Of a stretch of DNA of 64,000 nt, positions 1 through 64,000 are shown piece by piece (within the stretch, counting starts at the first letter, position 1; each line of letters opens with the position of its first letter). The notes beneath the pieces are model-generated. The model worked only from the letters and a program-made list of their open reading frames with translations, did no database searches and was not told the origin of the DNA. This stretch comes from Halogeometricum sp. S1BR25-6. Lineage in GTDB: Archaea; Halobacteriota; Halobacteria; Halobacteriales; Haloferacaceae. The stretch spans positions 434,001 through 498,000 of the forward strand of contig NZ_JAMQOP010000001.1 of the NCBI RefSeq assembly GCF_031624495.1. The letters are read 5' to 3'. Position numbers and translations under genes: made by a program.

Positions 1-36
1 GTCCGTTGGGTGGTGCGGCGCGGCGGTTCGGCGCGT

Positions 37-528
37 CTAGCTCCCCCAGAAGTTGTCTCGGCTTCCGAGGGCCGTCGGCCGCTTGGGGCCGCTTCCTTTG
101 TCGTTGTCGTCGTCCTCATCGTCGGTTCCGTCCCCGTCACCGTCGCCGCCTCTGCCCGCCGCGTCGGCGTCTCCATCCTCCTCGTCGGGGTCGGTCGGCA
201 GGCGCTCGACCACCTTCTTCGATTTGGCGTGGTTCGACTTCACCCGGTCGATGCGGACGACGGCGCGCGTGGTCGGCAGGAGGCCGTCGACGAGGACGAT
301 GAAGCCGTCCTCCGTCCGCCCGACGCCGGCGCCGCTCTCGTGGATGTCGTCGACGGTGACCACGACGTCCTCGCCCGGTTTGACGGGCTGCTGTTTCAGG
401 TCGCGGATCGGCTGTTCGTAGCTGTTACACCACTCTGCCCCCGCCCGGTCCCCGTAGTACTGACATCCCATCCCGTTGATACGCTCTGAGTACCGCGGGC
501 ACTCGTCCGCCAGTGGACAGTCTGACAT
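37..528 (-). CDS. TRAM-domain protein with N-terminal cysteine cluster
   Basis: Complete 163-residue gene. The N-terminal 35 residues hold four cysteines (C4, C10, C22, C34) that could bind zinc. A TRAM fold follows at about residues 48-112, with the typical pattern GEDVVVTVDDIHESGAGVGR. The C-terminal 50 residues are a low-complexity Asp/Gly tail typical of halophile proteins. TRAM is a small OB-like RNA-binding domain; stand-alone archaeal TRAM proteins are thought to act as RNA chaperones or to help RNA modification. The exact RNA target cannot be read from the sequence. The ATG start is chosen because the cysteine cluster begins directly after it. Confidence 0.85.
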   Translation of the reverse strand: MSDCPLADECPRYSERINGMGCQYYGDRAGAEWCNSYEQPIRDLKQQPVKPGEDVVVTVDDIHESGAGVGRTEDGFIVLVDGLLPTTRAVVRIDRVKSNHAKSKKVVERLPTDPDEEDGDADAAGRGGDGDGDGTDDEDDDNDKGSGPKRPTALGSRDNFWGS

Positions 529-660
529 ACGAGAGGCTACTCTATCGCTCGTCTAAACGCTTCCGGGTGCATCTCCGACGCAGTGCCGACCCCTGCGAGG
601 CCCCCGATGTCTCCCGTCGCCGGACGCAACGCTTTCCCGCGCCTGTTCCCGACTTCGACT

Positions 661-1359
661 ATGAGCCGCCGCGTCCCGGAGTTCGCTCTGCTCATCGGCG
701 TCGTTCTCGGCCTCTCGGCGGTCGTGTTCGGCCTCCTCTTCGGGCTGAGCCTCCTCGACGTCGTCGTTCTCGCCGCCGTCGGCACGTACCCGTTCGCCGC
801 GTTCGGCCTCCTCCGCGACGACGACCCCGCCGCCGTGGTCCCCGCGCGGTGGATTCTCGCCGGCGGCGTCCTCTGGGCGTTCCTCGGCGTCATCGGCGTC
901 CTCGCGGCCGACCCCTCGCCCTCCGCGCTGGTTCCCGCCGCCTTCGCGGGCCTCGTTCTCGTCCTCCCGCCGGCGGCCTACGCCGTCCGCCACGGGGCGA
1001 ACGTGAACCCGCTCCCCCCGCGAGCGACGCTCGCCGCGGGCATCGCCGTCGGCGTCGGACTCCTCGCTCTCGGCCTCGTCACTGTCCAACCGGTGTTGGG
1101 GACCGTCAGCGCCGTCCTCGCCGCCGTCGCCGCCGGTCTGTACGCGACGGCCCGCGGCGTCCGACTCGCCGAACGCACCCGGCGCGCGGGCGTCGCTGCG
1201 GGGGCGCTTCTCGGCGTCGCAGTCGTCGCCCTCGGCGTCGTCCGCGGCGACGAACTCACGAACTGGGTGCTGGCCGGCGTCGCCGTGGCGTTCGCGCCGA
1301 GTCTGTACGTCGTGCTGTCGCGGAATCGGAGTCGGCGAGGACGACGGCGGACGCGGTGA
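661..1359 (+). CDS. Multi-pass membrane protein of unknown function
   Basis: I do not recognise a family. The 232-residue product is almost entirely hydrophobic Ala/Leu/Val/Gly segments. About seven or eight transmembrane helices are visible, starting at residue 7, and the C-terminus is a basic cytoplasmic tail (RNRSRRGRRRTR). The frame is open upstream to 583, but the peptide before MSRRVPEF is Pro/Arg-rich and unlike a halophile protein, so the ATG at 661 is the better start. It converges on the radical SAM gene. The stretch between the two stops carries a hairpin element and a duplication. Confidence 0.7.
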   Translation: MSRRVPEFALLIGVVLGLSAVVFGLLFGLSLLDVVVLAAVGTYPFAAFGLLRDDDPAAVVPARWILAGGVLWAFLGVIGVLAADPSPSALVPAAFAGLVLVLPPAAYAVRHGANVNPLPPRATLAAGIAVGVGLLALGLVTVQPVLGTVSAVLAAVAAGLYATARGVRLAERTRRAGVAAGALLGVAVVALGVVRGDELTNWVLAGVAVAFAPSLYVVLSRNRSRRGRRRTR

Positions 1360-1372
1360 AAAACCAAAACGG

Positions 1373-1507
1373 AGAACGCTACGCCAGCGGTGTCCGCTCG
1401 ACCACGGTGCCATCCCAGCTTTTGCGTCGCTCGCGTTCGCTCGCTCGCAAAAGCTGGACCAAAAATGAAGAACGCTACGCCAGCGGTGTCCGCTCGACCA
1501 CGGTGCC
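1373..1507. repeat. 39-bp direct repeat copying the end of the radical SAM gene
   Basis: Positions 1373-1411 and 1469-1507 are identical over 39 bp, 96 bp apart. The right copy is the true 3' end of the minus-strand radical SAM gene (codons for GTVVERTPLA and the stop). The left copy lies outside the gene and encodes nothing by itself. Both copies are preceded by an ACCAAAA tract. The bases between them hold the hairpin element at 1415-1465, so this looks like a target duplication or slippage event linked to that element. Confidence 0.85.
1415..1465. repeat. Hairpin element copy 1 (GCAAAAGCTGGACCAAAAA type)
   Basis: A perfect 12-bp inverted repeat, CCAGCTTTTGCG (1415-1426) and CGCAAAAGCTGG (1446-1457), is followed by ACCAAAAA. 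Read on the minus strand it gives a T-run followed by a stem just after the radical SAM stop codon, so it may act as a terminator. Related copies occur near 6560 and 41191. Confidence 0.75.
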
Positions 1508-2470
1508 GTCGACGGTGGGGTACTGCTCGACGATTTCGCCCTCCGGCGCGTCGCCGTCCTCGACCATCTCTTCGAGGAGCCACCACGCCACCTCGACGTG
1601 GTCGGACTTGACGGTGTAGAACTCCTCGGGCACGCCGAGGGCGTCTAACTCCTCCGCCGTCACCCACGTCTTCCCGTAGACGAGCGTCCCGTCGTCGGTC
1701 ACCTCGTCGAACGGGCGGCGGATGTTCTCGGCCATGCGCTTCAGCCGATTTCTGTGTTGTGCGGCGTCCTTGAACACGGAGGTGCAGAAGTAGACGCGCT
1801 CGTGGTCGGCCATCTCCTCTAAGATAGCGTCCTTCGAGCCGTCGACGGCCGACATGTGGCCCTCCTGCAGTTCGTACCCCTCTTCCTGCATTCTTCGATA
1901 GTTGCCGTCGGACATCTCGAACTCGTTGACGTTGCAGAAGTCGGCGGCGCCCTCGTCGAGGAACTCCAAGAACTCCTCCTCGGCGCGGATGCCGGGAATC
2001 TCGAAGGCGGGCGTCAGCCCCTCCTCGCGGGCGACGTAGAGGATGTCCTCCCACTCGGTGCCGTGCAGGTCGCCCCACATCTCGTACGGTGGGTGGAAGC
2101 GAATCTCGTCCAGTCCCGCCTCGGAGAGTCGGCGCATGTTCTCGCGGCCGCCCGTGATGCCGGTGTACAGGTGGGTGTGGTGGTCCTCGCCGAACTCGTT
2201 TTTCAGCAGTTCGAGGTAGCGACAGGTCTTGTCGAGGGCCTCCTGCGGCTCGCCGCCCGTGATGGACGTCCCCAGCGCCTCCATCCGTTTGGCCTCGGCG
2301 ATGACGTCGTCGTCGGACTCCACTTTCCGCTCGTTCGCGTACACGTCCGTGACGTTCTTGCGGTTCTCGCCGAGGGGACAGTAGAAGCAATCGCGCTGGT
2401 CGCAGTAGCCGTAGACGAACAGCACCATCTTCCCTCCCATGGCGCACTGCTCGCAGCCCTTCGATATCAT
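1475..2470 (-). CDS. Radical SAM protein with CX4CX2C cluster motif
   Basis: 331 residues. The iron-sulfur motif is C23-X4-C28-X2-C31 (YGYCDQRDCFYCPLG), one residue longer than the classical CX3CX2C. A further C6-X2-C9 pair precedes it. A glycine-rich SAM-binding motif (SITGGEP) follows at about residue 70, then TIM-barrel motifs such as HTHLYTGITGG and IRFHPPYEMW. This supports a 4Fe-4S, S-adenosylmethionine-dependent radical enzyme of unknown substrate. The start is the ATG at 2470, directly before the first CXXC; the frame runs further upstream but would overlap the promoter of the divergent gene. Its 3' end is duplicated downstream. Confidence 0.85.
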   Translation of the reverse strand: MISKGCEQCAMGGKMVLFVYGYCDQRDCFYCPLGENRKNVTDVYANERKVESDDDVIAEAKRMEALGTSITGGEPQEALDKTCRYLELLKNEFGEDHHTHLYTGITGGRENMRRLSEAGLDEIRFHPPYEMWGDLHGTEWEDILYVAREEGLTPAFEIPGIRAEEEFLEFLDEGAADFCNVNEFEMSDGNYRRMQEEGYELQEGHMSAVDGSKDAILEEMADHERVYFCTSVFKDAAQHRNRLKRMAENIRRPFDEVTDDGTLVYGKTWVTAEELDALGVPEEFYTVKSDHVEVAWWLLEEMVEDGDAPEGEIVEQYPTVDGTVVERTPLA

Positions 2471-2640
2471 TCGTTGCGAACACGGTACACGTCCCACGGG
2501 CAAAAACGGTGCGAAACGCGGCTCGTCCGTGGTGTTCGCTCTCACCGCACGCGACCAACCGAGGCCGTCGGGACCGAAGACCGCCGGTTCCGACGGCGGC
2601 CGGGCGGTGCGACCGTCGCCGTCGGAGCCCTCCCCGAAAA

Positions 2641-2649
2641 CAAATATAG
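2641..2649 (+). promoter_or_regulatory. TATA box of the DUF373 gene
   Basis: CAAATATAG lies 23-31 bases before the ATG at 2672, the usual spacing for a leaderless haloarchaeal transcript. The intergenic space (2471-2671) is shared with the divergent radical SAM gene. Confidence 0.6.
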
Positions 2650-2671
2650 CCCGACGGCATACGGTCGCACG

Positions 2672-3799
2672 ATGCTGTTGGTCCTCTGCGTCGACCTCGA
2701 CGACGACCTCGGCCGCAAGACGAGGTTCGACACGCCCGTCGTCGGCCGGGACCGCGTCGAGGCGGCCGCGGTGGCGCTCGCGACCGCCGATCCGGAGGAC
2801 TCCGACTCGAACGTCCTGTTTCAGGGCGTCCACGAGCACGACGCGCTGTCGGCGGACCCCGAGGTCGGCCAGCAGGTGGAAGTCGCCGCCGTCACCGGCA
2901 TGGAGGGCAGCGACGTGCAGGCCAACCGCGCCATCGGCGAGGAGATAGACCGCGTCCTCGCGGGGCTTTCGACCGGCGAGAACGTCAGCGCCATCGTCAT
3001 CACCGACGGCGCGCAGGACGAGTCGGTGCTGCCGGTCATCCGCTCGCGCGTCCCCATCGACAGCGTGCGCCGGGTCGTCGTCCGGCAGGCGCAGGACCTC
3101 GAATCCATCTACTACACGATGAAGCAGGTTCTCGCCGACCCCGAGACGCGCGGCACCATCCTCGTCCCCCTCGGTATCCTGCTTCTCATCTACCCGTTTC
3201 TCACCATCGCCAGCGCCTTCGACATCCCCGGTGCGGCCGTCCTCGGCGTCATCTCGGCGCTGCTCGGTCTCTACACCCTGTTCCGCGGGCTCGGACTGGA
3301 GACGGTCGTCGACGACGCGGTGGGTCGCGGGCGCGACATCCTCTACGAGGGGCGCGTCACGCTCATCACCTACGTCGCCGCCCTCGCGCTGATGACCGTC
3401 GGCGGGTTCCGCGGCGTGGCGCTGGTGAACGAGCTTCCGGACCCGGGGTTACCGCTCGTCCTCGCGCTCTTCGTCCACGGCGCCGTCCAGTGGTTCGCCG
3501 CCGCCGGCGTCACCTCCAGTCTCGGGCAGGTGACCGACGAGTATCTCGCGGAGCGGTTCAAGTGGCGCTACCTCAACGCGCCGTTCTACGTCGTCGCCAT
3601 CGCCATCGTGCTGTACGTCGTCTCGGGGTTCTTCCTCAACGTCAACGGCGTGGCCGGCGTCCCCGGCGTCCGGACGTTCTCCGCGGCGGACTTCGCCGTC
3701 GGCCTCACGGTGGGAACGCTCCTCGGCGTGTTCAGCACGCTCGCGTTCGCCATCGCGGAGTCGCGGTTCCCCACGAGCGTCGAACCGACGCGCGGGTGA
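2672..3799 (+). CDS. DUF373 family membrane protein
   Basis: 375 residues. The N-terminal half (about 1-150) is a soluble alpha/beta domain beginning LLVLCVDLDDDLG and containing SAIVITDGAQDES and VRRVVVRQAQDLESIYY. The C-terminal half has about six transmembrane segments starting near residue 163 (ILVPLGILLLIYPFLTI). This arrangement matches the archaeal DUF373 family, whose function is unknown. The upstream open frame is longer, but the ATG at 2672 has a TATA box at the right distance and begins with the conserved LCVDLDDD motif. Confidence 0.85.
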   Translation: MLLVLCVDLDDDLGRKTRFDTPVVGRDRVEAAAVALATADPEDSDSNVLFQGVHEHDALSADPEVGQQVEVAAVTGMEGSDVQANRAIGEEIDRVLAGLSTGENVSAIVITDGAQDESVLPVIRSRVPIDSVRRVVVRQAQDLESIYYTMKQVLADPETRGTILVPLGILLLIYPFLTIASAFDIPGAAVLGVISALLGLYTLFRGLGLETVVDDAVGRGRDILYEGRVTLITYVAALALMTVGGFRGVALVNELPDPGLPLVLALFVHGAVQWFAAAGVTSSLGQVTDEYLAERFKWRYLNAPFYVVAIAIVLYVVSGFFLNVNGVAGVPGVRTFSAADFAVGLTVGTLLGVFSTLAFAIAESRFPTSVEPTRG

Positions 3800-3835
3800 C
3801 GGCGACCGGTCGCTCGGTCGTTCGACCCGACCCGC

Positions 3836-4678
3836 TCACCGCTCGCGGACGACGACGAACTCCGCGAGGTCGCGGAGGTAGCCGATGGAGTCCGTCTCCT
3901 CCACCTCCGTCGCGTCGAGGGCGTCGAGCGCCTGGTCGGACTGCTCGCGCGCCCGTTGGTTCGCCTCCGCCGGCGTGAGGTCCGTCACCTGCACGACGGA
4001 GGGGCGGTCCATCACCTCGTCCTGTCCGGTGGGTTTGCCGAGTTCGTCCGCGTCGGCCGTCGCGTCCAGCACGTCGTCGCGTATCTGGAATGCGACCCCC
4101 ACGCGCTCGGCGTACTCGCCGAACGCCTCGACGGTGAAGGGGTCCGCCCCGGCCGCGACGGCGCCGAGTTCGGCCGCCGCCCGGAACAGCGCGCCGGTCT
4201 TCCGCCGCGCGAGTTCCATGTACTCGCGTTCGTTCGACGGGCGGGCGACCAGTTCCGTCGCCTCGCCCTCGCCGAGTTCGACCATCGACTCGGCGACCAC
4301 CTGCATCGCCTGGTCGTTCACCGAGAGGAGGGCGAACGCCTCGCCGAGAAGGCCGTCGGAGGCGATGAGGGCCGGGCCGTAGCCGTACTCCGCCCACGCG
4401 CTCGGCGTACCGCGCCGGATGTCCGACCGGTCGATGATGTCGTCGACGACCAGCGAGGCGTTGTGGACCAACTCGACGGCGACGGCGAAATCCACCGCCG
4501 CGTCGGCGTCGCCGCCGCAGGCCTCGCAGGCGAGAATCGTCACCGCGGGACGGACGCGTTTGCCGCCGGCGAGGGCGACGTGCGCGAGTTCCTCCGACAG
4601 TTCGGGCGGGTCGACCGCTTCGATGACCTCGGTGAGGCGCTCGTCGACCATCGAGACCCGACGCTCCAGATACTCCAT
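3836..4678 (-). CDS. idsA: Polyprenyl (geranylgeranyl/farnesylgeranyl) diphosphate synthase
   Basis: 280-residue trans-isoprenyl diphosphate synthase. GGKRVRP near residue 38 binds diphosphate. The first aspartate-rich motif is DDIID near residue 78 and the second is QIRDDVLD near residue 202. Such enzymes add isopentenyl diphosphate to allylic diphosphates to give the C20 or C25 chains of archaeal lipids, quinones and carotenoids. Product length cannot be decided by eye. It converges on the DUF373 gene. Its position near the ETF genes resembles the second idsA of Haloferax, a match made from memory. Confidence 0.9.
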   Translation of the reverse strand: MEYLERRVSMVDERLTEVIEAVDPPELSEELAHVALAGGKRVRPAVTILACEACGGDADAAVDFAVAVELVHNASLVVDDIIDRSDIRRGTPSAWAEYGYGPALIASDGLLGEAFALLSVNDQAMQVVAESMVELGEGEATELVARPSNEREYMELARRKTGALFRAAAELGAVAAGADPFTVEAFGEYAERVGVAFQIRDDVLDATADADELGKPTGQDEVMDRPSVVQVTDLTPAEANQRAREQSDQALDALDATEVEETDSIGYLRDLAEFVVVRER

Positions 4679-4818
4679 TGTCGAAGGTCAGGATGCAGCG
4701 ACAAAAGAGGTTCCGGAACCGAACGTTTCGGCCCTCCCGTTCGGACGGGAATCGGGGACGGGAACGTTCGGCCGGAACACTGGTGAGTCGCGCCGACACT
4801 GGGTAGGGCAGAACGCTC

Positions 4819-6495
4819 GTGCGCGAACTGCAGAACGTGGAGGGATTCCACCCACGAGACCTCTCGAAGCGCCAGCGACTGCTCGTCGTCTACGCGTTCG
4901 GCCTCGTCGCCGTCGTCCTCGTCTACACCTACCTCTACAACGTCGGGATGCGGACGCTCGAAGGCCGCCCGCAGTCGATGTTCCGCTCGTTCAACGCGGT
5001 CATCGCGACGCTCACGACGACCGGGTTCGGGTCGGACGCGCCGTGGACGAACCCGCTCATGCTCAGCCTCCTGGGAGCGATGCAGGTGACCGGCGTCGTC
5101 GTCGGGTTCGTGACGCTCCGCGTCCTCGTCATCCCCCTCTTCGAGCGGGCGCCGCTCGAACTCGACGACCGCCTCTCCTCGAAGGACGGCCACGTCGTCG
5201 TCGCGGAGTACGGGCGCGACACCGACCTCCTCCTCGACGAGTTGGAGGCGCTGGAGACCGGATACGTCCTCCTCGAATCCGACCAGGACGAGGCCAAACG
5301 GCTCTCCGACGAGGGGTACCAGGCCATCCACGGCGACCCCGAGAAGCCCTCGGACCTCCGACGGGCGTCCGTCGAGGACGCCGCCTTCCTCGTCGCCGAC
5401 GCGGGCGACCGGACCGCGGGCGTCGTCCTGACGGCGCTGGAACTGAACGAGGACCTCCGCGTCGTCGGCTTCTCGGAGTCCCCCCGCCACGAACGGGCGT
5501 TCGCGCAACTCGGCGTCGACAGGTGCATCTCCCCGCACGCCCTCGTCGGCCGTCGACTCGCGCAGAAGGCGACGACGCCGGTCGTGGTCGACCCGCCGGC
5601 CGACGGCGGAACCGAGGCGGGAGCGGATGGCAACGCGGACGAGGATGCGCTCGTCGTCCGCGAACTTCTCGTCGGTCAGGAGGGCCCCCTCTGCGGCGTC
5701 CGCCTCGGAGACTCTCCCCTCGCCGACCGCTCCGAGGTGACCGCCGTCGCGGGGTGGTTCGACGGCGAACTCAGAGTCCCCCTCTCGCCGGACGACGAAC
5801 TCGCGGCCAACACGGTGCTGGTCGTCGCCGGCCCGCCGGACGCCGTCGCGGCGGCGACGGGCGACTTCCCGGCCTCGGACGCCCGCGGGACGCGCGGGAC
5901 GTCGCGGTCGGGCGCACTCGTCGTCGGCCGCGGCGAGGGGGGACGGGCGGCCGCCGACGTCTTCTCGGGCGTCCCGGTCACGACCGTCGACCGCGCGGCG
6001 GCGGCGGACCCGGACGTGGTCGGCGACGCGACGGACCCCGAGACGTTCCGCGAGGCGGGTATCTCGGACGCCTCGACGGTCGTCGTCACCGTCGGCGACG
6101 ACTCCACCGCGCTCCTGACCGCGGCGACGGCCCGGTCGCTCTCGGACGACGCGGAGATACTCGTCCGGATGACGGACGCGGGGAAAGTGTCGGCGGCGGC
6201 GCGGGCGGGCACCGACTACGCCCTCTCGGCGCAACGGGCCTGCGCCCGGGTGGTCGCCGCGGAGGTTCGCGGCGAACGGGTGGTCGACCCCGCCGGGCAG
6301 ATTCGGCTCGTTCGCGCCGGTGAGGACTCCTTCGTCGGCGAGTCGCTCGCCGACTTGCGAGGCGGCGACGACGGGCGGACCGTCGTCGGCGTCGTCCGCG
6401 ACGGGGCCGTCGAGACGGACGGAGAGAGCGCCGTCGCTCCCGGAGATTACGTTCTCGTCGTCGAGGGCGACGGAGCGGGGACGAACCCCGAGTGA
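4819..6495 (+). CDS. Potassium channel-like protein with two RCK (TrkA-N/TrkA-C) modules
   Basis: 558 residues, GTG start. Residues about 19-45 form TM1, TLTTTGFGSDAP near residue 58 is a P-loop with a K+-filter-like sequence, and TM2 follows at about residues 75-103. Two cytoplasmic Rossmann (RCK) regions follow, about 115-255 and 360-475, each with a TrkA-C-like segment (LLVGQEGPLCGVRL; SFVGESLADL). The first Rossmann has a degenerate glycine motif (AEYGRDTD); the second keeps GRGEGG. It is likely a ligand-gated K+ channel or transporter subunit controlled by nucleotide or ion binding. It converges on etfA across hairpin element copy 2. Confidence 0.8.
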   Translation: MRELQNVEGFHPRDLSKRQRLLVVYAFGLVAVVLVYTYLYNVGMRTLEGRPQSMFRSFNAVIATLTTTGFGSDAPWTNPLMLSLLGAMQVTGVVVGFVTLRVLVIPLFERAPLELDDRLSSKDGHVVVAEYGRDTDLLLDELEALETGYVLLESDQDEAKRLSDEGYQAIHGDPEKPSDLRRASVEDAAFLVADAGDRTAGVVLTALELNEDLRVVGFSESPRHERAFAQLGVDRCISPHALVGRRLAQKATTPVVVDPPADGGTEAGADGNADEDALVVRELLVGQEGPLCGVRLGDSPLADRSEVTAVAGWFDGELRVPLSPDDELAANTVLVVAGPPDAVAAATGDFPASDARGTRGTSRSGALVVGRGEGGRAAADVFSGVPVTTVDRAAAADPDVVGDATDPETFREAGISDASTVVVTVGDDSTALLTAATARSLSDDAEILVRMTDAGKVSAAARAGTDYALSAQRACARVVAAEVRGERVVDPAGQIRLVRAGEDSFVGESLADLRGGDDGRTVVGVVRDGAVETDGESAVAPGDYVLVVEGDGAGTNPE

Positions 6496-6559
6496 CCGGG
6501 AGTGGCGGCAGTATCGAAGGCTATACTACCGTTTTCCGGACGCTCACGAGTTCGTGTCC

Positions 6560-6580
6560 GCAAAAATCTGGACCAAAAAA
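6560..6580. repeat. Hairpin element copy 2 (GCAAAAATCTGGACCAAAAAA)
   Basis: This matches the core of the elements at 1446-1465 and 41191-41210, with one change in the core and one extra A. It lies between the convergent channel gene and etfA. On the minus strand it supplies a T6 run 17 bases after the etfA stop, consistent with a terminator role. The long left arm seen in the other copies is not obvious here. Confidence 0.65.
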
Positions 6581-6596
6581 CCGCGCCGATACTCGA

Positions 6597-7553
6597 CTAC
6601 TCGAACTCCTCGATGAGTTCGGGAACCACGTCGAACAGGTCGCCGACGACGCCGTAGTCCGCGATGTCGAAGATGGGGGCGTTCGGGTCGTTGTTGATGG
6701 CGACGATGGTCTCGGAGCCTTTCATCCCGGCGACGTGCTGGACCGCCCCGGAGATGCCGATGGCGATGTACACTTTCGGCGTGACGACCTTGCCCGACTG
6801 GCCGACCTGCCGGTTCTTCGGAAGCCAACCGTTGTCGACGATGGGTCGCGAGGAGGAGAGCGTCGCGCCGAGAGCGTCGGCGAGTCGTTCGACGAGTTCG
6901 ACGTTCTCCTCCTCCTCGATGCCGCGCCCGACGGAGACGAGCACCTCGGCGTCCGCGATGTCGACGTCGCCGCCGGCCACCTCCTCGAAGCCGGTGACCT
7001 CGGAGTTGACCGCCGACTCGTCCACCTCGAACTCGAACGGGGTCACCTCGGCGTCGCCGATGGCCTCCGTCGTTACCCACTCGCCGGGGCGAATCGTCGT
7101 GACGGTCCGCTCGGCGTCGACTTCGACGGTGGTCTCCACCTTCGACCCGTACATCTCGCGCGTGACGGTGAGGCCGCCGTCGTACTCGATGCCGACGGCG
7201 TCGGTCACGAGAGGGAGGCCGAGGCGGTTCGCCACGGCGGGCGCGTAGTCGAGACCGTTCACCGAGTTCGGCGCGAGGACGTACTGCGGGTCGAGTTCGT
7301 CCGCGAGGGCGCAGACGACCTGCGTGTACACGTCGTGGTTGAACTCCTCGCCGTAGTCGACGGTGTGGATGCGGTCGACCCCCTCGAGGTCCAAGCGCGT
7401 CGTGAACTCGTCGATTCGTCCGCTTATCACGGCCAGGTGGAGGTCGCCGCCGGTCGCGTCCGCGAGTTCGCGCCCCGCGGTCACGAGTTCGTAGCTCACC
7501 TCGCGCACGTCGCCGCGGCGGTGTTCGGCCACCGCGAGCACGTCCGGACTCAT
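6597..7553 (-). CDS. etfA: Electron transfer flavoprotein alpha subunit
   Basis: 318 residues. The N-terminal domain starts MSPDVLAVAEHRRGDV. The C-terminal FAD-binding domain shows SRPIVDNGWLP, QVGQSGKVVTPKVYIAIG, ISGAVQHVAGM and IVAINNDPNAPIFDIADYG, the standard ETF alpha signature. Its ATG overlaps the etfB stop (ATGA), so the two are co-translated. The heterodimer carries electrons from acyl-CoA or other dehydrogenases to the quinone pool through an ETF:quinone oxidoreductase, which is not in this window. Confidence 0.95.
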   Translation of the reverse strand: MSPDVLAVAEHRRGDVREVSYELVTAGRELADATGGDLHLAVISGRIDEFTTRLDLEGVDRIHTVDYGEEFNHDVYTQVVCALADELDPQYVLAPNSVNGLDYAPAVANRLGLPLVTDAVGIEYDGGLTVTREMYGSKVETTVEVDAERTVTTIRPGEWVTTEAIGDAEVTPFEFEVDESAVNSEVTGFEEVAGGDVDIADAEVLVSVGRGIEEEENVELVERLADALGATLSSSRPIVDNGWLPKNRQVGQSGKVVTPKVYIAIGISGAVQHVAGMKGSETIVAINNDPNAPIFDIADYGVVGDLFDVVPELIEEFE

Positions 7554-8353
7554 TCCGCGCCCACCCCCTTCTCCCGCAGGGCCGTCGCGAGTTGCGACGC
7601 CTGCTCCCCGGCGTCGCCGTCGAAGTACGTCGCGTCGGACTCAGCCTCGGGTTCGTACATCTCGGTCAGGAACAGTTCGCCCGCGACGGCCTCGTGGTCG
7701 AGGCCGAGGTCCGAGAGGGTCTTGTGGGCTATCTCCTTCGACTGCGCCTGCCGGATGCCGCGGAGGCTGGCGTAGCGTGGTTCGTTGATACCCGTCTGGA
7801 TGGTCAGCACCGCGGGGAGGTCGATTTCGGTTATCTCGTCGATGCCGCCCTCTAGCTCGCGGTGGACGTGCGCGACGCCGTCCGCCAGGACGCCCTCGAT
7901 GTCGAGATGGTTCACGACCGCGCCCCACTCGAAGCCGACGGCGTCGGCGAGGGCGACGCCCGTCGCGCCGAATCCGGTGTCGTTCGCCTGCACGCCCGTG
8001 AGGACGATGTCGGGGTCCTCCTCCGCGACGACGGCTTCGAGGAGGCGAACCTTCGAGGCCACGTCGAGGAACTCGGCCGCCTCCACGTCGTCGTCCCAGA
8101 CGCGGACCGCCCGGTCGACGCCCTTCGCGAGGGCCATCCGGACGGTCTCCTCGCTTCGCTCGGGGCCGATGGTCGCCGACACGACTTCGACCTCTTCGTC
8201 GGCCGCCTCGGCGAGTTGGACCGCCGCCTCGACGGCGTACTCGTCCCACTCGTTCAGGTCGTATTCGAGGTACCGCGGGTCGATATCGAGGTCGGCTATC
8301 TCGAAGTCGTCCTCGACTTCGGCCACCTCCTTGACGGTCACGAGAACCTTCAT
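7550..8353 (-). CDS. etfB: Electron transfer flavoprotein beta subunit
   Basis: 267 residues beginning MKVLVTVKEVAEVED. It contains the AMP/adenine-binding region (VSATIGPERSEETVRMALAK), the motif DIVLTGVQANDTGFGATGVA and the ETF beta signature LPAVLTIQTGINEPRYASLR. A Shine-Dalgarno-like GGAAGG lies just upstream. A second ATG one codon before (8356) is an equally possible start. First gene of the etfB-etfA pair; the longer upstream open frame is Arg-rich shadow sequence. Confidence 0.95.
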   Translation of the reverse strand: MKVLVTVKEVAEVEDDFEIADLDIDPRYLEYDLNEWDEYAVEAAVQLAEAADEEVEVVSATIGPERSEETVRMALAKGVDRAVRVWDDDVEAAEFLDVASKVRLLEAVVAEEDPDIVLTGVQANDTGFGATGVALADAVGFEWGAVVNHLDIEGVLADGVAHVHRELEGGIDEITEIDLPAVLTIQTGINEPRYASLRGIRQAQSKEIAHKTLSDLGLDHEAVAGELFLTEMYEPEAESDATYFDGDAGEQASQLATALREKGVGAE

Positions 8354-8427
8354 CATCGTTCCTTCCTTCAGAGACCGGTAAATCCTTTCGGAACCCTCAC
8401 CCGAACCGACGGCTGTCCGTCCGGAGG

Positions 8428-9723
8428 CTACCTCGCGTCCGCGCTCCCGTCTCTGTCTCCGTTCCCGTCGTCCGCGCTGTCGCCGCTTCCGCCCCCGTCC
8501 TCCTCCGGCAGGGAGATGAGGTTCTCCCGGCCGAGGCGGAGTTTGTCGACGCGCCCCTCCTCGGCCATCGCCGACAGCAGTTGCGAGACTTTCGCGTCCG
8601 ACCAGTCCGTCTCCGCGACGATGGTCGCCTGCTTCATCCGTCCCCCGTTCCGTTCGAGCAGGTGCTCGATCCGCTCCTCGTCCGAGAGCAAGGAGAGGTC
8701 GACCGCGGGTTCCTCCGCTTCGGCGGCGCCCTCCTCGGACGTCGGGGCGGCCCCCGCGCCCTCGCCCGCCGCGGCGGGTCCGGCGCTGACGCCGCCGTTC
8801 GTCGTTTCCCCCGTCGCGCCGGACACCGCGTCGTCGGGTCGCCCGCCGCCCCCGCTCGGACGTTCTCCCGCCCCGGACTCGGTCCCCGTCGCCGTTCCCG
8901 TTCCGCTCTCGCCCCCGGTCCCCGACCGCCAGCGGAAGAGGACCACGGCCAGGAGAACAAGGAGGGCGATGACGACGCCCCCGCTGACGACGAGCGTCCA
9001 CGGGATGCCGCCCGGGTCGGTGATATTCGTCGGCCGGTACGTCACCACGAGCGCATCCTCGCCCTCGAACGCCGATGGCCCGTCGAGGATGATGGCGTTG
9101 TTCCGCTGGAGCACCTCGATGCTCGTGGTGTCCGTCGCGTACCCCGGCGGCGTCTCGACGTACAGCCGCTGGTCCTCGCTCAGAAGCGACAGCCACGACT
9201 CGGGCTCCCCGTCGCTCGGCAGTCGGAAGGCGTCGCCCAGCGCGAGGTTGCCGTCCTCCATCTGCCGCAGGAAGTTCGTCCAGACGAACTCGACGGTGAG
9301 CGTCCCCGTCCCGGCCTCACCGTCGACGCTGTAGTCGTACGTCGCGTTCTGAATCTCCATGTCGCGGCCGGTCGCTTCGCTCGTCCGCGCGGCGATTCGC
9401 TCGAACAGGTCGGCGCGGACGCCGACGTCGGTGTTTCCGTCGACGTACTCCTCGCCCAGGCGTCTGAAGGCGTCGGACTCGTTCGGCGAGTCGAACCGGT
9501 AGTGCATCTCGACGCGCCACTCCGCGTCGCCGTCGTCGCCGAGGCCGATGCGTATCACGGTTCGCGGGTCGCCGTCGAACGGTCCGTCGATTTGGGGGCT
9601 GACGGCGGTTCCCGGCGCTTCGACCCGGGGAGCGCCGCTCTCGGCGTCGGCCGCCGCAGCGGTCGCGGGGACGACGCCGGAGAGCACGAGGAGGAGGGCA
9701 ACGGCCAACGCGGATATCCGCAT
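8428..9723 (-). CDS. Secreted/membrane-anchored protein with C-terminal winged-helix domain
   Basis: 431 residues. A signal peptide (about 1-25, LALLLVLSGVVPATAAAA type) precedes an extracellular domain to about residue 245 with N-glycosylation sequons. One TM follows (WTLVVSGGVVIALLVLLAVV), then a Gly/Ser/Glu-rich linker. The C-terminal helix-turn-helix (LLSDEERIEHLLERNGGRMK, then ATIVAETDWSDAKVSQLLSAM) resembles the winged helix found at the C-terminus of many haloarchaeal membrane proteins. An outside sensor linked to an inside DNA-binding domain suggests one-component signalling, which is inference. Divergent from the next gene. Confidence 0.8.
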   Translation of the reverse strand: MRISALAVALLLVLSGVVPATAAAADAESGAPRVEAPGTAVSPQIDGPFDGDPRTVIRIGLGDDGDAEWRVEMHYRFDSPNESDAFRRLGEEYVDGNTDVGVRADLFERIAARTSEATGRDMEIQNATYDYSVDGEAGTGTLTVEFVWTNFLRQMEDGNLALGDAFRLPSDGEPESWLSLLSEDQRLYVETPPGYATDTTSIEVLQRNNAIILDGPSAFEGEDALVVTYRPTNITDPGGIPWTLVVSGGVVIALLVLLAVVLFRWRSGTGGESGTGTATGTESGAGERPSGGGGRPDDAVSGATGETTNGGVSAGPAAAGEGAGAAPTSEEGAAEAEEPAVDLSLLSDEERIEHLLERNGGRMKQATIVAETDWSDAKVSQLLSAMAEEGRVDKLRLGRENLISLPEEDGGGSGDSADDGNGDRDGSADAR

Positions 9724-9813
9724 TAGCTGGTGGTTGGACGTGGAGCGCTCAAAATCCTTTCCATGCCGGGAGAGTCGAGAAAACGGCCCGTTCGGCGGTT
9801 CCGAACGAGCAAG

Positions 9814-9821
9814 ACGTTTTA
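9814..9821 (+). promoter_or_regulatory. TATA-like box upstream of the secreted protein at 9848
   Basis: An A/T-rich GTTTTAG tract lies about 27-34 bases before the ATG at 9848, compatible with a leaderless transcript. It sits in the 124-base space between divergent genes. Confidence 0.5.
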
Positions 9822-9847
9822 GTAGTCGTCCGCAGTAGGTGTCGAAC

Positions 9848-11263
9848 ATGAGAGCCCTCCCCGCCGTGTTCGTCGCGGTCCTCGTGCTTTCGACCGTCGT
9901 CGGAGCGGCGGCGCCGGGGGCGACCCCGGTCGCGGACGGGACCGGCGTCGCCTCCGCTACTCCCGCCGCCCCTGCCGCCGCCGACTCCGACTCCGCTCCC
10001 GCAACCGTCGGCGCTCCCGCCGCGGGCGCGTCGGCGCAGGTCGGCGTCCCGACGACGCAACTGGCCTCGAACGAGACGGCGAGCAATGCGACCCTCCACG
10101 TGCTCGGGGTTCCGCCCGACCGGGTGAACCGAAGCTCCCTGGAGGGGCGAACGGTCGACTTGGGTCCGGCGCTCGCCTTCGAGGACAACGAGACGAAGCT
10201 GACCATCGAGACGCTCGCGGCCGTCGAGCGGATTCGGTCGGCCGACACGGAGGACCGCCGACAACAGGTGATTCTCCAGGAACTGACGACCATCGAACAG
10301 CGCATCATCTCGCTGCGCTCGCGCCAGCAGGCGGCCATCAGCGCCTACGGGGCAGGGGACCTGACGCCGCGGCGCTTCCTCGTCCGCCTCGCCGTCATCG
10401 ACCTGGAGGCGCGAGCGCTCGACGAGCGCAGACAGCGAATCGACGCCTCAGCCGAGTCGATATCCGACTTCTCGGTCGAGTCTCGGTCCGCGACGCTCGA
10501 ACGCGAACTCGACACGTTCACCGGACCGGTGCGACAGCACGCCGTCAGCGTCCTGCAGGGGGACGCCGAGCGCGCGCGCTTCTTCCTCCAGACCGGCCCC
10601 GACAGCGTTGTCGCCACCACCATCAGAAACGAGACGTACGTCCGCGAGGCGTACCGCGAGGACCTGCGAGCGCGCGGCACCGGAATCATCACGCTCGACG
10701 AGGCCCTCAACAACACCACGCAGGCGTACCCCTACATCAGCGCGCTGGGACTGCGCGAGAGCGGAACCAGCGTCTCCGGCACCCGACAGGGCGACAACAG
10801 CGTCCTCGTCCGCATCCAGCACGAACGCGGACAGTTGTACGCGTTCGTCGACAGCGGCTCGAAGCAGGTGTTCAAGGAGTTCCAGTACCGCCCGCTCGAC
10901 ACCCTCCGGACGACGCCCACCGACGGCGCGGTGAAGGACGGCCTCGAACTCACCGCCCACCAGACGTACGCCGGCGGTCCCGTCCGCATCCAACTGAACC
11001 GGACCGACTCCGACCGACCCGCGAACGCCCGCATCACCGTCGGCCCGCAGAACGGACAGAGCGCCGTCGTCGGCGAGACGGGCGACGACGGAACGCTGTG
11101 GACGATGGCGCCCGGACGGACCTACCAGGTGACCGCCATCAGGGGGAACTCGGTCGTCGTCCTGACCGTCCGGCCCGAGGCCCCGCCGCTCGTGAACCAG
11201 ACGACGAGCGGCGCCGAGAACGCCACCGCGTCGCAGGCCCCCCGGTCCCCGTCCGACGCCTGA
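9848..11263 (+). CDS. Secreted haloarchaeal protein of unknown function
   Basis: 471 residues. A signal peptide (MRALPAVFVAVLVLSTVVGA) is followed by an Ala/Pro/Thr-rich stretch. A long helical region comes next (about 110-250: TIETLAAVERIRSADTEDRR and LTTIEQRIISLRSRQQAA), then a beta-rich C-terminal half. It has several NXS/T sequons (NETAS, NATL, NRSS). It is probably cell-surface or periplasmic. I recall similar haloarchaeal DUF proteins, but no function is known to me. The ATG at 9848 starts the signal peptide exactly; the GTG three codons earlier is less likely. Confidence 0.75.
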   Translation: MRALPAVFVAVLVLSTVVGAAAPGATPVADGTGVASATPAAPAAADSDSAPATVGAPAAGASAQVGVPTTQLASNETASNATLHVLGVPPDRVNRSSLEGRTVDLGPALAFEDNETKLTIETLAAVERIRSADTEDRRQQVILQELTTIEQRIISLRSRQQAAISAYGAGDLTPRRFLVRLAVIDLEARALDERRQRIDASAESISDFSVESRSATLERELDTFTGPVRQHAVSVLQGDAERARFFLQTGPDSVVATTIRNETYVREAYREDLRARGTGIITLDEALNNTTQAYPYISALGLRESGTSVSGTRQGDNSVLVRIQHERGQLYAFVDSGSKQVFKEFQYRPLDTLRTTPTDGAVKDGLELTAHQTYAGGPVRIQLNRTDSDRPANARITVGPQNGQSAVVGETGDDGTLWTMAPGRTYQVTAIRGNSVVVLTVRPEAPPLVNQTTSGAENATASQAPRSPSDA

Positions 11264-11340
11264 CGCCCGACGGCGTCCGACCGTTCGGAACGCCTCCCAC
11301 CGTCCGAACCTTCTTATCGGAGTGCGCGGCCAGCGTCCTC

Positions 11341-11856
11341 GTGACCGACCGCGCGCTCTCGCCCGTCGTGGCGACGTTGCTGCTCGTCGTTCTCGTCCTC
11401 TCGATGGCCGTCGTCGTCGGGGCGGCGAGCGACGCCCTCGTCACCGACGCGTCCGCCCGCGCCGCGGCCGCCGGCCCCGACCCCGACCCGAACCTCGCGC
11501 CGACGGCGTTCTCGCTGTCGGCCGTCGGCGACGAACTGGTCGTGACGTACGAGCGCGGCCCGACGCTCGACGCGTCGTCGCTCCGACTCCGCGTCGCCGT
11601 CGACGGCGACCCGCTGGCGTTCCAGCCGCCGCTCCCGTTCTTCGCGGCCCGGGGGTTCCGCTCGGGTCCGACCGGCCCGTTCAACGTCGCCGCCGACGGC
11701 GCGTGGACGGCGGGCGAGACGGCGACGCTCGCGGTGGCGGAGACGAACGACCCCGAACTCAAACCGGGTCGGACCGTCACGGTTCGGCTCTTCCGGGGGT
11801 CCTCGTCGCGCCCGCTGGCGACGCTGACGGCGTCTGTGAGCGCGGCTCCGGGATAA
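11341..11856 (+). CDS. Type IV pilin-like / archaellin-N domain protein
   Basis: 171 residues with GTG start. The N-terminus RALSPVVATLLLVVLVLSM is the haloarchaeal pilin N-terminal domain: a short charged leader, a probable prepilin peptidase site, then a hydrophobic helix that packs the filament core. The remainder is a beta-rich exposed domain (DELVVTYERGPTLDASSLRL). It may be an adhesion pilin subunit or minor pilin; no assembly genes (pilB/pilC) are adjacent. The open frame extends upstream to 11098, but those residues belong to the shadow of the preceding gene. Confidence 0.8.
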   Translation: MTDRALSPVVATLLLVVLVLSMAVVVGAASDALVTDASARAAAAGPDPDPNLAPTAFSLSAVGDELVVTYERGPTLDASSLRLRVAVDGDPLAFQPPLPFFAARGFRSGPTGPFNVAADGAWTAGETATLAVAETNDPELKPGRTVTVRLFRGSSSRPLATLTASVSAAPG

Positions 11857-11937
11857 CTCGGCGAGACGGGGAAAAACGCGGGAGCGGACGGGTCGGCGAG
11901 CGCTCGCTTCGGCGTCCCGTCGGGGTTCGTCCGACGT

Positions 11938-12603
11938 TCAGGCTTCCAGTTCGGTCTCGGCGTCGGCGTCGGCCTCGGCGTCGGTCTCCGGCACGCGCGC
12001 GACGGTGGTGATGGCCCGCGGCGTCCCGGGGGCGGCCTGCTGGATGTGGTGTTCGACGTCCACGAAGCCGGCCTCCTCGAACATCCGCTGGGCCTCGTGC
12101 TCGTCGTAGAACAGCATGATTGCGTCGGCGAGGTGCTGGAACGGCCCCGTCTCCGGGTAGTCCGGACCGACGACGAGGACGCGGTGGCCCGGCTTGACGA
12201 CCCGGCGGAACTCTTCGAGGGCGTCGACCGGATTGGGCCAGTACTCGATGGACCCGGAGGACCACAGCACGTCGAAGGCGTTCTCCTTGAACGGGAGGCG
12301 CTCGGCGTCGCCGCGGTAGAAGCGTACCCGGTCGTTCCGCCCGAACTTCGCGAACGCCTTCTGCATCTGGTGGATGCTCTGGTCGAGAGCGTGGACGTCG
12401 TCGGTGTACCGCAGGAGTCCCTCGGTGGCGAACCCGGTGCCGGACCCCACGTCGAGTACCCGGTCGCCCGGTTGGATGTCGAGGAGTTCGAGCGCCTCGT
12501 CGCGCATTTCCTCGTTCCAGATGAAGGGGTTAATCCGGTCGTACACCTTCGAGAGGTACTTGTAGAACAGGCGCGCCCGTGACTTGTTCTCGAGGACTCC
12601 CAT
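11938..12603 (-). CDS. SAM-dependent methyltransferase (class I)
   Basis: 221 residues. Motif I is VLDVGSGTGFATEGLL near residue 49; post-I DVHALDQSIHQMQKAF and motif FDVLWSSGSIEYW follow, giving a full Rossmann methyltransferase. SKVYDRINPFIWNEEMRDEA in the N-terminus resembles quinone or tocopherol ring methyltransferases, so menaquinone methylation is a reasonable guess but not proven. The C-terminus is acidic. The start is the ATG at 12603. Divergent from the ATP synthase genes. Confidence 0.8.
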   Translation of the reverse strand: MGVLENKSRARLFYKYLSKVYDRINPFIWNEEMRDEALELLDIQPGDRVLDVGSGTGFATEGLLRYTDDVHALDQSIHQMQKAFAKFGRNDRVRFYRGDAERLPFKENAFDVLWSSGSIEYWPNPVDALEEFRRVVKPGHRVLVVGPDYPETGPFQHLADAIMLFYDEHEAQRMFEEAGFVDVEHHIQQAAPGTPRAITTVARVPETDAEADADAETELEA

Positions 12604-12699
12604 CGTCCGGACGTTCGGACCGGGCGGTGATAACCGTGCGGATTCGCCCCGAGAGACGGTCGGGACGCCCCTGTCGCCCCGAGAGATTTCCGCAAACAC

Positions 12700-12706
12700 C
12701 TTATAC
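12700..12706 (+). promoter_or_regulatory. TATA box of the atpH-atpI transcript
   Basis: CTTATAC lies 32-38 bases before the atpH start codon, preceded by a purine-rich BRE-like CGCAAAC. This is the best core promoter for the start of the ATP synthase locus. Confidence 0.65.
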
Positions 12707-12737
12707 GGCCGTGGTGCAACTTTCTGACGATACGAGT

Positions 12738-13070
12738 ATGCCGAGACCAGAGGTTCTCGAACGGATCAAAACGGCCGAATCCGAGGCTGACGATATCGTC
12801 GCCGAGGCTGAGGCGGACCGCGAAGAGCGGATCGCCGACGCGCGTCAGGAGGCCGAAGAGATCCGTCAACAAGCCGAAGAGGAGGCACGTGAGTACGAGT
12901 CCGAGCGTCTCGAAGAGGCTCGCGAGGAGATCGAGGAGGAGCGGGAAGCCGTCCTCGAAGAGGGCGAATCGGAGCGCAGACGACTCATCGAAGAGGCGGA
13001 GTCGAACGTGGAGGAGGCGGTCGAGTACACCATCGACCGGTTCGAGGAGGCGGTGAATGCTCAGACCTGA
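12738..13070 (+). CDS. atpH: A-type ATP synthase subunit H
   Basis: 110 residues, nearly all Glu/Arg/Ala heptads (EADDIVAEAEADREERIADA). This is one long coiled coil matching the peripheral-stalk subunit H (AhaH), which pairs with subunit E to connect subunit I to the catalytic head. First gene of the locus. Its end overlaps the start of atpI by 14 bases. Confidence 0.92.
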   Translation: MPRPEVLERIKTAESEADDIVAEAEADREERIADARQEAEEIRQQAEEEAREYESERLEEAREEIEEEREAVLEEGESERRRLIEEAESNVEEAVEYTIDRFEEAVNAQT

Positions 13071-15354
13071 GCAGATGAGCAAAGTCTCCGTGACCGGGTC
13101 CAAGCGCGTGATGGACCCCGTCATCGAGACGGTCCACGACCTCAACCTGCTTCACGTGACCGAGTACGACAACTCGTGGGACGGGTTCGACCCGGGCGAC
13201 CCCGTCGCGGGCGCCGAGACGGCGTCGGACAAACTCGTCACGGTCCGTTCCCTCGAGAGCATCCTCGACGTCGACGAGGAGGACGCGGGGCCGACCCGCA
13301 TCGTCACCGACGACGCGTTGGAGGCCGAACTCGAAGAGATCCGCACGAAGGTCAACGAACTCGACGACGAGCGACAGGCGCTCCGTCAGGACCGCCGCGA
13401 GATCGAAGAGCGCATCGACGCGATGGAACCGTTCGAGGACATCGGTATCGACCTCAATCTCCTGTCGGGGTACGACTCGATACAGGTCGCCGTCGGGCGG
13501 GGCAACCGCGACGCGATAGAGCGCGCCGTCGTCGACTCCGACCACCTGGTCGAGTACGAGATATACGAGGGCGACGACGCGCTCGCGGTGTTCGCGCGAC
13601 CGGCGTCCGGCGCCGACGACTCCGCGCTCACCGACGCCCTCGTCAGCGCCGACTTCGCCACGCTCGAAGTCCCGGACGCGAAGGGAAGTCCGCAGGAGTA
13701 CATCCGCGAACTCGAACACGAGCACCAGCAGATCTCCTCGGAGCTTGAATCCGTCGAGGACGAACTGTCGAACATGAAGCTCGACGCGGCGGGCTTTCTC
13801 CTCGCGGCCGAAGAGAAACTCTCCATCGACGTCCAGAAGACCGAGGCGCCGCTGTCGTTCGCGACGACGGAGAACGCCTTCATCGCCGAGGGCTGGATTC
13901 CGACCGACCGATTCACAGAGTTCAAGGCCGCGCTGAAGGACGACATCGGCGAACGCGTCGAAGTCGAGGAACTCCAGCGTGCGCAGTTCTCGAAGGACGG
14001 GAGCGACCACGTGCGCGAGGACCCGGCCGCCGGCAGCGGCGGGACCGGGAAGCCGGCCGCCGCCGACGGCGGTCACGCGAGCGACTCCGCGTCGGAGTCG
14101 TCCGACAACGAGGCGCGCGCCGACGGCGGGGCCGTCGTCATGGACGACGACGAACCGCCGACGATTCAGCGGAACTCGGGGCCGGTCAAACCGTTCGAGG
14201 TCCTCGTGCAGGCGGTCAGCCGACCCAGCTACTACGAGTTCGACCCGACGGTCATCCTCTTCTTGACGTTCCCGGCGTTCTTCGGGTTCATGATCGGTGA
14301 CCTCGGCTACGGGCTCATCTACACCGCAATCGGCTACTTCCTCTACGCCAACTTCGACGACCGTCCGGCGTTCAAGAGCATGGGCGGCATCACCATCGCG
14401 GCCGGCCTGTTCACGACGCTGTTCGGCATCCTCTACGGCGAAGTGTTCGGACTACACCTCATCGCGACGTACCTCTGGGAGGGCGTCGTCGGCCTCTCGC
14501 ACGCCCCGATAGAGAAGGGACTGTCGCCGGCCACCTCCGAGTGGGCGCTCGGCTGGCTGGTCGTGAGCGTGCTCGTCGGCGTCATCCACCTCAACATCGC
14601 GTGGATATTCGACTTCTTCGAGAACCTCGAACTCCACGACGCCAAGCACGCGGTCTACGAGAGCGGGTCGTGGCTCCTGATGCTCAACGGCCTCTGGATC
14701 TGGATCTTCAGCGACGCCCTGCGCGGTACCGCCCCCGAGTTCCTCTATGAGACGTTCTCCGCCGACGGCGTCATTCCGCTCGGGTTCTCCAGCTTCCCGG
14801 CGATGGAGCTGTTCACCATCCCCGGCCTGGGTCCGTTCACCCTGCCGCTGCTGGTGTTCGTCATCGGGTTCGTGCTACTGTTCGTCGGCGAACCCGTCGA
14901 GGCGGTCGAGTTCCTGAACGTGCTGGTGAACGTGCTGTCGTACACGCGTCTCGCTGGGGTGCTCCTGGCGAAGGCGGGGATGGCCTTCACGGTCAATCTC
15001 CTGTTCTTCGGCGTGTACGTCGACGACCACGGCGGCTGGCACTTCGGCCTCAGCGGAATGCCCGACGCCGCCGCCGTTGCGGCGCTCGGTCCGGGCGAGA
15101 CGCTGAGCTATCACGGCTACCAGGTGACCGAAATCATGTTCGGCGGCCTCGTCCACGGCGGGGCGGCGACGATTCTCGTCGGCCTGCTCGTCCTCGTCGT
15201 CGGCCACATCGCGGTCCTCGCACTCGGCGTGACCAGCGCCGGTCTGCAGGCCGTGCGTCTCGAGTACGTCGAGTTCTTCAACAAGTTCTTCGAGGGCGGC
15301 GGCCGCGACTACGAACCGTTCGGCTACGACCGCCAGTTCACCACCGAGGACTGA
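13057..15354 (+). CDS. atpI: A-type ATP synthase subunit I (a subunit)
   Basis: 765 residues. The N-terminal half (to about 330) is cytoplasmic with coiled coils that bind the stalks. A halophile-specific Ser/Gly/Asp-rich insert sits at about residues 325-368. The C-terminal half has about eight membrane helices and forms the proton half-channels against the K ring (GEPVEAVEFLNVLVNVLSYT and RLAGVLLAKAGM). This is the static membrane subunit of the motor. The start MLRPEQMSKVSVTG overlaps atpH; a second ATG at 13075 is possible. Confidence 0.95.
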   Translation: MLRPEQMSKVSVTGSKRVMDPVIETVHDLNLLHVTEYDNSWDGFDPGDPVAGAETASDKLVTVRSLESILDVDEEDAGPTRIVTDDALEAELEEIRTKVNELDDERQALRQDRREIEERIDAMEPFEDIGIDLNLLSGYDSIQVAVGRGNRDAIERAVVDSDHLVEYEIYEGDDALAVFARPASGADDSALTDALVSADFATLEVPDAKGSPQEYIRELEHEHQQISSELESVEDELSNMKLDAAGFLLAAEEKLSIDVQKTEAPLSFATTENAFIAEGWIPTDRFTEFKAALKDDIGERVEVEELQRAQFSKDGSDHVREDPAAGSGGTGKPAAADGGHASDSASESSDNEARADGGAVVMDDDEPPTIQRNSGPVKPFEVLVQAVSRPSYYEFDPTVILFLTFPAFFGFMIGDLGYGLIYTAIGYFLYANFDDRPAFKSMGGITIAAGLFTTLFGILYGEVFGLHLIATYLWEGVVGLSHAPIEKGLSPATSEWALGWLVVSVLVGVIHLNIAWIFDFFENLELHDAKHAVYESGSWLLMLNGLWIWIFSDALRGTAPEFLYETFSADGVIPLGFSSFPAMELFTIPGLGPFTLPLLVFVIGFVLLFVGEPVEAVEFLNVLVNVLSYTRLAGVLLAKAGMAFTVNLLFFGVYVDDHGGWHFGLSGMPDAAAVAALGPGETLSYHGYQVTEIMFGGLVHGGAATILVGLLVLVVGHIAVLALGVTSAGLQAVRLEYVEFFNKFFEGGGRDYEPFGYDRQFTTED

Positions 15355-15924
15355 ACCCCCTCGTCTCGGTACGCTCTTTTCGATTCCGTTCCATCCGTTT
15401 CGGCCGTCCCGCTCCCCCCTCGCGCCAGTATAAACTCCCCTCGTACACAACCCGCGCGTTGAGGGGGTTCGTCGGACCAGTAGGTTGCGTCCGTCGGGGC
15501 GGGCCATCCGGCGCATTCCACGGAGAATCACTCACTCTCGGTCCGCCCTCCGACGGACGCTATCCGACTCCCGTCGTGTGCCGGACCGCAGATAGCTTCT
15601 CGGACGCCCGGTTCCTCGGCGTCGCCGTCTGTGTCCCCCGTTCGCATCCGCCGGCATCTTTTTGCGGCCGGCGCGAATATGTCCCAGTTGGGACAACTAA
15701 TTCCGTAGTGTGCGGTCTCACCGTGACCACGGGACCCAGTCACGCCCGCCGGCGTCGTCCGGCGGGACGGGCGCATACCCGACGCACGCATCCCACGAGG
15801 CTGCTACCATGCACGAGACCACGTTACTGCGGACGCGACGAGCAGGTACCGAGTCACGACGGCGCCGAATGGGTCCGACGGCGCCCGGTCCGCGCGACGA
15901 CGGCGCGACACGGGAGGACGGACG
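15355..15924. other. 570-base gap inside the ATP synthase locus
   Basis: I see no convincing acidic protein here. Visible items are a T-rich end after atpI (CTCTTTTCG near 15370), a TATA-like AGTATAAAC near 15427, a second TATA-like GAATATG at 15675-15681, and the inverted repeat at 15681-15694. A small Arg-rich open frame from GTG 15710 ends with TGA overlapping the ATG of the next regulator. The length and signals suggest a regulatory region for the downstream gene. Confidence 0.6.
15681..15694. promoter_or_regulatory. Inverted repeat GTCCCA-GT-TGGGAC
   Basis: A perfect 6-bp inverted repeat with a 2-base spacer overlaps or abuts a TATA-like GAATATG (15675-15681). It lies about 230 bases before the HTH regulator gene. 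It is a plausible operator, and its TTGGG half also occurs in the palindrome upstream of bop. Binding by the neighbouring regulator is inference. Confidence 0.5.
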
Positions 15925-16572
15925 ATGAGCGCGTTTTTGGACTTCACCGTCCCTCGAGAGGCGTTCGTCCTCGGGCAGGTGCTGGACGTTGACCACGTCG
16001 GCTACATCGAACTCACCCAGTTCGTTCCCGTCGGCGAGTCGCTGGTCCCCTTCTTCTGGGCCGAGACGGACGACGCCGAGGCGTTCGAGGCGGCGGTCAC
16101 CGATTCCCCCCGCGTCGCCGACCTCGTCGGACTCGACGGCGTGACCGGACAGACGCTGTACCGGGTGCAGTGGGAGTCGGGCGTCGACGGTCTGCTCGAC
16201 GCCCTGCAGGCGCACGACATCGCGGTATTGCACGCCAGCACCCGCGACGGCGACTGGTGGTTCAAGACCGTCGCGGCGGACCGCGAGGTGTTCACGCGGT
16301 TTCAGGCCGCCTGTCACGAGAAGGGTCTGCCCATCGAGGTCCGCCGGCTCTCGAACGGTCGGACCCGCGAGCGTGCGCTGTACGGTCTCACCGAGAAACA
16401 GCGGGACGCGCTCTTGCTGGCCTACCGAGCCGGGTACTTCGAACCCGGAACGGACGTGCGGTTGGGGGACATCAGCGAACGACTCGAAATCAGCCAGCAG
16501 GCGCTCGGCGGACGACTCAAACGGGGGACGCACGCGCTCGTCCGCAACACCATCGCGTTCGGCGACGCGTGA
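15925..16572 (+). CDS. Bat-type HTH_10 transcriptional regulator lacking a sensor domain
   Basis: 215 residues. Residues about 5-150 form the domain that precedes the HTH in bacterio-opsin activators (LDFTVPREAFVLGQVL, IAVLHASTRDGDWWFKTVAA). Residues about 155-210 are the HTH_10 DNA-binding domain (LYGLTEKQRDALLLAYRAGY, ISERLEISQQALGGRLKRG). There is no PAS, LOV or receiver domain, so it is a minimal member of the family. It interrupts the ATP synthase genes between atpI and atpK and is on the same strand. Its ATG overlaps an upstream TGA (ATGA). It may regulate the atp or rhodopsin genes; this is untested. Confidence 0.85.
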   Translation: MSAFLDFTVPREAFVLGQVLDVDHVGYIELTQFVPVGESLVPFFWAETDDAEAFEAAVTDSPRVADLVGLDGVTGQTLYRVQWESGVDGLLDALQAHDIAVLHASTRDGDWWFKTVAADREVFTRFQAACHEKGLPIEVRRLSNGRTRERALYGLTEKQRDALLLAYRAGYFEPGTDVRLGDISERLEISQQALGGRLKRGTHALVRNTIAFGDA

Positions 16573-16643
16573 CGGCGCACACGCCGACTCGACGGCGCGA
16601 ACTCGGTCGTGAGTTGCTTCAAACTTCGCCGCAACTCGGTTTC

Positions 16644-16648
16644 TTTTT
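16644..16648 (+). terminator. Oligo-T terminator after the HTH regulator
   Basis: A TTTCTTTTTATC tract about 70 bases after the regulator stop fits the short T-run terminators common in haloarchaea. It would separate the regulator from the atpK transcript, which has its own promoter. Confidence 0.4.
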
Positions 16649-16743
16649 ATCTGTTGGGCTCCAACCGCGTCGGGTCGGCATTTCTGCGATTATCCGGGCG
16701 TATTGAGGCCCCTTCTCACCGTTTTACGAAGTCGGTTTGGGAA

Positions 16744-16752
16744 GCTTTATGA
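16744..16752 (+). promoter_or_regulatory. TATA box of the atpKECFAB operon
   Basis: GCTTTATGA lies about 65 bases before the atpK ATG, implying a short untranslated leader. GAGGA at 16801-16805 gives a Shine-Dalgarno site 10 bases before the ATG at 16816. Confidence 0.6.
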
Positions 16753-16815
16753 GATGCCCCCGGTGACATAGGCGTGTTCGGAGACACAATCCGGTACTAA
16801 GAGGACACAACACAA

Positions 16816-17055
16816 ATGCTCGATAACATGCTACTTCAAGCTCAGTCCAGTGGTCCGGCTATCAGTCAAGGTGCGGCGGCGGCTCTCGCGGTCGGTCTCG
16901 CCGCCTTCGGTGCGGGATACGCGGAACGCGGTATCGGGGCGGCGGCGATGGGCGCTATCGCCGAGGACGACAGCCTCTTCGTCAACGGTCTCATCCTGAC
17001 CGTCCTGCCGGAGACGCTCGTCATCCTCGCGCTAGTCGTCGTGTTCATCGGCTAA
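16816..17055 (+). CDS. atpK: A-type ATP synthase proteolipid subunit K (c ring)
   Basis: 79 residues forming a two-helix hairpin. Helix 1 is ALAVGLAAFGAGYAERGIG. Helix 2 holds the proton-binding glutamate E66 (VLPETLVILAL). The Gly/Ala-rich packing and single hairpin are typical for haloarchaeal c subunits that translocate one proton per subunit. The start at 16816 is preferred for its Shine-Dalgarno spacing; the Met at codon 5 is an alternative. Absence of Na+-site residues favours H+ coupling. Confidence 0.95.
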   Translation: MLDNMLLQAQSSGPAISQGAAAALAVGLAAFGAGYAERGIGAAAMGAIAEDDSLFVNGLILTVLPETLVILALVVVFIG

Positions 17056-17082
17056 AGCACCCCCCCTCTCCCTTTCCATCAT

Positions 17083-17670
17083 ATGAGTTTGGACAACGTC
17101 GTCGAAGACATACGAGACGAAGCCCGCGCGCGTGCGGAGGAGATTCGCGAGGACGGAGAACAACGCGCTTCCGAGATCGTCGCGGAGGCCGAGTCCGACG
17201 CGCAGGACCTCCGCGAATCGCGCAGGAACGACGTCGAACGTCAGGTCAAACAGGAACGCGAGCAGGCGCTCTCCAGCGCGAAACTCGAGGCCAAGCAGAA
17301 GCGCCTCGAAGCGCGCCGGGACGTCCTCGAAGACGTCCGCGAGGAGGCCGAGTCGGAACTGGCCTCGCTCTCCGGTGACCGTCGCGAAGCGCTCACCCGC
17401 TCGCTGCTCGACGATGCGGCCGAGGAGTTCGACGCCGGCAACGACGTCGTCGTCCACGGTCGCGCCGCCGACAAGGCGCTTCTCGAAGACATCCTCGAAG
17501 ACGAGACGTACGACGGGTACAGCTACGGGGACAGTTACGACTGTCTCGGCGGCGTGGTCGTCGAGAGCACGCAGTCACGCGTCCGGGTGAACAACACGTT
17601 CGACTCCGTTCTTGAGAGCGTCTGGGAGGACAACCTCAAGGAAGTGAGCGCGCGACTGTTCGACCAATGA
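17083..17670 (+). CDS. atpE: A-type ATP synthase subunit E
   Basis: 195 residues. The N-terminal half is a charged coiled coil (VVEDIRDEARARAEEIREDG); the C-terminal half is the globular head-binding domain ending GGVVVESTQSRVRVNNTFDS. It pairs with subunit H in the peripheral stalk. It overlaps atpC by 4 bases (ATGA). Confidence 0.95.
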   Translation: MSLDNVVEDIRDEARARAEEIREDGEQRASEIVAEAESDAQDLRESRRNDVERQVKQEREQALSSAKLEAKQKRLEARRDVLEDVREEAESELASLSGDRREALTRSLLDDAAEEFDAGNDVVVHGRAADKALLEDILEDETYDGYSYGDSYDCLGGVVVESTQSRVRVNNTFDSVLESVWEDNLKEVSARLFDQ

Positions 17671-18713
17671 ACGCCTCCGGCGGTTCCAACCCCGAGTACG
17701 TGAACACGCGCGTCCGGTCGCGCCAGAGCCAACTGTTCAGCGACGAGGACTACCGCAAGCTGATCCGGATGGGGCCGGCCGAGATAGCCCGATTCATGGA
17801 GGAGTCGGCGTACGAGGCGGAGATAAACGCGCTCGGGTCGCGGTACTCGGGCGTCGACCTCATCGAGTTCGCGCTCAACCGGAACCTCGCGAAGCAGTTC
17901 AACGATATCCTCAAGTGGGCCGAAGGACGGCTGTACGACCTCATCGCCCGCTATCTTCGCAAGTTCGACGCGTGGAACGTGAAGACAATCATCCGCGGCA
18001 TCTACTCGGACGCCGGTCGCGACTCGGTCGACGTCGACCTCATCCGCGCCGGCGAGTTCGACGACCGCTTTCTCGACCGGTTGCTCGACGCGACCACCAT
18101 CGAAGAGGTCGTCGAGCGTCTCCACGGGACGATGTTCGACGTGGGTCTCGTGCAGGCCTACGAGGACTACGAGGAGACGGACGTGCTCGTTCCCCTCGAA
18201 AACGCCGTCGACCGCGCCTACTACGAGAACCTGCTCGAAGGGCTCGTGGTCGACGAGGCGACCGAGCAGTACCGCGAGTATCTCGAAGCGGAGATCGACT
18301 TCCGGAACGCCCGGAACGCGCTCCGCCTCGCGCGGAGCGGTGCGGACATCGACCCCGCCGACTACTACATCGAGGGCGGGTCGCTGTTCTCCGCCTCGGA
18401 ACTCGTGACGCTGTCGCAGAACACCGACGAACTCGTCTCGAAGATACGCGACTCACAGTACGGCGACGAACTCTCCACCGCGCTCGACGAACTCGAATCG
18501 GTGAACAGCCTCATTGGCTTCGAGCGTGCACTAGAGACTGCGTTGCTCGAGTACGCTGACAGCCTCGGTAACGTCTACCCGCTGTCGGTGAGTCCGGTCA
18601 TCTCGTACATCCTCTCGAAGGAGCAAGAGGTGGACAACATTCGGGCCATCGCCCGCGGCCGCGAGGCCGGGCTGTCGGAAGACGAGATAGAGGAGGAGCT
18701 GGTCATCCTATGA
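17667..18713 (+). CDS. atpC: A-type ATP synthase subunit C
   Basis: 348 residues with the V-ATPase d/AtpC pattern: three homologous helical modules (YVNTRVRSRQSQLFSDEDYR, WNVKTIIRGIYSDAGRDSVD, ISYILSKEQEVDNIRAIARG). It sits on the c ring and links it to the D/F central stalk. It overlaps both neighbours by 4 bases. Confidence 0.95.
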   Translation: MNASGGSNPEYVNTRVRSRQSQLFSDEDYRKLIRMGPAEIARFMEESAYEAEINALGSRYSGVDLIEFALNRNLAKQFNDILKWAEGRLYDLIARYLRKFDAWNVKTIIRGIYSDAGRDSVDVDLIRAGEFDDRFLDRLLDATTIEEVVERLHGTMFDVGLVQAYEDYEETDVLVPLENAVDRAYYENLLEGLVVDEATEQYREYLEAEIDFRNARNALRLARSGADIDPADYYIEGGSLFSASELVTLSQNTDELVSKIRDSQYGDELSTALDELESVNSLIGFERALETALLEYADSLGNVYPLSVSPVISYILSKEQEVDNIRAIARGREAGLSEDEIEEELVIL

Positions 18714-19039
18714 GTCAGGAGATAGCCGTCATCGGCAGTCCGGACTTCACGACCGGGTTCCGACTCGCGGGGGTTCGGAAGTTCGAGAACGTGCCCGACG
18801 AACAGAAGGACGAACAGCTCGACGAAGCCGTCAGCCGGACGTTGGAGGACGAGGACGTAGGCATCATCGTGATGCACAACGACGACCTCGACGACCTCTC
18901 CCGGCAGGTCCGCCAGTCCGTCGAGACCAGCATCGAACCGACGCTGGTCACCCTCGGCGGCGGCGCGGGCGCAGGCGGCCTCCGAGACCAGATCAAACGA
19001 GCCATCGGTATCGACCTGATGGAGGAGGACGAAGACTAA
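18710..19039 (+). CDS. atpF: A-type ATP synthase subunit F
   Basis: 109 residues beginning [20 protein letters not shown], the subunit F signature, followed by [20 protein letters not shown]. It binds subunit D in the rotor shaft. Ends one base before atpA. Confidence 0.95.
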
Positions 19040-19040
19040 C

Positions 19041-20798
19041 ATGAGTCAGACACAACAGACCGTCCGTGAGGACGGCATTATCGCAAGCGTGAGTGGTCCC
19101 GTGGTGAGCGCCCGCGACCTCGACGCCCGGATGAACGACGTCGTCTACGTGGGCGACGAAGGCCTGATGGGCGAGGTCATCGAGATAGAGGGCGACATCA
19201 CGACGATTCAGGTGTACGAGGAGACCTCGGGCGTCAGTCCCGGCGAACCCGTCGAGAGCACGGGCGACCCGCTGACCGTCGACCTCGGTCCGGGCCTGCT
19301 CGACACCATCTACGACGGCGTCCAGCGCCCGCTGGACGTCCTCGAAGACAAGATGGGCAGCCCGTACCTCGACCGCGGCGTCGACGCGCCCGGCATCGAA
19401 CTCGACAAGGAGTGGGAGTTCGTGCCCGAGGCCGCCGAGGGCGACACGGTCGAACCCGGCGACGTGCTGGGGGTCGTCACCGAGACAGTCACCATCGACC
19501 TGAAGGTCATGGTCCCGCCGGACTACGAGGGCGGCGAAATCACCGATATCAAATCCGGCTCCTACACCGTCACCGAGCCGATTGCGACGCTCGACAACGG
19601 TGAGGAGATTACGATGCGACAGGAGTGGCCGGTCCGCGAGGCCCGACCCTCCGAGACGAAGAAGACGCCCCGGAAGCCGCTGGTGTCCGGACAGCGCATC
19701 CTCGACGGCCTGTTCCCCATCGCGAAGGGCGGGACGGCCGCGATTCCCGGTCCGTTCGGGTCGGGCAAGACCGTCACGCAGCACAGCCTCGCGAAGTTCG
19801 CCGACGCGGACATCATCGTCTACGTCGGCTGCGGCGAGCGCGGCAACGAGATGACGGAGGTCATCGACGACTTCCCCGAACTCGAAGACCCCTCGACGGG
19901 CAACCCGCTCATGGCCCGGACGTCGCTCATCGCGAACACGTCCAACATGCCGGTCGCCGCCCGCGAGTCCTGCGTGTACACGGGTATCACCATCGCGGAG
20001 TTCTACCGCGACATGGGGTACGACGTGGCGCTCATGGCCGACTCCACCTCCCGGTGGGCCGAGGCCATGCGCGAAATCTCCTCGCGGCTGGAGGAGATGC
20101 CCGGCGAGGAGGGCTACCCCGCCTACCTCTCCGCGCGCCTCTCGGAGTTCTACGAGCGCGCCGGCGCGTTCGAGAACATCAACGGCTCCGAGGGTTCCAT
20201 CTCCGCCATCGGCGCGGTGTCGCCGCCCGGCGGCGACTTCTCCGAGCCGGTGACGCAGAACACCCTGCGCATCGTCAAGACGTTCTGGGCGCTGGACGCG
20301 GACCTCGCCGAGCGGCGTCACTTCCCGGCCATCAACTGGAACGAGTCGTACTCGCTCTACAAGGAGCAGCTCGACCCGTGGTTCCAGGAGAACGTCGACC
20401 CCGACTGGCCCGAGGAGCGCCAGTGGGCGGTCGACGTGCTCGACGAGGAGGGCGAACTGCAGGAAATCGTTCAACTCGTCGGTAAGGACGCGCTGCCGGA
20501 GGACCAGCAGCTCACCCTCGAAGTGGCGAGATACCTCAAGGAGGCGTACCTCCAGCAGAACGCGTTCAACCCGAACGACATGTACTGTTCGCCGGAGAAG
20601 ACGTTCACCATGCTCACCACCATCCATTACTTCAACGACGAGGCGTTCCGGGCGCTCGAAGCCGGCGTCCCCGTCGAGGAAATCATCGACATCGACGCCG
20701 CGCCGCGGCTGAACCGGATGGCAGTCCAAGAGGACTGGAAGGAGTACATGGCCGACCTGCGAGACGACATCGAAACGCAACTGCGGGAGCTGTACTAA
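19041..20798 (+). CDS. atpA: A-type ATP synthase catalytic subunit A
   Basis: 585 residues. The Walker A motif GPFGSGKT is at residues 237-244, and the Walker B-like [20 protein letters not shown] follows. The A-type-specific non-homologous region precedes Walker A, and the catalytic [20 protein letters not shown] loop is present. It is the ATP-synthesising subunit. There is no intein at the P-loop. Tightly packed between atpF and atpB. Confidence 0.97.
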
Positions 20799-20799
20799 G

Positions 20800-22227
20800 A
20801 TGAAAGAGTATCAAACGATATCCGAGATCAGCGGTCCGCTGGTGTTCGCCGAGGTCGACGAGCCGATCGGATACGACGAAATCGTCGAGATCGAGACGCC
20901 GGAGGGCGAGACCAAGCGCGGTCAGGTGCTCGAATCCTCCGAGGGCGTCGTCGCCATCCAAGTGTTCGAAGGCACCACCGGCATCGACAAGAACGCGTCT
21001 GTCCGGTTCCTGGGCGAGACGCTGAAGATGCCCGTCACCGAGGACCTCCTCGGACGGGTCCTCGACGGTTCCGGACAACCCATCGACGGCGGTCCGGAGA
21101 TCGTTCCCGACGAGCGACACGACATCGTCGGCGCGGCCATCAACCCCTACTCCCGCGAGTACCCCGAGGAGTTCATCCAGACCGGCGTCTCCGCCGTCGA
21201 CGGGATGAACACCCTCGTCCGCGGGCAGAAGCTCCCCATCTTCTCGGGGTCGGGGCTGCCGCACAACGACCTCGCGCTCCAGATCGCCCGTCAGGCGACC
21301 GTCCCCGAAGAGGCGGCCGAAGAGGGCGAGGACGCCTCGGAGTTCGCCGTCATCTTCGGCGCGATGGGCATCACGGCCGAGGAGGCCAACGAGTTCATGG
21401 ACGACTTCGAGCGCACCGGCGCGCTGGAACGCTCGGTCGTCTTCATGAACCTCGCGGACGACCCCGCCGTCGAGCGGACGGTCACGCCGCGGATGGCGCT
21501 GACGACCGCCGAGTACCTCGCGTTCGAGAAGGGCTACCACGTGCTGGTCATCCTCACGGACATGACCAACTACTGCGAGGCGCTGCGCGAAATCGGCGCC
21601 GCCCGCGAGGAGGTCCCGGGCCGCCGTGGCTACCCCGGATACATGTACACCGACCTGGCGCAACTGTACGAACGCGCCGGTCGTATCAAGGGCCGCGAGG
21701 GGTCGGTCACGCAGATTCCCATCCTCACGATGCCGGGGGACGACGACACCCACCCCATCCCGGACCTGACCGGCTACATCACCGAGGGACAGATCATGAT
21801 GGACCGCGACCTCAACAGTCAGGGCGTCCAGCCCCCGGTCAACGTGCTGCCGTCGCTCTCCCGACTCATGGACGACGGTATCGGCGAGGGCCTGACCCGC
21901 GCCGACCACGCCGACGTCTCCGACCAGATGTACGCGGCGTACGCGGAGGGTGAGGACCTGCGCGACCTCGTGAACATCGTCGGCCGCGAGGCGCTCTCGG
22001 AACGCGACAACAAGTACCTCGACTTCGCCGACCGCTTCGAGGACGAGTTCGTCGACCAGGGTTACGACACCAACCGCTCCATCGATGAGACCGTCGAAAT
22101 CGGCTGGGACCTCCTCTCGGAGTTCCCGAAACAGGAACTCAACCGCATCGACGAGGAGTTCATCGAGGAGCACTACCGAGAAGACGGGGCGGACGAAGAG
22201 ACCGAAGAAGAAGTCACCGCCGACTGA
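20800..22227 (+). CDS. atpB: A-type ATP synthase subunit B (non-catalytic)
   Basis: 475 residues. The nucleotide fold is present, but the P-loop position reads [20 protein letters not shown], the degenerate form typical of regulatory B subunits. MSRLMDD-type and [20 protein letters not shown] motifs confirm the family. It alternates with A in the hexamer. In haloarchaea atpD usually follows closely; here a 4.9-kb phototrophy cassette intervenes. Confidence 0.97.
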
Positions 22228-22246
22228 GACGAACTCCGTCGTGCGG

Positions 22247-22252
22247 TTTTTT
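22247..22252 (+). terminator. Oligo-T terminator after atpB
   Basis: A T6 run inside GTGCGGTTTTTTCC lies 20 bases after the atpB stop. It suggests that most transcription of K-E-C-F-A-B ends here and that bat has its own promoter in the remaining 75 bases (a TATA-like CGATAACC occurs near 22297). Confidence 0.5.
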
Positions 22253-22328
22253 CCGTTGTTTCCGCCGTCCGACCACGAGCGCCGTCTCCGCGCACAACCG
22301 ATAACCGTTCTGCGGCCCTGCAGAGGGT

Positions 22329-24314
22329 ATGCCGGACGAACGTCGCCCGCGACTTCTCGTCGCCGTACACGACGACGACCTGTTCGACCGAGTCGAGCGA
22401 TGCCTCCGGTCGACCTTCGACGGCGACTGCGGCATCGTCCGACGGCACGGGGACGTCGAGGCGGTCGACTTCGACTCGTTCGACTGCGTGGTCGTCGCCG
22501 ACGACCTGCCCGACACCGACCCCGAGGCCGTCACCGCCGCCGCCGGCGACGTTCCGGTCGTCGCACTTCTCAGCCCCGAGGGCGACCACTCGGCCGAGTC
22601 CGTCCTCGCGGCGGGCGCCGCAGACGTCGTCCCCGTCACCGACACGAACCTGTTCGACCGCCTCGGCCGTCGGACCGCGAGCGTCCTCGCGTGGCGAAGC
22701 GACTACGCCACGGCGGAGCGACGAGTGACCGAGGACCTCAAGGAACGGGCGATGGACGAGGCGCCCGTCGGTATCACCATCGCGGACGCTTCGCTCCCCG
22801 ACGACCCTCTCGTCTACGTCAACGACGCGTTCGAGTCGCTGACCGGGTACGACGAGTCGGAGGCGCTGGGACGCAACTGTCGGTACCTGCAGGGTCCCGG
22901 AACGGACCCCGAACCGGTCGCCGAACTCCGCCGCGCGGTCCGCGCCGAGGGGAGCGCGTCGGTCGAACTGCTGAACTACCGGCGCGACGGCGAGACGTTC
23001 TGGAACCGCGTCGACATCGCGCCCATTCACGGCCCCGAGGGTGACCTGAGCCACTACGTGGGGTTTCAGACCGACGTTACCGACCGGGTCCGGGCCGAAC
23101 GGGCGGCCGAACACTACGCTTCGGTCGCCGACAGGGAACGCACGCGTCTCCGGGGACTCGTCGACCAGGTCGAAAACCTCCTCGTCGACGTGACGGAGGT
23201 TCTCGTGCGCGCGGAAACGCGCGCGGAACTCGAACGCGAGGTGTGCGAACGGGTCGCGGACTCGCCCTCGTACGCCTGCGCGTGGGTCGGGGACTGCGAC
23301 CTCTCGCCGGACGCCATAGTGCCGAAAGAGTGGGCGGGAGAGGCCACCACCGCGGTCGTCGGACTCCGGATCGACCGGCGGGCGGTCGACGACCCCGTCG
23401 CCCGCGCGGTTGCGACCCGGTCCGTCCAGACGATGTCGGACCCCGACGGCCGGTTTCACCCCGGCGTCGTCCTTCCGTTCGGGAGCGTCGTCGCCGTACC
23501 CTTGGTGCATTCCGAGACGCTGTACGGCGTGCTCACGGTGTACCGCGAGGGCGACGCTCCCGGCGAACCCGAACGGGTGGCGTTGGAAGCACTCGGAAGC
23601 GCCGTCGCCGCCGCCATCGACGCGTTCGAGAGTCGCCGGACGCTCGTCACCGACAGTCGCCTCGAACTCCGGATTCGAATCTCGGACGCGAACACCCCGC
23701 TGGCTCGTCTCGCACTGGCGAACGAGTGTTCGCTGCGGTACCGGGGCTCCGTCGCCCGCGACGACGGGACGGTGCTGCTCTTCGTCTCGTCGACGCCGGC
23801 CGACGCCGAACTCGTCGCCGTCGACGTTCCCGGCGTTCAGCGGGTTGTTCGCCTCAAACGCGGCGGCGGCGACACCCTCGACGAGATTCACCTCGGCTCG
23901 GGGTCGCTGCTGTCGCTGGCCGCCGAACGCGGCGCCCGCCTGACCGACCTCTCGGTCACCGAGGACGGAACGGTCGAACTCCTCGTGACCGTCACCGACC
24001 GGTCGGCGGGGCGGACGCTCCTCGACGAACTGTCGGCCGTCGCCACCGGCGTCAGACTGGACGCGATTCGGGAACGCGCGGGGCCGGCGTCGACGCCGCG
24101 GGAGTTCGTCTCGACCGTCGAGAACGAACTGACGGACCGACAGCGGACGGCCCTCCAACTGGCTCACCTCGGCGGGTTCTTCGAGTGGCCGCACGGCGTC
24201 TCGGGCGACGAACTTGCGGCGGCAATGGACATCTCCCGGTCGACGTTCCACCAGCACCTCCGAGCGGCCGAGCGGAAACTCGTCGCCGCATTTTACCGGG
24301 AAATGCCCAACTAG
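22329..24314 (+). CDS. bat: Bat-type bacterio-opsin activator with LOV, GAF and HTH_10 domains
   Basis: 661 residues. Residues 8-120: receiver-like domain without a clear phospho-acceptor pocket. Residues about 139-253: LOV domain with GRNCRYLQG (adduct Cys184), LLNYRRDG (Asn216), FWN (Asn226) and GFQTDVT (Gln247). These offsets (+32, +42, +63 from the Cys) equal those of oat phototropin LOV2 (C450, N482, N492, Q513, from memory). Residues about 275-430: coiled coil and GAF. Residues about 435-585: Bat domain. Residues about 595-650: HTH_10 (LTDRQRTALQLAHLGGFFEW; ISRSTFHQHLRAAERKL). It probably activates bop in response to light or redox state. Its stop codon overlaps the palindrome upstream of bop. 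Confidence 0.92.
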   Translation: MPDERRPRLLVAVHDDDLFDRVERCLRSTFDGDCGIVRRHGDVEAVDFDSFDCVVVADDLPDTDPEAVTAAAGDVPVVALLSPEGDHSAESVLAAGAADVVPVTDTNLFDRLGRRTASVLAWRSDYATAERRVTEDLKERAMDEAPVGITIADASLPDDPLVYVNDAFESLTGYDESEALGRNCRYLQGPGTDPEPVAELRRAVRAEGSASVELLNYRRDGETFWNRVDIAPIHGPEGDLSHYVGFQTDVTDRVRAERAAEHYASVADRERTRLRGLVDQVENLLVDVTEVLVRAETRAELEREVCERVADSPSYACAWVGDCDLSPDAIVPKEWAGEATTAVVGLRIDRRAVDDPVARAVATRSVQTMSDPDGRFHPGVVLPFGSVVAVPLVHSETLYGVLTVYREGDAPGEPERVALEALGSAVAAAIDAFESRRTLVTDSRLELRIRISDANTPLARLALANECSLRYRGSVARDDGTVLLFVSSTPADAELVAVDVPGVQRVVRLKRGGGDTLDEIHLGSGSLLSLAAERGARLTDLSVTEDGTVELLVTVTDRSAGRTLLDELSAVATGVRLDAIRERAGPASTPREFVSTVENELTDRQRTALQLAHLGGFFEWPHGVSGDELAAAMDISRSTFHQHLRAAERKLVAAFYREMPN

Positions 24315-24319
24315 TTGGG
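24306..24319. promoter_or_regulatory. Bat upstream activating sequence (palindrome CCCAACTAGTTGGG)
   Basis: A perfect 14-bp palindrome covers the last two sense codons and the stop of bat and ends 42 bases before the bop ATG. As I recall it, the consensus for the Bat UAS in Halobacterium is ACCcnactagTTnGG; this site matches all positions except the first A. No strong TATA box follows, as expected for an activator-dependent promoter. Confidence 0.75.
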
Positions 24320-24361
24320 TACACCCGACTTGTCCGCAGACGCCCCAGTAACGGATGTAGT

Positions 24362-25096
24362 ATGGCAACACCAGGCAGCGAAGCGATATGGCTGTGGATA
24401 GGCACGGCGGGGATGTTCGCGGGGACGATGTACTTCGTCGCCCGCGGGTGGGGCGTCACCGACCCGAAACAACAGTTGTTCTACGTCCTGAGCATCTTCG
24501 TGACCACCATCGCGTCCGTCTCGTACCTGATGATGGCCACGGGGTTCGGCCTGACGCAGGTCGAGGTGGGCGGCGTGATGTTGGATATCTACTGGGCGCG
24601 GTACGCCGACTGGATATTCACGACGCCGTTGCTGTTGCTCGACCTCGCGCTGTTGGCGGGGGCGAACCGTAACACGATGTACACGCTCGTGGGCCTCGAC
24701 GTGCTCATGATCGCGACCGGAGCCATCGCGGCGTTCGCCGCGTCGGCACCCGTCCGCATCGCGTGGTGGGGGGTCAGCACCGTTCTGCTGCTGTTCCTCC
24801 TGTACTTCCTCGTTCAGGCGCTGAACGAGGCGGCCGACCGGCAGACCGAGTCGGTCCGCAGTCTGACCACCAGGTTGCGCAACATGCTCATCGTGCTGTG
24901 GTTGGCCTACCCGGTCGTCTGGATACTGGGGACCGAGGGGACCATCGGCCTCCTCCCCCTGTACTACGAGACGGCCGCGTTCATGGTGCTGGACCTCGTG
25001 GCGAAGGTCGGGTTCGGCTTCATCCTCCTGCGAAGCCACAGCGTGCTCGACCAAGTCGGACAGCGGAATCCCGCCGCGACCCCTGCGGACGACTGA
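24362..25096 (+). CDS. bop: Bacteriorhodopsin-type light-driven proton pump
   Basis: 244 residues, seven TM helices. Helix C reads YWARYADWIFTTPLLLLDLA: R80, D83 (proton acceptor, BR D85), T87 (BR T89), D94 (proton donor, BR D96). Helix G has the retinal lysine K215 in DLVAKVGFG and the counterion D211. The release pair E192 and E203 is present with one extra residue in the F-G loop relative to Halobacterium BR. L91, M116 and G120 match the BR pocket, suggesting green absorption. The full D-T-D set argues for outward H+ pumping, not a sensory or chloride rhodopsin. There is no transducer gene nearby. Confidence 0.96.
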   Translation: MATPGSEAIWLWIGTAGMFAGTMYFVARGWGVTDPKQQLFYVLSIFVTTIASVSYLMMATGFGLTQVEVGGVMLDIYWARYADWIFTTPLLLLDLALLAGANRNTMYTLVGLDVLMIATGAIAAFAASAPVRIAWWGVSTVLLLFLLYFLVQALNEAADRQTESVRSLTTRLRNMLIVLWLAYPVVWILGTEGTIGLLPLYYETAAFMVLDLVAKVGFGFILLRSHSVLDQVGQRNPAATPADD

Positions 25097-25201
25097 GTCG
25101 TCCGCACGGGCGGGCTTTCGGGACTGAGAGACGACCGCAAGCGACTGTAACTCCGACCACCCGATGACAACACTTCACCGCGCCCACCGCCGGAGGCACC
25201 C

Positions 25202-26056
25202 GTGACGGCGAGACTCACGTACCTCGGCTTCCACGCCGTGTTCGTTCTCCCACCGCTCGCGGTCCTCGGACTCGTCGTCTACCGCCGCCGCGACCGAATC
25301 GCCGCCCGCGACTGGCGGGTCCGAGCGGTCGGCGCGGCCGTCCTCGCCGCCATCGCCCTCGTCTACACGACGCCGTGGGACAACTACCTCATCGCCCGCG
25401 GCGTCTGGTGGTACGGCGAGGGGACCGTCGCGGCGACGCTGTGGCGCGCGCCCGTCGAGGAGTACCTGTTCTTCGTCCTCCAACCCGTCGTCGTCGCCCT
25501 CTGGCTGTACGCCCTCCCGGCACCCGCTGGTTCCGTGGCGACGGACGGGAGAGCGGCGACGAACGGAGAAACCGTGACGGACGGGGGAGCGACGACTGCG
25601 GACGAGTCGGCGCGGGGCGGGACGCCGGCGACGACCCGGAGGTCGGCGACGACGGTCGGCGTGACGGTCCGCGACCGACTCCTCGGCGTCGCCGCCGGTC
25701 TCGCCGTCGGCGTCGTCGGCGTCGCCTGCCTCCTCGCCGGCGACGGGACGTACTACCTCGGCGCCATCCTCGCGTGGGCGGCCCCCGTGTTCGCCCTCCA
25801 GTGGGGGTTCGGGTGGCCGTATCTGTGGCGGGTCCGGCGGACGCTCGCGGCGGCCGTCGGAGTCCCGACGCTGTACTTCTGGGTCGCCGACGCGGCGGCG
25901 CTCGGACTCGGCGTTTGGCACATCTCGCCGGCGCACACCGTCGGTCTCGCCGTCGCCGGCCTTCCCCTCGAAGAGGCGACGTTCTTCCTCGTGACGAACC
26001 TGTTCGTCGTGCAGGGGCTGCTCCTGTTCCTGTGGGTGGTGGCGCGGTGGCGGTGA
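25202..26056 (+). CDS. crtY: Lycopene beta-cyclase (CarR/CrtY membrane type)
   Basis: 284 residues, GTG start with GGAGG five bases upstream. Two homologous membrane halves are present. The first has TTPWDNYLIARGVWWYG (about 56-72) and APVEEYLFFVLQP (about 83-95); the second has AGLPLEEATFFLVTN near residue 252. The PWDNY and PxEE motifs are the signature of archaeal, actinobacterial and fungal heterodimer-derived lycopene cyclases. An Ala/Thr/Asp/Gly-rich linker (about 108-155) joins the halves. The product converts lycopene to beta-carotene, the retinal precursor. Its end overlaps blh (GTGA). Confidence 0.9.
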   Translation: MTARLTYLGFHAVFVLPPLAVLGLVVYRRRDRIAARDWRVRAVGAAVLAAIALVYTTPWDNYLIARGVWWYGEGTVAATLWRAPVEEYLFFVLQPVVVALWLYALPAPAGSVATDGRAATNGETVTDGGATTADESARGGTPATTRRSATTVGVTVRDRLLGVAAGLAVGVVGVACLLAGDGTYYLGAILAWAAPVFALQWGFGWPYLWRVRRTLAAAVGVPTLYFWVADAAALGLGVWHISPAHTVGLAVAGLPLEEATFFLVTNLFVVQGLLLFLWVVARWR

Positions 26057-27081
26057 CGACGTCCATCGCCGGCCCGGTCCGCCGGCGTCTCGCCCGTACC
26101 GTGTTTCCCCTCCCGTGGGCCGCCCTCGCCGCCGCAATCGTCGCGTCGCTGCTCGGCTTCGCCCTCGACGGCCCGGCGCGGTACGCGCCGCTGCTGCTCT
26201 CGGTCGTCGTGCTCGGACTGCCGCACGGGGCGCTCGACCACCTGACGCTCCCGCGCGCCCGCGGCGCGCGCCCGACCTCCCGCTCGCTCGCCGCGGTCGG
26301 CGCGCTGTATCTCGTCCTCGGCGGCCTCTACGCCGCGGGGTGGTTCCTCGCTCCCGCGGCCGCCTTCGTCGCCTTTCTCGCGCTCACGTGGGTCCACTGG
26401 GGGCAGGGCGACGTCTACTCGCTCGTCGCCCTCTCCCGGGAGACGCACCTGCGAACGCGCGGGCAGCGTCTCCTCGCGGCCGCCGTCCGCGGCGGGATTC
26501 CGATGGTGGTCCCCCTCGTCGGCTTCCCCGAAACGTACCGGGCCGTCGCGGCGACGACGGCGGGACTGTTCGTCTCGGGGGCGTCGTTCGCGTGGCTTCT
26601 CGCCCCGTCGGTTCGCCTCGTCGCCGGGGGAGCGGTAGCGCTTCTGACCGTCGCCTCGCTGTTGCTCGGCCGCGCGCGCGCCGACGACTCCGCGTCGCGC
26701 GACGCGTGGCGACTCGACGCCGGCGAGTCGCTCCTGCTGTGGGCGTTCTTCCTCGCGGTTCCGCCGCTCGTCGCCATCGGACTCTACTTCGCGCTGTGGC
26801 ACTCGCTGCGACATCTGGCGCGACTCGCGGCCCTCGACCCGTCGCTCTCGCCCGCCCTCCGCCGCGGACGCCCGCTCTCCGTGGTCGTCGGCCTCGGTCG
26901 CGACGCCCTCCCGCTGACTCTCGGGGCGGTGATACTTCTGGCCGGCCTCGCGGCGGCCGTGCCGGCGGGCGTCGGGAGCGTCGACGCCGTCGCGTCCGTC
27001 TCCCTCGTCCTTCTCGCCGTGCTCACCCTCCCGCACGTCGTCGTCGTCTCCTGTCTGGACCGGGTGCAGGGGCTCTGGTGA
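26053..27081 (+). CDS. blh: Brp/Blh family beta-carotene 15,15'-dioxygenase
   Basis: 342 residues, mostly membrane helices. Probable iron-binding histidines are H58 (GLPHGALDH), H115 (LTWVHWGQGD), H250 and H254 (LWHSLRHLARL). Their spacing (57 between the first two, 4 between the last two) equals that of marine Blh (H21, H78, H188, H192 as I recall). The enzyme splits beta-carotene into two retinals for the opsin. The GTG start overlaps the crtY stop by 4 bases, so the two are co-translated. A GTG two codons earlier is an alternative. Confidence 0.92.
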   Translation: MTTSIAGPVRRRLARTVFPLPWAALAAAIVASLLGFALDGPARYAPLLLSVVVLGLPHGALDHLTLPRARGARPTSRSLAAVGALYLVLGGLYAAGWFLAPAAAFVAFLALTWVHWGQGDVYSLVALSRETHLRTRGQRLLAAAVRGGIPMVVPLVGFPETYRAVAATTAGLFVSGASFAWLLAPSVRLVAGGAVALLTVASLLLGRARADDSASRDAWRLDAGESLLLWAFFLAVPPLVAIGLYFALWHSLRHLARLAALDPSLSPALRRGRPLSVVVGLGRDALPLTLGAVILLAGLAAAVPAGVGSVDAVASVSLVLLAVLTLPHVVVVSCLDRVQGLW

Positions 27082-27162
27082 GGCCGATTCGCGGCGGACG
27101 CGACGCGTCGCTCGCGAGGACTGAAAAGGATTAACCCCCTCCGTCCACAACGTTCCCGCAAG

Positions 27163-27861
27163 ATGGCCGAAGACGTCAAACCGACTCGCAAGAACCTGAT
27201 GGCGATCGAGGACCGCATCGAACTCTCCGAGCGGGGCCACGACACGCTCGAACAGAAGCGAGACGGTCTCATCATGGAGTTCATGGACATCCTGGACCAG
27301 GCGCAGGACGTCCGTTCGGAACTCAACGGCAACTACGAGACGGCCCAATCGAAGATCAACATGGCCCGCGCGATGGAGGGCGACGTGGCCGTCCGCGGCG
27401 CCGCCGCGGCGCTGAAAGAGCACCCCGAGATCACGACGCAGTCGAAGAACATCATGGGCGTCGTCGTCCCGCAGATAGAATCTTCGCGTGTGAAGAAGTC
27501 GCTCGACCAGCGCGGGTACGGCCTGCTCGGTTCCTCGGCCCGCATCGACGAGGCGGCCGACGCCTACGAGGACCTCCTCGAATCCATCATCCTCGCCGCC
27601 GAGGTGGAGACGGCGATGAAGAAGATGCTCAAGGAGATAGAGACGACGAAGCGCCGCGTCAACGCCCTGGAGTTCAAACTCCTGCCCGACCTCTACGAGA
27701 ACAAGGAGTACATCGAGCAGAAACTCGAAGAGCAGGAGCGCGAGGAGATATTCCGCCTGAAGAAGATCAAGGCGAAGAAGGAAGAAGAGGAGAAGGCCGA
27801 ACGCGAGGAAGCCGAACAGAACGAGACGTCCGTCGCCGAGAGCGTCCCCGCGGACGACTGA
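27163..27861 (+). CDS. atpD: A-type ATP synthase subunit D
   Basis: 232 residues: long N- and C-terminal helices forming the rotor shaft ([40 protein letters not shown]) with a Glu/Lys-rich C-terminus. The NALEF-LLP motif is diagnostic for subunit D. It lies 81 bases after blh and 4.9 kb from atpB, yet on the same strand. It may use its own weak promoter (GGATTAACC near 27131). Confidence 0.96.
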
Positions 27862-28032
27862 CGGCGAACGCACGGTTCGACTGGCCCATCCGCGACGCGC
27901 GATTCGGTTCCGCCTCGCGCGGCCGTCGGTACGTCTTCGGCCGGCGTCCGACGCGACTTCCGTCTTCGGTTCTCTCACCTCCCAGCGACGGCGACCGGCG
28001 AACTTTCACGACCCGCACGCATCTCTTCCGCT

Positions 28033-28419
28033 ATGGAATCCTGTTCAGTCTGCGACGAACCGCTCGCCCGCGCCCGCGTTCCGACCGACCTCCGCGAGTA
28101 CGTCGACGGCGCGCCCGGCGTCGGCCTCTGTCCCGTCTGCCTGCGAACCGAACCGGTCGCGGACCCGCCCGACGCCGACGAGTTCGACGCGGCGGGCGAG
28201 TACTTCCCGAGAGGTGACGGCGGCGTTGCTCTCGCACTCGCACTCGGACTGCTCGACTCGCTGGCGCTCAACCGTCCGGCCGTCCAGTCGCTCGTCGAAC
28301 GGGCCGAACGGGAGGGGGCGGACGTCCTCCTGACGCTCGACCGACTCGCCGAGGACGGGTCGCTGGACCCGCACTTCGACGTCGAACGCCGGCGGTCGCA
28401 GGTCGAGGGGTTCCTCTAA
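28033..28419 (+). CDS. Small zinc-ribbon-like haloarchaeal protein (DUF6276-like)
   Basis: 128 residues. Two CXXC pairs (SCSVCDEPLA; LCPVCLRTEPV) near the N-terminus suggest a zinc ribbon. The rest is helical and acidic (LLDSLALNRPAVQSLVERAE; DVLLTLDRLAEDGSLDPHFD). It resembles haloarchaeal proteins annotated as DUF6276; no function is known to me. Its end overlaps the convergent gene by 4 bases. Confidence 0.75.
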   Translation: MESCSVCDEPLARARVPTDLREYVDGAPGVGLCPVCLRTEPVADPPDADEFDAAGEYFPRGDGGVALALALGLLDSLALNRPAVQSLVERAEREGADVLLTLDRLAEDGSLDPHFDVERRRSQVEGFL

Positions 28420-29246
28420 CTCCCGCCGCCATCCGCTCCGCTCTCACTTCTGTCCGCGCCTCCGTCGCCCCCCTCGTCCTCGAACGTCACCGGGTCCTCC
28501 CAGCGGTGCTCCGGGTCGACGGGTTCGACGGCGTGGTCGAGTTCGGCCTCGTCGTACTCGACGTCCGAGAGCGCCATGTTGAGCCGTTGCCAGCGCGCGC
28601 TCTGTGCGTCCTCGCCCTCCGGACCGACGCGCGCGCCGAAACGCTTGAAGAAGCCCTCGCCGCGGTCCCGTCGAGACCCTTCGGCGGTGTGTTTGTCGAA
28701 TATCACGTCGTACGGACCGTCCGGGTCGAGGTCCGCGACCGGGAAGTCGACGGCGGGGTCCTCGTCGGTCCCGCGGACCTCGGCGCGGGCCGCGGCGGCG
28801 TTCCGGAAGAACTCGTCGGCGTTGGACGCTTCACGGGACGACTGCGCACGCGCACACGCGAGGGCGGCGTGAATCGCGCACAGGCGCCCTTTCCACGACT
28901 GGGGGTCCCAGCGCTCGGTCGCCAGCGTCTCGTACCGCTCGACGAGGAGCGCGACGTCCTGTCCCGCCCGGAGGTCCTCGACCACGTAGAGGTGCAGGCG
29001 GTCCCAGAGGTTCCACGCGTACCCCGACCGCGCGAGTTCCCACGCCGCCCACGCGGCGACCTCCTCGTCGGAGCGGCGGACGGCCTTCTGTAGCAGGCTG
29101 GAGACGTCGTAGCGGTTGTATCCGCCGTCCGTCTCGCCGTCGCCCTTCGGTTCGCCCCAGTCGGTCGTCCCCTCGCGCGCCTCCGGCGGCGTCTCGGTGT
29201 CGAGACTCCCGTCGGACCCGAACGTGGCTTGGCGGTCCTCGTCCAT
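28416..29246 (-). CDS. Stand-alone RarA/MgsA C-terminal-like domain protein
   Basis: 276 residues. An acidic N-terminal tail is followed by VSSLLQKAVRRSDEEVAAWA, WDRLHLYVVEDLRAGQDVAL and CAIHAALACARAQSSREASN. This order resembles the C-terminal helical domain of the replication-recombination factor RarA/MgsA, including a later PYDVIFDKHTAEG segment like that family's end. No AAA+ ATPase part is present here or next door. A role in DNA replication or repair would follow if the homology holds; this is a reading by eye. Confidence 0.6.
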   Translation of the reverse strand: MDEDRQATFGSDGSLDTETPPEAREGTTDWGEPKGDGETDGGYNRYDVSSLLQKAVRRSDEEVAAWAAWELARSGYAWNLWDRLHLYVVEDLRAGQDVALLVERYETLATERWDPQSWKGRLCAIHAALACARAQSSREASNADEFFRNAAAARAEVRGTDEDPAVDFPVADLDPDGPYDVIFDKHTAEGSRRDRGEGFFKRFGARVGPEGEDAQSARWQRLNMALSDVEYDEAELDHAVEPVDPEHRWEDPVTFEDEGGDGGADRSESGADGGGS

Positions 29247-29369
29247 GCTCGCGGGTGACGGCGGCGTCGGTCAAGTGTGGTCCGGTCTGCGACCGTCCGC
29301 GCGGTTCGGGAAGCGGCCGTGCCGCCGCCGGCGGGTGATCGCGTTCGGCCGTCCGAACCGCTCTCGCTC

Positions 29370-30164
29370 TCACTCGGGGAGCGCGGTTTCGTCGATTCTG
29401 TCGTAGAGTAGTTCGCGTATCCACGCCGCGAACCCGTGGTTGTGTCCGTTGGACCACACCGCCGTCTCCTTCGTGATACCCGGTAAATCGCTCTTTTCGA
29501 CGCCGCTCGCCAGAACCGCCTTGTGGTCTACCATCATCAACTGCCCCGGCCACTTCTCGACGACTCGGTGCGTCTCCCGCAGCCCCTCCGATATCTCGAC
29601 GCGAGCGCCGGGAACCGTTTCTCGGATGTCCTCCGCCGCGCGTTCGGACGGCACTTCCACGACGACGGTCACGCCCCGGTCGCAGGCCGCCGCCAGTCGG
29701 TCGGCCACGCCGTCCTGTAGCGTCGTCTTGTCCGCGAGGAGGAAGTGCACGTGTTCCGTCGCCTCGTCGAGGAGTGTCTCCATCCGGTCGCTCACGTGGT
29801 CGCTGTCCGAAATCGCCCACATCCCCTTGTCCTCCTGCGTCTCCGCCGATTCGACGGTCTCGAAGGCGTCCGCCGCCGCTTCGATGCTGTCGTCGTAGTC
29901 CCGGCGCAACCGCTCCAGCGCGTCGTCCGTCGAGACGGCCCGGTACCGCCGCGGTTCCGATTGCTGTACGTCCACCAGCCCCCGCTGGTGAAGCCGTTCG
30001 ACCGTATCGTACACCCGAGAGCGGGGAACCTCGGACAGTCGACTGATCTCTTTGGCGGTCCCCCGACTGATCCGGGTGAGCGCGACGAAGCACTTCGCCT
30101 CGTACTCGGTCAATCCCAGTTGGATCAACGCGTCGGCGGCAGCACTTTCGTTGGGCACGGGCAC
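29370..30164 (-). CDS. TrmB-family transcriptional regulator
   Basis: 264 residues, GTG start. The N-terminal winged helix is clear: ALIQLGLTEYEAKCFVALTR, KEISRLSEVPRSRVYDTVER, LHQRGLVDVQQSEPRRYRAV. A coiled linker leads to a C-terminal domain of the phospholipase-D-like type often seen in TrmB proteins. TrmB regulators commonly sense sugars, but this C-terminus lacks an obvious sugar pocket. A TATA-like GATAAACTAAG (minus strand, about 30182-30192) suits a leaderless transcript. Confidence 0.85.
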   Translation of the reverse strand: MPVPNESAAADALIQLGLTEYEAKCFVALTRISRGTAKEISRLSEVPRSRVYDTVERLHQRGLVDVQQSEPRRYRAVSTDDALERLRRDYDDSIEAAADAFETVESAETQEDKGMWAISDSDHVSDRMETLLDEATEHVHFLLADKTTLQDGVADRLAAACDRGVTVVVEVPSERAAEDIRETVPGARVEISEGLRETHRVVEKWPGQLMMVDHKAVLASGVEKSDLPGITKETAVWSNGHNHGFAAWIRELLYDRIDETALPE

Positions 30165-30207
30165 GCTACTCCCCAGACACGTCTTAGTTTATCGGTGGGT
30201 CACGGGG

Positions 30208-30594
30208 TCACAGCAGGACGTCCGTCACGTCGTCGAGGAACGCCCGGACGCGCTCGCCCTCCGGCGTGAGCGAGACATTTCCCCGTTCCCGGGCGTACTC
30301 GACGACCTCCCAGTCCGCCAGTTTCGGAAGGTGAAGATGGTGCAGCGATATCAAAACGCGCTCTCGCTCTTCGTCGGAGACGTCCGCGAGCGGAGCGGCG
30401 TGTTCCCGCGCCGCGACTTCGTCCGCCAGGTCCGCGACCGCCATCGGCGTCTGGCACTCGCCGAGCGACTCGACGGCGTACCGACGGCGTCGGTCCGCGA
30501 GCACGTCGTAACATGCGTCCTGCGGGGGCGAGTCGAGCGCCGAACCGGACTCGGAGGGCGGCGCACTCGTCTGTTCCGGTCGACTATCGGTCAT
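30208..30594 (-). CDS. Winged-helix protein (DUF7344-type haloarchaeal regulator)
   Basis: 128 residues. CYDVLADRRRRYAVESLGEC and MAVADLADEVAAREH, then LISLHHLHLPKLADWEVVEY and GNVSLTPEGERV, form the small winged-helix domain very common in haloarchaea. It probably binds DNA; targets are unknown. A minus-strand TATA box CATAAATAG at about 30616-30624 lies 22-30 bases before the ATG. It may be transcribed with the downstream TrmB gene (43-base gap). Confidence 0.8.
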   Translation of the reverse strand: MTDSRPEQTSAPPSESGSALDSPPQDACYDVLADRRRRYAVESLGECQTPMAVADLADEVAAREHAAPLADVSDEERERVLISLHHLHLPKLADWEVVEYARERGNVSLTPEGERVRAFLDDVTDVLL

Positions 30595-30872
30595 TGCGAT
30601 AACTACGGCAGGCGTCTATTTATGTAGCTCGTGAGTTTCGAGGGAGTACTCGGTGATTTACTACCGCAGTAACAACCGAACTCGGACGGTAGAGCGTCTG
30701 TCGACCGTGACGGGTCGCGTTCGCGTCTGCGGCCGCAGGGAGTTCACGCGTACCCGAAACGCGCGCGGCGGGCGCCCGGCGTGCCGACGAAGCGACGGAA
30801 GCCCGGCGATTTCCGCCGTTCGGCCGAAGGAGGTTTTCGGGTCGCGGCCGAACTACCTCGTTGGTCGGTACC

Positions 30873-31256
30873 ATGGACGACTCAGACACCGCGACGGTCG
30901 AACTGTCGAAGAGCGAGGCCAGAGAGGTCGTCAACGCGCTCTCGTCGTATCGGACGCGACAGACGGGACGCGACGAACGGCGCGCGATGAACGTCGAGGA
31001 GTTCCTCCAGCGCGAGTTCGACTTCAAACGGGAGGAGACGGGTCTCACCGGCGACATCGGCGAGGAGTTCGCGTCGTTTCTCGACGGCAGCGGTACAGAC
31101 GAACACGAGGTGCAACTCTCCCGCATAGAGGCCGAAGAGGCGGTCGAGGCGCTCTCGGAGCACGGGAGCGAGTCGTCGACCGACGCGGAGACGGTGCGAG
31201 AGGTCAGACGTCGGTTCGAGGAGGCGTTCGACCTCGACGCACGGTCCGGGAACTGA
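30873..31256 (+). CDS. Small acidic protein with internal duplication
   Basis: 127 residues; family not recognised. The protein contains two similar helical segments: TVELSKSEAREVVNALSSY (about 7-25) and EVQLSRIEAEEAVEALSEH (about 76-94). The composition is strongly acidic, fitting a real haloarchaeal gene. The ATG at 30873 is preferred over the GTG four codons earlier. The 278 bases upstream hold a palindrome-like TTACTACCGCAGTAA near 30657 and no other gene. Confidence 0.65.
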   Translation: MDDSDTATVELSKSEAREVVNALSSYRTRQTGRDERRAMNVEEFLQREFDFKREETGLTGDIGEEFASFLDGSGTDEHEVQLSRIEAEEAVEALSEHGSESSTDAETVREVRRRFEEAFDLDARSGN

Positions 31257-31280
31257 GCGGCGCTCGGGTTCTCTACCGCT

Positions 31281-32543
31281 TTAGACGCCCGTCGAGTACC
31301 GCAGGATGCCGGCGACGCCGCCGAAGGCGTCGTACAACTGTTCGCCCTTCTCGAAGTCCGTCGAGATGAACTTGGTCTCCGTTCCGCGCTGCTCGGCGAT
31401 TCCCATCAGGTGCTCGATGACGTCGTCGCGGTCGGTCTTCTCGGCTTCCTCGCCGCACTCGGTGCACTGGTGGCCGGGGTCGCCGTGGCGTCGGTCCACT
31501 ACCTCGTACTCCTCGTGCCCGTTGGGGCACTCGTAGACGACCACGTCCGAGCGGAGGTCCTCCGACAGCAGCAGTCGGTCGACCGACCCCATGATGAGGT
31601 TCTTCCGGGTGGGACCGAAGCCGTAAGTGGCCTCCTCGCCGGTGTGGAGTTTCTCGAAGAACTCCTCCATCTGGGATTTGTCCTTCATCACCTCCTGGTC
31701 GGCCAGCACCTCCTGGGCGGCGTCGACTAGGTCGTTCAGCCCCGACTCGTCCGTGTAGGAGACGTCGAACTTACCGACGACGAGGTCCTGGAGTTCGTGG
31801 TGGAAGTAGCCGCCGTCGAGGAACTCGTCTTTCGTCGGCGACGGACCGCCGACGAGGATGCCGTCCATATTGTGACGCTCGGGGACGAACAGGTCGTCGG
31901 CCATCCCGGCGACCTCTTGGTAGAAGTTGTCGATGGCCTCCAGTCGCAGGCGGGCGAACCGCTGGGCGGACTGACCACCTTTGCGCTGCTTGCCGGGGAC
32001 GAGCGACGACGCGGACTTGACCGCCTCGACGCGCTTGCCCTTCAGCCACCCGACGTTCGCCTCGCGGCGGTCGAGGACGACGAGGCCGAACAGCCCCTTG
32101 TCGGTCAGCATGTCCTCCAACGGTTGCGTCAGGAAGTTCGAATCGCAGTGGTAACGGAACGACTGGATGGGTTCGGGCGGACTGTCGAGCACCCGGGTGA
32201 CCATCTCCGTCTGGCCGCCGCCGGAGTTCACTGCGCCGGAGAAGATGACGATGCCGTTGTCCGGCGGGAACGTGTCGTAGTAGCGCAGGCGGTCCTTGAT
32301 GGAGGTGAGCGCGTCCTGCACGTTCGTCCGCGTCTGCTTGGACTTGATGTTGGACGCCTCCGAGTGCTCCTGGGTGACGTGCGCCACCACGTCGGAAATC
32401 TGCTTGTCGTCCGGGATGTAGATGGTGACGAGTTGCGTGCCCGACCCCTCGTAGTCGTCGAGTTCCTCGATGACCTTTCGGAACTCGTACTTCCTCCTGT
32501 CGGAGTTCTCCTCGGCCCCGCTTTGCGTATCCGTGTCCGACAT
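31281..32543 (-). CDS. prf1: Peptide chain release factor aRF1
   Basis: 420 residues. The stop-codon-recognition NIKS motif is in EASNIKSKQTRTN near residue 65. The peptidyl-hydrolysis GGQ motif is in GKQRKGGQSAQRF near residue 190. A C-terminal mini-domain has a zinc-binding CPNGHEEYEV and CTECGEEAE. It recognises all three stop codons. The ATG is supported by the usual variable N-terminus. Divergent from minD4. Confidence 0.96.
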   Translation of the reverse strand: MSDTDTQSGAEENSDRRKYEFRKVIEELDDYEGSGTQLVTIYIPDDKQISDVVAHVTQEHSEASNIKSKQTRTNVQDALTSIKDRLRYYDTFPPDNGIVIFSGAVNSGGGQTEMVTRVLDSPPEPIQSFRYHCDSNFLTQPLEDMLTDKGLFGLVVLDRREANVGWLKGKRVEAVKSASSLVPGKQRKGGQSAQRFARLRLEAIDNFYQEVAGMADDLFVPERHNMDGILVGGPSPTKDEFLDGGYFHHELQDLVVGKFDVSYTDESGLNDLVDAAQEVLADQEVMKDKSQMEEFFEKLHTGEEATYGFGPTRKNLIMGSVDRLLLSEDLRSDVVVYECPNGHEEYEVVDRRHGDPGHQCTECGEEAEKTDRDDVIEHLMGIAEQRGTETKFISTDFEKGEQLYDAFGGVAGILRYSTGV

Positions 32544-32687
32544 GGTTGTTGCCTAGAACAAGACGACGGAGACGGTTAAACTACCGCAATCCGCGTGTGG
32601 TGGCGGACCGACCGGAGGCTGAGAACACCCATCAAAGGGAAGTACGCCGCGGCCGACGGGTCGAATCCGTCGGTATCCCGGAATACC

Positions 32688-32694
32688 TTTATAT
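32688..32694 (+). promoter_or_regulatory. TATA box of the MinD4-like gene
   Basis: TTTATAT within ACCTTTATATGC. It overlaps an in-frame ATG at 32693, which therefore cannot be a transcribed start. It supports initiation at the ATG 32726, 32 bases downstream. Confidence 0.75.
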
Positions 32695-32725
32695 GCTCGA
32701 CGTGGGAGAGTCCGAACGATTAGAT

Positions 32726-34015
32726 ATGGGACGGGTGTACGCAGTCGTCAGTGCGAAGGGGGGCGTGGGGAAGACCACGACGACGACCAACCTCGCGGCG
32801 GCCTTAGCCGCCTCGGGGGCGGACGTGGCCGTCGTCGACGGCGACCTCGGGATGGCGAACCTCGCCGGGTCGCTGGGCGTCGACTCCGGGGGAGCGACGC
32901 TCCACGACGTGCTCGCGGGCGAGGCCGACCTCGCGGACGCGACACGCGAGGGACCGCACGGGATGACCGTGATTCCGGGGTCGCCGGACCTTGACGCGTT
33001 CGCCCGCGCGGACCCCGAGGGCCTGCGTGGCGTACTCGACGCCCTGAGAGCGCAGTACGACTACGTGCTGCTCGACACGGGCGCCGGACTCAGCAACGAC
33101 ACCGTCGTCCCCCTCACGTACGTCGACGAGGCGCTGCTCGTCTCGACCACCGGTCGGGACGCTCTCGGCGACACCGAGAAGACGCGGCAGGTCGCAGAGC
33201 GCCTCGGCATCCACGTCGCGGGCGCGGTCATCACCCGCGCCGAACCGGATAGCCCGCAGAACGCCGCGGTCGGGGAGACGTTGAAGACGACGGTGCTCTC
33301 TTCGATTCCGCGTTCGGACGTGGTTCGGGACGCCGGCGACGCGGGCGAACCGCTCACGACGTACGCGCCCGGCAGTTCCGCCGCGGCGGCCTACCGCGCC
33401 CTGGCGGCCGACCTGACGGGGGAGTCGGTCCGAACGCGCGGCGCGGACGAGGCGGATGAGGCGGGCGAAGCGGACGACACGGACGCGACGGACAAAACAG
33501 ACGAAACGGACGGCGACGACGCGCCCGACGCGTCATCCGAGGAGGAACCGCTCGTCGCGGTGGACGTGAGCGGGGGGGCGACTCCGACCCGGGAGGACGC
33601 CGACGACGACGGCGACGCGGCCGCGGACGACGACCCCCTCATCGAGACGGCGGACCCCGACGAGATGGTCGAGGAGGGCGGGACGGACGCCATCGACACC
33701 GACGACGCGAACGGCGACTCGACGGAGGACAGAGAAGAGACGAGCGAAGCGAACGTGGCCGCGGACGACGATGTTCTCGGCGCCGACGCGGACGACGCCG
33801 ACGCGAACGTCGCCGGGGAGGCCCCCGACCCCGACGCCGACGCCGATGTCGACGCTGATGCGGGTGCCGGTACCGGCGGCGCCGAGAGCGGGGGCGACGG
33901 CGACGCGGCCGAGGCGGACGGCGAGGAGGGCGTCTACACCACCTCGCTGACCGACGAGGACGAGGACGACGAGAAGAAGGAGAAGAAGGGACTGTTCGGT
34001 CGCTTCCTCGGGTGA
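32726..34015 (+). CDS. minD4: MinD4-like ParA/MinD ATPase with long acidic C-terminal tail
   Basis: 429 residues. The deviant Walker A SAKGGVGKTTTT is at residues 9-20, with VVDGDLGMANLAGSLG and YDYVLLDTGAGLS following. The MinD domain ends near residue 235. About 190 residues of low-complexity Asp/Glu/Ala follow, ending in a basic-hydrophobic tip KKEKKGLFGRFLG that could bind membrane. In Haloferax volcanii, MinD4 with a similar tail oscillates along the cell and positions archaella and chemosensory arrays; the neighbourhood (aRF1, argS) also matches as I recall. The start at 32726 is fixed by the TATA box. Confidence 0.88.
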   Translation: MGRVYAVVSAKGGVGKTTTTTNLAAALAASGADVAVVDGDLGMANLAGSLGVDSGGATLHDVLAGEADLADATREGPHGMTVIPGSPDLDAFARADPEGLRGVLDALRAQYDYVLLDTGAGLSNDTVVPLTYVDEALLVSTTGRDALGDTEKTRQVAERLGIHVAGAVITRAEPDSPQNAAVGETLKTTVLSSIPRSDVVRDAGDAGEPLTTYAPGSSAAAAYRALAADLTGESVRTRGADEADEAGEADDTDATDKTDETDGDDAPDASSEEEPLVAVDVSGGATPTREDADDDGDAAADDDPLIETADPDEMVEEGGTDAIDTDDANGDSTEDREETSEANVAADDDVLGADADDADANVAGEAPDPDADADVDADAGAGTGGAESGGDGDAAEADGEEGVYTTSLTDEDEDDEKKEKKGLFGRFLG

Positions 34016-34091
34016 GTACCGGCGCGGACGCCGTCAGCCCCACCAACGCGAAACAAGAAGTTCTTTTACTCGTCTGTGAGGATTCGACGGT

Positions 34092-34241
34092 ATGGCAGAT
34101 ACGAGTACGAACGTCCCGTTCTGGTGGATTCTCCTGTTCGTCGTTCTGGCGCTCGGCGCGGGTGCAGCAATCGTCGTCGCCGTCGGCGGGTCGCTGATTT
34201 CGAGTCCGGGCGTGCTCCTCCCGCTCCTCGGCCTACATTGA
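34092..34241 (+). CDS. 49-residue single-pass membrane protein
   Basis: A short gene, [20 protein letters not shown] at its start, with one or two hydrophobic segments and ending PLLGLH. A TATA-like TTCTTTTACT (34061-34070) lies about 22-31 bases upstream. The last 9 bases overlap the convergent argS end. Function unknown. The hydrophobic pattern and promoter support a real small protein. Confidence 0.6.
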
Positions 34242-35987
34242 GTCGGGCGCCTCGATTCCGAGCACGGAGAGCGCGTTCGCCACCGTGTGCTGCGACGCCT
34301 CGACGAGACCGAGGCGGGCGGCGGCGACGTCGTCGTCCTCGGCGTTGAGAACCGAACACTCGCGGTAGAACCGATTGAACGTCTCGGCGAATTCGCGGAC
34401 GTACGTCGCGACCGCGTGCGGTTCTAAGTCTTCTGCAGCCTCTTCGATCACCGCCGGGAAGCGGGCGATTACGCGGAGGAGGTCCCGTTCCGCGTCGGTT
34501 TCGAGCAGGGAGACGTCCGTCTCCGCCTCGATGCCCGCCGACTCGGCCTCGTTCAGGATGCCGCAGCAGCGCGCGTGAACGTACTGGACGTACGGCGCCG
34601 ACTGCGCCTCGAAGTCCAGCGCTCGCTCCCACTCGAACGTGATTCCCTTCGTCGGCTGTTTCGAGACGATGTCGTAGCGGACGGCGCCGATGCCGACCTG
34701 CCGGGCGATGCGGTCGATGTCCGCTTCGCTCAGGTCGTCGTCGCGGATGCGGGAGTCGAGGCGCTCTTCGACCTCCTCGCGTGCGCGGGCGACCGACTCG
34801 TCCAGGAGGTCGTCGAGGTCGACGCCCGTTCCCTCCCGTGTGGACATCCCGCCCTCGGGGAGGTTGACCCACGAGTAGAACGTCTGCCGCAGGTCGCTCG
34901 TGTCGTTGCCCAGGATTTCGAGGGCGGCGTCCAACTGCTCGGCCTGTAGTTTGTGGTCCTCTCCGAGCACCGTCACGGCCTCGTCGTAGTTCTCGAACTT
35001 CCACTCGTGGTGCGCCAGGTCGCGCGTCGTGTACAGCGTCGTTCCGTCGGACCGAAGAAAGACGAGGTTCTTCTCGAAGCCGAACGACGAGAGGTCGAGT
35101 TGCCAGGCGTCCTCCTCGTAGACGGCGTACTCGGAGTCCTTCAGGCGACTGACCACGTCGTCGGCCTCGCCGCCCCGGATAAAACTCGTCTCTTTCACGA
35201 ACTCGTCGAACTCCGCCGGGAGGCGTTCGAGCGAGGTCCGCATCCCGCCGAGCACTTGGTCGACGACCACGGCGACGCGTTCGTACGTCGCTTCGTCGCC
35301 CGCTTCGAGCCCCTGCATGATTTCGGCTATCTTCGCCTCCGCTTCGGCGACGTCCTCCTCGTCGGCGTCTTCGAGGTAGGCGTTCCCCCGGCGGTAGTAG
35401 CGCACGAGGTCGTAGTCCGAGCGGTCGCGCTCGGGGTCCGGAAGGTCGGCGTCGTCGAACGTCTCGTAGGCCCACGTGAACACCGCGACCTGCCGACCGG
35501 CGTCGTTGACGTAGTAGTGCCGCTCGACGTCGTTGCCGGCGAAATCGAGGAGACGGGCGATGGCGTCGCCGAGGATAGGGTTGCGGGCGCGGCCGACGTG
35601 GACCGGTCCCGTCGGATTCGCGGAGGTGTGCTCGACCACCACGTCTTTGCCGGTGTCCGGCAGACGGCCGTACTCGGCGTCGCGACCGGCGGCGGCCGTC
35701 TCGGCGTAGTAGGCATCGCTCACGAAGAAGTTGACGTAGGGACCCTGCGGTTCGGCCGATTCGACGTAGTCGTACGGCGTCGCGTCTATCTCTTCGGCGA
35801 TGTCGACGGCCACCTTCGGCGGCGGCGCGCCCACCTCGCCGGCCAATCGGAAGGCGACGCTGGAGGCGAGCACCGCCGGTACGTCCTCCGGAGGCGTTTC
35901 GACGCCGAGGTCGTCGGTCGGCAGGCCGAGCGAAGAGAGCGCGGTCTCCACCGCGTCCTCGACCTCCGAGCGGAGTTCTCTGAACAT
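34233..35987 (-). CDS. argS: Arginyl-tRNA synthetase
   Basis: 584 residues. Class I signature [18 protein letters not shown] near residue 122 (HIGH equivalent) and [11 protein letters not shown] near residue 380 (KMSKS equivalent). The N-terminal tRNA D-loop-recognition domain and the C-terminal DALR anticodon domain ([20 protein letters not shown]) are complete. The ATG at 35987 begins [13 protein letters not shown]; the longer upstream frame is Arg/Pro-rich shadow sequence. Confidence 0.96.
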
Positions 35988-36222
35988 ATCCCACCGTTCA
36001 GGAGGTGCGGCTAAAGGCCTTTCCGAACGCCGTCGGCCGGCTTCGCGGCTTCGCGACGGCCTCGTCGCGGACGCGGCCGACGGGTGCCGCGACCGACGCA
36101 CTTACGCCGCGAGCGACCCGAATCTGATCCGACCGTCCGACGGCCGTCCCGCCCGCCGTCTCACTTCTGATACGCTTCTCACATTCGGTACACTTATCGG
36201 GTCGTGCCGCCAACTACGGGTA

Positions 36223-36930
36223 ATGTCCGAATCGGTTCTGACCGCCGTCGGGTACGACGAACTGGCCGCGCTGAAGTTCGTCGCGCTCGAAGGGGGCCGC
36301 GCCGGCCCCGCGAAAGTCTCGTGTTCGGGTCTCGCCGACCGCCTCGACGCGTCGACGCAGACCGCCTCCCGCCGACTCCAGCGTCTCGACGAAGCCGGCT
36401 TCCTCGACCGCGACGTGGGCTCTGACGGCCAGTGGGTCTCGCTCACCGAGGAGGGCGAGGCCGCCCTCCGCCGCGAGTACGCCGACTACCGCCGCATCTT
36501 CGACGACGGCGACGCCGACACGGTCGAACTCGGCGGCACCGTCACCAGCGGGATGGGCGAGGGCCGCCACTACATCTCCCTGCCCGGCTACATGGAGCAG
36601 TTCGAGGAGCGACTGGGCTACGAACCGTTCGCCGGCACGCTCAACGTCGAACTCGACGAGGAGAGCGTCCGCCGCCGCGCCGCAATGGCCTCTCTCGACG
36701 CCGTCGGCATCGACGGCTGGGAGGACGACGACCGGACGTTCGGCCCGGCGACGTGCTACGTCGCGACGGTCGAGTACGGGGAGGAGTCGTTCGCCCCCGC
36801 GCACATCATCGTCCCCGAGCGAACCCACCACGACGAGTCGAAGGCGGAGATAATCGCGCCGAACAAGCTCAGAGACGAACTCGGTCTCGAAGACGGCGAC
36901 GACGTGACTGTCGTCGTGGAGGCGGCGTGA
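36223..36930 (+). CDS. ribK: CTP-dependent riboflavin kinase with N-terminal HTH
   Basis: 235 residues. Residues about 10-90 are a winged helix ([40 protein letters not shown]). Residues about 100-235 are the archaeal riboflavin kinase ([55 protein letters not shown]). It makes FMN from riboflavin using CTP. The HTH fusion suggests autoregulation by flavin (inference; known in the family as RbkR). Its stop overlaps ribB by one base. Confidence 0.93.
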
Positions 36931-37604
36931 TGGCGCAGCGAACCGACGACGCCGTCTCCCGCGCCCTCGCGGCGTTCCGCGCGGGCGAACCGGTCCTCGT
37001 CCACGACTTCGACGACCGGGAGGGCGAAACGGACATCGTCTACCCGGCGGGTGCCGTCGGCCCCGCGGACGTTGCCCGACTCCGCAACGACGCCGGCGGC
37101 CTCGTCTGCGTCGCCCTCTCGCACGACGTCGCGGAGGCGGTCGACCTCCCGTTCCTCGACGGCGTCATCGACCACCCGACGGCGGCCGACCACGACTTGG
37201 CGTACGACGACCGCTCGTCCTTTTCCCTGCCCGTCAACCACCGCGACACGTTCACCGGCATCACCGACGAGGACCGCGCGCTCACCATCTCGGAACTCAG
37301 CGGCGCGGCCGAGGCGGCCCTCGCGGGCGGCTACGGCGCCGCCGACTTCGCCGCCGACTTCCGCTCGCCCGGCCACGTCAACCTCCTTCGCGGCGCGCCG
37401 AATCTCCTCGCGGACCGAAAGGGACACACCGAACTCGGTCTGGTTCTCGCCGACGCCGCCGACCTCCCGGCGGCCGTCGTCGTCTGCGAGATGCTGGACG
37501 ACGAATCGGGCGCGGCGCTGTCGCCCGCCGCCGCCCGCGACTACGCGCGCCGGAGCGACCTCGTCTACGTCGAGGGCGAGTCCATCGTCGAGCGGTTCGC
37601 CTGA
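36930..37604 (+). CDS. ribB: 3,4-dihydroxy-2-butanone-4-phosphate synthase
   Basis: 224 residues. HDFDDREGETDIVYPAGAV carries the metal-binding DxxxRExE-like motif; SFSLPVNHRDTFTGITDEDR and FRSPGHVNLLRGA follow, and RKGHTELGLVLADAADLPAA gives the C-terminal active-site region. It converts ribulose 5-phosphate to the four-carbon riboflavin precursor. Translationally coupled with ribK (TGATG). Confidence 0.95.
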   Translation: MAQRTDDAVSRALAAFRAGEPVLVHDFDDREGETDIVYPAGAVGPADVARLRNDAGGLVCVALSHDVAEAVDLPFLDGVIDHPTAADHDLAYDDRSSFSLPVNHRDTFTGITDEDRALTISELSGAAEAALAGGYGAADFAADFRSPGHVNLLRGAPNLLADRKGHTELGLVLADAADLPAAVVVCEMLDDESGAALSPAAARDYARRSDLVYVEGESIVERFA

Positions 37605-37637
37605 GGCGGCCCGCCCGGTCCCATCACCCGCCGCCGC

Positions 37638-38561
37638 TCACCGCCAACTCTTCTCGGGTTCCCATCCGAGCATTCGCTCGGCCTTCTCCGTCGAGATGAG
37701 CGCCTCGTGCCCCTCGAACGATTTTCCCGGTTCGACGCCCGGGTACAGTTCGTCGACCAGTTCCGCGGTCGGCACGTCCATGCTCGTATCCGCCGCCGCG
37801 GCGAAGAAGCGCTCGTGCCCCTCGAACTCCGCCTCGACCGCCGACCGGACGAGTTCGGCGGCGTCCGACCGCGCGAGGTAGGAGAACAGCGTGTTGCGCG
37901 CCGTCTCGAAGTGTCCCGCCTCGCGGAGCGCCGCCGGCGTCCGCTCGGCCCGCGCGAACGTCTCGCGCATCTGCTCGTCGGTCGGCATCCACGGGAAGCG
38001 CAGCGAGGAGATGGTCCGCGGGCCGTCTGCTCGGAGGGCGAACCCGTCGGCGGTGACTTCGAGGACGTGCTTGCCCATCCCGTAGGGGTTCGACGGCGTC
38101 ACCGGGTGAGCCTCGTCTAGAGGGAGGTCCGACACGCGGATGGGTTCGGGTTCGAAGGAGGCGCCGAACGCGGAGAGACTGGAGGCGAGGACGACGGTGT
38201 CCACGTCGAGCGCCTCGGCCGCCTGAAGGACGTTGTACGTGCTCATCACGTTGCTCTCGAAGACGACGTGTCCGGGGTCGTGGTCGGGCGTCGAGAGCAT
38301 CCCGAGGTGGACGACGGCGTCGGCGTCGGCGGTGGCAAACGCGCCGTACGTCTCGCCGGCGTCGACCATGTCCGCCCGCAGGTCCGCGTCCGCCTCGGTG
38401 TCGCCGCCCGACCGCGAGACGTTGACGACGCGGTACCCCGCCTCGTGGAGGGTCCGGACGACCGTCGGGCCGATGCGCCCGGTCCCCCCTGTCACGACCA
38501 CCGTCTCTGGTGTCCCCGAACGTTCCTCCGTCACCGCCGTGTTCCCGTCGGACTCTGACAT
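37638..38561 (-). CDS. NAD(P)-dependent epimerase/dehydratase (extended SDR)
   Basis: 307 residues. The Rossmann glycine motif VVVTGGTGRIGPTVVRTL is near residue 21, LASSLSAFG corresponds to the catalytic Ser region, and the YxxxK pair is in SNPYGMGKHVLEV. It probably acts on a nucleotide sugar or a similar substrate; the substrate is unknown. The start is placed at the ATG at 38561; the extra upstream frame is cysteine- and His-containing and not conserved-looking. Convergent with ribB and divergent from ilvE. Confidence 0.85.
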   Translation of the reverse strand: MSESDGNTAVTEERSGTPETVVVTGGTGRIGPTVVRTLHEAGYRVVNVSRSGGDTEADADLRADMVDAGETYGAFATADADAVVHLGMLSTPDHDPGHVVFESNVMSTYNVLQAAEALDVDTVVLASSLSAFGASFEPEPIRVSDLPLDEAHPVTPSNPYGMGKHVLEVTADGFALRADGPRTISSLRFPWMPTDEQMRETFARAERTPAALREAGHFETARNTLFSYLARSDAAELVRSAVEAEFEGHERFFAAAADTSMDVPTAELVDELYPGVEPGKSFEGHEALISTEKAERMLGWEPEKSWR

Positions 38562-38653
38562 TCGTTCGCATCCGACGCGTACCGACGAAAAAAAGCCAGC
38601 GGGCCGTTCCGCGTCGCCTACTGTTTTATGATGTGCCGTGAAAACCACGAGAT

Positions 38654-39583
38654 ATGGGATTTGACGAGATGGACGTCGACACCATCTGGATGGACGGCGA
38701 GTTCGTGGACTGGGACGACGCCCAGATTCACGTGCTCACCCACGGACTCCACTACGGGACGGGCGTCTTCGAGGGCGTCCGCTGCTACGACACCGAGAAG
38801 GGTCCCGCCGTCTTCCGCTGGGAGGAACACCTCGACCGGTTCTACGACTCCACGAAACCGTACGACATGGAGATTCCCTTCAACCGCGAGGAACTCACCG
38901 AGGCGATGCTGGGCCTCCTCGAACGGCAGGACCTCGAAGCCGCCTACATCCGCCCCATCGCCTTCTACGGCTACGACACCCTCGGCGTCTCGCCCGGCGA
39001 CTGCCCGACGCAAGTCGCCATCGCGGCGTGGCCGTGGGGCGCCTACCTCGGCGAGGACGCCCTGGAGAACGGCATCGAGGTGATGGTGTCCTCCTGGCGC
39101 AAGCACGCCTCCAGCCAAATCCCGACGAACGCGAAGACGACGGGGCTGTACGTGAACTCGATGCTCGCCGGAGAGGAGGCCCGCCGCAACGGCTACGCCG
39201 AAGCCATCGTCCTCAACAAGGAGGGCGACGTCGCGGAGGGCCCCGGCGAGAACATCTTCCTCGTCCGCGACGAGACCATCTACACGCCCGGTCTGAGCGA
39301 GTCCATCCTCGACGGCATCACCCGCAACACCGTCATCGAACTCGCCCGCGAACGCGGTTACGAGGTGCAGGACACCGCCTCTATCAGTCGCGGCGAACTC
39401 AACACCGCCGACGAACTGTTCTTCACCGGCAGCGCCGCGGAGGTCACGCCCATCCGCAAGGTGGACAACGTCGTCATCGGGAACGGCTCCCGCGGCCCCG
39501 TCACCGAGGAACTCCAGCAGGCGTTCTTCGACCTCGTGGAACGTCGCACCGACGACCACGACGAGTGGTTCACCTACCTGTAG
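38654..39583 (+). CDS. ilvE: Branched-chain amino acid aminotransferase
   Basis: 309 residues, fold-type IV PLP enzyme. HGLHYGTGVFEGVRCYDTE near residue 30 is the family start motif. The PLP lysine is in PTNAKTTGLYVNSMLAG near residue 161. The signature EAIVLNKEGDVAEGPGENIF and TPGLSESILDGITRNTVIEL follow. It catalyses the last step of Leu, Ile and Val synthesis. A TATA box GTTTTATG at 38623-38630 precedes the ATG by 24-31 bases. Confidence 0.95.
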   Translation: MGFDEMDVDTIWMDGEFVDWDDAQIHVLTHGLHYGTGVFEGVRCYDTEKGPAVFRWEEHLDRFYDSTKPYDMEIPFNREELTEAMLGLLERQDLEAAYIRPIAFYGYDTLGVSPGDCPTQVAIAAWPWGAYLGEDALENGIEVMVSSWRKHASSQIPTNAKTTGLYVNSMLAGEEARRNGYAEAIVLNKEGDVAEGPGENIFLVRDETIYTPGLSESILDGITRNTVIELARERGYEVQDTASISRGELNTADELFFTGSAAEVTPIRKVDNVVIGNGSRGPVTEELQQAFFDLVERRTDDHDEWFTYL

Positions 39584-39688
39584 AACCCCTGTAGCGCCCC
39601 CATCACACCGTCCGCTTCCCCGCGCTTCTGTATCCGATTTCCCGCGTCTCTCCGTCCTTCCGTCTCCGCTCGCGTCGACGGCTCCCGA

Positions 39689-40288
39689 CTACCGCGTTCG
39701 CTCGCGTTCGTCGTCGACGTCGATGTCGATGGCCGCGGTGGACTCGTCCTCGGCGAATCCGGCCGAGAGGATGCGCGTCAGCGCCTCTTCGACCTTCTCG
39801 TCGGTCTCAGTCAGGTCATCGGGGTCGACTTCCATCACGAACCCGGTGGTGATGTTCGGTGCCGTCGGCATGAAAATTACCTCGCGCCCGTCCGGCGTCG
39901 TCTTCCCCGTCTTGAAGCCCGTCATCCGAATCCCCGGCCACACCTCCAGTCTGACGGGCTTTTGGAGGTCCTCGGTCCCCGTCAGCGCCGTCTCCACGGC
40001 GAGTTTCGACGCGTTGTACAGCACCCGAACGAGCGGAACGCGGTTCATCGTCCCGTCGATGGCCGACTCGAACAGGCGTCCGGCCGTCGTCCGCATCAGG
40101 TAGCCCACCGAGAACACGAGCATCACGAAGACGAAGATGGCGACGAAGAATCCGAACGGGGCCTCCAGTTCCTTGATGAGAGGGAGCCCGGAGATGTTGC
40201 TGTAGAGGATGCCGAGGACGTACAGGATGACGAGGATAGGGACGAGTACGACCAGACCGCTTGCGAAGTCGCGTCTCCACGAGGACAT
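39689..40288 (-). CDS. DUF502 family membrane protein
   Basis: 199 residues. Two N-terminal TM helices (GLVVLVPILVILYVLGILYS; FFVAIFVFVMLVFSVGYLM) are followed by IDGTMNRVPLVRVLYNASK and VIFMPTAPNITTGFVMEV, the DUF502 pattern. Function unknown; plant members are the COV proteins of vascular patterning. The acidic C-terminus ends DIDVDDERERTR. Confidence 0.9.
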   Translation of the reverse strand: MSSWRRDFASGLVVLVPILVILYVLGILYSNISGLPLIKELEAPFGFFVAIFVFVMLVFSVGYLMRTTAGRLFESAIDGTMNRVPLVRVLYNASKLAVETALTGTEDLQKPVRLEVWPGIRMTGFKTGKTTPDGREVIFMPTAPNITTGFVMEVDPDDLTETDEKVEEALTRILSAGFAEDESTAAIDIDVDDERERTR

Positions 40289-40347
40289 TTATCGGTGAGT
40301 AGGTGACCACGGAGACTTAAGAGGGCTTCTGTCCGCGGCGGTCGGTT

Positions 40348-40476
40348 TCAGACGCCGGCGACCGCCCGAAGTGCGAACAGGAGGTTCTCCTTTCGCTCCC
40401 GAACCCGCCGGGAGAAGTACGACAGCCACTTGTCGCCGTACGGCGCGTACTGCCACACCGTCCTTGGAGGAATCAC
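40348..40476 (-). CDS. Candidate 42-residue small protein
   Basis: A GTG-started frame reading VWQYAPYGDKWLSYFSRR, then VRERKENLLFALRAVAGV. The aromatic-rich amphipathic pattern is unlike the Arg/Pro-rich noise frames of this genome. A TATA-like GATTAT on the minus strand (about 40493-40504) lies close to leaderless distance from the GTG. It is basic, unusual for this proteome. It may be a real small protein or the remnant of a larger one. It lies in the 297-base space between the DUF502 gene and carS. Confidence 0.45.
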   Translation of the reverse strand: MIPPRTVWQYAPYGDKWLSYFSRRVRERKENLLFALRAVAGV

Positions 40477-40585
40477 ACACCGACGTAGGGGGGTCCGATA
40501 ATCAGAATTTTCGTTCGTCCGACGGGACCCCTCGACCGCGCTCCGGAATCGCCGAGATTTTTGTCCCCCGCTTCGACGCCGGGGT

Positions 40586-41128
40586 ATGGTCATCGAACTC
40601 GTCGTCGGCGCGTTCTGGGCGATGCTTCCGGCGTACGTGCCGAACAACGCCGCGGTCCTCGCCGGCGGGGGCCGGCCCATCGACGGCGGGCGGACGTGGG
40701 GCGGCCGGCGCGTCCTCGGGGACGGCAAGACGTGGCGCGGAACGGCGGTGGGGACGCTGGTGGGGTTCGCCCTCGCGTTCGTCTGCAACGCCGTCGCCGG
40801 CCCACTCGGCGCCGCCCTCGGCGTCTCGCTGCCCCGATTCTCGGTGCTCGGCGCGTTCGGCCTCGCCCTCGGCGCGATGCTCGGCGACGTCGGCGCCTCC
40901 TTTCTCAAGCGCCGGTCGGGGCGCGAACGCGGCGCGGCGTTCCCCGGCCTCGACCAACTCGACTTCGTCGTCGGCGCCCTCGCCCTCGCCGCCCTCCTGG
41001 ACTTCGAGTGGTTCGCGGGGACGTTCACGCTCCCCGTCCTCGCCGTCGTCCTCGTCGTCACGCCCGTCCTCCACGTGGGGACGAACGTGGGGGCGTACTA
41101 TCTGGGGCTGAAGAACGAGCCCTATTAA
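40586..41128 (+). CDS. carS: CDP-archaeol synthase (CarS, DUF46)
   Basis: 180 residues with about four or five TM helices. The conserved [38 protein letters not shown] and [19 protein letters not shown] motifs mark CDP-2,3-bis-(O-geranylgeranyl)-sn-glycerol synthase. It activates unsaturated archaetidic acid with CTP for polar lipid head-group addition. The start codon opens directly into the first TM helix. Confidence 0.95.
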
Positions 41129-41133
41129 CCCAC

Positions 41134-41235
41134 CTTTTTGCAGATTCGGGTTTCCTCGCGAGCCTTCGGCTCGCTGCGGGAACCCTCATCGCAAAAAGCT
41201 GGACCAAAAACGTTCCGCGAGGCGGAGCCTCGCGG
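41134..41235. repeat. Hairpin element copy 3 with an adjoining palindrome
   Basis: CTTTTTGC (41134-41141) is inverted as GCAAAAAG (41191-41198). The latter begins the core GCAAAAAGCTGGACCAAAAA (41191-41210) shared with copies near 1446 and 6560. An imperfect inner inverted repeat (GGGTTTCC...GGGAACCC) fills the loop. Immediately downstream is a perfect 9-bp stem, CCGCGAGGC-GGA-GCCTCGCGG (41215-41235). The unit sits 5 bases after the carS stop and ends over 120 bases before pyrE. Confidence 0.75.
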
Positions 41236-41358
41236 TACGACTCGGTGTTCTCTCCGCTCCGCCTCCGCTCCGCACCGCTTCCGCTCCGCCTCCGCACCGT
41301 CCCCACTCAACCCGGAACCAACCCGTTTAAGCGCCTCCGAGGGACCTCTCGAAACGAG

Positions 41359-41931
41359 ATGGCGAACGACGAACTCATCGAGGCCCTGCGCGCGGCGGAC
41401 GCCGTGCGGTTCGGCGAGTTCGAGTTGTCCCACGGCGGCACCTCGAACTACTACGTCGACAAGTACCTGTTCGAGACCGACCCCCACTGTCTCCGCCTCA
41501 TCGCCGAGGCCTTCGCGAAAAAACTCGACGGCGTCGAGAAATTGGCGGGCGTCGCCCTCGGCGCCGTCCCCCTCGTGGCCGTCACGGCCGCCGAGACGGA
41601 CACGCCGTACGTCATCGCCCGCAAGGAAGCCAAGGAGTACGGCACGGCCAACCGCATCGAGGGGCGACTGGAGGAGGGCGAGGAAGTCGTCGTCCTCGAG
41701 GACATCGCCACCACGGGTACGAGCGCCCTCGACGCCGTCGAGGCCCTGCGGGAGGCCGGCGCCGTCGTGAATCGGGTACTGGTCGTCGTCGACAGGAACG
41801 AGGGCGGCCGCGAACGCCTCGCCGAGGCCGACGTGGAACTCGACGCCCTCGTCACCGCCGAAGACCTGTTGGCCGACGCCGGGGGCGACGTCGACGCGGA
41901 CGCCGATGCGGGCGCCGCGACGGACGAGTGA
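41359..41931 (+). CDS. pyrE: Orotate phosphoribosyltransferase
   Basis: 190 residues. [20 protein letters not shown] near residue 20 is the OPRT start motif. [13 protein letters not shown] binds PRPP and orotate, and [20 protein letters not shown] is the PRPP-binding loop. It makes orotidine 5'-phosphate in pyrimidine synthesis. The tail is Asp/Ala-rich. A TATA-like GTTTAAG near 41329 lies about 30 bases before the ATG. Confidence 0.95.
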
Positions 41932-42076
41932 TACCGCCGGCCGACGGGCCGCCGACTCCGCACGCGTTCCGCGCGTAGCCGTACTCATTTCCTGCTGCCG
42001 TCTTCCGCCGCCTCTCCCCTCCGAATCGGCACGTCCGTGCTGAATCCTCCGTCCGAACCGTATCGACGTATTCATA

Positions 42077-42086
42077 CTTGTGCAAG
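42077..42086. promoter_or_regulatory. Candidate operator CTTGTGCAAG before the PRTase-type regulator
   Basis: A near-palindrome placed just downstream of a TATA-like TATTCATA (42069-42076) and 15 bases before the ATG. The core CTTGTGCA recurs on the opposite strand at 43018-43025, in the same position relative to the permease promoter. Confidence 0.45.
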
Positions 42087-42101
42087 CGCGAGCAACAGGG
42101 T

Positions 42102-42821
42102 ATGAACAGAGCGGAGAAAGCGGCCCTCCAACTGCAGGCCGTCGCCGTCCTCCGGGTGCTCAAGGAGACCCGAACGTACGACGAACTCGCCGACCTCACC
42201 GGACTCCCGGCCGGCGACCTCAACCGCTACGTCAACGGCCACGTCCTCCCGGGCGTCGAACGCGCCCGCGACGTCGTGCAGGGCGTCGGCCGCGACGCTC
42301 TCGCCGCGGAGTTGGAGAGTCGCGTCGAGTTCGACGACGAGGGGTACGTCGACAACTCCGGCGTCGTCTTCGACCAGTCGTTCTTGGACCTCGTCGCGCC
42401 CGTCGCGGCGAACACCCTCGGCTTCGAACGCCCGGACGTGGTCCTCACCGCCGCCACCGACGGCATCACGCTGGGGGCCGCGATGGCCAGTTACTTCGAC
42501 GCCCGCGTCGCCTACGCCAAGAAGTCGAAGGAGACGGCCGTCGAGGAGTTCGTCGAGTCCCGCCAGCGACTCGCCTCCGGTATCGAACTGACGTACTACC
42601 TGCCCGCGCGGGCCCTCTCCTCCGGCGAGAGCGTCCTCATCGTCGACGACCTCATCCGGTCGGGCGAGACGCAGGAACTCCTCCTCGACATCGCCCTGCA
42701 GTCGGAGGCGAACGTCACGGGCGTGTTCGCGCTCATCTCCGTCGGCACCGAAGGCATCGACCGCGCCGCCGAGATAACCGACGCGCCCGTCGGCGCCCTC
42801 ACCACGTTCGACGCGGAGTGA
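42102..42821 (+). CDS. Phosphoribosyltransferase-type transcriptional regulator with N-terminal HTH
   Basis: 239 residues. Residues about 1-70 contain a helix-turn-helix (KETRTYDELADLTGLPAGDL, NRYVNGHVLPG). Residues about 75-239 are a type I phosphoribosyltransferase fold with VLTAATDGITLGAAMASYFD, YAKKSKETAVEEF and the PRPP loop VLIVDDLIRSGETQELLL. The layout resembles the PurR type, in which PRPP signals nucleotide state. Together with the adjacent purine permease it is a likely salvage regulator. It is not the GfcR protein of Haloferax, whose N-terminus differs. An enzyme function cannot be excluded. Confidence 0.8.
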   Translation: MNRAEKAALQLQAVAVLRVLKETRTYDELADLTGLPAGDLNRYVNGHVLPGVERARDVVQGVGRDALAAELESRVEFDDEGYVDNSGVVFDQSFLDLVAPVAANTLGFERPDVVLTAATDGITLGAAMASYFDARVAYAKKSKETAVEEFVESRQRLASGIELTYYLPARALSSGESVLIVDDLIRSGETQELLLDIALQSEANVTGVFALISVGTEGIDRAAEITDAPVGALTTFDAE

Positions 42822-43017
42822 CGGAGGCGGGCCGCCCGCGGCCCGTGCGGGGCGTGCGGCGCGGCGCGTCTCCGTTCTCTCGGTCCTTTGATGACTGTTT
42901 TGTGCTCGAACGTGCATACCTTCGGCGGCTGAGACCGTCATACTCCCAACACTTAAGCACGTTAGTGGATAGAATACGCCTCCGAGATGGTAACGCTTAT
43001 GCTCGGATTCGTGATTA

Positions 43018-43025
43018 TGCACAAG
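43018..43025. promoter_or_regulatory. Candidate operator TGCACAAG before the purine permease
   Basis: This is the reverse complement of CTTGTGCA found before the regulator gene. It lies between a TATA-like CTTATGC (42996-43002) and the ATG at 43034, where bound protein would block initiation. A flanking ACGCTT (42993) and AAGCGT (43023) form a wider inverted repeat. Confidence 0.45.
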
Positions 43026-43033
43026 CGTGAATT

Positions 43034-44440
43034 ATGGGGCTCACTGAAACGCTGGACGAGTACTTCGACGTACAAGAACACGGGTCGTCCGTTCGGACCG
43101 AACTCGTCGCGGGCGTGACGACGTTCCTGACGATGTCGTACATCGTCGTCGTCAACCCGGACATCCTGACGGCCATCCCCGACGTCAAACCCGGTATCGC
43201 CATCGCGGGCTACTCGCCGGGACAGGTCGAGTCGATGATAGCCGTGGTCACCCTCCTCGCCGCTGCCGTCGCCACGTTCGTGATGGCCGTCTACGCCAAC
43301 CGACCGTTCGGACAGGCGCCCGGTCTCGGACTGAACGCGTTCTTCGCGTTCACCGTCGTCGGCGCCCTCGGCGTGCCGTGGCAGACGGCGCTGGCCGCCG
43401 TCGTCGTGGAGGGAATCGTCTTCATCCTCCTCACCGCCGTCGGCGCCCGCGAGTACGTCATCCGACTGTTCCCCGAACCGGTGAAGTTCGCCGTCGGCAC
43501 CGGTATCGGACTCTTCCTCGCCATCATCGGTCTGCAGGCGATGGGCATCGTCGTCGACGACACGGCGACGCTCGTCACCCTCGGCGCCGTCGCCGCCGAC
43601 CCCGTCGCCATCCTCTCGGTTCTCGGTCTGTTCCTCACGTTCGTCCTCTACGCTCGGGGCGTCCCGGGGTCCATCCTCGTCGGCATCCTCGGCACGTCGC
43701 TCGTCGGATGGCTTCTGACGACGTTCGGCGTCGTCTCGCCCGACGCGGGCCTCGTCGCGGGGTCGACGACGACCACCTACGACATCACGCCCCTCGCGGG
43801 CGCGTTCGTCGCCGGTCTCGGCAGCGTCGAGGCGTTCTCCTTCGCGCTCATCGTCTTCACGTTCTTCTTCGTCGACTTCTTCGACACCGCCGGGACGCTC
43901 GTCGGCGTCGGGCAGGCCGGGGGCTTCCTCGACGCGGACGGCAACCTCCCGGACATCGACAAGCCGCTGATGGCCGACGCCATCGGCACCACCGTCGGCG
44001 GAATGCTCGGCACCTCGACGGTGACGACGTACATCGAGTCCGCCGCCGGCGTCGAGGAGGGCGGTCGGACGGGTCTGACGGCGCTCGTCGTCTCCGTGCT
44101 CTTTCTCGTCTCGCTCGCGTTCGTCCCTCTCGCGGCCGCGATTCCGCAGTACGCCTCCCACATCGCCCTCGTCGTCATCGGCGTCGTGATGCTCGGCAAC
44201 GTCGTCGACATCGACTGGAGCAACATCACGAACACCATCCCCGCGGGGATGACCATCCTCGTCATGCCGTTCACCTACTCCATCGCCTACGGCATCGCGG
44301 CGGGCATCGTCTCCTATCCCGTCGTCAAGGTCGCGGCCGGCGAGTACGACGAGGTGCGCCCCGGCCACTGGGTGCTCGCGGCCGCGTTCGTCGTCTACTT
44401 CTTCGTCCGCACGAGCGGCATCATCCAATCGCAGGTCTGA
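43034..44440 (+). CDS. NCS2/AzgA-family purine permease
   Basis: 468 residues, about 12-14 TM helices. RTELVAGVTTFLTMSYIVVV near residue 22, FGQAPGLGLNAFFAFTVVGA and FFFVDFFDTAGTLVGVGQAG are AzgA-type adenine/guanine/hypoxanthine transporter motifs. It is likely a proton symporter for purine bases. The upstream regulator is in the same orientation, 212 bases away, with a shared candidate operator. Confidence 0.92.
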   Translation: MGLTETLDEYFDVQEHGSSVRTELVAGVTTFLTMSYIVVVNPDILTAIPDVKPGIAIAGYSPGQVESMIAVVTLLAAAVATFVMAVYANRPFGQAPGLGLNAFFAFTVVGALGVPWQTALAAVVVEGIVFILLTAVGAREYVIRLFPEPVKFAVGTGIGLFLAIIGLQAMGIVVDDTATLVTLGAVAADPVAILSVLGLFLTFVLYARGVPGSILVGILGTSLVGWLLTTFGVVSPDAGLVAGSTTTTYDITPLAGAFVAGLGSVEAFSFALIVFTFFFVDFFDTAGTLVGVGQAGGFLDADGNLPDIDKPLMADAIGTTVGGMLGTSTVTTYIESAAGVEEGGRTGLTALVVSVLFLVSLAFVPLAAAIPQYASHIALVVIGVVMLGNVVDIDWSNITNTIPAGMTILVMPFTYSIAYGIAAGIVSYPVVKVAAGEYDEVRPGHWVLAAAFVVYFFVRTSGIIQSQV

Positions 44441-44524
44441 GGCGTCGCGCCGCCTCCGACCAGTCTTCCCGGTCGCCGCCGCAGACCGCAAGAGATTCGT
44501 TCCCCTCCCCGTTCCACTCGAACG

Positions 44525-45913
44525 ATGGATACGCCCTCCCGGTCGACGGCGGTGCGAATCGTGGCGTTCGTCCTCGTGGTCGCGCTGTTGACTCCCTCGG
44601 CGGTATCGGCGCTCACCTACGACCCCAGCGAGGAGCGCACGCTCACGCGGGGAACGGTGACGAGTCCGGCCAACGGGTCGACTATCGTCAGCGTGCAGGG
44701 GTACACCTTCCAAGGCAACACCAACCGGAAGAAGCCCGCGCGCCTCATCTCGGTCGGCGAACGCGGGCAGACCCAGTGGGTCCACAACGACGAGGTCGGT
44801 TCGGGGGCGTGGTTCTTCGACGTCGACCCGATGGACAACGGTAACCTGCTCGTCTCCTCGCCGCGGAGCGGCAAGACCGTCGTCTACGAGTTGAACCCCG
44901 AGACGCAGGAACGCGTCTGGGAGAAGACGTTCAACATCACGGATACGCACGACGTCGACATGCTGAGCGAAGACGAGATAGTCGTCGCCAACATGCGCGA
45001 GTGGAACGAGTCGGCGCAGGTCAGCGACGACCGGATATTCGTCTACAACCGCACGACTGGAGAGGTGACGTGGGAGTGGTACTTCAAGAACCACTACCCG
45101 GCGAACACCGACGGCGGCTACAACAAAGACTGGACGCACGTCAACGACGTCGACCCCATCGGCGACGGGAAACTGCTCCTCTCGCCGCGAAACTTCGACC
45201 AGGCGATCGTCGTCGACATGGAGACGAAGGAGATCACTCGACGCCTCGGGAGCGACGGGAACCATTCGGTGATGAACGAACAGCACAACCCCGACTGGAT
45301 ACTCAGCGAGAACGGGACGCCGACGATTCTCGTCGCCGACAGCGGGAACAACCGCGTCGTCGAGTACGCCTACGAAGATGGTGAGTGGGTCCGGACGTGG
45401 ACCGTCGGGGCGGACACGCTGAACTGGCCACGCGACGCCGACCGCCTGCCGAACGGGAACACGCTCATCGTCGACACGCTGAACCACCGCGTCATCGAAG
45501 TGACGCCGACGGGCGAAGTCGTCTGGGAGTACTACGCGACGTGGGGACCGTACGACGCCGAACGGGTCGCCCACGGCGACGAGTCGTCGGGACCGACCAT
45601 CCGCGACATGAACGCCAGCGGCACCTACGCCATCACCGGCAGCGCGAACCTCACCGCCGGGGCCGGCGACGGAACCGGGTTCGCCTCGCAGATTCGCGCG
45701 ACGTTCTCCGGGACGGCGCTCGAAGCGCCGATGAACGAGTTCGCCACGCGGTGGGCGCACGTGACCCCGTGGCTCCGCCCGGTGTGGATGTCCGGGTGGG
45801 ATTTCGTGTGGGCCATCGCCGCCGCCGCCGTCGTCCTCTTCTGGGGGGCGACCGAACTGGTCCTCGGCCGTCACCGCATCGTCGGCGCCGCCCGGAGCGT
45901 CCGCGGACGCTGA
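44525..45913 (+). CDS. Membrane-anchored arylsulfotransferase-like beta-propeller protein
   Basis: 462 residues. A signal peptide (about 1-29) precedes repeated beta-propeller blades such as HDVDMLSEDEIVVANMREWN, DWTHVNDVDPIGDGKLLLSP, NPDWILSENGTPTILVADSG and NWPRDADRLPNGNTLIVDTL. A C-terminal TM (FVWAIAAAAVVLFWGATELV) and a basic tail follow. The pattern resembles bacterial aryl-sulfate sulfotransferases, but the catalytic role is not proven. The propeller is probably outside the cell. Several NXS/T sequons are present. Confidence 0.8.
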   Translation: MDTPSRSTAVRIVAFVLVVALLTPSAVSALTYDPSEERTLTRGTVTSPANGSTIVSVQGYTFQGNTNRKKPARLISVGERGQTQWVHNDEVGSGAWFFDVDPMDNGNLLVSSPRSGKTVVYELNPETQERVWEKTFNITDTHDVDMLSEDEIVVANMREWNESAQVSDDRIFVYNRTTGEVTWEWYFKNHYPANTDGGYNKDWTHVNDVDPIGDGKLLLSPRNFDQAIVVDMETKEITRRLGSDGNHSVMNEQHNPDWILSENGTPTILVADSGNNRVVEYAYEDGEWVRTWTVGADTLNWPRDADRLPNGNTLIVDTLNHRVIEVTPTGEVVWEYYATWGPYDAERVAHGDESSGPTIRDMNASGTYAITGSANLTAGAGDGTGFASQIRATFSGTALEAPMNEFATRWAHVTPWLRPVWMSGWDFVWAIAAAAVVLFWGATELVLGRHRIVGAARSVRGR

Positions 45914-45999
45914 CCCCCCGACCTTCCTCGACCCGCGCTGTGCGCTCGGGGCGCACGCCACCACCGGACTCTTTATCGGCCGACCCGTACCGAACGCTG

Positions 46000-46257
46000 A
46001 TGGCGAATCTCACGCTGTACGAACTGGAAGGCTGCCCCTACTGCGCGAAGGTGAAGGACAAACTCGCCGACCTCGACCTGGAGTACGACTCCGTCATGGT
46101 CCCGCGGTCGCACGGCGAGCGAACCGAAGTCGAGGAAGTGAGCGGACAGACCGGCGTCCCCGTCCTCGTCGACGAGGAGCACGGCGTCGAGGGGATGGCC
46201 GAGAGCGACGACATCGTCGAGTACCTCGACGAGACGTACGGCGACGCGGCGAGCTAA
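46000..46257 (+). CDS. Glutaredoxin-like / GST N-terminal domain protein
   Basis: 85 residues. The redox motif CPYC is in LYELEGCPYCAKVKDKL, and the cis-proline is in GQTGVPVLVDEEHG. EGMAESDDIVEYLDETYG resembles the glutaredoxin/GST end. It is likely a small thiol-disulfide oxidoreductase working with gamma-glutamylcysteine, the haloarchaeal thiol (established for the group, inferred here). A TATA box CTTTATCGG at 45971-45979 supports the start. Confidence 0.9.
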   Translation: MANLTLYELEGCPYCAKVKDKLADLDLEYDSVMVPRSHGERTEVEEVSGQTGVPVLVDEEHGVEGMAESDDIVEYLDETYGDAAS

Positions 46258-46294
46258 CGGCCCGGACTCCGCTCTCTCGGTTGTCGAATTTCGA

Positions 46295-46300
46295 TTTTTT
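46295..46300 (+). terminator. Oligo-T terminator after the glutaredoxin gene
   Basis: A T6 run in TCGATTTTTTCC lies 37 bases after the stop codon, between the glutaredoxin gene and the convergent HTH gene. Confidence 0.5.
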
Positions 46301-46351
46301 CCGACCGTGATTCGACTTCGCAGCGACGGCTCCGACCGGCCCGAGGGAGTC

Positions 46352-47329
46352 TCAGGCTTCGCTCGGTTCCTCGGCGCGTTCGCGGATGAGGTCGCGAATC
46401 GCGTCGGGGTCGTCGATGGAGGCGAGTTCGTCGCAACTGACGAGCGCCGTCCCCTCGACGGCGTCGCGCTTGGACTGCTCTTTGGTGAAGTACACCGACC
46501 GCGTCCGGGTGACCTCGCCGAGCGAGGACATGATGCGGGCGCGCTTCTCCGCGCTGGGGGTGAACGAGGAGTGGCCGGTGAGCATGGGAATCTGGTCGGA
46601 GCGCCGGTCGTCGTCCTCGCTGACGGCCTTGAACGGCGCGCGGGCGGTCGGGTGGACGGTGAAGCCCGCCCGCGTGAGGATGTGGACGACGTGCTCGTCG
46701 TCCGGGTCGGCGTCGGGGTCCTCCGGCGTCGGTTCGGCGCTGCGGACTTCCTCGGCGCCGTCGAGCACGGAGACGGGACTGGAGAACGGCTGGTCGAACA
46801 TCTCTTCGAGGTGGATGGCCACCTCGATGCTGGCGTTCATGCCGTCCTCGTACTTCGAGACGGTCCGGCGCGAGACGCCGAGTTCCGTCGCCAGTCGGCC
46901 GAGACTCCACCCGCGTCGCTCCCGTTCGTCCGCCAGCAGGTCGCCGTCGAGGTTGACGTAGAGACCCCCGGGCGCGGCGTAGATGAGCGGCGGCATCCCT
47001 TCGAGGAACAGGTCCATCGCGGTGTCGGGATTCATCACCGGCACGCCGTGACGGAAGTACACCACCTCCGGCTTCAGGTCCTCGTCGCGGGTCCGTAGGC
47101 CGATGACCATCGGCGTCGCCGAGAGGTAACTCCCGAGGCGACGCATCTCGGCGCCCGTCTCGCCGTCGAACGCGTCGATGTTGCCGAGCACCTTCAGAAG
47201 CACCAAATCGTCGCCGCGGCGGGCGGCGAGGTCGAAGCTCTTGGGCCGGATGGCACAACGGTCGCTGACGGCGAACCCCGCGTCCTCCAGCATCGCTGTG
47301 ATGTTTCCAACCAGAGCTGACCGAGACAT
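46352..47329 (-). CDS. Archaeal HTH-type regulator (COG1395-like)
   Basis: 325 residues. The N-terminal 110 residues look like a nuclease-fold domain ([38 protein letters not shown]). An XRE-type HTH follows: [40 protein letters not shown]. The C-terminal half contains [19 protein letters not shown] and [20 protein letters not shown]. It matches conserved archaeal regulators of unknown target. The start is at the ATG of [14 protein letters not shown]; the upstream ATG would lie inside the TATA box region. Confidence 0.85.
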
Positions 47330-47354
47330 ACCGGGAGATAAGCGATTTGAGACA

Positions 47355-47362
47355 TATAGCTG
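47355..47362 (-). promoter_or_regulatory. TATA box of the COG1395-like regulator
   Basis: CTATATG read on the minus strand lies about 26-33 bases before the ATG at 47329, a leaderless arrangement that fixes that start. Confidence 0.6.
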
Positions 47363-47418
47363 TTGTGCCACTCTTTCCGCGCCCCGTCCGCCGATTACGC
47401 TCCGTAACCACCGACATA

Positions 47419-47427
47419 GTTATATAG
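47419..47427 (+). promoter_or_regulatory. TATA-like box in the tiaS upstream region
   Basis: GTTATATAG lies about 62-70 bases before the tiaS ATG. It is nearly symmetrical and could serve either divergent gene. Confidence 0.45.
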
Positions 47428-47488
47428 AACCTCGCTGGCGCGATAACGACTCGAAAGGGGTTACTCCGCCGAGGCGCTACCGACGCCC

Positions 47489-48793
47489 ATGACGGTCCTC
47501 GGCCTCGACGACACCGACTCGCGCGAGCGTGGGATGTGTACGACGTACCTCGCGACGCTCGCGGCCGAGGCCATCGAGGCGGCCGGCGGGACGGTTGAGC
47601 GCCGTCTCCTCGTCCGCCTCAACCCCGCTGTCGAACACAAGACGCGGGGGAACGCCGCCCTCGCCCTCCACACCGACCTCCCGCCCGACGAGACGCTCGA
47701 ACTCGCCGTCGGGGAGTTGGAACCCCTCGCCGAGACGGCCGACCCGCGGACCAGTCCGGGCGTCGTCGTCGCCCCCGGCGACCCCTCGGCCGTCCCGAAC
47801 GCCGTCTCGGCGTTCACTCGGCGCGCGATTCGGTCGTTCGTCGATACCGACGAGGCGGTCGAACTCGCCGAAGAATCGGGTTACCGCCATCGCGGGTGGG
47901 AGGGCGGCCGCGGCCGCATCGGCGCTCTCGCGGCCGTCGGTGCGTGGGCCGCCCTCGACGAGTGGACGTACGAGCACATCGCCTACCGGGAGTTCGACCG
48001 CTGCGGGACGCCCCGAGACGTGAACCTCGACTCGGTGTTCGCCGCCGCCGAGGCGCACTACCCGGACGCGTGGGACACCGTCGACACCGTCGAGGGGCAG
48101 GCCGTCTGCGTTCCGAACGCCCCCGGTCCCATCCTGTACGGCATCCGCGGCGACGACCCCGGCGCGGTGCGGTCGCTGTCGGCCGCCGTCGACTCCGAAC
48201 CCGTCGAGCGCCGGTCGACCTTCCTCACCAATCAGGGAACGGACGCTCACCTCCGCGACGGGGAACTCGGGTCGCTCGCCGACGGCGGCGCGTACCGCGT
48301 CGGTGGCGTCGTCACCTCGGACCCGGAGACGCGGCGCGGCGGTCACGTCTTCTTCGAACTCGGTGCCGGCGACTCGGCGGCCGACGCCGATGCCGCCGAC
48401 GCGGCCGGAGCGACCGTCGCTTGCGCCGCCTTCGAACCGACGAAGCGGTTCCGCGACCGGGTGCGCGCCCTCCGACCGGGCGACGAACTGACGGTCTGCG
48501 GCGAGTTGTCGGAGGGAACGCTGAAACTGGAGAAGTTCGCCGTCCGGTCGCTGAACCGCACCGAGTCGCGGACGCCCGTCTGCCCCGACTGCGACCGGAC
48601 GATGGAGAGCGCCGGTCGGAACCAGGGCTACCGGTGCCGCGACTGCGGGACGTCCGCGCCCGGCCGGGTCGACGTCGAGGTCGACCGCGAACTCGAACGC
48701 GGGTGGTACGAGGTACCGCCGTGCGCCCGCCGGCACGTCGCCAAACCGCTCGTTCGCGGCGGCTTCGACGCCCCCGTCCACCCGGAGCGTTGA
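47489..48793 (+). CDS. tiaS: tRNA(Ile2) 2-agmatinylcytidine synthetase
   Basis: 434 residues. The N-terminus TVLGLDDTDSRERGMCTTYL is the TiaS signature. HKTRGNAALALHT, GRGRIGALAAVGAW and the OB-like segment (GGAYRVGGVVTSDPETRRGG) follow. A C-terminal zinc ribbon is visible (CPDCDRTMESAGRN, then CRDCG). It attaches agmatine to C34 of tRNA-Ile(CAU) so that it reads AUA only. Divergent from the HTH regulator. Confidence 0.95.
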   Translation: MTVLGLDDTDSRERGMCTTYLATLAAEAIEAAGGTVERRLLVRLNPAVEHKTRGNAALALHTDLPPDETLELAVGELEPLAETADPRTSPGVVVAPGDPSAVPNAVSAFTRRAIRSFVDTDEAVELAEESGYRHRGWEGGRGRIGALAAVGAWAALDEWTYEHIAYREFDRCGTPRDVNLDSVFAAAEAHYPDAWDTVDTVEGQAVCVPNAPGPILYGIRGDDPGAVRSLSAAVDSEPVERRSTFLTNQGTDAHLRDGELGSLADGGAYRVGGVVTSDPETRRGGHVFFELGAGDSAADADAADAAGATVACAAFEPTKRFRDRVRALRPGDELTVCGELSEGTLKLEKFAVRSLNRTESRTPVCPDCDRTMESAGRNQGYRCRDCGTSAPGRVDVEVDRELERGWYEVPPCARRHVAKPLVRGGFDAPVHPER

Positions 48794-48812
48794 CCGGAAT
48801 CAGCCGTCGCGG

Positions 48813-49280
48813 CTACTCCTCGATCACCAGTATCTCCGTGTTGCTCCGGCGGTCGACGAACTGGCTGCCCGCGGGCGGTTTCACGTCGACCGCTATCGTT
48901 CCGTCCTCCTGATTCGGCCGGAGCGACGCCGAGACGGTGACCGTCGCCGTCCCGTCCGCGCCGCTCTTCGCGTTCGGGACGCCCTCGACGTCCGCCGTCC
49001 CGTCGGTCACGACTACCGTCGCCCCCTCGACGGGGTCGCCGTCGGCGTCGACGACGAGGAGCGATAGCTCCCGTTCTCCCGGCGTCACAACGTCGGGCGA
49101 CGGTTTCACGTCCAACTCGGTCACCGCGAGGCCCTGCACGCCCGACAGCATGTTCAGCATCACGCTCATCGTCGCCACGCCGACGACGAGGGCGACGACC
49201 AGTCGGATAGGCAGGCCCTCGATGGCGCGGTCGTCGGCCGCGAACCGCCGGAGTTCCGCGGGGAGAGATTCGTCGAACAC
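48813..49280 (-). CDS. Membrane-anchored Ig-like domain protein
   Basis: 155 residues, GTG start. A single TM (about 24-50: IRLVVALVVGVATMSVMLN) near the N-terminus is followed by an extracytoplasmic beta domain with a carboxypeptidase-regulatory-like pattern: VVDADGDPVEGATVVVTDGT and GADGTATVTVSASL. The N-terminus resembles haloarchaeal pilin-like or secreted-domain proteins. Function unknown. Confidence 0.75.
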   Translation of the reverse strand: MFDESLPAELRRFAADDRAIEGLPIRLVVALVVGVATMSVMLNMLSGVQGLAVTELDVKPSPDVVTPGERELSLLVVDADGDPVEGATVVVTDGTADVEGVPNAKSGADGTATVTVSASLRPNQEDGTIAVDVKPPAGSQFVDRRSNTEILVIEE

Positions 49281-49331
49281 GGGGTGGCTGGTCCCCTCTC
49301 GGTAGATAAACCTCCGTGCGAGGGTTCAAAC

Positions 49332-50462
49332 GTGAGGGGAGGACCAGACGACCGCGTGAACCCCGACGTACTCGGCCGGCGCGACGGAGCGGACGAATGC
49401 GGGCGCGGTCCCCTCGCCCGTCTCGGCCGCCACCGCGCCCGCGACGGCAGCGACGGCGCGCCCGTCGCAGTCGACCTCGACCGCCCGCACGCCGCCCTCG
49501 TGGTCGGCAAACGGGGCTACGGCAAGTCGTACACGCTCGGCGTCCTCGCGGAAGGGGCGGCGCGCGCCTCGGGTCTCGCGCCCGTCGTCGTCGACCCGAT
49601 GGGCGTCTTCGACGGCCTCGCCGAGGGCGACGACTTCGACGCGCGGGTCGTCCGGTCCCCGACCGTCCGCGCGGACGCGGTCCCGCCGTCGGAGTGGCCC
49701 GCGCTCGTGGGTTCGGCCCCCGACTCGCCGGTCGGGTCGCTGGTGTGGCGCGCCGCGAGCGACTCCGAGACGCTGGCGGAGATGCGCGCGTTCGCCGCGG
49801 TCCCCGCCGAGTCCTCGCGCGTCGCTCCGGAGACGGCCCGCGCGGCGCGAAACCGACTCCGGCGAGCGTCGTCGTGGGGCGTGTTCGACCCCGAGGGACT
49901 GGACGCCGCGGCCCTCTGCGGGGCCGAGGCGACCGTGCTGGACTGCTCCGGTCTCGACCCCGCGCCGGCGAACGCCGTCGTCCACGCCGTCGGACGAGCG
50001 CTGTACGACGCCCGCCTCCGCGGGTCGGCCGCTCGCTTGCCGTGGCTCTTCCTCGACGAGGCACACGTCTTCTTCGACGGTCTCGCCGCGCCTGCTCTCC
50101 GCGCGATACTGACTCGCGGGCGCGCGCCGGGCGTCTCCCTCGTCGCGGCGACGCAGCGACCGAGTGCGCTCCCCGAGGTGGCCCTCTCGCAGTCGGACCT
50201 CAGAGTCGTCCACCGGCTCACCGCCGGGCCGGACGTGCGGGCGCTGACCGCCGCCGAACCCACGTACCTCCGCGCCGGCGTCGAGGCGCGGATGCCGACC
50301 CGGCCGGGGGAAGCGCTCGTCGTCGACGACGCGGCGGAAGCGGCGTACGACGTTCGTATCCGCGAGCGAGACACGCCGCACGGCGGGGATAGTCCGCGGG
50401 CAAGCGAGGTCGAACGCGCCGACCCGGCGACCGACGCGGCCGCAACCGAAACCGCCGAGTAG
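49332..50462 (+). CDS. HerA/DUF87-like ATPase
   Basis: 376 residues. Walker A is AALVVGKRGYGKSYTLGVLA near residue 55; Walker B is LPWLFLDEAHVFFDGLAAP; the sensor-like VSLVAATQRPSALPEVALSQ is typical of HerA-type translocases. HerA drives DNA end resection with NurA, but many haloarchaeal members are uncharacterised and no nurA is adjacent. The GTG at 49332 lies 24-31 bases after a TATA-like AGATAAACC (49301-49309); the GTG at 49356 is an alternative. Confidence 0.8.
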   Translation: MRGGPDDRVNPDVLGRRDGADECGRGPLARLGRHRARDGSDGAPVAVDLDRPHAALVVGKRGYGKSYTLGVLAEGAARASGLAPVVVDPMGVFDGLAEGDDFDARVVRSPTVRADAVPPSEWPALVGSAPDSPVGSLVWRAASDSETLAEMRAFAAVPAESSRVAPETARAARNRLRRASSWGVFDPEGLDAAALCGAEATVLDCSGLDPAPANAVVHAVGRALYDARLRGSAARLPWLFLDEAHVFFDGLAAPALRAILTRGRAPGVSLVAATQRPSALPEVALSQSDLRVVHRLTAGPDVRALTAAEPTYLRAGVEARMPTRPGEALVVDDAAEAAYDVRIRERDTPHGGDSPRASEVERADPATDAAATETAE

Positions 50463-50483
50463 TCCGACGGCGACCGATAATCG

Positions 50484-50825
50484 ATGGCGAACAGGGGAGA
50501 CCCCCTCCTCGTCGCCGCCGGCGGGTTCGTCGGCGCGGCACTGAGATACGGTGTCGACGCCTCGCTACCGGGCGTCGGCGGGACGCTGGCGGCGAACGTC
50601 CTCGGGAGCTTCCTGCTCGGCGTTCTGCTCGCCGCCGTCCGCCGTCCGCGAGTGCGCGTCCTCCTCGGTACGGGACTGCTCTCCTCGTTCACGACCTACA
50701 GCACGTTCGCCGTGCAGACGGCGTCGCTCGGGCCGGCGTGGGGGCTGGCGAACGTCGGCGTCACCTACGTGCTCGGCTTCGCCGCGGCCGTCGCCGGCCT
50801 CTCGGCGGGAGGGCGGCTCCGGTGA
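50484..50825 (+). CDS. crcB: CrcB/Fluc fluoride channel subunit 1
   Basis: 113 residues, four TM helices. GGFVGAALRYGVD, TLAANVLGSFLLGVLLA and GLLSSFTTYSTFAVQT are the Fluc motifs; the Asn and Phe box line the fluoride pathway. It exports fluoride. It overlaps the second crcB by 4 bases, so the two are made together and probably form a heterodimer. Confidence 0.93.
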   Translation: MANRGDPLLVAAGGFVGAALRYGVDASLPGVGGTLAANVLGSFLLGVLLAAVRRPRVRVLLGTGLLSSFTTYSTFAVQTASLGPAWGLANVGVTYVLGFAAAVAGLSAGGRLR

Positions 50826-51193
50826 CGGCGCTCTCGCACCTCGCCGCGCTCCCGACCCCGGTTCTCGTCGGTCTCGGCGGTACGCTCGGTGCCCTCTCAC
50901 GGTACGCCGTCGACGTCGGCCTCTCGGACGGCCGTCGGAGCACCCTCGCGGTGAACGTCCTCGGGAGCGCCGCCCTCGGGGCTCTCGTCGCGTCGTCCCT
51001 CCCGACGGCGGCCGAGACGGTGTTCGGAACGGGCTTTTGCGGCGCGTTCACCACGTTCTCCTCGTTCGCGGTGACCGTCGTCGAGGACGCCGGCGACGGG
51101 AATCGGCGGGCGGCCGCCGGCTACGCGGCGGGGACGCTCCTCGCCGCCCTCCTCGGCGTCGCTCTCGGCGGTGCGCTGGTGGGACTCGTGTAG
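50822..51193 (+). CDS. crcB: CrcB/Fluc fluoride channel subunit 2
   Basis: 123 residues, GTG start within GTGA. GGTLGALSRYAVD, TLAVNVLGSAALGALVAS and GFCGAFTTFSSFAVTV repeat the pattern of the upstream gene. Charge distribution at the helix ends differs between the two, consistent with opposite membrane orientation in an antiparallel pair, as known for two-gene Fluc systems. Confidence 0.92.
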   Translation: MTALSHLAALPTPVLVGLGGTLGALSRYAVDVGLSDGRRSTLAVNVLGSAALGALVASSLPTAAETVFGTGFCGAFTTFSSFAVTVVEDAGDGNRRAAAGYAAGTLLAALLGVALGGALVGLV

Positions 51194-51254
51194 TCGGTCG
51201 AGATGCTGACGCTCGGCGATAAAACGCCTCGCTGAGGAAGTAGAGTCGGGAGAA

Positions 51255-51327
51255 CGCCCGGAGCGGGATTTGAACCCGCGTCACGACCGTGACAGGGTCG
51301 TATGATGGGCCACTACACCATCCGGGC
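51255..51327 (-). tRNA. tRNA-Asp (GTC), downstream copy
   Basis: 73 bases on the minus strand. The 7-bp acceptor stem is GCCCGGA/TCCGGGC with discriminator G. The anticodon loop CTGTCAC gives GTC; the T loop is GGGTTCAAATCCC. CCA is not encoded. Identical to the next copy, 21 bases away. Confidence 0.95.
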
Positions 51328-51348
51328 AGGCGTACTTAGAGCAATCAG

Positions 51349-51421
51349 CGCCCGGAGCGGGATTTGAACCCGCGTCACGACCGTGACAGGGTCGTATGAT
51401 GGGCCACTACACCATCCGGGC
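51349..51421 (-). tRNA. tRNA-Asp (GTC), upstream copy
   Basis: Identical 73-base tRNA-Asp. Being nearer the promoter on the minus strand it is transcribed first; the pair is probably one precursor. No intron. Confidence 0.95.
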
Positions 51422-51834
51422 CTGCTCTACTCTTTCGTTGCCCCGTTCACTAATTAAGACTTATCATATACGCTCCGCGTGGTAGCCCCTACCGCGTGAC
51501 GCGGTACTGTTCGCCGGACGGCGGTGGGACGGTCGCGCGCCCGGTCTCTCCGCTCCGGTTCCGGTTCTCGCGGCGGTGAGTGTCGCGGTCGCCGGAAGGC
51601 ATTTATCGGCTTCTTGCGTTGTCGGGTGCAACGCGAGTGCCGTCGCGCCGCCCGCGAACACTTCACGCGCCGACCGTCGATGGACGCGGTCGGCCCCGCA
51701 CGCGGGCGGAAACGGGGCGACGGGACTGCTCGTGGCGAAGAGCGACGCTTCTCGAACCCAGTTGACAAGGGTTAAATGGATGCCTCCCGAACGAGCCTGT
51801 AGTATCTCGTGAGAACTTCTTCCCCCACCCATAC
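51422..51834. other. 413-base gap between the tRNA pair and rpoH
   Basis: No credible protein frame. It holds the tRNA promoter, a perfect 7-bp hairpin TACCGCG-TGA-CGCGGTA (51490-51506), a TATA-like GCATTTATCGG near 51598, and a GGTTAAATGG near 51768 that is the likely rpoH promoter. A small RNA starting near 51630 is possible but unproven. Confidence 0.55.
51450..51457 (-). promoter_or_regulatory. TATA box of the tRNA-Asp pair
   Basis: TTAATTAG on the minus strand lies about 29-36 bases before the first tRNA, in an unusually A/T-rich stretch for this genome (51450-51470). Confidence 0.6.
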
Positions 51835-52062
51835 ATGGTAGACGTAAGCCAACACAAACTCGTTCCAGAGCACACACTCCTCGAGGAGGAGGAGGTCGAG
51901 GAGGTGCTGGAAGAGTACGACGTGAAGCGTACGGACCTTCCGAAAATAAAGCGGACCGACCCGGCGGCGCCCGACGGCGTGGAGACGGGTGACGTGGTGA
52001 AGATCGTCCGCGACTCCCGGACCACGGACAAAGCAGTCACATACCGACTGGTGATCGAATGA
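51835..52062 (+). CDS. rpoH: RNA polymerase subunit H (Rpb5-like)
   Basis: 75 residues beginning [20 protein letters not shown], with the subunit H core [20 protein letters not shown] and [10 protein letters not shown]. It is the archaeal equivalent of the Rpb5 C-terminal domain. First gene of the RNA polymerase operon; overlaps rpoB2 by 4 bases. Confidence 0.97.
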
Positions 52063-53630
52063 ATCGACAGGACCGACGCGCGGTATCGCGACAGTACTTC
52101 TCGCAGGAACGCCTCGCAGAGCACCACTTCCGGTCGTTCAACAACTTCCTCGAACGCGGCATGCAGGAAGTCGTGACCGAGAAGGAGACCATCGACACGG
52201 ACATCGGCGACAAGGAGGGCGAGGAACCCGTCTTCGTCGAACTCGGGGACATCCGCGTCGAGACGCCGCGCGTCCGCGAGGCCGACGGGAGCGAGGAACT
52301 CCTGTTCCCGCAGGAGGCGCGCCTCCGCAACATCACCTACGCCGCGCCGGTGTTCATGGAGATGTCCATCGTCCGCGGCGGCGAGGAGGAAGAGGAAGTC
52401 GTCGTCGACACGACGGAGACGAAGGTGGGTCGGATGCCCATCATGGTCGGCTCCTCGAAGTGTAACATCAGCAACCTCACCGACGAGGAACTCGTCGAAA
52501 TCGGCGAGGACCCCGTCGACCCCGGCGGCTACTTCATCGTCAACGGCTCCGAGCGGGTGCTGATGACGTCCGAGGACCTCGCGCCCAACAAGATTCTCGC
52601 CGAGTACGACACGAAGTACGGCGACGAGATTCAGGTGGCGAAGACGTTCTCGCAGCGCCGGGGCTACCGCGCGCTCGTCCTCTGCGAACGGAACCGCGAG
52701 GGCATCCTCGAAGTGTCGTTCCCCTCCGTCTCGGGCAGCGTCGAGTTCGTCACGCTCGTCCGCGCCCTCGGACTCGAATCCGACGAGGAGATCGTCCACC
52801 GGGTCAGCGACGACCCGGAGATTGTCAAGTTCATGCTGGAGAACTTGGAGGAGGCCGAGGTGCAGACCGAGGCCGAGGCCATCGAGACGCTCGGAAAGCG
52901 CGTCGCCAGCGGACAGGGCAAGAACTACCAGCTCAAGCGGGCGAACTACGTCATCGACCGCTACCTCCTGCCGCACCTCCACGAGGACGGCGTCGAGGAG
53001 GAGGACGTGCGCATCAACAAGGCGTTCTACCTCTGCCGCATGGCCGAGGCGTGCTTCGAACTCGCCCTCCAGCGCCGCGATTCGGACGACAAGGACCACT
53101 ACGCCAACAAGCGCCTCAAGGTGTCGGGCGACCTGATGAAGGACCTGTTTCGGACGGCGCTGAACAAGCTGGCGCGTGACGTGAAGTATCAGCTCGAACG
53201 CGCGAACATGCGGAACCGTCAGCTGACGGTCAACACCGTCGTCCGCTCCGACGTGCTGACCGAGCGCCTCGAACACCCCATCGCCACGGGCAACTGGGTG
53301 GGCGGTCGCTCGGGCGTCTCGCAGTTGGTCGACCGGACCGACTACATGGGAGTTCTCTCTCACCTGCGCCGCCTCCGCAGTCCGCTCTCGCGGAGCCAGC
53401 CGCACTTCGAGGCCCGCGACCTGCACGCGACCCAGTGGGGTCGCATCTGCCCCTCCGAAACGCCGGAGGGACCGAACTGCGGGCTCGTGAAGAACTTCGC
53501 GCAGGCGATGGAGCTCTCGCAGAACATCGAGGACGAACAGGGACTCAAACGGGAACTGGCGTCGATGGGGGTCGAGGGCATCCCCGGCATCGAGGGACCG
53601 AACCCCACGAACACGCCCGCGGACGACTAA
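52059..53630 (+). CDS. rpoB2: RNA polymerase subunit B''
   Basis: 523 residues: the N-terminal half of the beta-like subunit, split as usual in haloarchaea. Motifs include [40 protein letters not shown] and [20 protein letters not shown]. Ends in an acidic tail; rpoB1 starts 3 bases later. Confidence 0.97.
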
Positions 53631-53633
53631 TAC

Positions 53634-55466
53634 ATGGCTCAGACACAGCAACGCGAAGCGAAGGTGTACGTCAACGGAAGCCTGGTCGGGACGCACCCCG
53701 ACCCCGAACAGCTCGCAAACCAGATTCGAGAAGCCCGCCGCCGCGGCGACGTGAGCGAGATGGTGAACGTCTCCGTGAAGGGGCGCACCCGCGAGGTCAT
53801 CATCAACGCCGACGCCGGCCGCGCCCGGCGTCCCCTCATCGTCGTCGAGGACGGGGAACCGCTCCTCACCGACGAGGAGATAGAGGCGGTCAAGAACGAC
53901 GAGGTGTCGTTCGAGGACCTCGTCGAACGCGGCTACGTCGAGTTCATCGACGCCGAGGAGGAAGAGGACATCTACGTCGCCGTCGACGAGACGGACCTCA
54001 ACGACGAGCACACGCACCTCGAAATCGACCCGCAACTCATCTTCGGTATCGGCGCCGGGATGATCCCGTACCCCGAACACAACGCCAGCCCGCGCATCAC
54101 CATGGGCGCGGGGATGATGAAGCAGTCGCTCGGGCTGCCGTCGGCGAACTACCGCATCCGTCCGGACACGCGTCAGCACCTGCTGCACTACCCGCAGCTC
54201 TCGATGGTGAAGACGCAGACGACCGAACAGATCGGGTTCGACGAGCGGCCCGCGGCACAGAACTTCACCGTCGCGGTGATGAGCTACGAGGGGTTCAACA
54301 TCGAGGACGCCCTCGTCATGAACAAAGGCTCCGTCGACCGCGCGATGGCCCGCTCGCACTTCTTCCGGACCTACGAGGGCGAGGAGCGCCGCTACCCCGG
54401 CGGACAGGAGGACCGCTTCGAGGTTCCCAGCCAGGACGTGCGCGGCGCCCGCGGTGAGGACGCGTACACGCACCTCGACGAGGACGGACTCGTCAACCCC
54501 GAGACGGTCGTCGACGAGAACAGCGTGCTCCTCGGGAAGACTTCGCCCCCCCGATTCCTCGAAGAGCCGGACGACATGGGCGGCCTCTCGCCGCAGAAGC
54601 GCCGCGAGACGTCCGTCACGATGCGCTCGGGCGAGTCGGGCGTCGTCGACACGGTGACGCTGATGGAGGGCGAGGACGGCTCCAAGCTTGCGAAGGTCTC
54701 CGTTCGGGACCAGCGCGTCCCCGAACTCGGCGACAAGTTCGCCTCCCGCCACGGCCAGAAGGGCGTCGTCGGCCACCTCGCGCCGCAGGAGGACATGCCC
54801 TTCACCGCCGACGGCGTCGTCCCCGACCTGGTGCTCAACCCGCACGCGCTGCCGTCGCGCATGACGGTCGGCCACGTGCTGGAGATGCTCGGCGGGAAGG
54901 TCGGAGCGCTCGAAGGCCGCCGCGTCGACGGCACCGCCTTCCAGGGCGAGGACGAGGAGGAACTCCGCGGTGCGCTCGAAGACCACGGATTCGAGTCCTC
55001 CGGCAAGGAGGTCATGTACTCCGGCGTCACCGGCGAGAAGATCGAGGCCGAGATATTCGTCGGCATCATCTTCTACCACAAGCTGTACCACATGGTGAGC
55101 AACAAACTGCACGCCCGCTCCCGCGGGCCGGTGCAGGTGCTCACCCGCCAACCCACCGAGGGTCGCGCCCGCGAGGGTGGGCTTCGGCTGGGCGAGATGG
55201 AGCGCGACACCGTCATCGGGCACGGCGCCGCGATGGTTCTACAGGAGCGCCTGCTCGACTCCTCCGACAAGGAGACGGTGTACGTCTCCGCAGACACCGG
55301 GATGGTCGCCGTCGAGGACCGCGACCAGCGCCGCATCTACGACCCCGTCACCGGCGACGAGGACAACATCCACGAGATAGAGATCAGCTACGCGTTCAAG
55401 CTACTGCTGGACGAGATGATAGCGCTCGGCATCCGACCGCGCCTGAACCTCGAGGACGCAGTCTAA
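53634..55466 (+). CDS. rpoB1: RNA polymerase subunit B'
   Basis: 610 residues, the C-terminal half of the beta-like subunit. [53 protein letters not shown] and [18 protein letters not shown] line the active centre and clamp. Ten bases before rpoA1. Confidence 0.97.
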
Positions 55467-55476
55467 CCCCACAACA

Positions 55477-58413
55477 ATGTCAATGCAGACACCGAAGGAG
55501 ATCGGAGCCATCCAGTTCGGGCTGATGGACCCGGAGACGTACCGAGATATGTCCGCGACGAAGGTCATCACCGCGGACACCTACGACGACGACGGCTATC
55601 CCATCGACATGGGGCTGATGGACCCCCGCCTCGGCGTCATCGACCCCGGCCTGGAGTGCCGAACCTGCGGTTCGCACTCGGGGTCGTGCAACGGGCACTT
55701 CGGCCACATCGAACTGGCCGCACCCGTCATCCACGTCGGTTTCACGAAGCTCATCCGCCGGCTCCTGCGCTCGACGTGTCGGGAGTGCGGCCGCCTCTCG
55801 TTGACCGACGAGGAGTCCGAAGAGTTCCGCAACGGTCTCACTCGTACAGAAGAACTCGGCGACGACTGGACGGACGTGCTGAAGGCGGCGGTCCGGCAGG
55901 CGCGGAAGGCCAAGCGCTGCCCGCACTGCGGCGCCCCCCAGCACGACATCAAACACGAGAAGCCGACCACCTACTACGAGGTGCAGGACGTGCTCGCGGG
56001 CGACTTCTCCGAGCGCATCGCCTCGGCGATGCAACCCGACGAGGACGAGGAGGACGACGCCGGTATCGCGCCCGCGACGCTCGCCGACGAGACGGGCATC
56101 GCGCTCCAGCGCGTCAACCAGATTCTTTCGGGCGAGTTCCGACCGGTCGGAGACGACCGCAAGAAACTCGAGAAGGCGCTGGACGTCGACCTGACCGAGG
56201 AGGACATGAACAAGCTGATGCCCTCGGACATCCGCGACTGGTTCGAGGACATCCCGGACGAGGACATCGTCACGCTCGGAGTCGACCCGTCCCGCGCGCG
56301 CCCCGAGTGGATGATACTCACCGTCCTGCCGGTGCCGCCGGTGACGGCCCGTCCCTCCATCACGCTGGACAACGGCCAGCGCTCCGAGGACGACCTGACT
56401 CACAAGCTGGTCGACATCATCCGCATCAACCAGCGGTTCATGGAGAACCGCGAGGCCGGCGCTCCCCAACTCATCATCGAGGACCTCTGGGAACTGCTGC
56501 AGTACCACGTCACCACCTTCATCGACAACGAGATTTCGGGCACGCCGCCCGCGCGGCACCGCTCCGGCCGCCCGCTGAAGACGCTCAGCCAGCGGCTGAA
56601 GGGTAAGGAGGGCCGCTTCCGCGGCTCTCTCTCCGGGAAGCGCGTGAATTTCTCCGCGCGAACCGTCATCTCGCCGGACCCGACGCTCTCCTTGAACGAG
56701 GTGGGCGTCCCCGAACGCGTCGCCCGCGAGATGACGCAGACGATGAACGTCACCCAGCGGAACCTCGACAACGCCCAGCAGTTCGTGCGTCACGGCCCCG
56801 AGGGTCACCCCGGCGCCAACTACGTCAAGCGACCGGACGGCCGCCGCCTGAAGGTCACGGAGAAGAACTGCGAGGAACTCGCCGAGAAGGTTGAGGCCGG
56901 GTGGGAAGTCAACCGCCACCTCATCGACGGCGACATCATCATCTTCAACCGGCAGCCGTCGCTGCACCGGATGTCCATCATGGCCCACGAGGTGGTCGTG
57001 ATGCCGTACAAGACGTTCCGCCTCAACACGGTCGTCTGTCCCCCGTACAACGCCGACTTCGACGGGGACGAGATGAACATGCACGCCCTCCAGACGGAGG
57101 AGGCCCGCGCCGAAGCGCGCGTCCTCATGCGCGTGCAGGAGCAGATTCTCAGCCCGCGCTTCGGGCAGAACATCATCGGCGCGATTCAGGACCACATCTC
57201 CGGGACGTACCTGCTGACGAACGGCAACCCGCACTTCTCGGAGACGCAGGCGCTCGACCTGCTCCGCGCGACGAGCATCGACACGCTCCCCGAGGCCGCG
57301 GGCGAGGAGGAGGACGGCCGGCCGTACTGGACCGGTCGACAGCTGTTCAGCGAACTCCTCCCCGACGACCTGAACCTCGAGTTCACCTCCTCGACGGGCG
57401 ACGCCGTCGTCATCGAGGACGGCCAACTCGTCGAGGGGACCATCGACGAGGACGCCGTCGGCGCGTTCGGCGGGGAAGTCGTCGACACGCTGGCGAAGGT
57501 GTACTCGAAGACGCGAGCGCGCGTGTTCATCAACGAGGTCGCCTCGCTGGCGATGCGCGCCATCATGCACTTCGGCTTCTCCATCGGCATCGACGACGAG
57601 TCGATTCCGGGCGAGGCCAACGAACAGGTCGACGAGGCCATCCAGAGCGCCTACGACCGCGTGCAGGAGCTCATCGACATCTACGAGGCCGGCGACCTGG
57701 AGTCGCTGCCGGGCCGTACCGTCGACGAGACGCTGGAGATGAAGATCATGCAGCAACTCGGCAAGGCGCGCGACTCGGCCGGCGAAATCGCCGACGACCA
57801 CTTCACCGACGACAACCCGGCGGTCGTCATGGCCCGGTCCGGGGCGCGCGGGTCGATGCTGAACCTCACCCAGATGGCCGGCTGCGTCGGGCAGCAGGCC
57901 GTTCGCGGCGAGCGAATCAACCGCGGCTACGAGGGCCGCACCCTCAGCCACTACCAGCCGGAAGACCTCTCCGCCGAGGCGCACGGCTTCGTGGAGAACT
58001 CCTACCGCGGCGGGTTGACGCCGACGGAGTTCTTCTTCCACGCGATGGGTGGTCGGGAAGGGCTGGTCGACACGGCCGTCCGGACGTCGAAGTCCGGGTA
58101 CCTGCAGCGCCGGCTCATCAACGCCCTGACCGAACTGGAGGCGCAGTACGACGGCACTGTCCGCGACACCTCGGGCACCATCGTGCAGTTCGAGTTCGGC
58201 GAGGACGGTACCTCGCCGGTGAAGGTGTCCTCGAACGAGAAGGACGGTATCGACGTCGAGAACATCGCGGACCGCGTCCTCGACTCCGAGTTCGCCTCCC
58301 AGGAGGAGAAAGACCAGTTCCTCGGCCGCCGCGAACCGCCGACGAACCTCTCGGAGTACGCCGGTCCGGGGCTCGACAAGGCGCAGAGCCCGGAGGTGCA
58401 GTCGGATGACTGA
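55477..58413 (+). CDS. rpoA1: RNA polymerase subunit A'
   Basis: 978 residues, the N-terminal part of the beta'-like subunit. Zinc sites are [17 protein letters not shown] and [10 protein letters not shown]. The catalytic Mg motif [12 protein letters not shown] is near residue 526, and the bridge helix region [20 protein letters not shown] is present. No intein. Its end overlaps rpoA2 by 8 bases. Confidence 0.97.
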
Positions 58414-59647
58414 GTACGAACACGTCAGCGAGGACGTCGAGGCGCTGGTCGAGGACCGCGACATCCCGCGACGGCTGAAGCTCGACATCTACGACACTAT
58501 CGAGAAGCGCGAGGGCGTCTCGCCCGACCGCGCCGACGAGATCGCGCAGGCCGTCGAGGCGCGCTACCTCGACACCCGCGTCGACCCGCTGGACCCCGTC
58601 GGCACCGTCTCCGCGCAGTCCATCGGGGAACCGGGGACGCAGATGACGATGAACACGTTCCACTACGCGGGCGTCGCCGAAATCGACGTCACGCAGGGGC
58701 TGCCGCGCCTCATCGAACTGGTGGACGCACGGAAGACGCCCGACACGCCGATGATGACCGTCTTCCTCAAAGGCGAGTACGCGACCGAACGCGAACGCGC
58801 CCACGAGGTCGTGTGGTCGATGGAGGCGACGAAGATACTCGCGCTCGGCGACGTGTCGACGAACGTGGCCGACATGGTCGTCCGCATCGACCTGAACGAG
58901 GAGACGCTCCTGGAGCGGTGGCCGACGGTGGACAACGTCGACACCATCGCCCAGGAGGTGTCCGAGACCATCGAGGACGCTCTCGGCGTCGCCACGCAGC
59001 GCTCGGGCACCGTCGTGGAGTTCGGCCCCGAATCGCCGAGTTACCGGCGCCTCCTCCAGTTGGTCGAAGAACTGCGCGACATCGTCTTCAAGGGCATCGA
59101 GGAGGTCACCCGCGTCGTCATCCGCAAGGAGGACAACGAGGAGACCGACGGCGAGGAGTTCGTCCTCTACACCGAGGGGTCGGCGTTCGGCGACGTACTC
59201 GCCATCGAGGGCGTCGACGCCTCGCGCACGACGAGTAACAACATCCACGAGATATACCGCAACCTGGGGGTCGAGGCGGCCCGCGAGTCGATCATCGACG
59301 AGACGATGAACACCCTGCGCGAGCAGGGTCTCGACGACGTGAACGTCCGGCACCTGATGCTCGTCGCGGACATCATGACGAACCGCGGCGAAATCGAGTC
59401 CATCGGTCGGCACGGCATCTCCGGGTCGAAGGACTCCGTGCTCGCCCGCGCGGCGTTCGAGGTGACGGTGAACCACCTGCTCGACGCCGCCGTCCACGGC
59501 GAGGAGGACGACCTCAACGGCATCATCGAGAACGTCATCGTCGGGAAGCCCATCGCAACCGGTACCGGCGACGTGGACCTGCGGATGGGGTCCATCGAAG
59601 CGCCGACCGAGACGGACGCGCCCGCGCCGGAGCCGTCGGACGACTGA
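58406..59647 (+). CDS. rpoA2: RNA polymerase subunit A''
   Basis: 413 residues, the C-terminal part of the beta'-like subunit. [20 protein letters not shown] (trigger loop region) and [37 protein letters not shown] identify it. An acidic tail ([13 protein letters not shown]) ends 3 bases before nusA. Confidence 0.97.
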
Positions 59648-59650
59648 CGG

Positions 59651-60070
59651 ATGACGGTCACGCTGTCGGACACGGCGCGGCAGTTCATCGCCCTCTTCGA
59701 GGACGAGACGGACGCGGTCGCACGCGACTGTCTCGTCCTTGAGGACCGCGTGGTCATCCTCGTCGCCGCGGGGCAGATGGGACAGGCCATCGGTCCCCGG
59801 GGACAGCACGTCCACGCCGTCGAGGAGAAACTCGGTCGTTCGGTCGAACTCATCGAGGACGCCGACACCACGGAGGCGTTCGTCGCGAGCACGCTCGCGC
59901 CCGCCGCCGTCCGGCACGTGACCGTCTCCGAGCAGAACGACCGGGTCGCGTACGTCGAAGTCGCCGACGAGGACCGCGGCGTCGCCATCGGTAAGGACGG
60001 AAAGAACATCGAGACGGCCCGGACCCTCGCCGAACGGCACCACGACATCGACGACATCCAGTTGACGTGA
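59651..60070 (+). CDS. nusA: NusA-like transcription elongation protein
   Basis: 139 residues consisting of two KH domains only: GQMGQAIGPRGQHVHAVEEK and DRGVAIGKDGKNIETARTLA carry the GxxG loops. As usual in archaea the bacterial N-terminal and S1 domains are absent. It probably binds nascent RNA. Confidence 0.94.
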   Translation: MTVTLSDTARQFIALFEDETDAVARDCLVLEDRVVILVAAGQMGQAIGPRGQHVHAVEEKLGRSVELIEDADTTEAFVASTLAPAAVRHVTVSEQNDRVAYVEVADEDRGVAIGKDGKNIETARTLAERHHDIDDIQLT

Positions 60071-60139
60071 GGTAGCGCGGCGCCGGCGCCGCGGCCCCGA
60101 CGCACTTCCCTTCGGCCCTCGAACCGACGAGCGACCGCA

Positions 60140-61000
60140 ATGTTCGCCGCTCCGCTCGACCAGGTCGCGACGTTCGCCTCGGAACTCGACCCCGCCGTGA
60201 GGCGGGCCGCCGCCGCCGTCACCGCCTTCCTCGCCGTCTCGCTCGTCGGTCGCTTCCTCGTCGTCCCGGCCGCCGTCCGCGTCGTGCGCCGCCGGAACCG
60301 CGAGAACCCGACAGTGCAGGAGGCGACCGACCTCTACCTGCGAATCGCCGTCCTCGTCGCCGCCGTCGTCGCCGCCGTCCTCGCGGCGGGGTACGGGCGG
60401 GTGCTGACGCGCTCCGCGCTCGTCGTCGCGGCGGCGACGCTGGTCATCGGCGTCGCCGGGCAGGAGGTGGTCGGTAACCTCGTCAGCGGGATGTTCCTCG
60501 TCACCGACCCCAACTTCAACGTCGACGACTACATCGAGTGGAACGAGCGGGCGGGCACCGTCGAGGCCATCGGGTTCAGAACGACGCGCGTCCGAACCGC
60601 CGACAACCGCGAGGTGACCGTCCCGAACACGGAACTCGCAGCTAACCCCGTCGACAGACCGTACAGCCGCAGCCGCGTGCGCGAGACGGTTCGGCTCCCG
60701 TTCGACTACGACGCCGACGTCGACCGGATCGAGGCGGCGCTCGTTCCAGTCCTCGCGGAGATGGACGACATCCGCGAGGAGCCGGCGCCGTCGGCCACCG
60801 TCGACGAGTTCGACGCCTCGGCCGTCTGGGTGGCCGTCGTCTACTGGGTGGCGAACCCGATGGAGACGGACGTCCCGACGGTGAACGCGGACGCGATGGG
60901 GCGGATAAAGACCGTCTGCGACGAGGAGGGGTTCCCGCTCGGTCCGCCCGGTTACCAGCACCTCTCGGGCGCCGTCTCGGTTGCGGACGCCCGCGAGTGA
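60140..61000 (+). CDS. MscS-type mechanosensitive channel
   Basis: 286 residues. Three or so TM helices end in a pore-like helix (ATLVIGVAGQEVVGNLVSGM), followed by the beta domain NVDDYIEWNERAGTVEAIGF and RTTRVRTADNREVTVPNTEL, the MscS signature. It would relieve turgor on osmotic downshift. Its location between nusA and rps12 interrupts a gene row that is contiguous in many archaea, but rps12 has its own promoter. Confidence 0.9.
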   Translation: MFAAPLDQVATFASELDPAVRRAAAAVTAFLAVSLVGRFLVVPAAVRVVRRRNRENPTVQEATDLYLRIAVLVAAVVAAVLAAGYGRVLTRSALVVAAATLVIGVAGQEVVGNLVSGMFLVTDPNFNVDDYIEWNERAGTVEAIGFRTTRVRTADNREVTVPNTELAANPVDRPYSRSRVRETVRLPFDYDADVDRIEAALVPVLAEMDDIREEPAPSATVDEFDASAVWVAVVYWVANPMETDVPTVNADAMGRIKTVCDEEGFPLGPPGYQHLSGAVSVADARE

Positions 61001-61149
61001 CCGGGCGGCGCGCGGAGACGGCCTCTCAGAACCGTTCGACTCCTGCGCGGTCCGCAGAAGGCGTAACTTCGAACGCAAAACGGCCTCAGAATCGTCCTTA
61101 GGGGGTGCTAACCCGACCTGCGGCCGTTTCGCCGGATTCGAAAAGGGAG

Positions 61150-61159
61150 GCTTAAGTAG
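61150..61159 (+). promoter_or_regulatory. TATA box of rps12-rps7
   Basis: GCTTAAGTAG preceded by the purine-rich AAAAGGGAG (BRE-like) lies 25-34 bases before the rps12 ATG: a strong leaderless promoter. Confidence 0.7.
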
Positions 61160-61183
61160 CTCCGTCGGGAAGTCCGTGTTACT

Positions 61184-61612
61184 ATGGCGAACGGCAAATA
61201 CGCCGCGCGCAAACTCAAACAGGACCGGCAGAAGCGACGCTGGTCCGACTCCGAGTACGCGCGCCGCGAACGCGGTCTCCGCAAGAAGTCCGACCCCCTC
61301 GAAGGCGCCCCGCAGGCTCGGGGTATCGTCCTCGAGAAGGTCGGAATCGAGGCAAAGCAGCCGAACTCGGCCATCCGAAAGTGCGTCCGCGTTCAGCTCA
61401 TCAAGAACGGGAAGCAGGTCACCGCGTTCTGTCCCGGTGACGGCGCTATCTCCTTCATCGACGAGCACGACGAGGTCACCATCGCCGGTATCGGCGGGGC
61501 GAAGGGCCGCGCGATGGGCGACCTCTCGGGCGTCAACTACAAGGTCGAGAAGGTCAACGGCGTGTCGATGATCGAACTGGTTCGCGGTAACGCGGAGAAA
61601 CCGGTCCGATAA
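61184..61612 (+). CDS. rps12: Ribosomal protein uS12
   Basis: 142 residues. [40 protein letters not shown] and [20 protein letters not shown] are uS12 decoding-centre motifs, including the PNSA loop. Overlaps rps7 by one base (TAATG). Confidence 0.97.
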
Positions 61613-62226
61613 TGTCCGAGAGCGACCAACCCGAGCCGGACGCGCCGGCCGACTCCGAGGAAGCGACGGCGAACGCGCAGTTGTTCGGCGTCTGGGACAT
61701 CGTCGAGATGGAGTACGCCGACCCCTCCACCCAGCGCTACATCAACGTCACGCCCATCGCGCACACGATGGGCCGCCACGCCTCGAAGCAGTTCAAAAAG
61801 AGCGAGATCAGCATCGTCGAACGGCTCGTCAACCGACTCATGCAGTCGGACGAGAACACGGGCCAAAAGCAGAAGGCGATAAAGATCGTCCAGGAGGCGT
61901 TCGAGCTCGTCCACGACCGGACGGACGAAAACCCGATTCAGGTGCTCGTCACCGCCGTCGAGAACGCCGCTCCCCGCGAGGAGACGGTCCGACTCAAGTA
62001 CGGTGGCATCTCCGTCCCGCAGGCCGTCGACGTCGCGCCCCAGCGCCGCGTCGACCAGGCGCTGAAGTTCCTCGCCGACGGCACCGCCAGCGGCTCCTAC
62101 AAGTCCACGACGAGCGCCGCCGAGGCGCTCGCCCAGCAACTCGTCGGCGCGTCGAACTACGACGTGCAGACGTACGCCATCAACCAGAAGGAAGAGCGCG
62201 AACGCGTGGCCGAAGCGGCCCGATAA
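61612..62226 (+). CDS. rps7: Ribosomal protein uS7
   Basis: 204 residues. [57 protein letters not shown] and [20 protein letters not shown] identify uS7. The N-terminus is acidic. EF-2 normally follows; here a minus-strand gene lies between. Confidence 0.97.
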
Positions 62227-62333
62227 GCCCGGTTCCGTTCTCTCTCGTCTCTCTTCGTCTCCTCTCCGATTTCGAACTGCCGAGCGACGGCCGAGTCGGT
62301 CTCTCGAAGACGTCTCCAAGACGAGGCGTCGCC

Positions 62334-63104
62334 TCAGTCGGCCGCCGCGGACCCGCCGCTCGTCTTCGTCCCGACGGCGTAGGCCCGCGTCACGTCCACG
62401 AGCGCCTTCCGGTAGTCGCTCTCGGTGGGGTCGGCCGCCAGCGAGCGGAACCGCCGCTTGAAGGCGGGGAGTTCCACGCTCGGGGCGTCGTCGGCGGCGG
62501 CGTGGGCCAAGTCGTAGATGCGGTGGTCGTCGTCGATGAGGTCGTGTCGCTCCACCAGCGCGAGGGCGAACGCGGCGTTGACGGCGGTTATCTCGGGGTC
62601 GGCGTCCGCGGTGACGAGTCGGGAGTCGGGCCACGGCGACGGGCCGGGGTTGGCGGCGACGGCGCGCGCGAGTTCGGATTCGAGGAAGTGAACGAGTTTC
62701 TCCGCCGGCGCCAACGACAGCGTGATGTCGTCGGCGTAGATGTCCTTCATGTGGTTCGCTATCTGGTAGCAGTGCGCGAGCTTCCTGCGCTCGACGGAGT
62801 TCCCGGAGAGCGCGAGGTAGAGCGCCTCCTCGGTCGACTGGACGTGCGAGGCGTGGCGCTCCTCGTTGCGGGCCATGTGAGAGAGTTCGTGGAGGACGAG
62901 TTCGCGGGCCATGGCGCTCGTCGCGGCCTGCCGGGAGATGTTCAGGTCGTGTCTGTCGTCGTAGTGGGCCGCCCACGTCCGTTCGTCGGGGTCGTCGCGG
63001 ACGGAGACGTGAACGGGCTTCTCCAGGTCGTACTCAGTCTCGAAGAGGTCGACGGCGCTGAGAAACGGATCCGGCGGCGCGGACCCGAGCACTCGTATAT
63101 CCAT
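62334..63104 (-). CDS. DUF5781-like protein with HELSH metalloprotease motif
   Basis: 256 residues. [20 protein letters not shown] near residue 73 gives an HExxH zinc-protease-like signature, with ERHASH as a possible third ligand region. [13 protein letters not shown] precedes it and [20 protein letters not shown] follows. Haloarchaeal proteins of this kind are called DUF5781; proteolytic activity is inferred. The ATG at 63104 starts [10 protein letters not shown]; an upstream ATG five codons earlier is possible. It is oriented against rps7 and divergent from EF-2. Confidence 0.75.
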
Positions 63105-63314
63105 GCGTATCGGTATCACGGCGTCTGCGACAAAGACTCTTGTGCCGACCGACGGATTCGGTCCCGGCCGCGCGGCGGCCGTCGGGGCGCGACCCGCCGA
63201 TATCCGGTATCGTGGGAAAAAGAGTCATACCGCGGCGAGAGCGCCGCGCAGCGGCCGTTTCGCCACCGGCAAAACACTACCCTTTTGACCCTCCTACCAG
63301 TACGAACCGGTATA

Positions 63315-64000
63315 ATGGGCCGACGAAAGAAAATCGTCCAAGAATGTGAGAAGCTGATGGACAAGCCGGAGCAGATCCGGAACATCGCCATCGCCGCTCA
63401 CGTCGACCACGGGAAGACCACCCTGACAGACAACCTCCTCGCCGGCGCGGGTATGATCGCCGACGAGGGCGAGGCGACGCGCCTCATGATGGACACCGAG
63501 GAGGACGAACAGGAACGCGGTATCACCATCGACGCGGCGAACGTGTCGATGACGCACGAGTACCAGGACAACAACCACCTCATCAACCTCATCGACACGC
63601 CGGGCCACGTCGACTTCGGTGGCGACGTGACGCGCGCGATGCGCGCCGTCGACGGCGCACTGGTCGTCGTCGACGCCGTCGAGGGTGCGATGCCGCAGAC
63701 CGAGACGGTCGTCCGGCAGGCGCTCCGCGAGGGCGTCAAGCCCGCGCTGTTCATCAACAAGGTCGACCGCCTCATCTCCGAACTGCAGGAGGGTCCCGAG
63801 GAGATGCAGCAGCGTCTCACCGACGTCATCGGCGACGTCAACGAACTCATCCGCGGGATGACCGAGGACAGAGACGACATCGACGACTGGACCGTCTCCG
63901 TCGAGGACGGCACCGTCGCCTTCGGGTCCGCCCTGTACAAGTGGGGCGTCTCGCTCCCGTCGATGCAGGAGACGGGCATGTCGTTCGGCGACATCATCGA
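63315..64000 (+). CDS. fusA: Translation elongation factor EF-2 (5' part, runs off the window)
   Basis: The first 228 codons are present. The GTPase G1 is [20 protein letters not shown], the switch I region is [16 protein letters not shown]3 is [18 protein letters not shown] and G4 is INKVDR. Begins [20 protein letters not shown], the usual haloarchaeal EF-2 N-terminus. The gene has no stop in the window. A T-rich CCCTTTTGACC near 63280 may be the promoter. Confidence 0.96.

Follow-up and report, generated by a model that had tools for sequence, protein, structure and literature searches.

The phototrophy genes found between the ATP synthase genes atpB and atpD of Halogeometricum sp. S1BR25-6 raise the question of whether a light-driven proton pump and the consumer of its gradient are bound by common expression and descent or are neighbours on the chromosome with separate control and separate histories. 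In haloarchaea that have a bop gene it usually lies between the genes of the B and D subunits, either by itself or accompanied by crtY, bat and blh, while some strains carry bat without bop, and random insertion was proposed to account for this (Verma et al. 2020; PMC7755889). The linkage was noted in Haloarcula by Sharma et al. 2007 (PMC1885257). It was thus already reported in 2020 and the cassette described here is no first discovery: it is real, complete and ordinary in kind, and it is its comparative detail that is informative.

The window, the whole stretch of 64,000 nucleotides that was analysed, codes on its forward strand for atpB, bat, bop, crtY, blh and atpD in this order, every gene being confirmed by its translation and by family scans. 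The left flank, atpB (20800..22227), encodes subunit B of the A-type ATP synthase (TIGR01041, 860.7 bits) and is closely followed by a T-run (22247..22252) that reads as a candidate archaeal terminator. The activator gene bat (22329..24314; PF15915, PF04967, PF13426) precedes bop (24362..25096), crtY (25202..26056), coding for a lycopene beta-cyclase (TIGR03462, 142 bits), and blh (26053..27081), coding for a beta-carotene 15,15'-dioxygenase of the Brp/Blh family (TIGR03753, 235 bits; PF15461, 250 bits). The right flank, atpD (27163..27861), encodes subunit D (NF001542, 371.6 bits). The crtY and blh coding sequences overlap by 4 nt (GTGA, 26053-26056), blh and atpD are separated by 81 nt, and atpB and atpD by 4,935 nt. 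The preliminary description of this DNA, which saw here a complete same-strand cassette of activator, proton pump, beta-carotene enzyme and retinal enzyme physically linked to the ATP synthase genes, is borne out by the identities and positions of the genes.

Bat has the domains of its activator family, PAS/LOV, GAF, BAT and HTH_10. The best matches of its LOV region are LOV structures: residues ~134-266 resemble the domains of blue-light receptors such as phototropins, aureochrome and EL222 (E 2.3e-38). The signature GRNCRYLQG holds the NCR(F/Y)LQ motif with the adduct-forming cysteine, which is found in 20 of 22 Bats encoded in the interval. Flavin binding by Bat was already described (Tarasov et al. 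2011), and light may act through this cysteine. As in EL222-type light-activated factors, a LOV sensor and a DNA-binding helix-turn-helix are combined in one protein; Bat differs from them by its additional GAF and BAT domains and by the archaeal type of its HTH_10. Bat is one member of a large family of paralogues, so that a bat found alone in the interval means a Bat-like gene. Such a lone intact gene lies between atpB and atpD in each of the nine surveyed genomes of genus g7 (L041-L044, L237-L241), eight of which have no detectable bop-like gene while the ninth (G192) has one on another contig. The LOV cysteine motif was present in the four g7 Bats checked (4/4), and dN/dS values of ~0.23-0.37 among the four compared imply purifying selection.

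The bop product is, by family and residues, a bacteriorhodopsin-type proton pump, pumping being predicted, and it is the sole rhodopsin found in the genome. The seven-helix rhodopsin (PF01036, 216.5 bits) aligns with deltarhodopsin and bacteriorhodopsin, with the donor and acceptor aspartates and the retinal lysine in place; the bacteriorhodopsin residues YWARYADW..TTPLLLLDL and the D...K region of the retinal lysine are kept. Its closest relative of solved structure is deltarhodopsin (4fbz, E 7.6e-96), a kinship also seen in the bop tree, where most Natrialbaceae-type relatives differ from the window in carrying bop away from the atp locus. At the end of the gene a perfect 10-bp hairpin (25084..25106, fold -35.1 kcal/mol) has the bop stop codon in its loop and is a candidate 3' end or stability element. 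Conservation of this hairpin was rejected, as it is strong in the window (z -4.2) but missing from most relatives.

A candidate control element is visible in the sequence before bop. The palindrome CCCAACTAGTTGGG (24306..24319), which resembles the Bat upstream activator sequence (UAS), agrees with the consensus used here at 12 of 12 positions; it overlaps the TAG stop codon of bat (24312-24314), ending 42 nt before the bop ATG. Among the bop genes of the interval, 15 of 31 have an element scoring at least 10/12 against this consensus, all at -54 to -58, while a good match is missing in the other 16, including all those of genus g37. No Bat element above background was found before bat or before atpD: across the 181 atpD upstream regions the score peaks at 9, a value reached by only five, and none is of bop quality. 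Scans of the window for bacterial promoters and terminators gave nothing useful, the models being bacterial and the DNA archaeal. The bop regulon of Halobacterium salinarum comprises bat-brp-bop, brz and brb. It shares with the window the Bat activator, the pump, a retinal enzyme and the Bat-type upstream element, but its bop lies at another locus, and extra crtY and blh genes are retained in Halobacterium between atpB and atpD (Verma et al. 2020; PMC7755889).

How common the arrangement is was assessed in 192 haloarchaeal genomes, that is, the atpD-upstream regions of 191 genomes, located through atpD, and the window. The first 181 were classified earlier and the last 11 were picked for closer study and are hence not a random sample. 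The full bat-bop-crtY-blh series in order occurs in 15 of the 192, distributed over five families (four genera of f1, and f4, f6, f7 and f12), and 40 more have a partial set in the same order. The partial sets (bat-bop-crtY, bop-crtY-blh, crtY-blh, bat-bop, bop-blh, bop, bat and blh) all lie on the atp strand. The interval thus houses, in several families, same-strand bop and accessory genes in a common order, and the idea that the cassette location in the window is unique by chance was discarded. In the first 181 genomes at least one phototrophy gene is present in the interval of 46, all four in order in 13; of the 11 added genomes, two have full cassettes, bat is the only phototrophy gene of the interval in five and bop in two, and the other two lack an intact gene there. 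The view that the two subunit genes normally lie close together holds in part: without phototrophy genes between them, atpB and atpD are separated by at most 600 nt in 60 of the 181 genomes, but the gap is longer in 53, and atpB is missing from the 11 kb next to atpD in a further 22.

Some other features of the atp loci were recorded during the survey. One f6 genome (G062; C3:377113-377847, 380599-381288) has bop on the same strand downstream of atpD and lacks an atpB in the 11 kb that precede atpD. Several genomes, for example G325 (C7:17792-18433) and G278 (C28:268206-268859), contain a further atpD homologue that is only distantly related (32-36% identity), which suggests a second A-type ATPase. 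In locus L242 (G086) atpA is split by ~1.5 kb of extra sequence, the protein ends overlapping, possibly through an intein or an assembly problem.

The gene set of the interval differs between genomes, both in our survey and in the earlier one, and this is the observation behind the proposal of Verma et al. 2020 that the genes entered singly and at random (PMC7755889). Such piecemeal entry is hard to reconcile with partial sets that all keep the bat-bop-crtY-blh order and the atp orientation, and congeners of the window point to breakdown of a complete block. In this genus the cassette is complete in G325, absent from G323 and G287, and reduced to remnants in G324: between its atpB and atpD (L235, oriented 10776-10915) the last 20 blh codons are found together with a 98-bp match to crtY. 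Because these remnants sit beside an AtpD 100% identical to that of the window, comparison of the two loci shows that the cassette was lost in G324 and left a deletion scar. In G287 homology to the window is lost shortly beyond the atpB stop codon and is regained exactly at GACTGAAAAGGATTAAC (27119..27135, +), a conserved promoter-like motif ahead of atpD that marks the right boundary of the cassette.

The descent of the block was addressed with gene trees of the 13 genomes with a full cassette in the comparison set, the flanks being represented by the atpABD topology. Every cassette gene rejects this topology (delta lnL of 161 for bat, 125 for bop, 75 for crtY and 73 for blh; AU p <=0.015 each). 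A joint cassette topology is accepted by bat, bop and crtY, blh rejecting it marginally in the AU test (0.03) but not in the SH test (0.39). The four genera of f1 are united in the atp tree, yet the g1 and g17 cassettes fall with the f6 cassette; the window has atp genes that group with family f1 and a cassette that groups with family f6. By these trees the four cassette genes have one common history that is at odds with their atp flanks. The co-inheritance anticipated in the preliminary description therefore applies to the four genes with one another and, in the strict sense, fails for the ATP synthase. Together with the G324 remnants of crtY and blh, the far better match of the four gene trees to each other than to the flanks leaves the one-by-one entry of genes with only a very slight likelihood.

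A cassette that the haloarchaeal ancestor already carried at this site, inherited vertically and lost many times independently, would agree with the wide spread over families, the fixed order and the scar in G324. It is an improbable account, since the cassette trees strongly reject an atp-flank tree that does recover f1, and since the wider bop tree has two lineages at the same interval site, both occurring within f1. The lineage of the window bop also includes deltarhodopsin-type pumps encoded elsewhere in the genome. Because of the conflict between cassette and flank trees we infer exchange of the cassette as a block at this site, with homologous recombination in the conserved atp genes on either side as its most likely route.

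There remains the question of whether the phototrophy genes and atpD could form one expression unit in which pump and consumer are induced together. Their common strand, the 81 nt between blh and atpD and the recurrence of phototrophy genes at this site in several families are compatible with it, and joint expression of HmBRI with the adjoining ATPase genes has been suggested as a possibility (Verma et al. 2020; PMC7755889). Yet the promoter-like motif before atpD is also conserved in genomes that have no cassette. The motif, whose pattern was chosen after inspecting the sequences, is present in 43 of the 46 genomes whose interval contains phototrophy genes and in 38 of 47 that lack them and have a gap of 100-600 nt, whereas shuffles predict about one match in each of these large groups. 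It is found in none of the 13 genomes where atpD abuts atpB (gap <100 nt), in which atpD probably shares the atpB transcript. In the window atpD thus has its own promoter-like motif and no UAS, the reverse of what is expected of a member of a light-coupled operon. RNA-seq of Haloquadratum walsbyi identifies atpD as a monocistronic unit, a comparison limited by the position of its bop genes away from the atpB-atpD interval (PMC5496347). Any coupling would, moreover, be limited to one of the ATP synthase genes. A single light-regulated unit is very improbable on these grounds, and the co-regulation of atpD with the cassette that had been suggested for this locus is unsupported: the conserved motif, the restart of homology at it in G287 and the Haloquadratum transcript make it unlikely.

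The reading that we consider probable is that of a separately controlled phototrophy cassette at a reused chromosomal site, lost or exchanged as a block. LOV-Bat would act as a one-component regulator that turns on bop under light and low oxygen by binding the palindrome at the 3' end of bat, as its domains and the Halobacterium system suggest. By the function of their families, CrtY would make beta-carotene, from which Blh, by cleavage, would supply the pump with retinal. A separate promoter at the right edge of the cassette would drive atpD, as the conserved motif there indicates, so that presence or absence of the cassette would leave the ATP synthase undisturbed. The four genes would travel together, the block being at times lost with scars and at times exchanged in place for another version, probably through recombination in the highly conserved flanks. 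A broader proposal, in which the interval is a haloarchaea-wide slot that swaps whole phototrophy blocks between families through recombination in the conserved ATP synthase genes, and in which blue-light LOV-Bats orphaned by loss of the opsin, such as those of g7, are re-used for other light control, appears rather unlikely.

The locus resembles the known bop loci between atpB and atpD, those of Haloarcula HmBRI and Haloarcula japonica, in site, genes and variable content (PMC7755889, PMC1885257). The earlier papers regarded insertion as random and suggested that HmBRI lacks its own promoter, whereas the present comparison finds a fixed gene order, a history peculiar to the block, and distinct control elements visible for bop and for atpD. 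The view of random insertion may therefore be replaced by a testable one, of a single ordered block that occupies one site, is exchanged as a whole and is occasionally lost with a scar, bop and atpD each having a promoter of their own. It would provide a simple case of a complete energy-gaining trait swapped between distant archaeal lineages through conserved flanks.

Follow-up and report, generated by a model that had tools for sequence, protein, structure and literature searches.

A cysteine-bearing LOV domain in the Bat regulator encoded beside bop within the ATP synthase operon of Halogeometricum sp. S1BR25-6, and its plausible role in light control of the opsin gene

Does the regulator encoded immediately upstream of a light-driven proton pump sense light itself? 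Direct light sensing by Bat was "not definitively established" as of 2015 (PMC4682037), and the question is raised by a locus of Halogeometricum sp. S1BR25-6 that lies in a stretch of 64,000 nucleotides (contig NZ_JAMQOP010000001.1, positions 434,001 to 498,000; hereafter the window, to which coordinates refer unless a locus is named). The genes follow each other on the forward strand in the order atpB, bat, bop, crtY-type cyclase, brp/blh, and atpD. The A-type ATP synthase genes for subunit B (atpB, 20800-22227, assigned by Pfam) and subunit D (atpD, 27163-27861; PF01813, E 3e-58) form the upstream and downstream edges of an inserted cassette, which consists of bat (22329-24314), the opsin gene bop (24362-25096, 244 aa; PF01036, E 4e-64), a crtY-type lycopene cyclase gene (25202-26056; TIGR03462, E 6e-42), and a brp/blh gene for a beta-carotene 15,15'-dioxygenase (26053-27081; TIGR03753, E 1e-69). 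Just 47 bp separate the bat stop codon from the start of bop. The opsin carries the proton-pump residues D83, D94, D211, and K215, equivalent to D85, D96, D212, and K216 of bR, and its best PDB match is deltarhodopsin (4fbz, E 7.6e-96), so that bat is linked to a proton-pumping opsin. Further downstream, the GTG start codon of brp overlaps the crtY stop codon in the sequence GTGA (26053-26056), which suggests translational coupling of the two genes.

Bat is a predicted transcription regulator of 661 amino acids. Its first 125 residues (22329-22703) adopt a receiver-like alpha/beta fold according to the secondary structure of the model, and stayed unmatched in Pfam with the threshold relaxed to E<=1. 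The LOV (PAS) domain at residues 135-250 (22731-23078) was recognized by PAS_9 (residues 147-252, E 2.7e-20), by LOV structures, and by the NCBIfam YtvA blue-light family (residues 138-266, E 8e-43, a match under that family's full-length cut-off). In the model, a long helix of residues 251-294 (23079-23210) leads from LOV to GAF in the position of a Jalpha or signal helix. C-terminal to the PAS region follow a GAF domain (residues 296-431, 23214-23621; GAF_2, E 3.4e-9), a BAT domain (residues 442-594, 23652-24110; PF15915, E 7e-24), and the DNA-binding domain HTH_10 (residues 601-652, 24129-24284; PF04967, E 1.7e-19), all above Pfam cut-offs. The original prediction had placed LOV, GAF, and HTH_10 in one chain; Pfam bears this out, and the receiver-like N-terminus and the BAT domain can now be added. 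The AlphaFold model, computed with 19 homologues, has a mean pLDDT of 81 but a pTM of 0.37, so the single domains are reliable and their mutual placement is not. A second, small protein with HTH_10 and BAT domains is encoded at 15925-16572 on the same strand, upstream of the ATP synthase genes.

The motif GRNCRYLQG begins at residue 181 and matches NCR(F/Y/L)LQ including the cysteine, Cys184 (22878-22880), which is predicted to form the flavin adduct. We aligned the domain with LOV2 of oat phototropin (AsLOV2), using a reference sequence that agrees in full with PDB chain 2v1a, and found 42% identity with zero gaps between the motif and the conserved glutamine. Asn216 (22974-22976), Asn226 (23004-23006), and Gln247 (23067-23069), the last being the expected glutamine switch, correspond to N482, N492, and Q513 of AsLOV2 and follow Cys184 at +32, +42, and +63, just as their counterparts follow C450. 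The ORF translation and the gap-free alignment thus show these offsets, which the original prediction had read by eye, to be exact. A phmmer search of the PDB returned 155 sequences at E<=1e-5 (best 9.7e-38) with LOV photoreceptors at the top, and the closest solved relatives are the Meiothermus LOV histidine kinase, Chlamydomonas phototropin, Brucella LOV-HK, aureochromes, and YtvA. The LOV part of the model superimposes closely on 9vf8 (105 residues, 0.6 A) and on 8qih (107 residues, 1.1 A). Together, the PDB matches, the AsLOV2 alignment, and the superposition rule out a chance likeness. Fold comparison gave Z of about 20 against LOV structures, although some non-LOV PAS domains have this fold as well and the PAS domain of an EAG channel (4hoi) comes close at Z 19.9. 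For this reason we base the LOV claim on the residues and not only on the fold. A LOV-like but ordinary PAS domain that binds no flavin would produce such a near tie in fold comparison, yet it would hardly carry the full NCRxLQ/N/N/Q set at exact spacing, conserved in distant relatives, and we consider this reading extremely unlikely. The sequence, its conservation across haloarchaea, and structure prediction agree that the domain is a bona fide LOV domain as first proposed, and at the level of sequence this identity is nearly certain.

The further proposal that all flavin contacts are conserved holds for every signature residue but not for the whole pocket: among 23 positions that we take to be the flavin pocket of AsLOV2, 12 are identical in Bat, 6 are conservatively replaced, and 5 differ (V416T, T418A, N425D, T484R, and F494V, from AsLOV2 to Bat). 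Tyr243, a phenylalanine in AsLOV2, is near the flavin and could quench it. The Bat domain is the sole LOV-like match in this genome, so any LOV-based light response of the organism would be carried by Bat. By likeness to ALovD-1 from Lake Diamante, a canonical archaeal LOV domain with cysteine that photocycles at high salt, up to 3 M (Valle 2025, PMC12202551), Bat LOV is very likely photochemically competent. ALovD-1 differs in that it is not described as Bat, and most Diamante LOV domains are parts of kinases.

A candidate target of the regulator lies directly before the opsin gene. The predicted activator site CCAACTAGTTGGGTA, with the 12-bp palindrome CCAACTAGTTGG, occupies 24307-24321 on the forward strand, some 53 bp upstream of the ATG of bop, and overlaps the bat stop codon. 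Allowing up to two mismatches, we found the motif AACTAGTTnGGTA before bop in 38 of 47 Bat-linked loci, mostly 48-56 bp ahead of the start. The same threshold was reached by 4 of 940 shuffled sequences and by 6 of 34 opsins without Bat nearby, which rules out general promoter noise. Across the genome (4.5 Mb) there is a single perfect match, and it is the one before bop. The conserved motif lends indirect support to the original proposal that Bat would control the opsin gene directly. In a Halobacterium-type locus (we assign this label, like Halorubrum-type below, by kinship, group codes, and the layout of the locus), ACTGATTGGGT stands equally far ahead of bop. We take ACTGATTGGGT to be the experimentally defined UAS of bop, and the motif presumably equals the UAS published in 1999. 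The recognition helices of HTH_10 differ among Bat clades, which fits different variants of the site but does not prove that Bat binds them; the motif may belong to another regulator.

On balance we think it probable that Bat is a flavin-binding blue-light receptor and a transcription factor in one chain that acts at 24307-24321 on bop. We infer that the domain binds flavin and that blue light would lead to a covalent bond between flavin and Cys184. The ensuing change at Gln247 and in the beta-sheet would pass through the helix of residues 251-294 to GAF, BAT, and HTH_10, and the altered action of Bat, probably as a dimer, would be felt at the palindromic site. We also infer that Bat binds there, that bop is its target, and that the response is an increase: transcription of bop-crtY-brp would rise, and the pump, the retinal-making enzymes, and the surrounding ATP synthase would be made together in the light. 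The GAF domain may add a second signal, either redox or ligand. Light control of bop by Bat is plausible. In outline such a protein would resemble EL222, a bacterial LOV-HTH protein and one-component blue-light transcription factor, to whose family we do not assign Bat; EL222 has an HTH of a different family and is not known to have GAF or BAT domains.

The cysteine can be followed through regions around opsins and Bats that we sampled from many haloarchaeal genera. A Cys-type Bat and this opsin were the seeds of the sampling, so the counts should not be read as unbiased frequencies. An opsin lies no more than 4.5 kb away from 53 Bats, of which 47 have Cys, 3 His, and 3 Pro; Cys is present in 39/39 Bats whose opsin is within 300 bp, in 33/33 inside ATP synthase operons, and in 74/87 Bats overall, among which N183, Q188, N216, and Q247 are invariant. 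The Cys-bearing LOV domain is the usual form of Bat in the haloarchaea sampled, and the models that have been studied come from Cys-less lineages. On an unrooted tree of the 87 Bat cores, two changes at the Cys position suffice. The His clade joins two Halobacterium-type genomes, whose Bats (L162 and L179) have His at this position, with three others, and the Pro clade joins Halorubrum-type genomes with one other. In a tree of LOV domains rooted on non-archaeal sequences, in which support is weak and AsLOV2 is misplaced as a long branch, both Cys-less groups nest inside the Cys Bats. A further residue, Arg201 (22929-22931), corresponds to the flavin phosphate contact R467 of AsLOV2. Neither of the Cys-less clades has it, nor do 9 of the Cys-type Bats, but its covariation with Cys is not significant, since the tree shows 9 changes of Arg201 and just 2 of the pairs are independent.

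The loci of the Cys-less clades differ from the one studied here. The Halobacterium-type locus shares the PAS-GAF-BAT-HTH_10 order known from Halobacterium salinarum Bat (Tarasov 2008, 2011), whose regulon Baliga is said to have described in 2001, the linkage to bop, and the distance of the motif. Unlike Bat of S1BR25-6, it has His for Cys, bat and bop lie away from the ATP synthase operon, and a brz-like gene stands between brp and bop. Between atpB and atpD, both His-type Halobacterium-type genomes have crtY and brp but neither bat nor bop; these remnants were located at L218:6817-8549 and L219:1269-2980. L157, which belongs to the same genus group, has a full Cys-type cassette in its ATP synthase operon. 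In the Pro-type Halorubrum genomes L216 and L217 the gap between atpB and atpD measures about 175-215 bp and the cassette is absent. BAT-LOV* of Halorubrum hochstenium (Yee 2015, PMC4682037) combines receiver, LOV, GAF, and HTH in one chain as Bat does here, but has Pro instead of Cys, and the reactive cysteine is also absent from H. salinarum Bat according to Losi 2014 (PMC4844311). These two proteins correspond to the two Cys-less clades. As a tentative reconstruction, which may well be right although it falls short of being probable, the ancestral regulator was a Cys-LOV blue-light receptor whose gene shared the ATP synthase operon with bop, crtY, and brp. Cys would then have been lost in two independent events, once to His and once to Pro, when bat moved out of the operon, and light sensing would have relaxed towards redox sensing. 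If true, this would reverse the redox-first hypothesis of Yee 2015, and Haloferax would have kept the receptor without the pump.

The same pocket could also serve as a redox or oxygen sensor, a role already proposed for Cys-less Bats: LOV would bind flavin, the signal would be its reduction at low oxygen, and the light effect of Cys184 would be incidental or would tune the redox potential. Such a role fits the induction of bop by low oxygen as well as light in H. salinarum (PMC3184054), the Cys-less BAT-LOV* of H. hochstenium, which binds flavin, responds to chemical reduction, and changes shape when reduced (PMC4682037), and the retention of the same Asn/Gln pocket in Cys-less Bats. However, Cys persists in 74 of 87 Bats though neighbouring motif positions vary, strict retention of Cys is what adduct chemistry predicts, and the absence of Cys from two clades looks like a derived loss in each. 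We regard such a redox-sensing Bat as unlikely.

Even a working blue-light receptor might be directed mainly at other genes or at the ATP synthase operon, with its place beside bop being inherited synteny. Seven Haloferax loci (L020, L021, L022, L023, L024, L025, and L046) hold a Cys-type Bat between atpB and atpD and lack bop, crtY, and brp there, so Bat must have other targets in these genomes. Conversely, L145 and L146 carry bop at this position but have no bat there, and BRI of H. marismortui is described as constitutive (Verma 2020, PMC7755889). Against this stand the conserved promoter motif, which tracks linkage to Bat, and its sole perfect genomic match upstream of bop. Action of the orphan Haloferax Bat on atpD through the bop motif was also considered and rejected, as the motif is absent between bat and atpD. 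A main target other than bop thus seems quite improbable to us. Still less probable, in our estimation, is that the adduct lowers the activity of Bat, limiting pump synthesis or photodamage, or that Bat alone is unresponsive and needs partners. LOV outputs of either sign are known, as in YF1 and its H22P inverter (PMC4682037), and light induction of bop in H. salinarum required Brz and Brb besides Bat (PMC3184054). Yet in that organism light induces bop, though via a Cys-less Bat, and we found no convincing Brz homologue in this genome (best match E 0.09, the 61-residue query being weak), so the circuit may differ from that of H. salinarum, in which Bat may activate bop indirectly, via Brz (PMC2253796). 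For the receptor acting directly on bop, which we prefer, the need for Brz and Brb in H. salinarum, the lack of a difference between light and dark for Haloquadratum bop (PMC5496347), and the Haloferax Bats without bop count against a simple form of control.

Parts of this picture have been described separately. Both LOV-containing Bat-like proteins and bat-bop at the ATP synthase position are already known. A LOV-type Bat as such would not be new: Losi 2014 (PMC4844311) already presents archaeal LOV-HTH proteins of Bat architecture, with Cys LOV in Halobacteria in (RR/GAF/PAS)+LOV+nPAS+kGAF+HTH arrangements, one of them Bat-like. Unlike the present analysis, its accessible text does not discuss linkage to bop, nor does it treat a promoter site or the split of Cys-less Bats into two clades. 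Verma 2020 (PMC7755889) reports the same gene position, with bop, often together with bat, crtY, and blh, between ATP synthase subunits B and D, and includes a bat-only strain; the insertion is called probably random, and the LOV domain and promoter motif are not analysed in the accessible part of that paper. Cys in most opsin-adjacent Bats, two nested Cys-less clades, and a conserved site before bop that occurs in step with Bat linkage seem to be unreported in the searchable literature, most subscription papers lying outside it. The bench-studied Bats found in the accessible literature are Cys-less, and Cys-bearing, opsin-adjacent Bats with a predicted DNA target are common in our sample. If a flavin receptor does place a light-driven pump under light control here, Bat would offer a one-component optogenetic switch of natural archaeal origin that suits high salt.

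Motifs related to the bop site also occur elsewhere. In Haloferax, the palindrome TACCTTACTAGTTAGGTA, which resembles the bop motif, was found at L020:17081-17098, at L022:16720-16737, and at equivalent positions, about 6.4 kb downstream and past the ATP synthase operon. There it precedes a small gene of about 50 codons for a zinc-finger-like CxxC...CPSC protein, so the motif may not be specific to Bat, and a regulator shared by the bop motif and TACCTTACTAGTTAGGTA is possible. Before the bop genes of L145 and L146, which lie between atpB and atpD without bat, the motif has 5 mismatches in one and 2 in the other.
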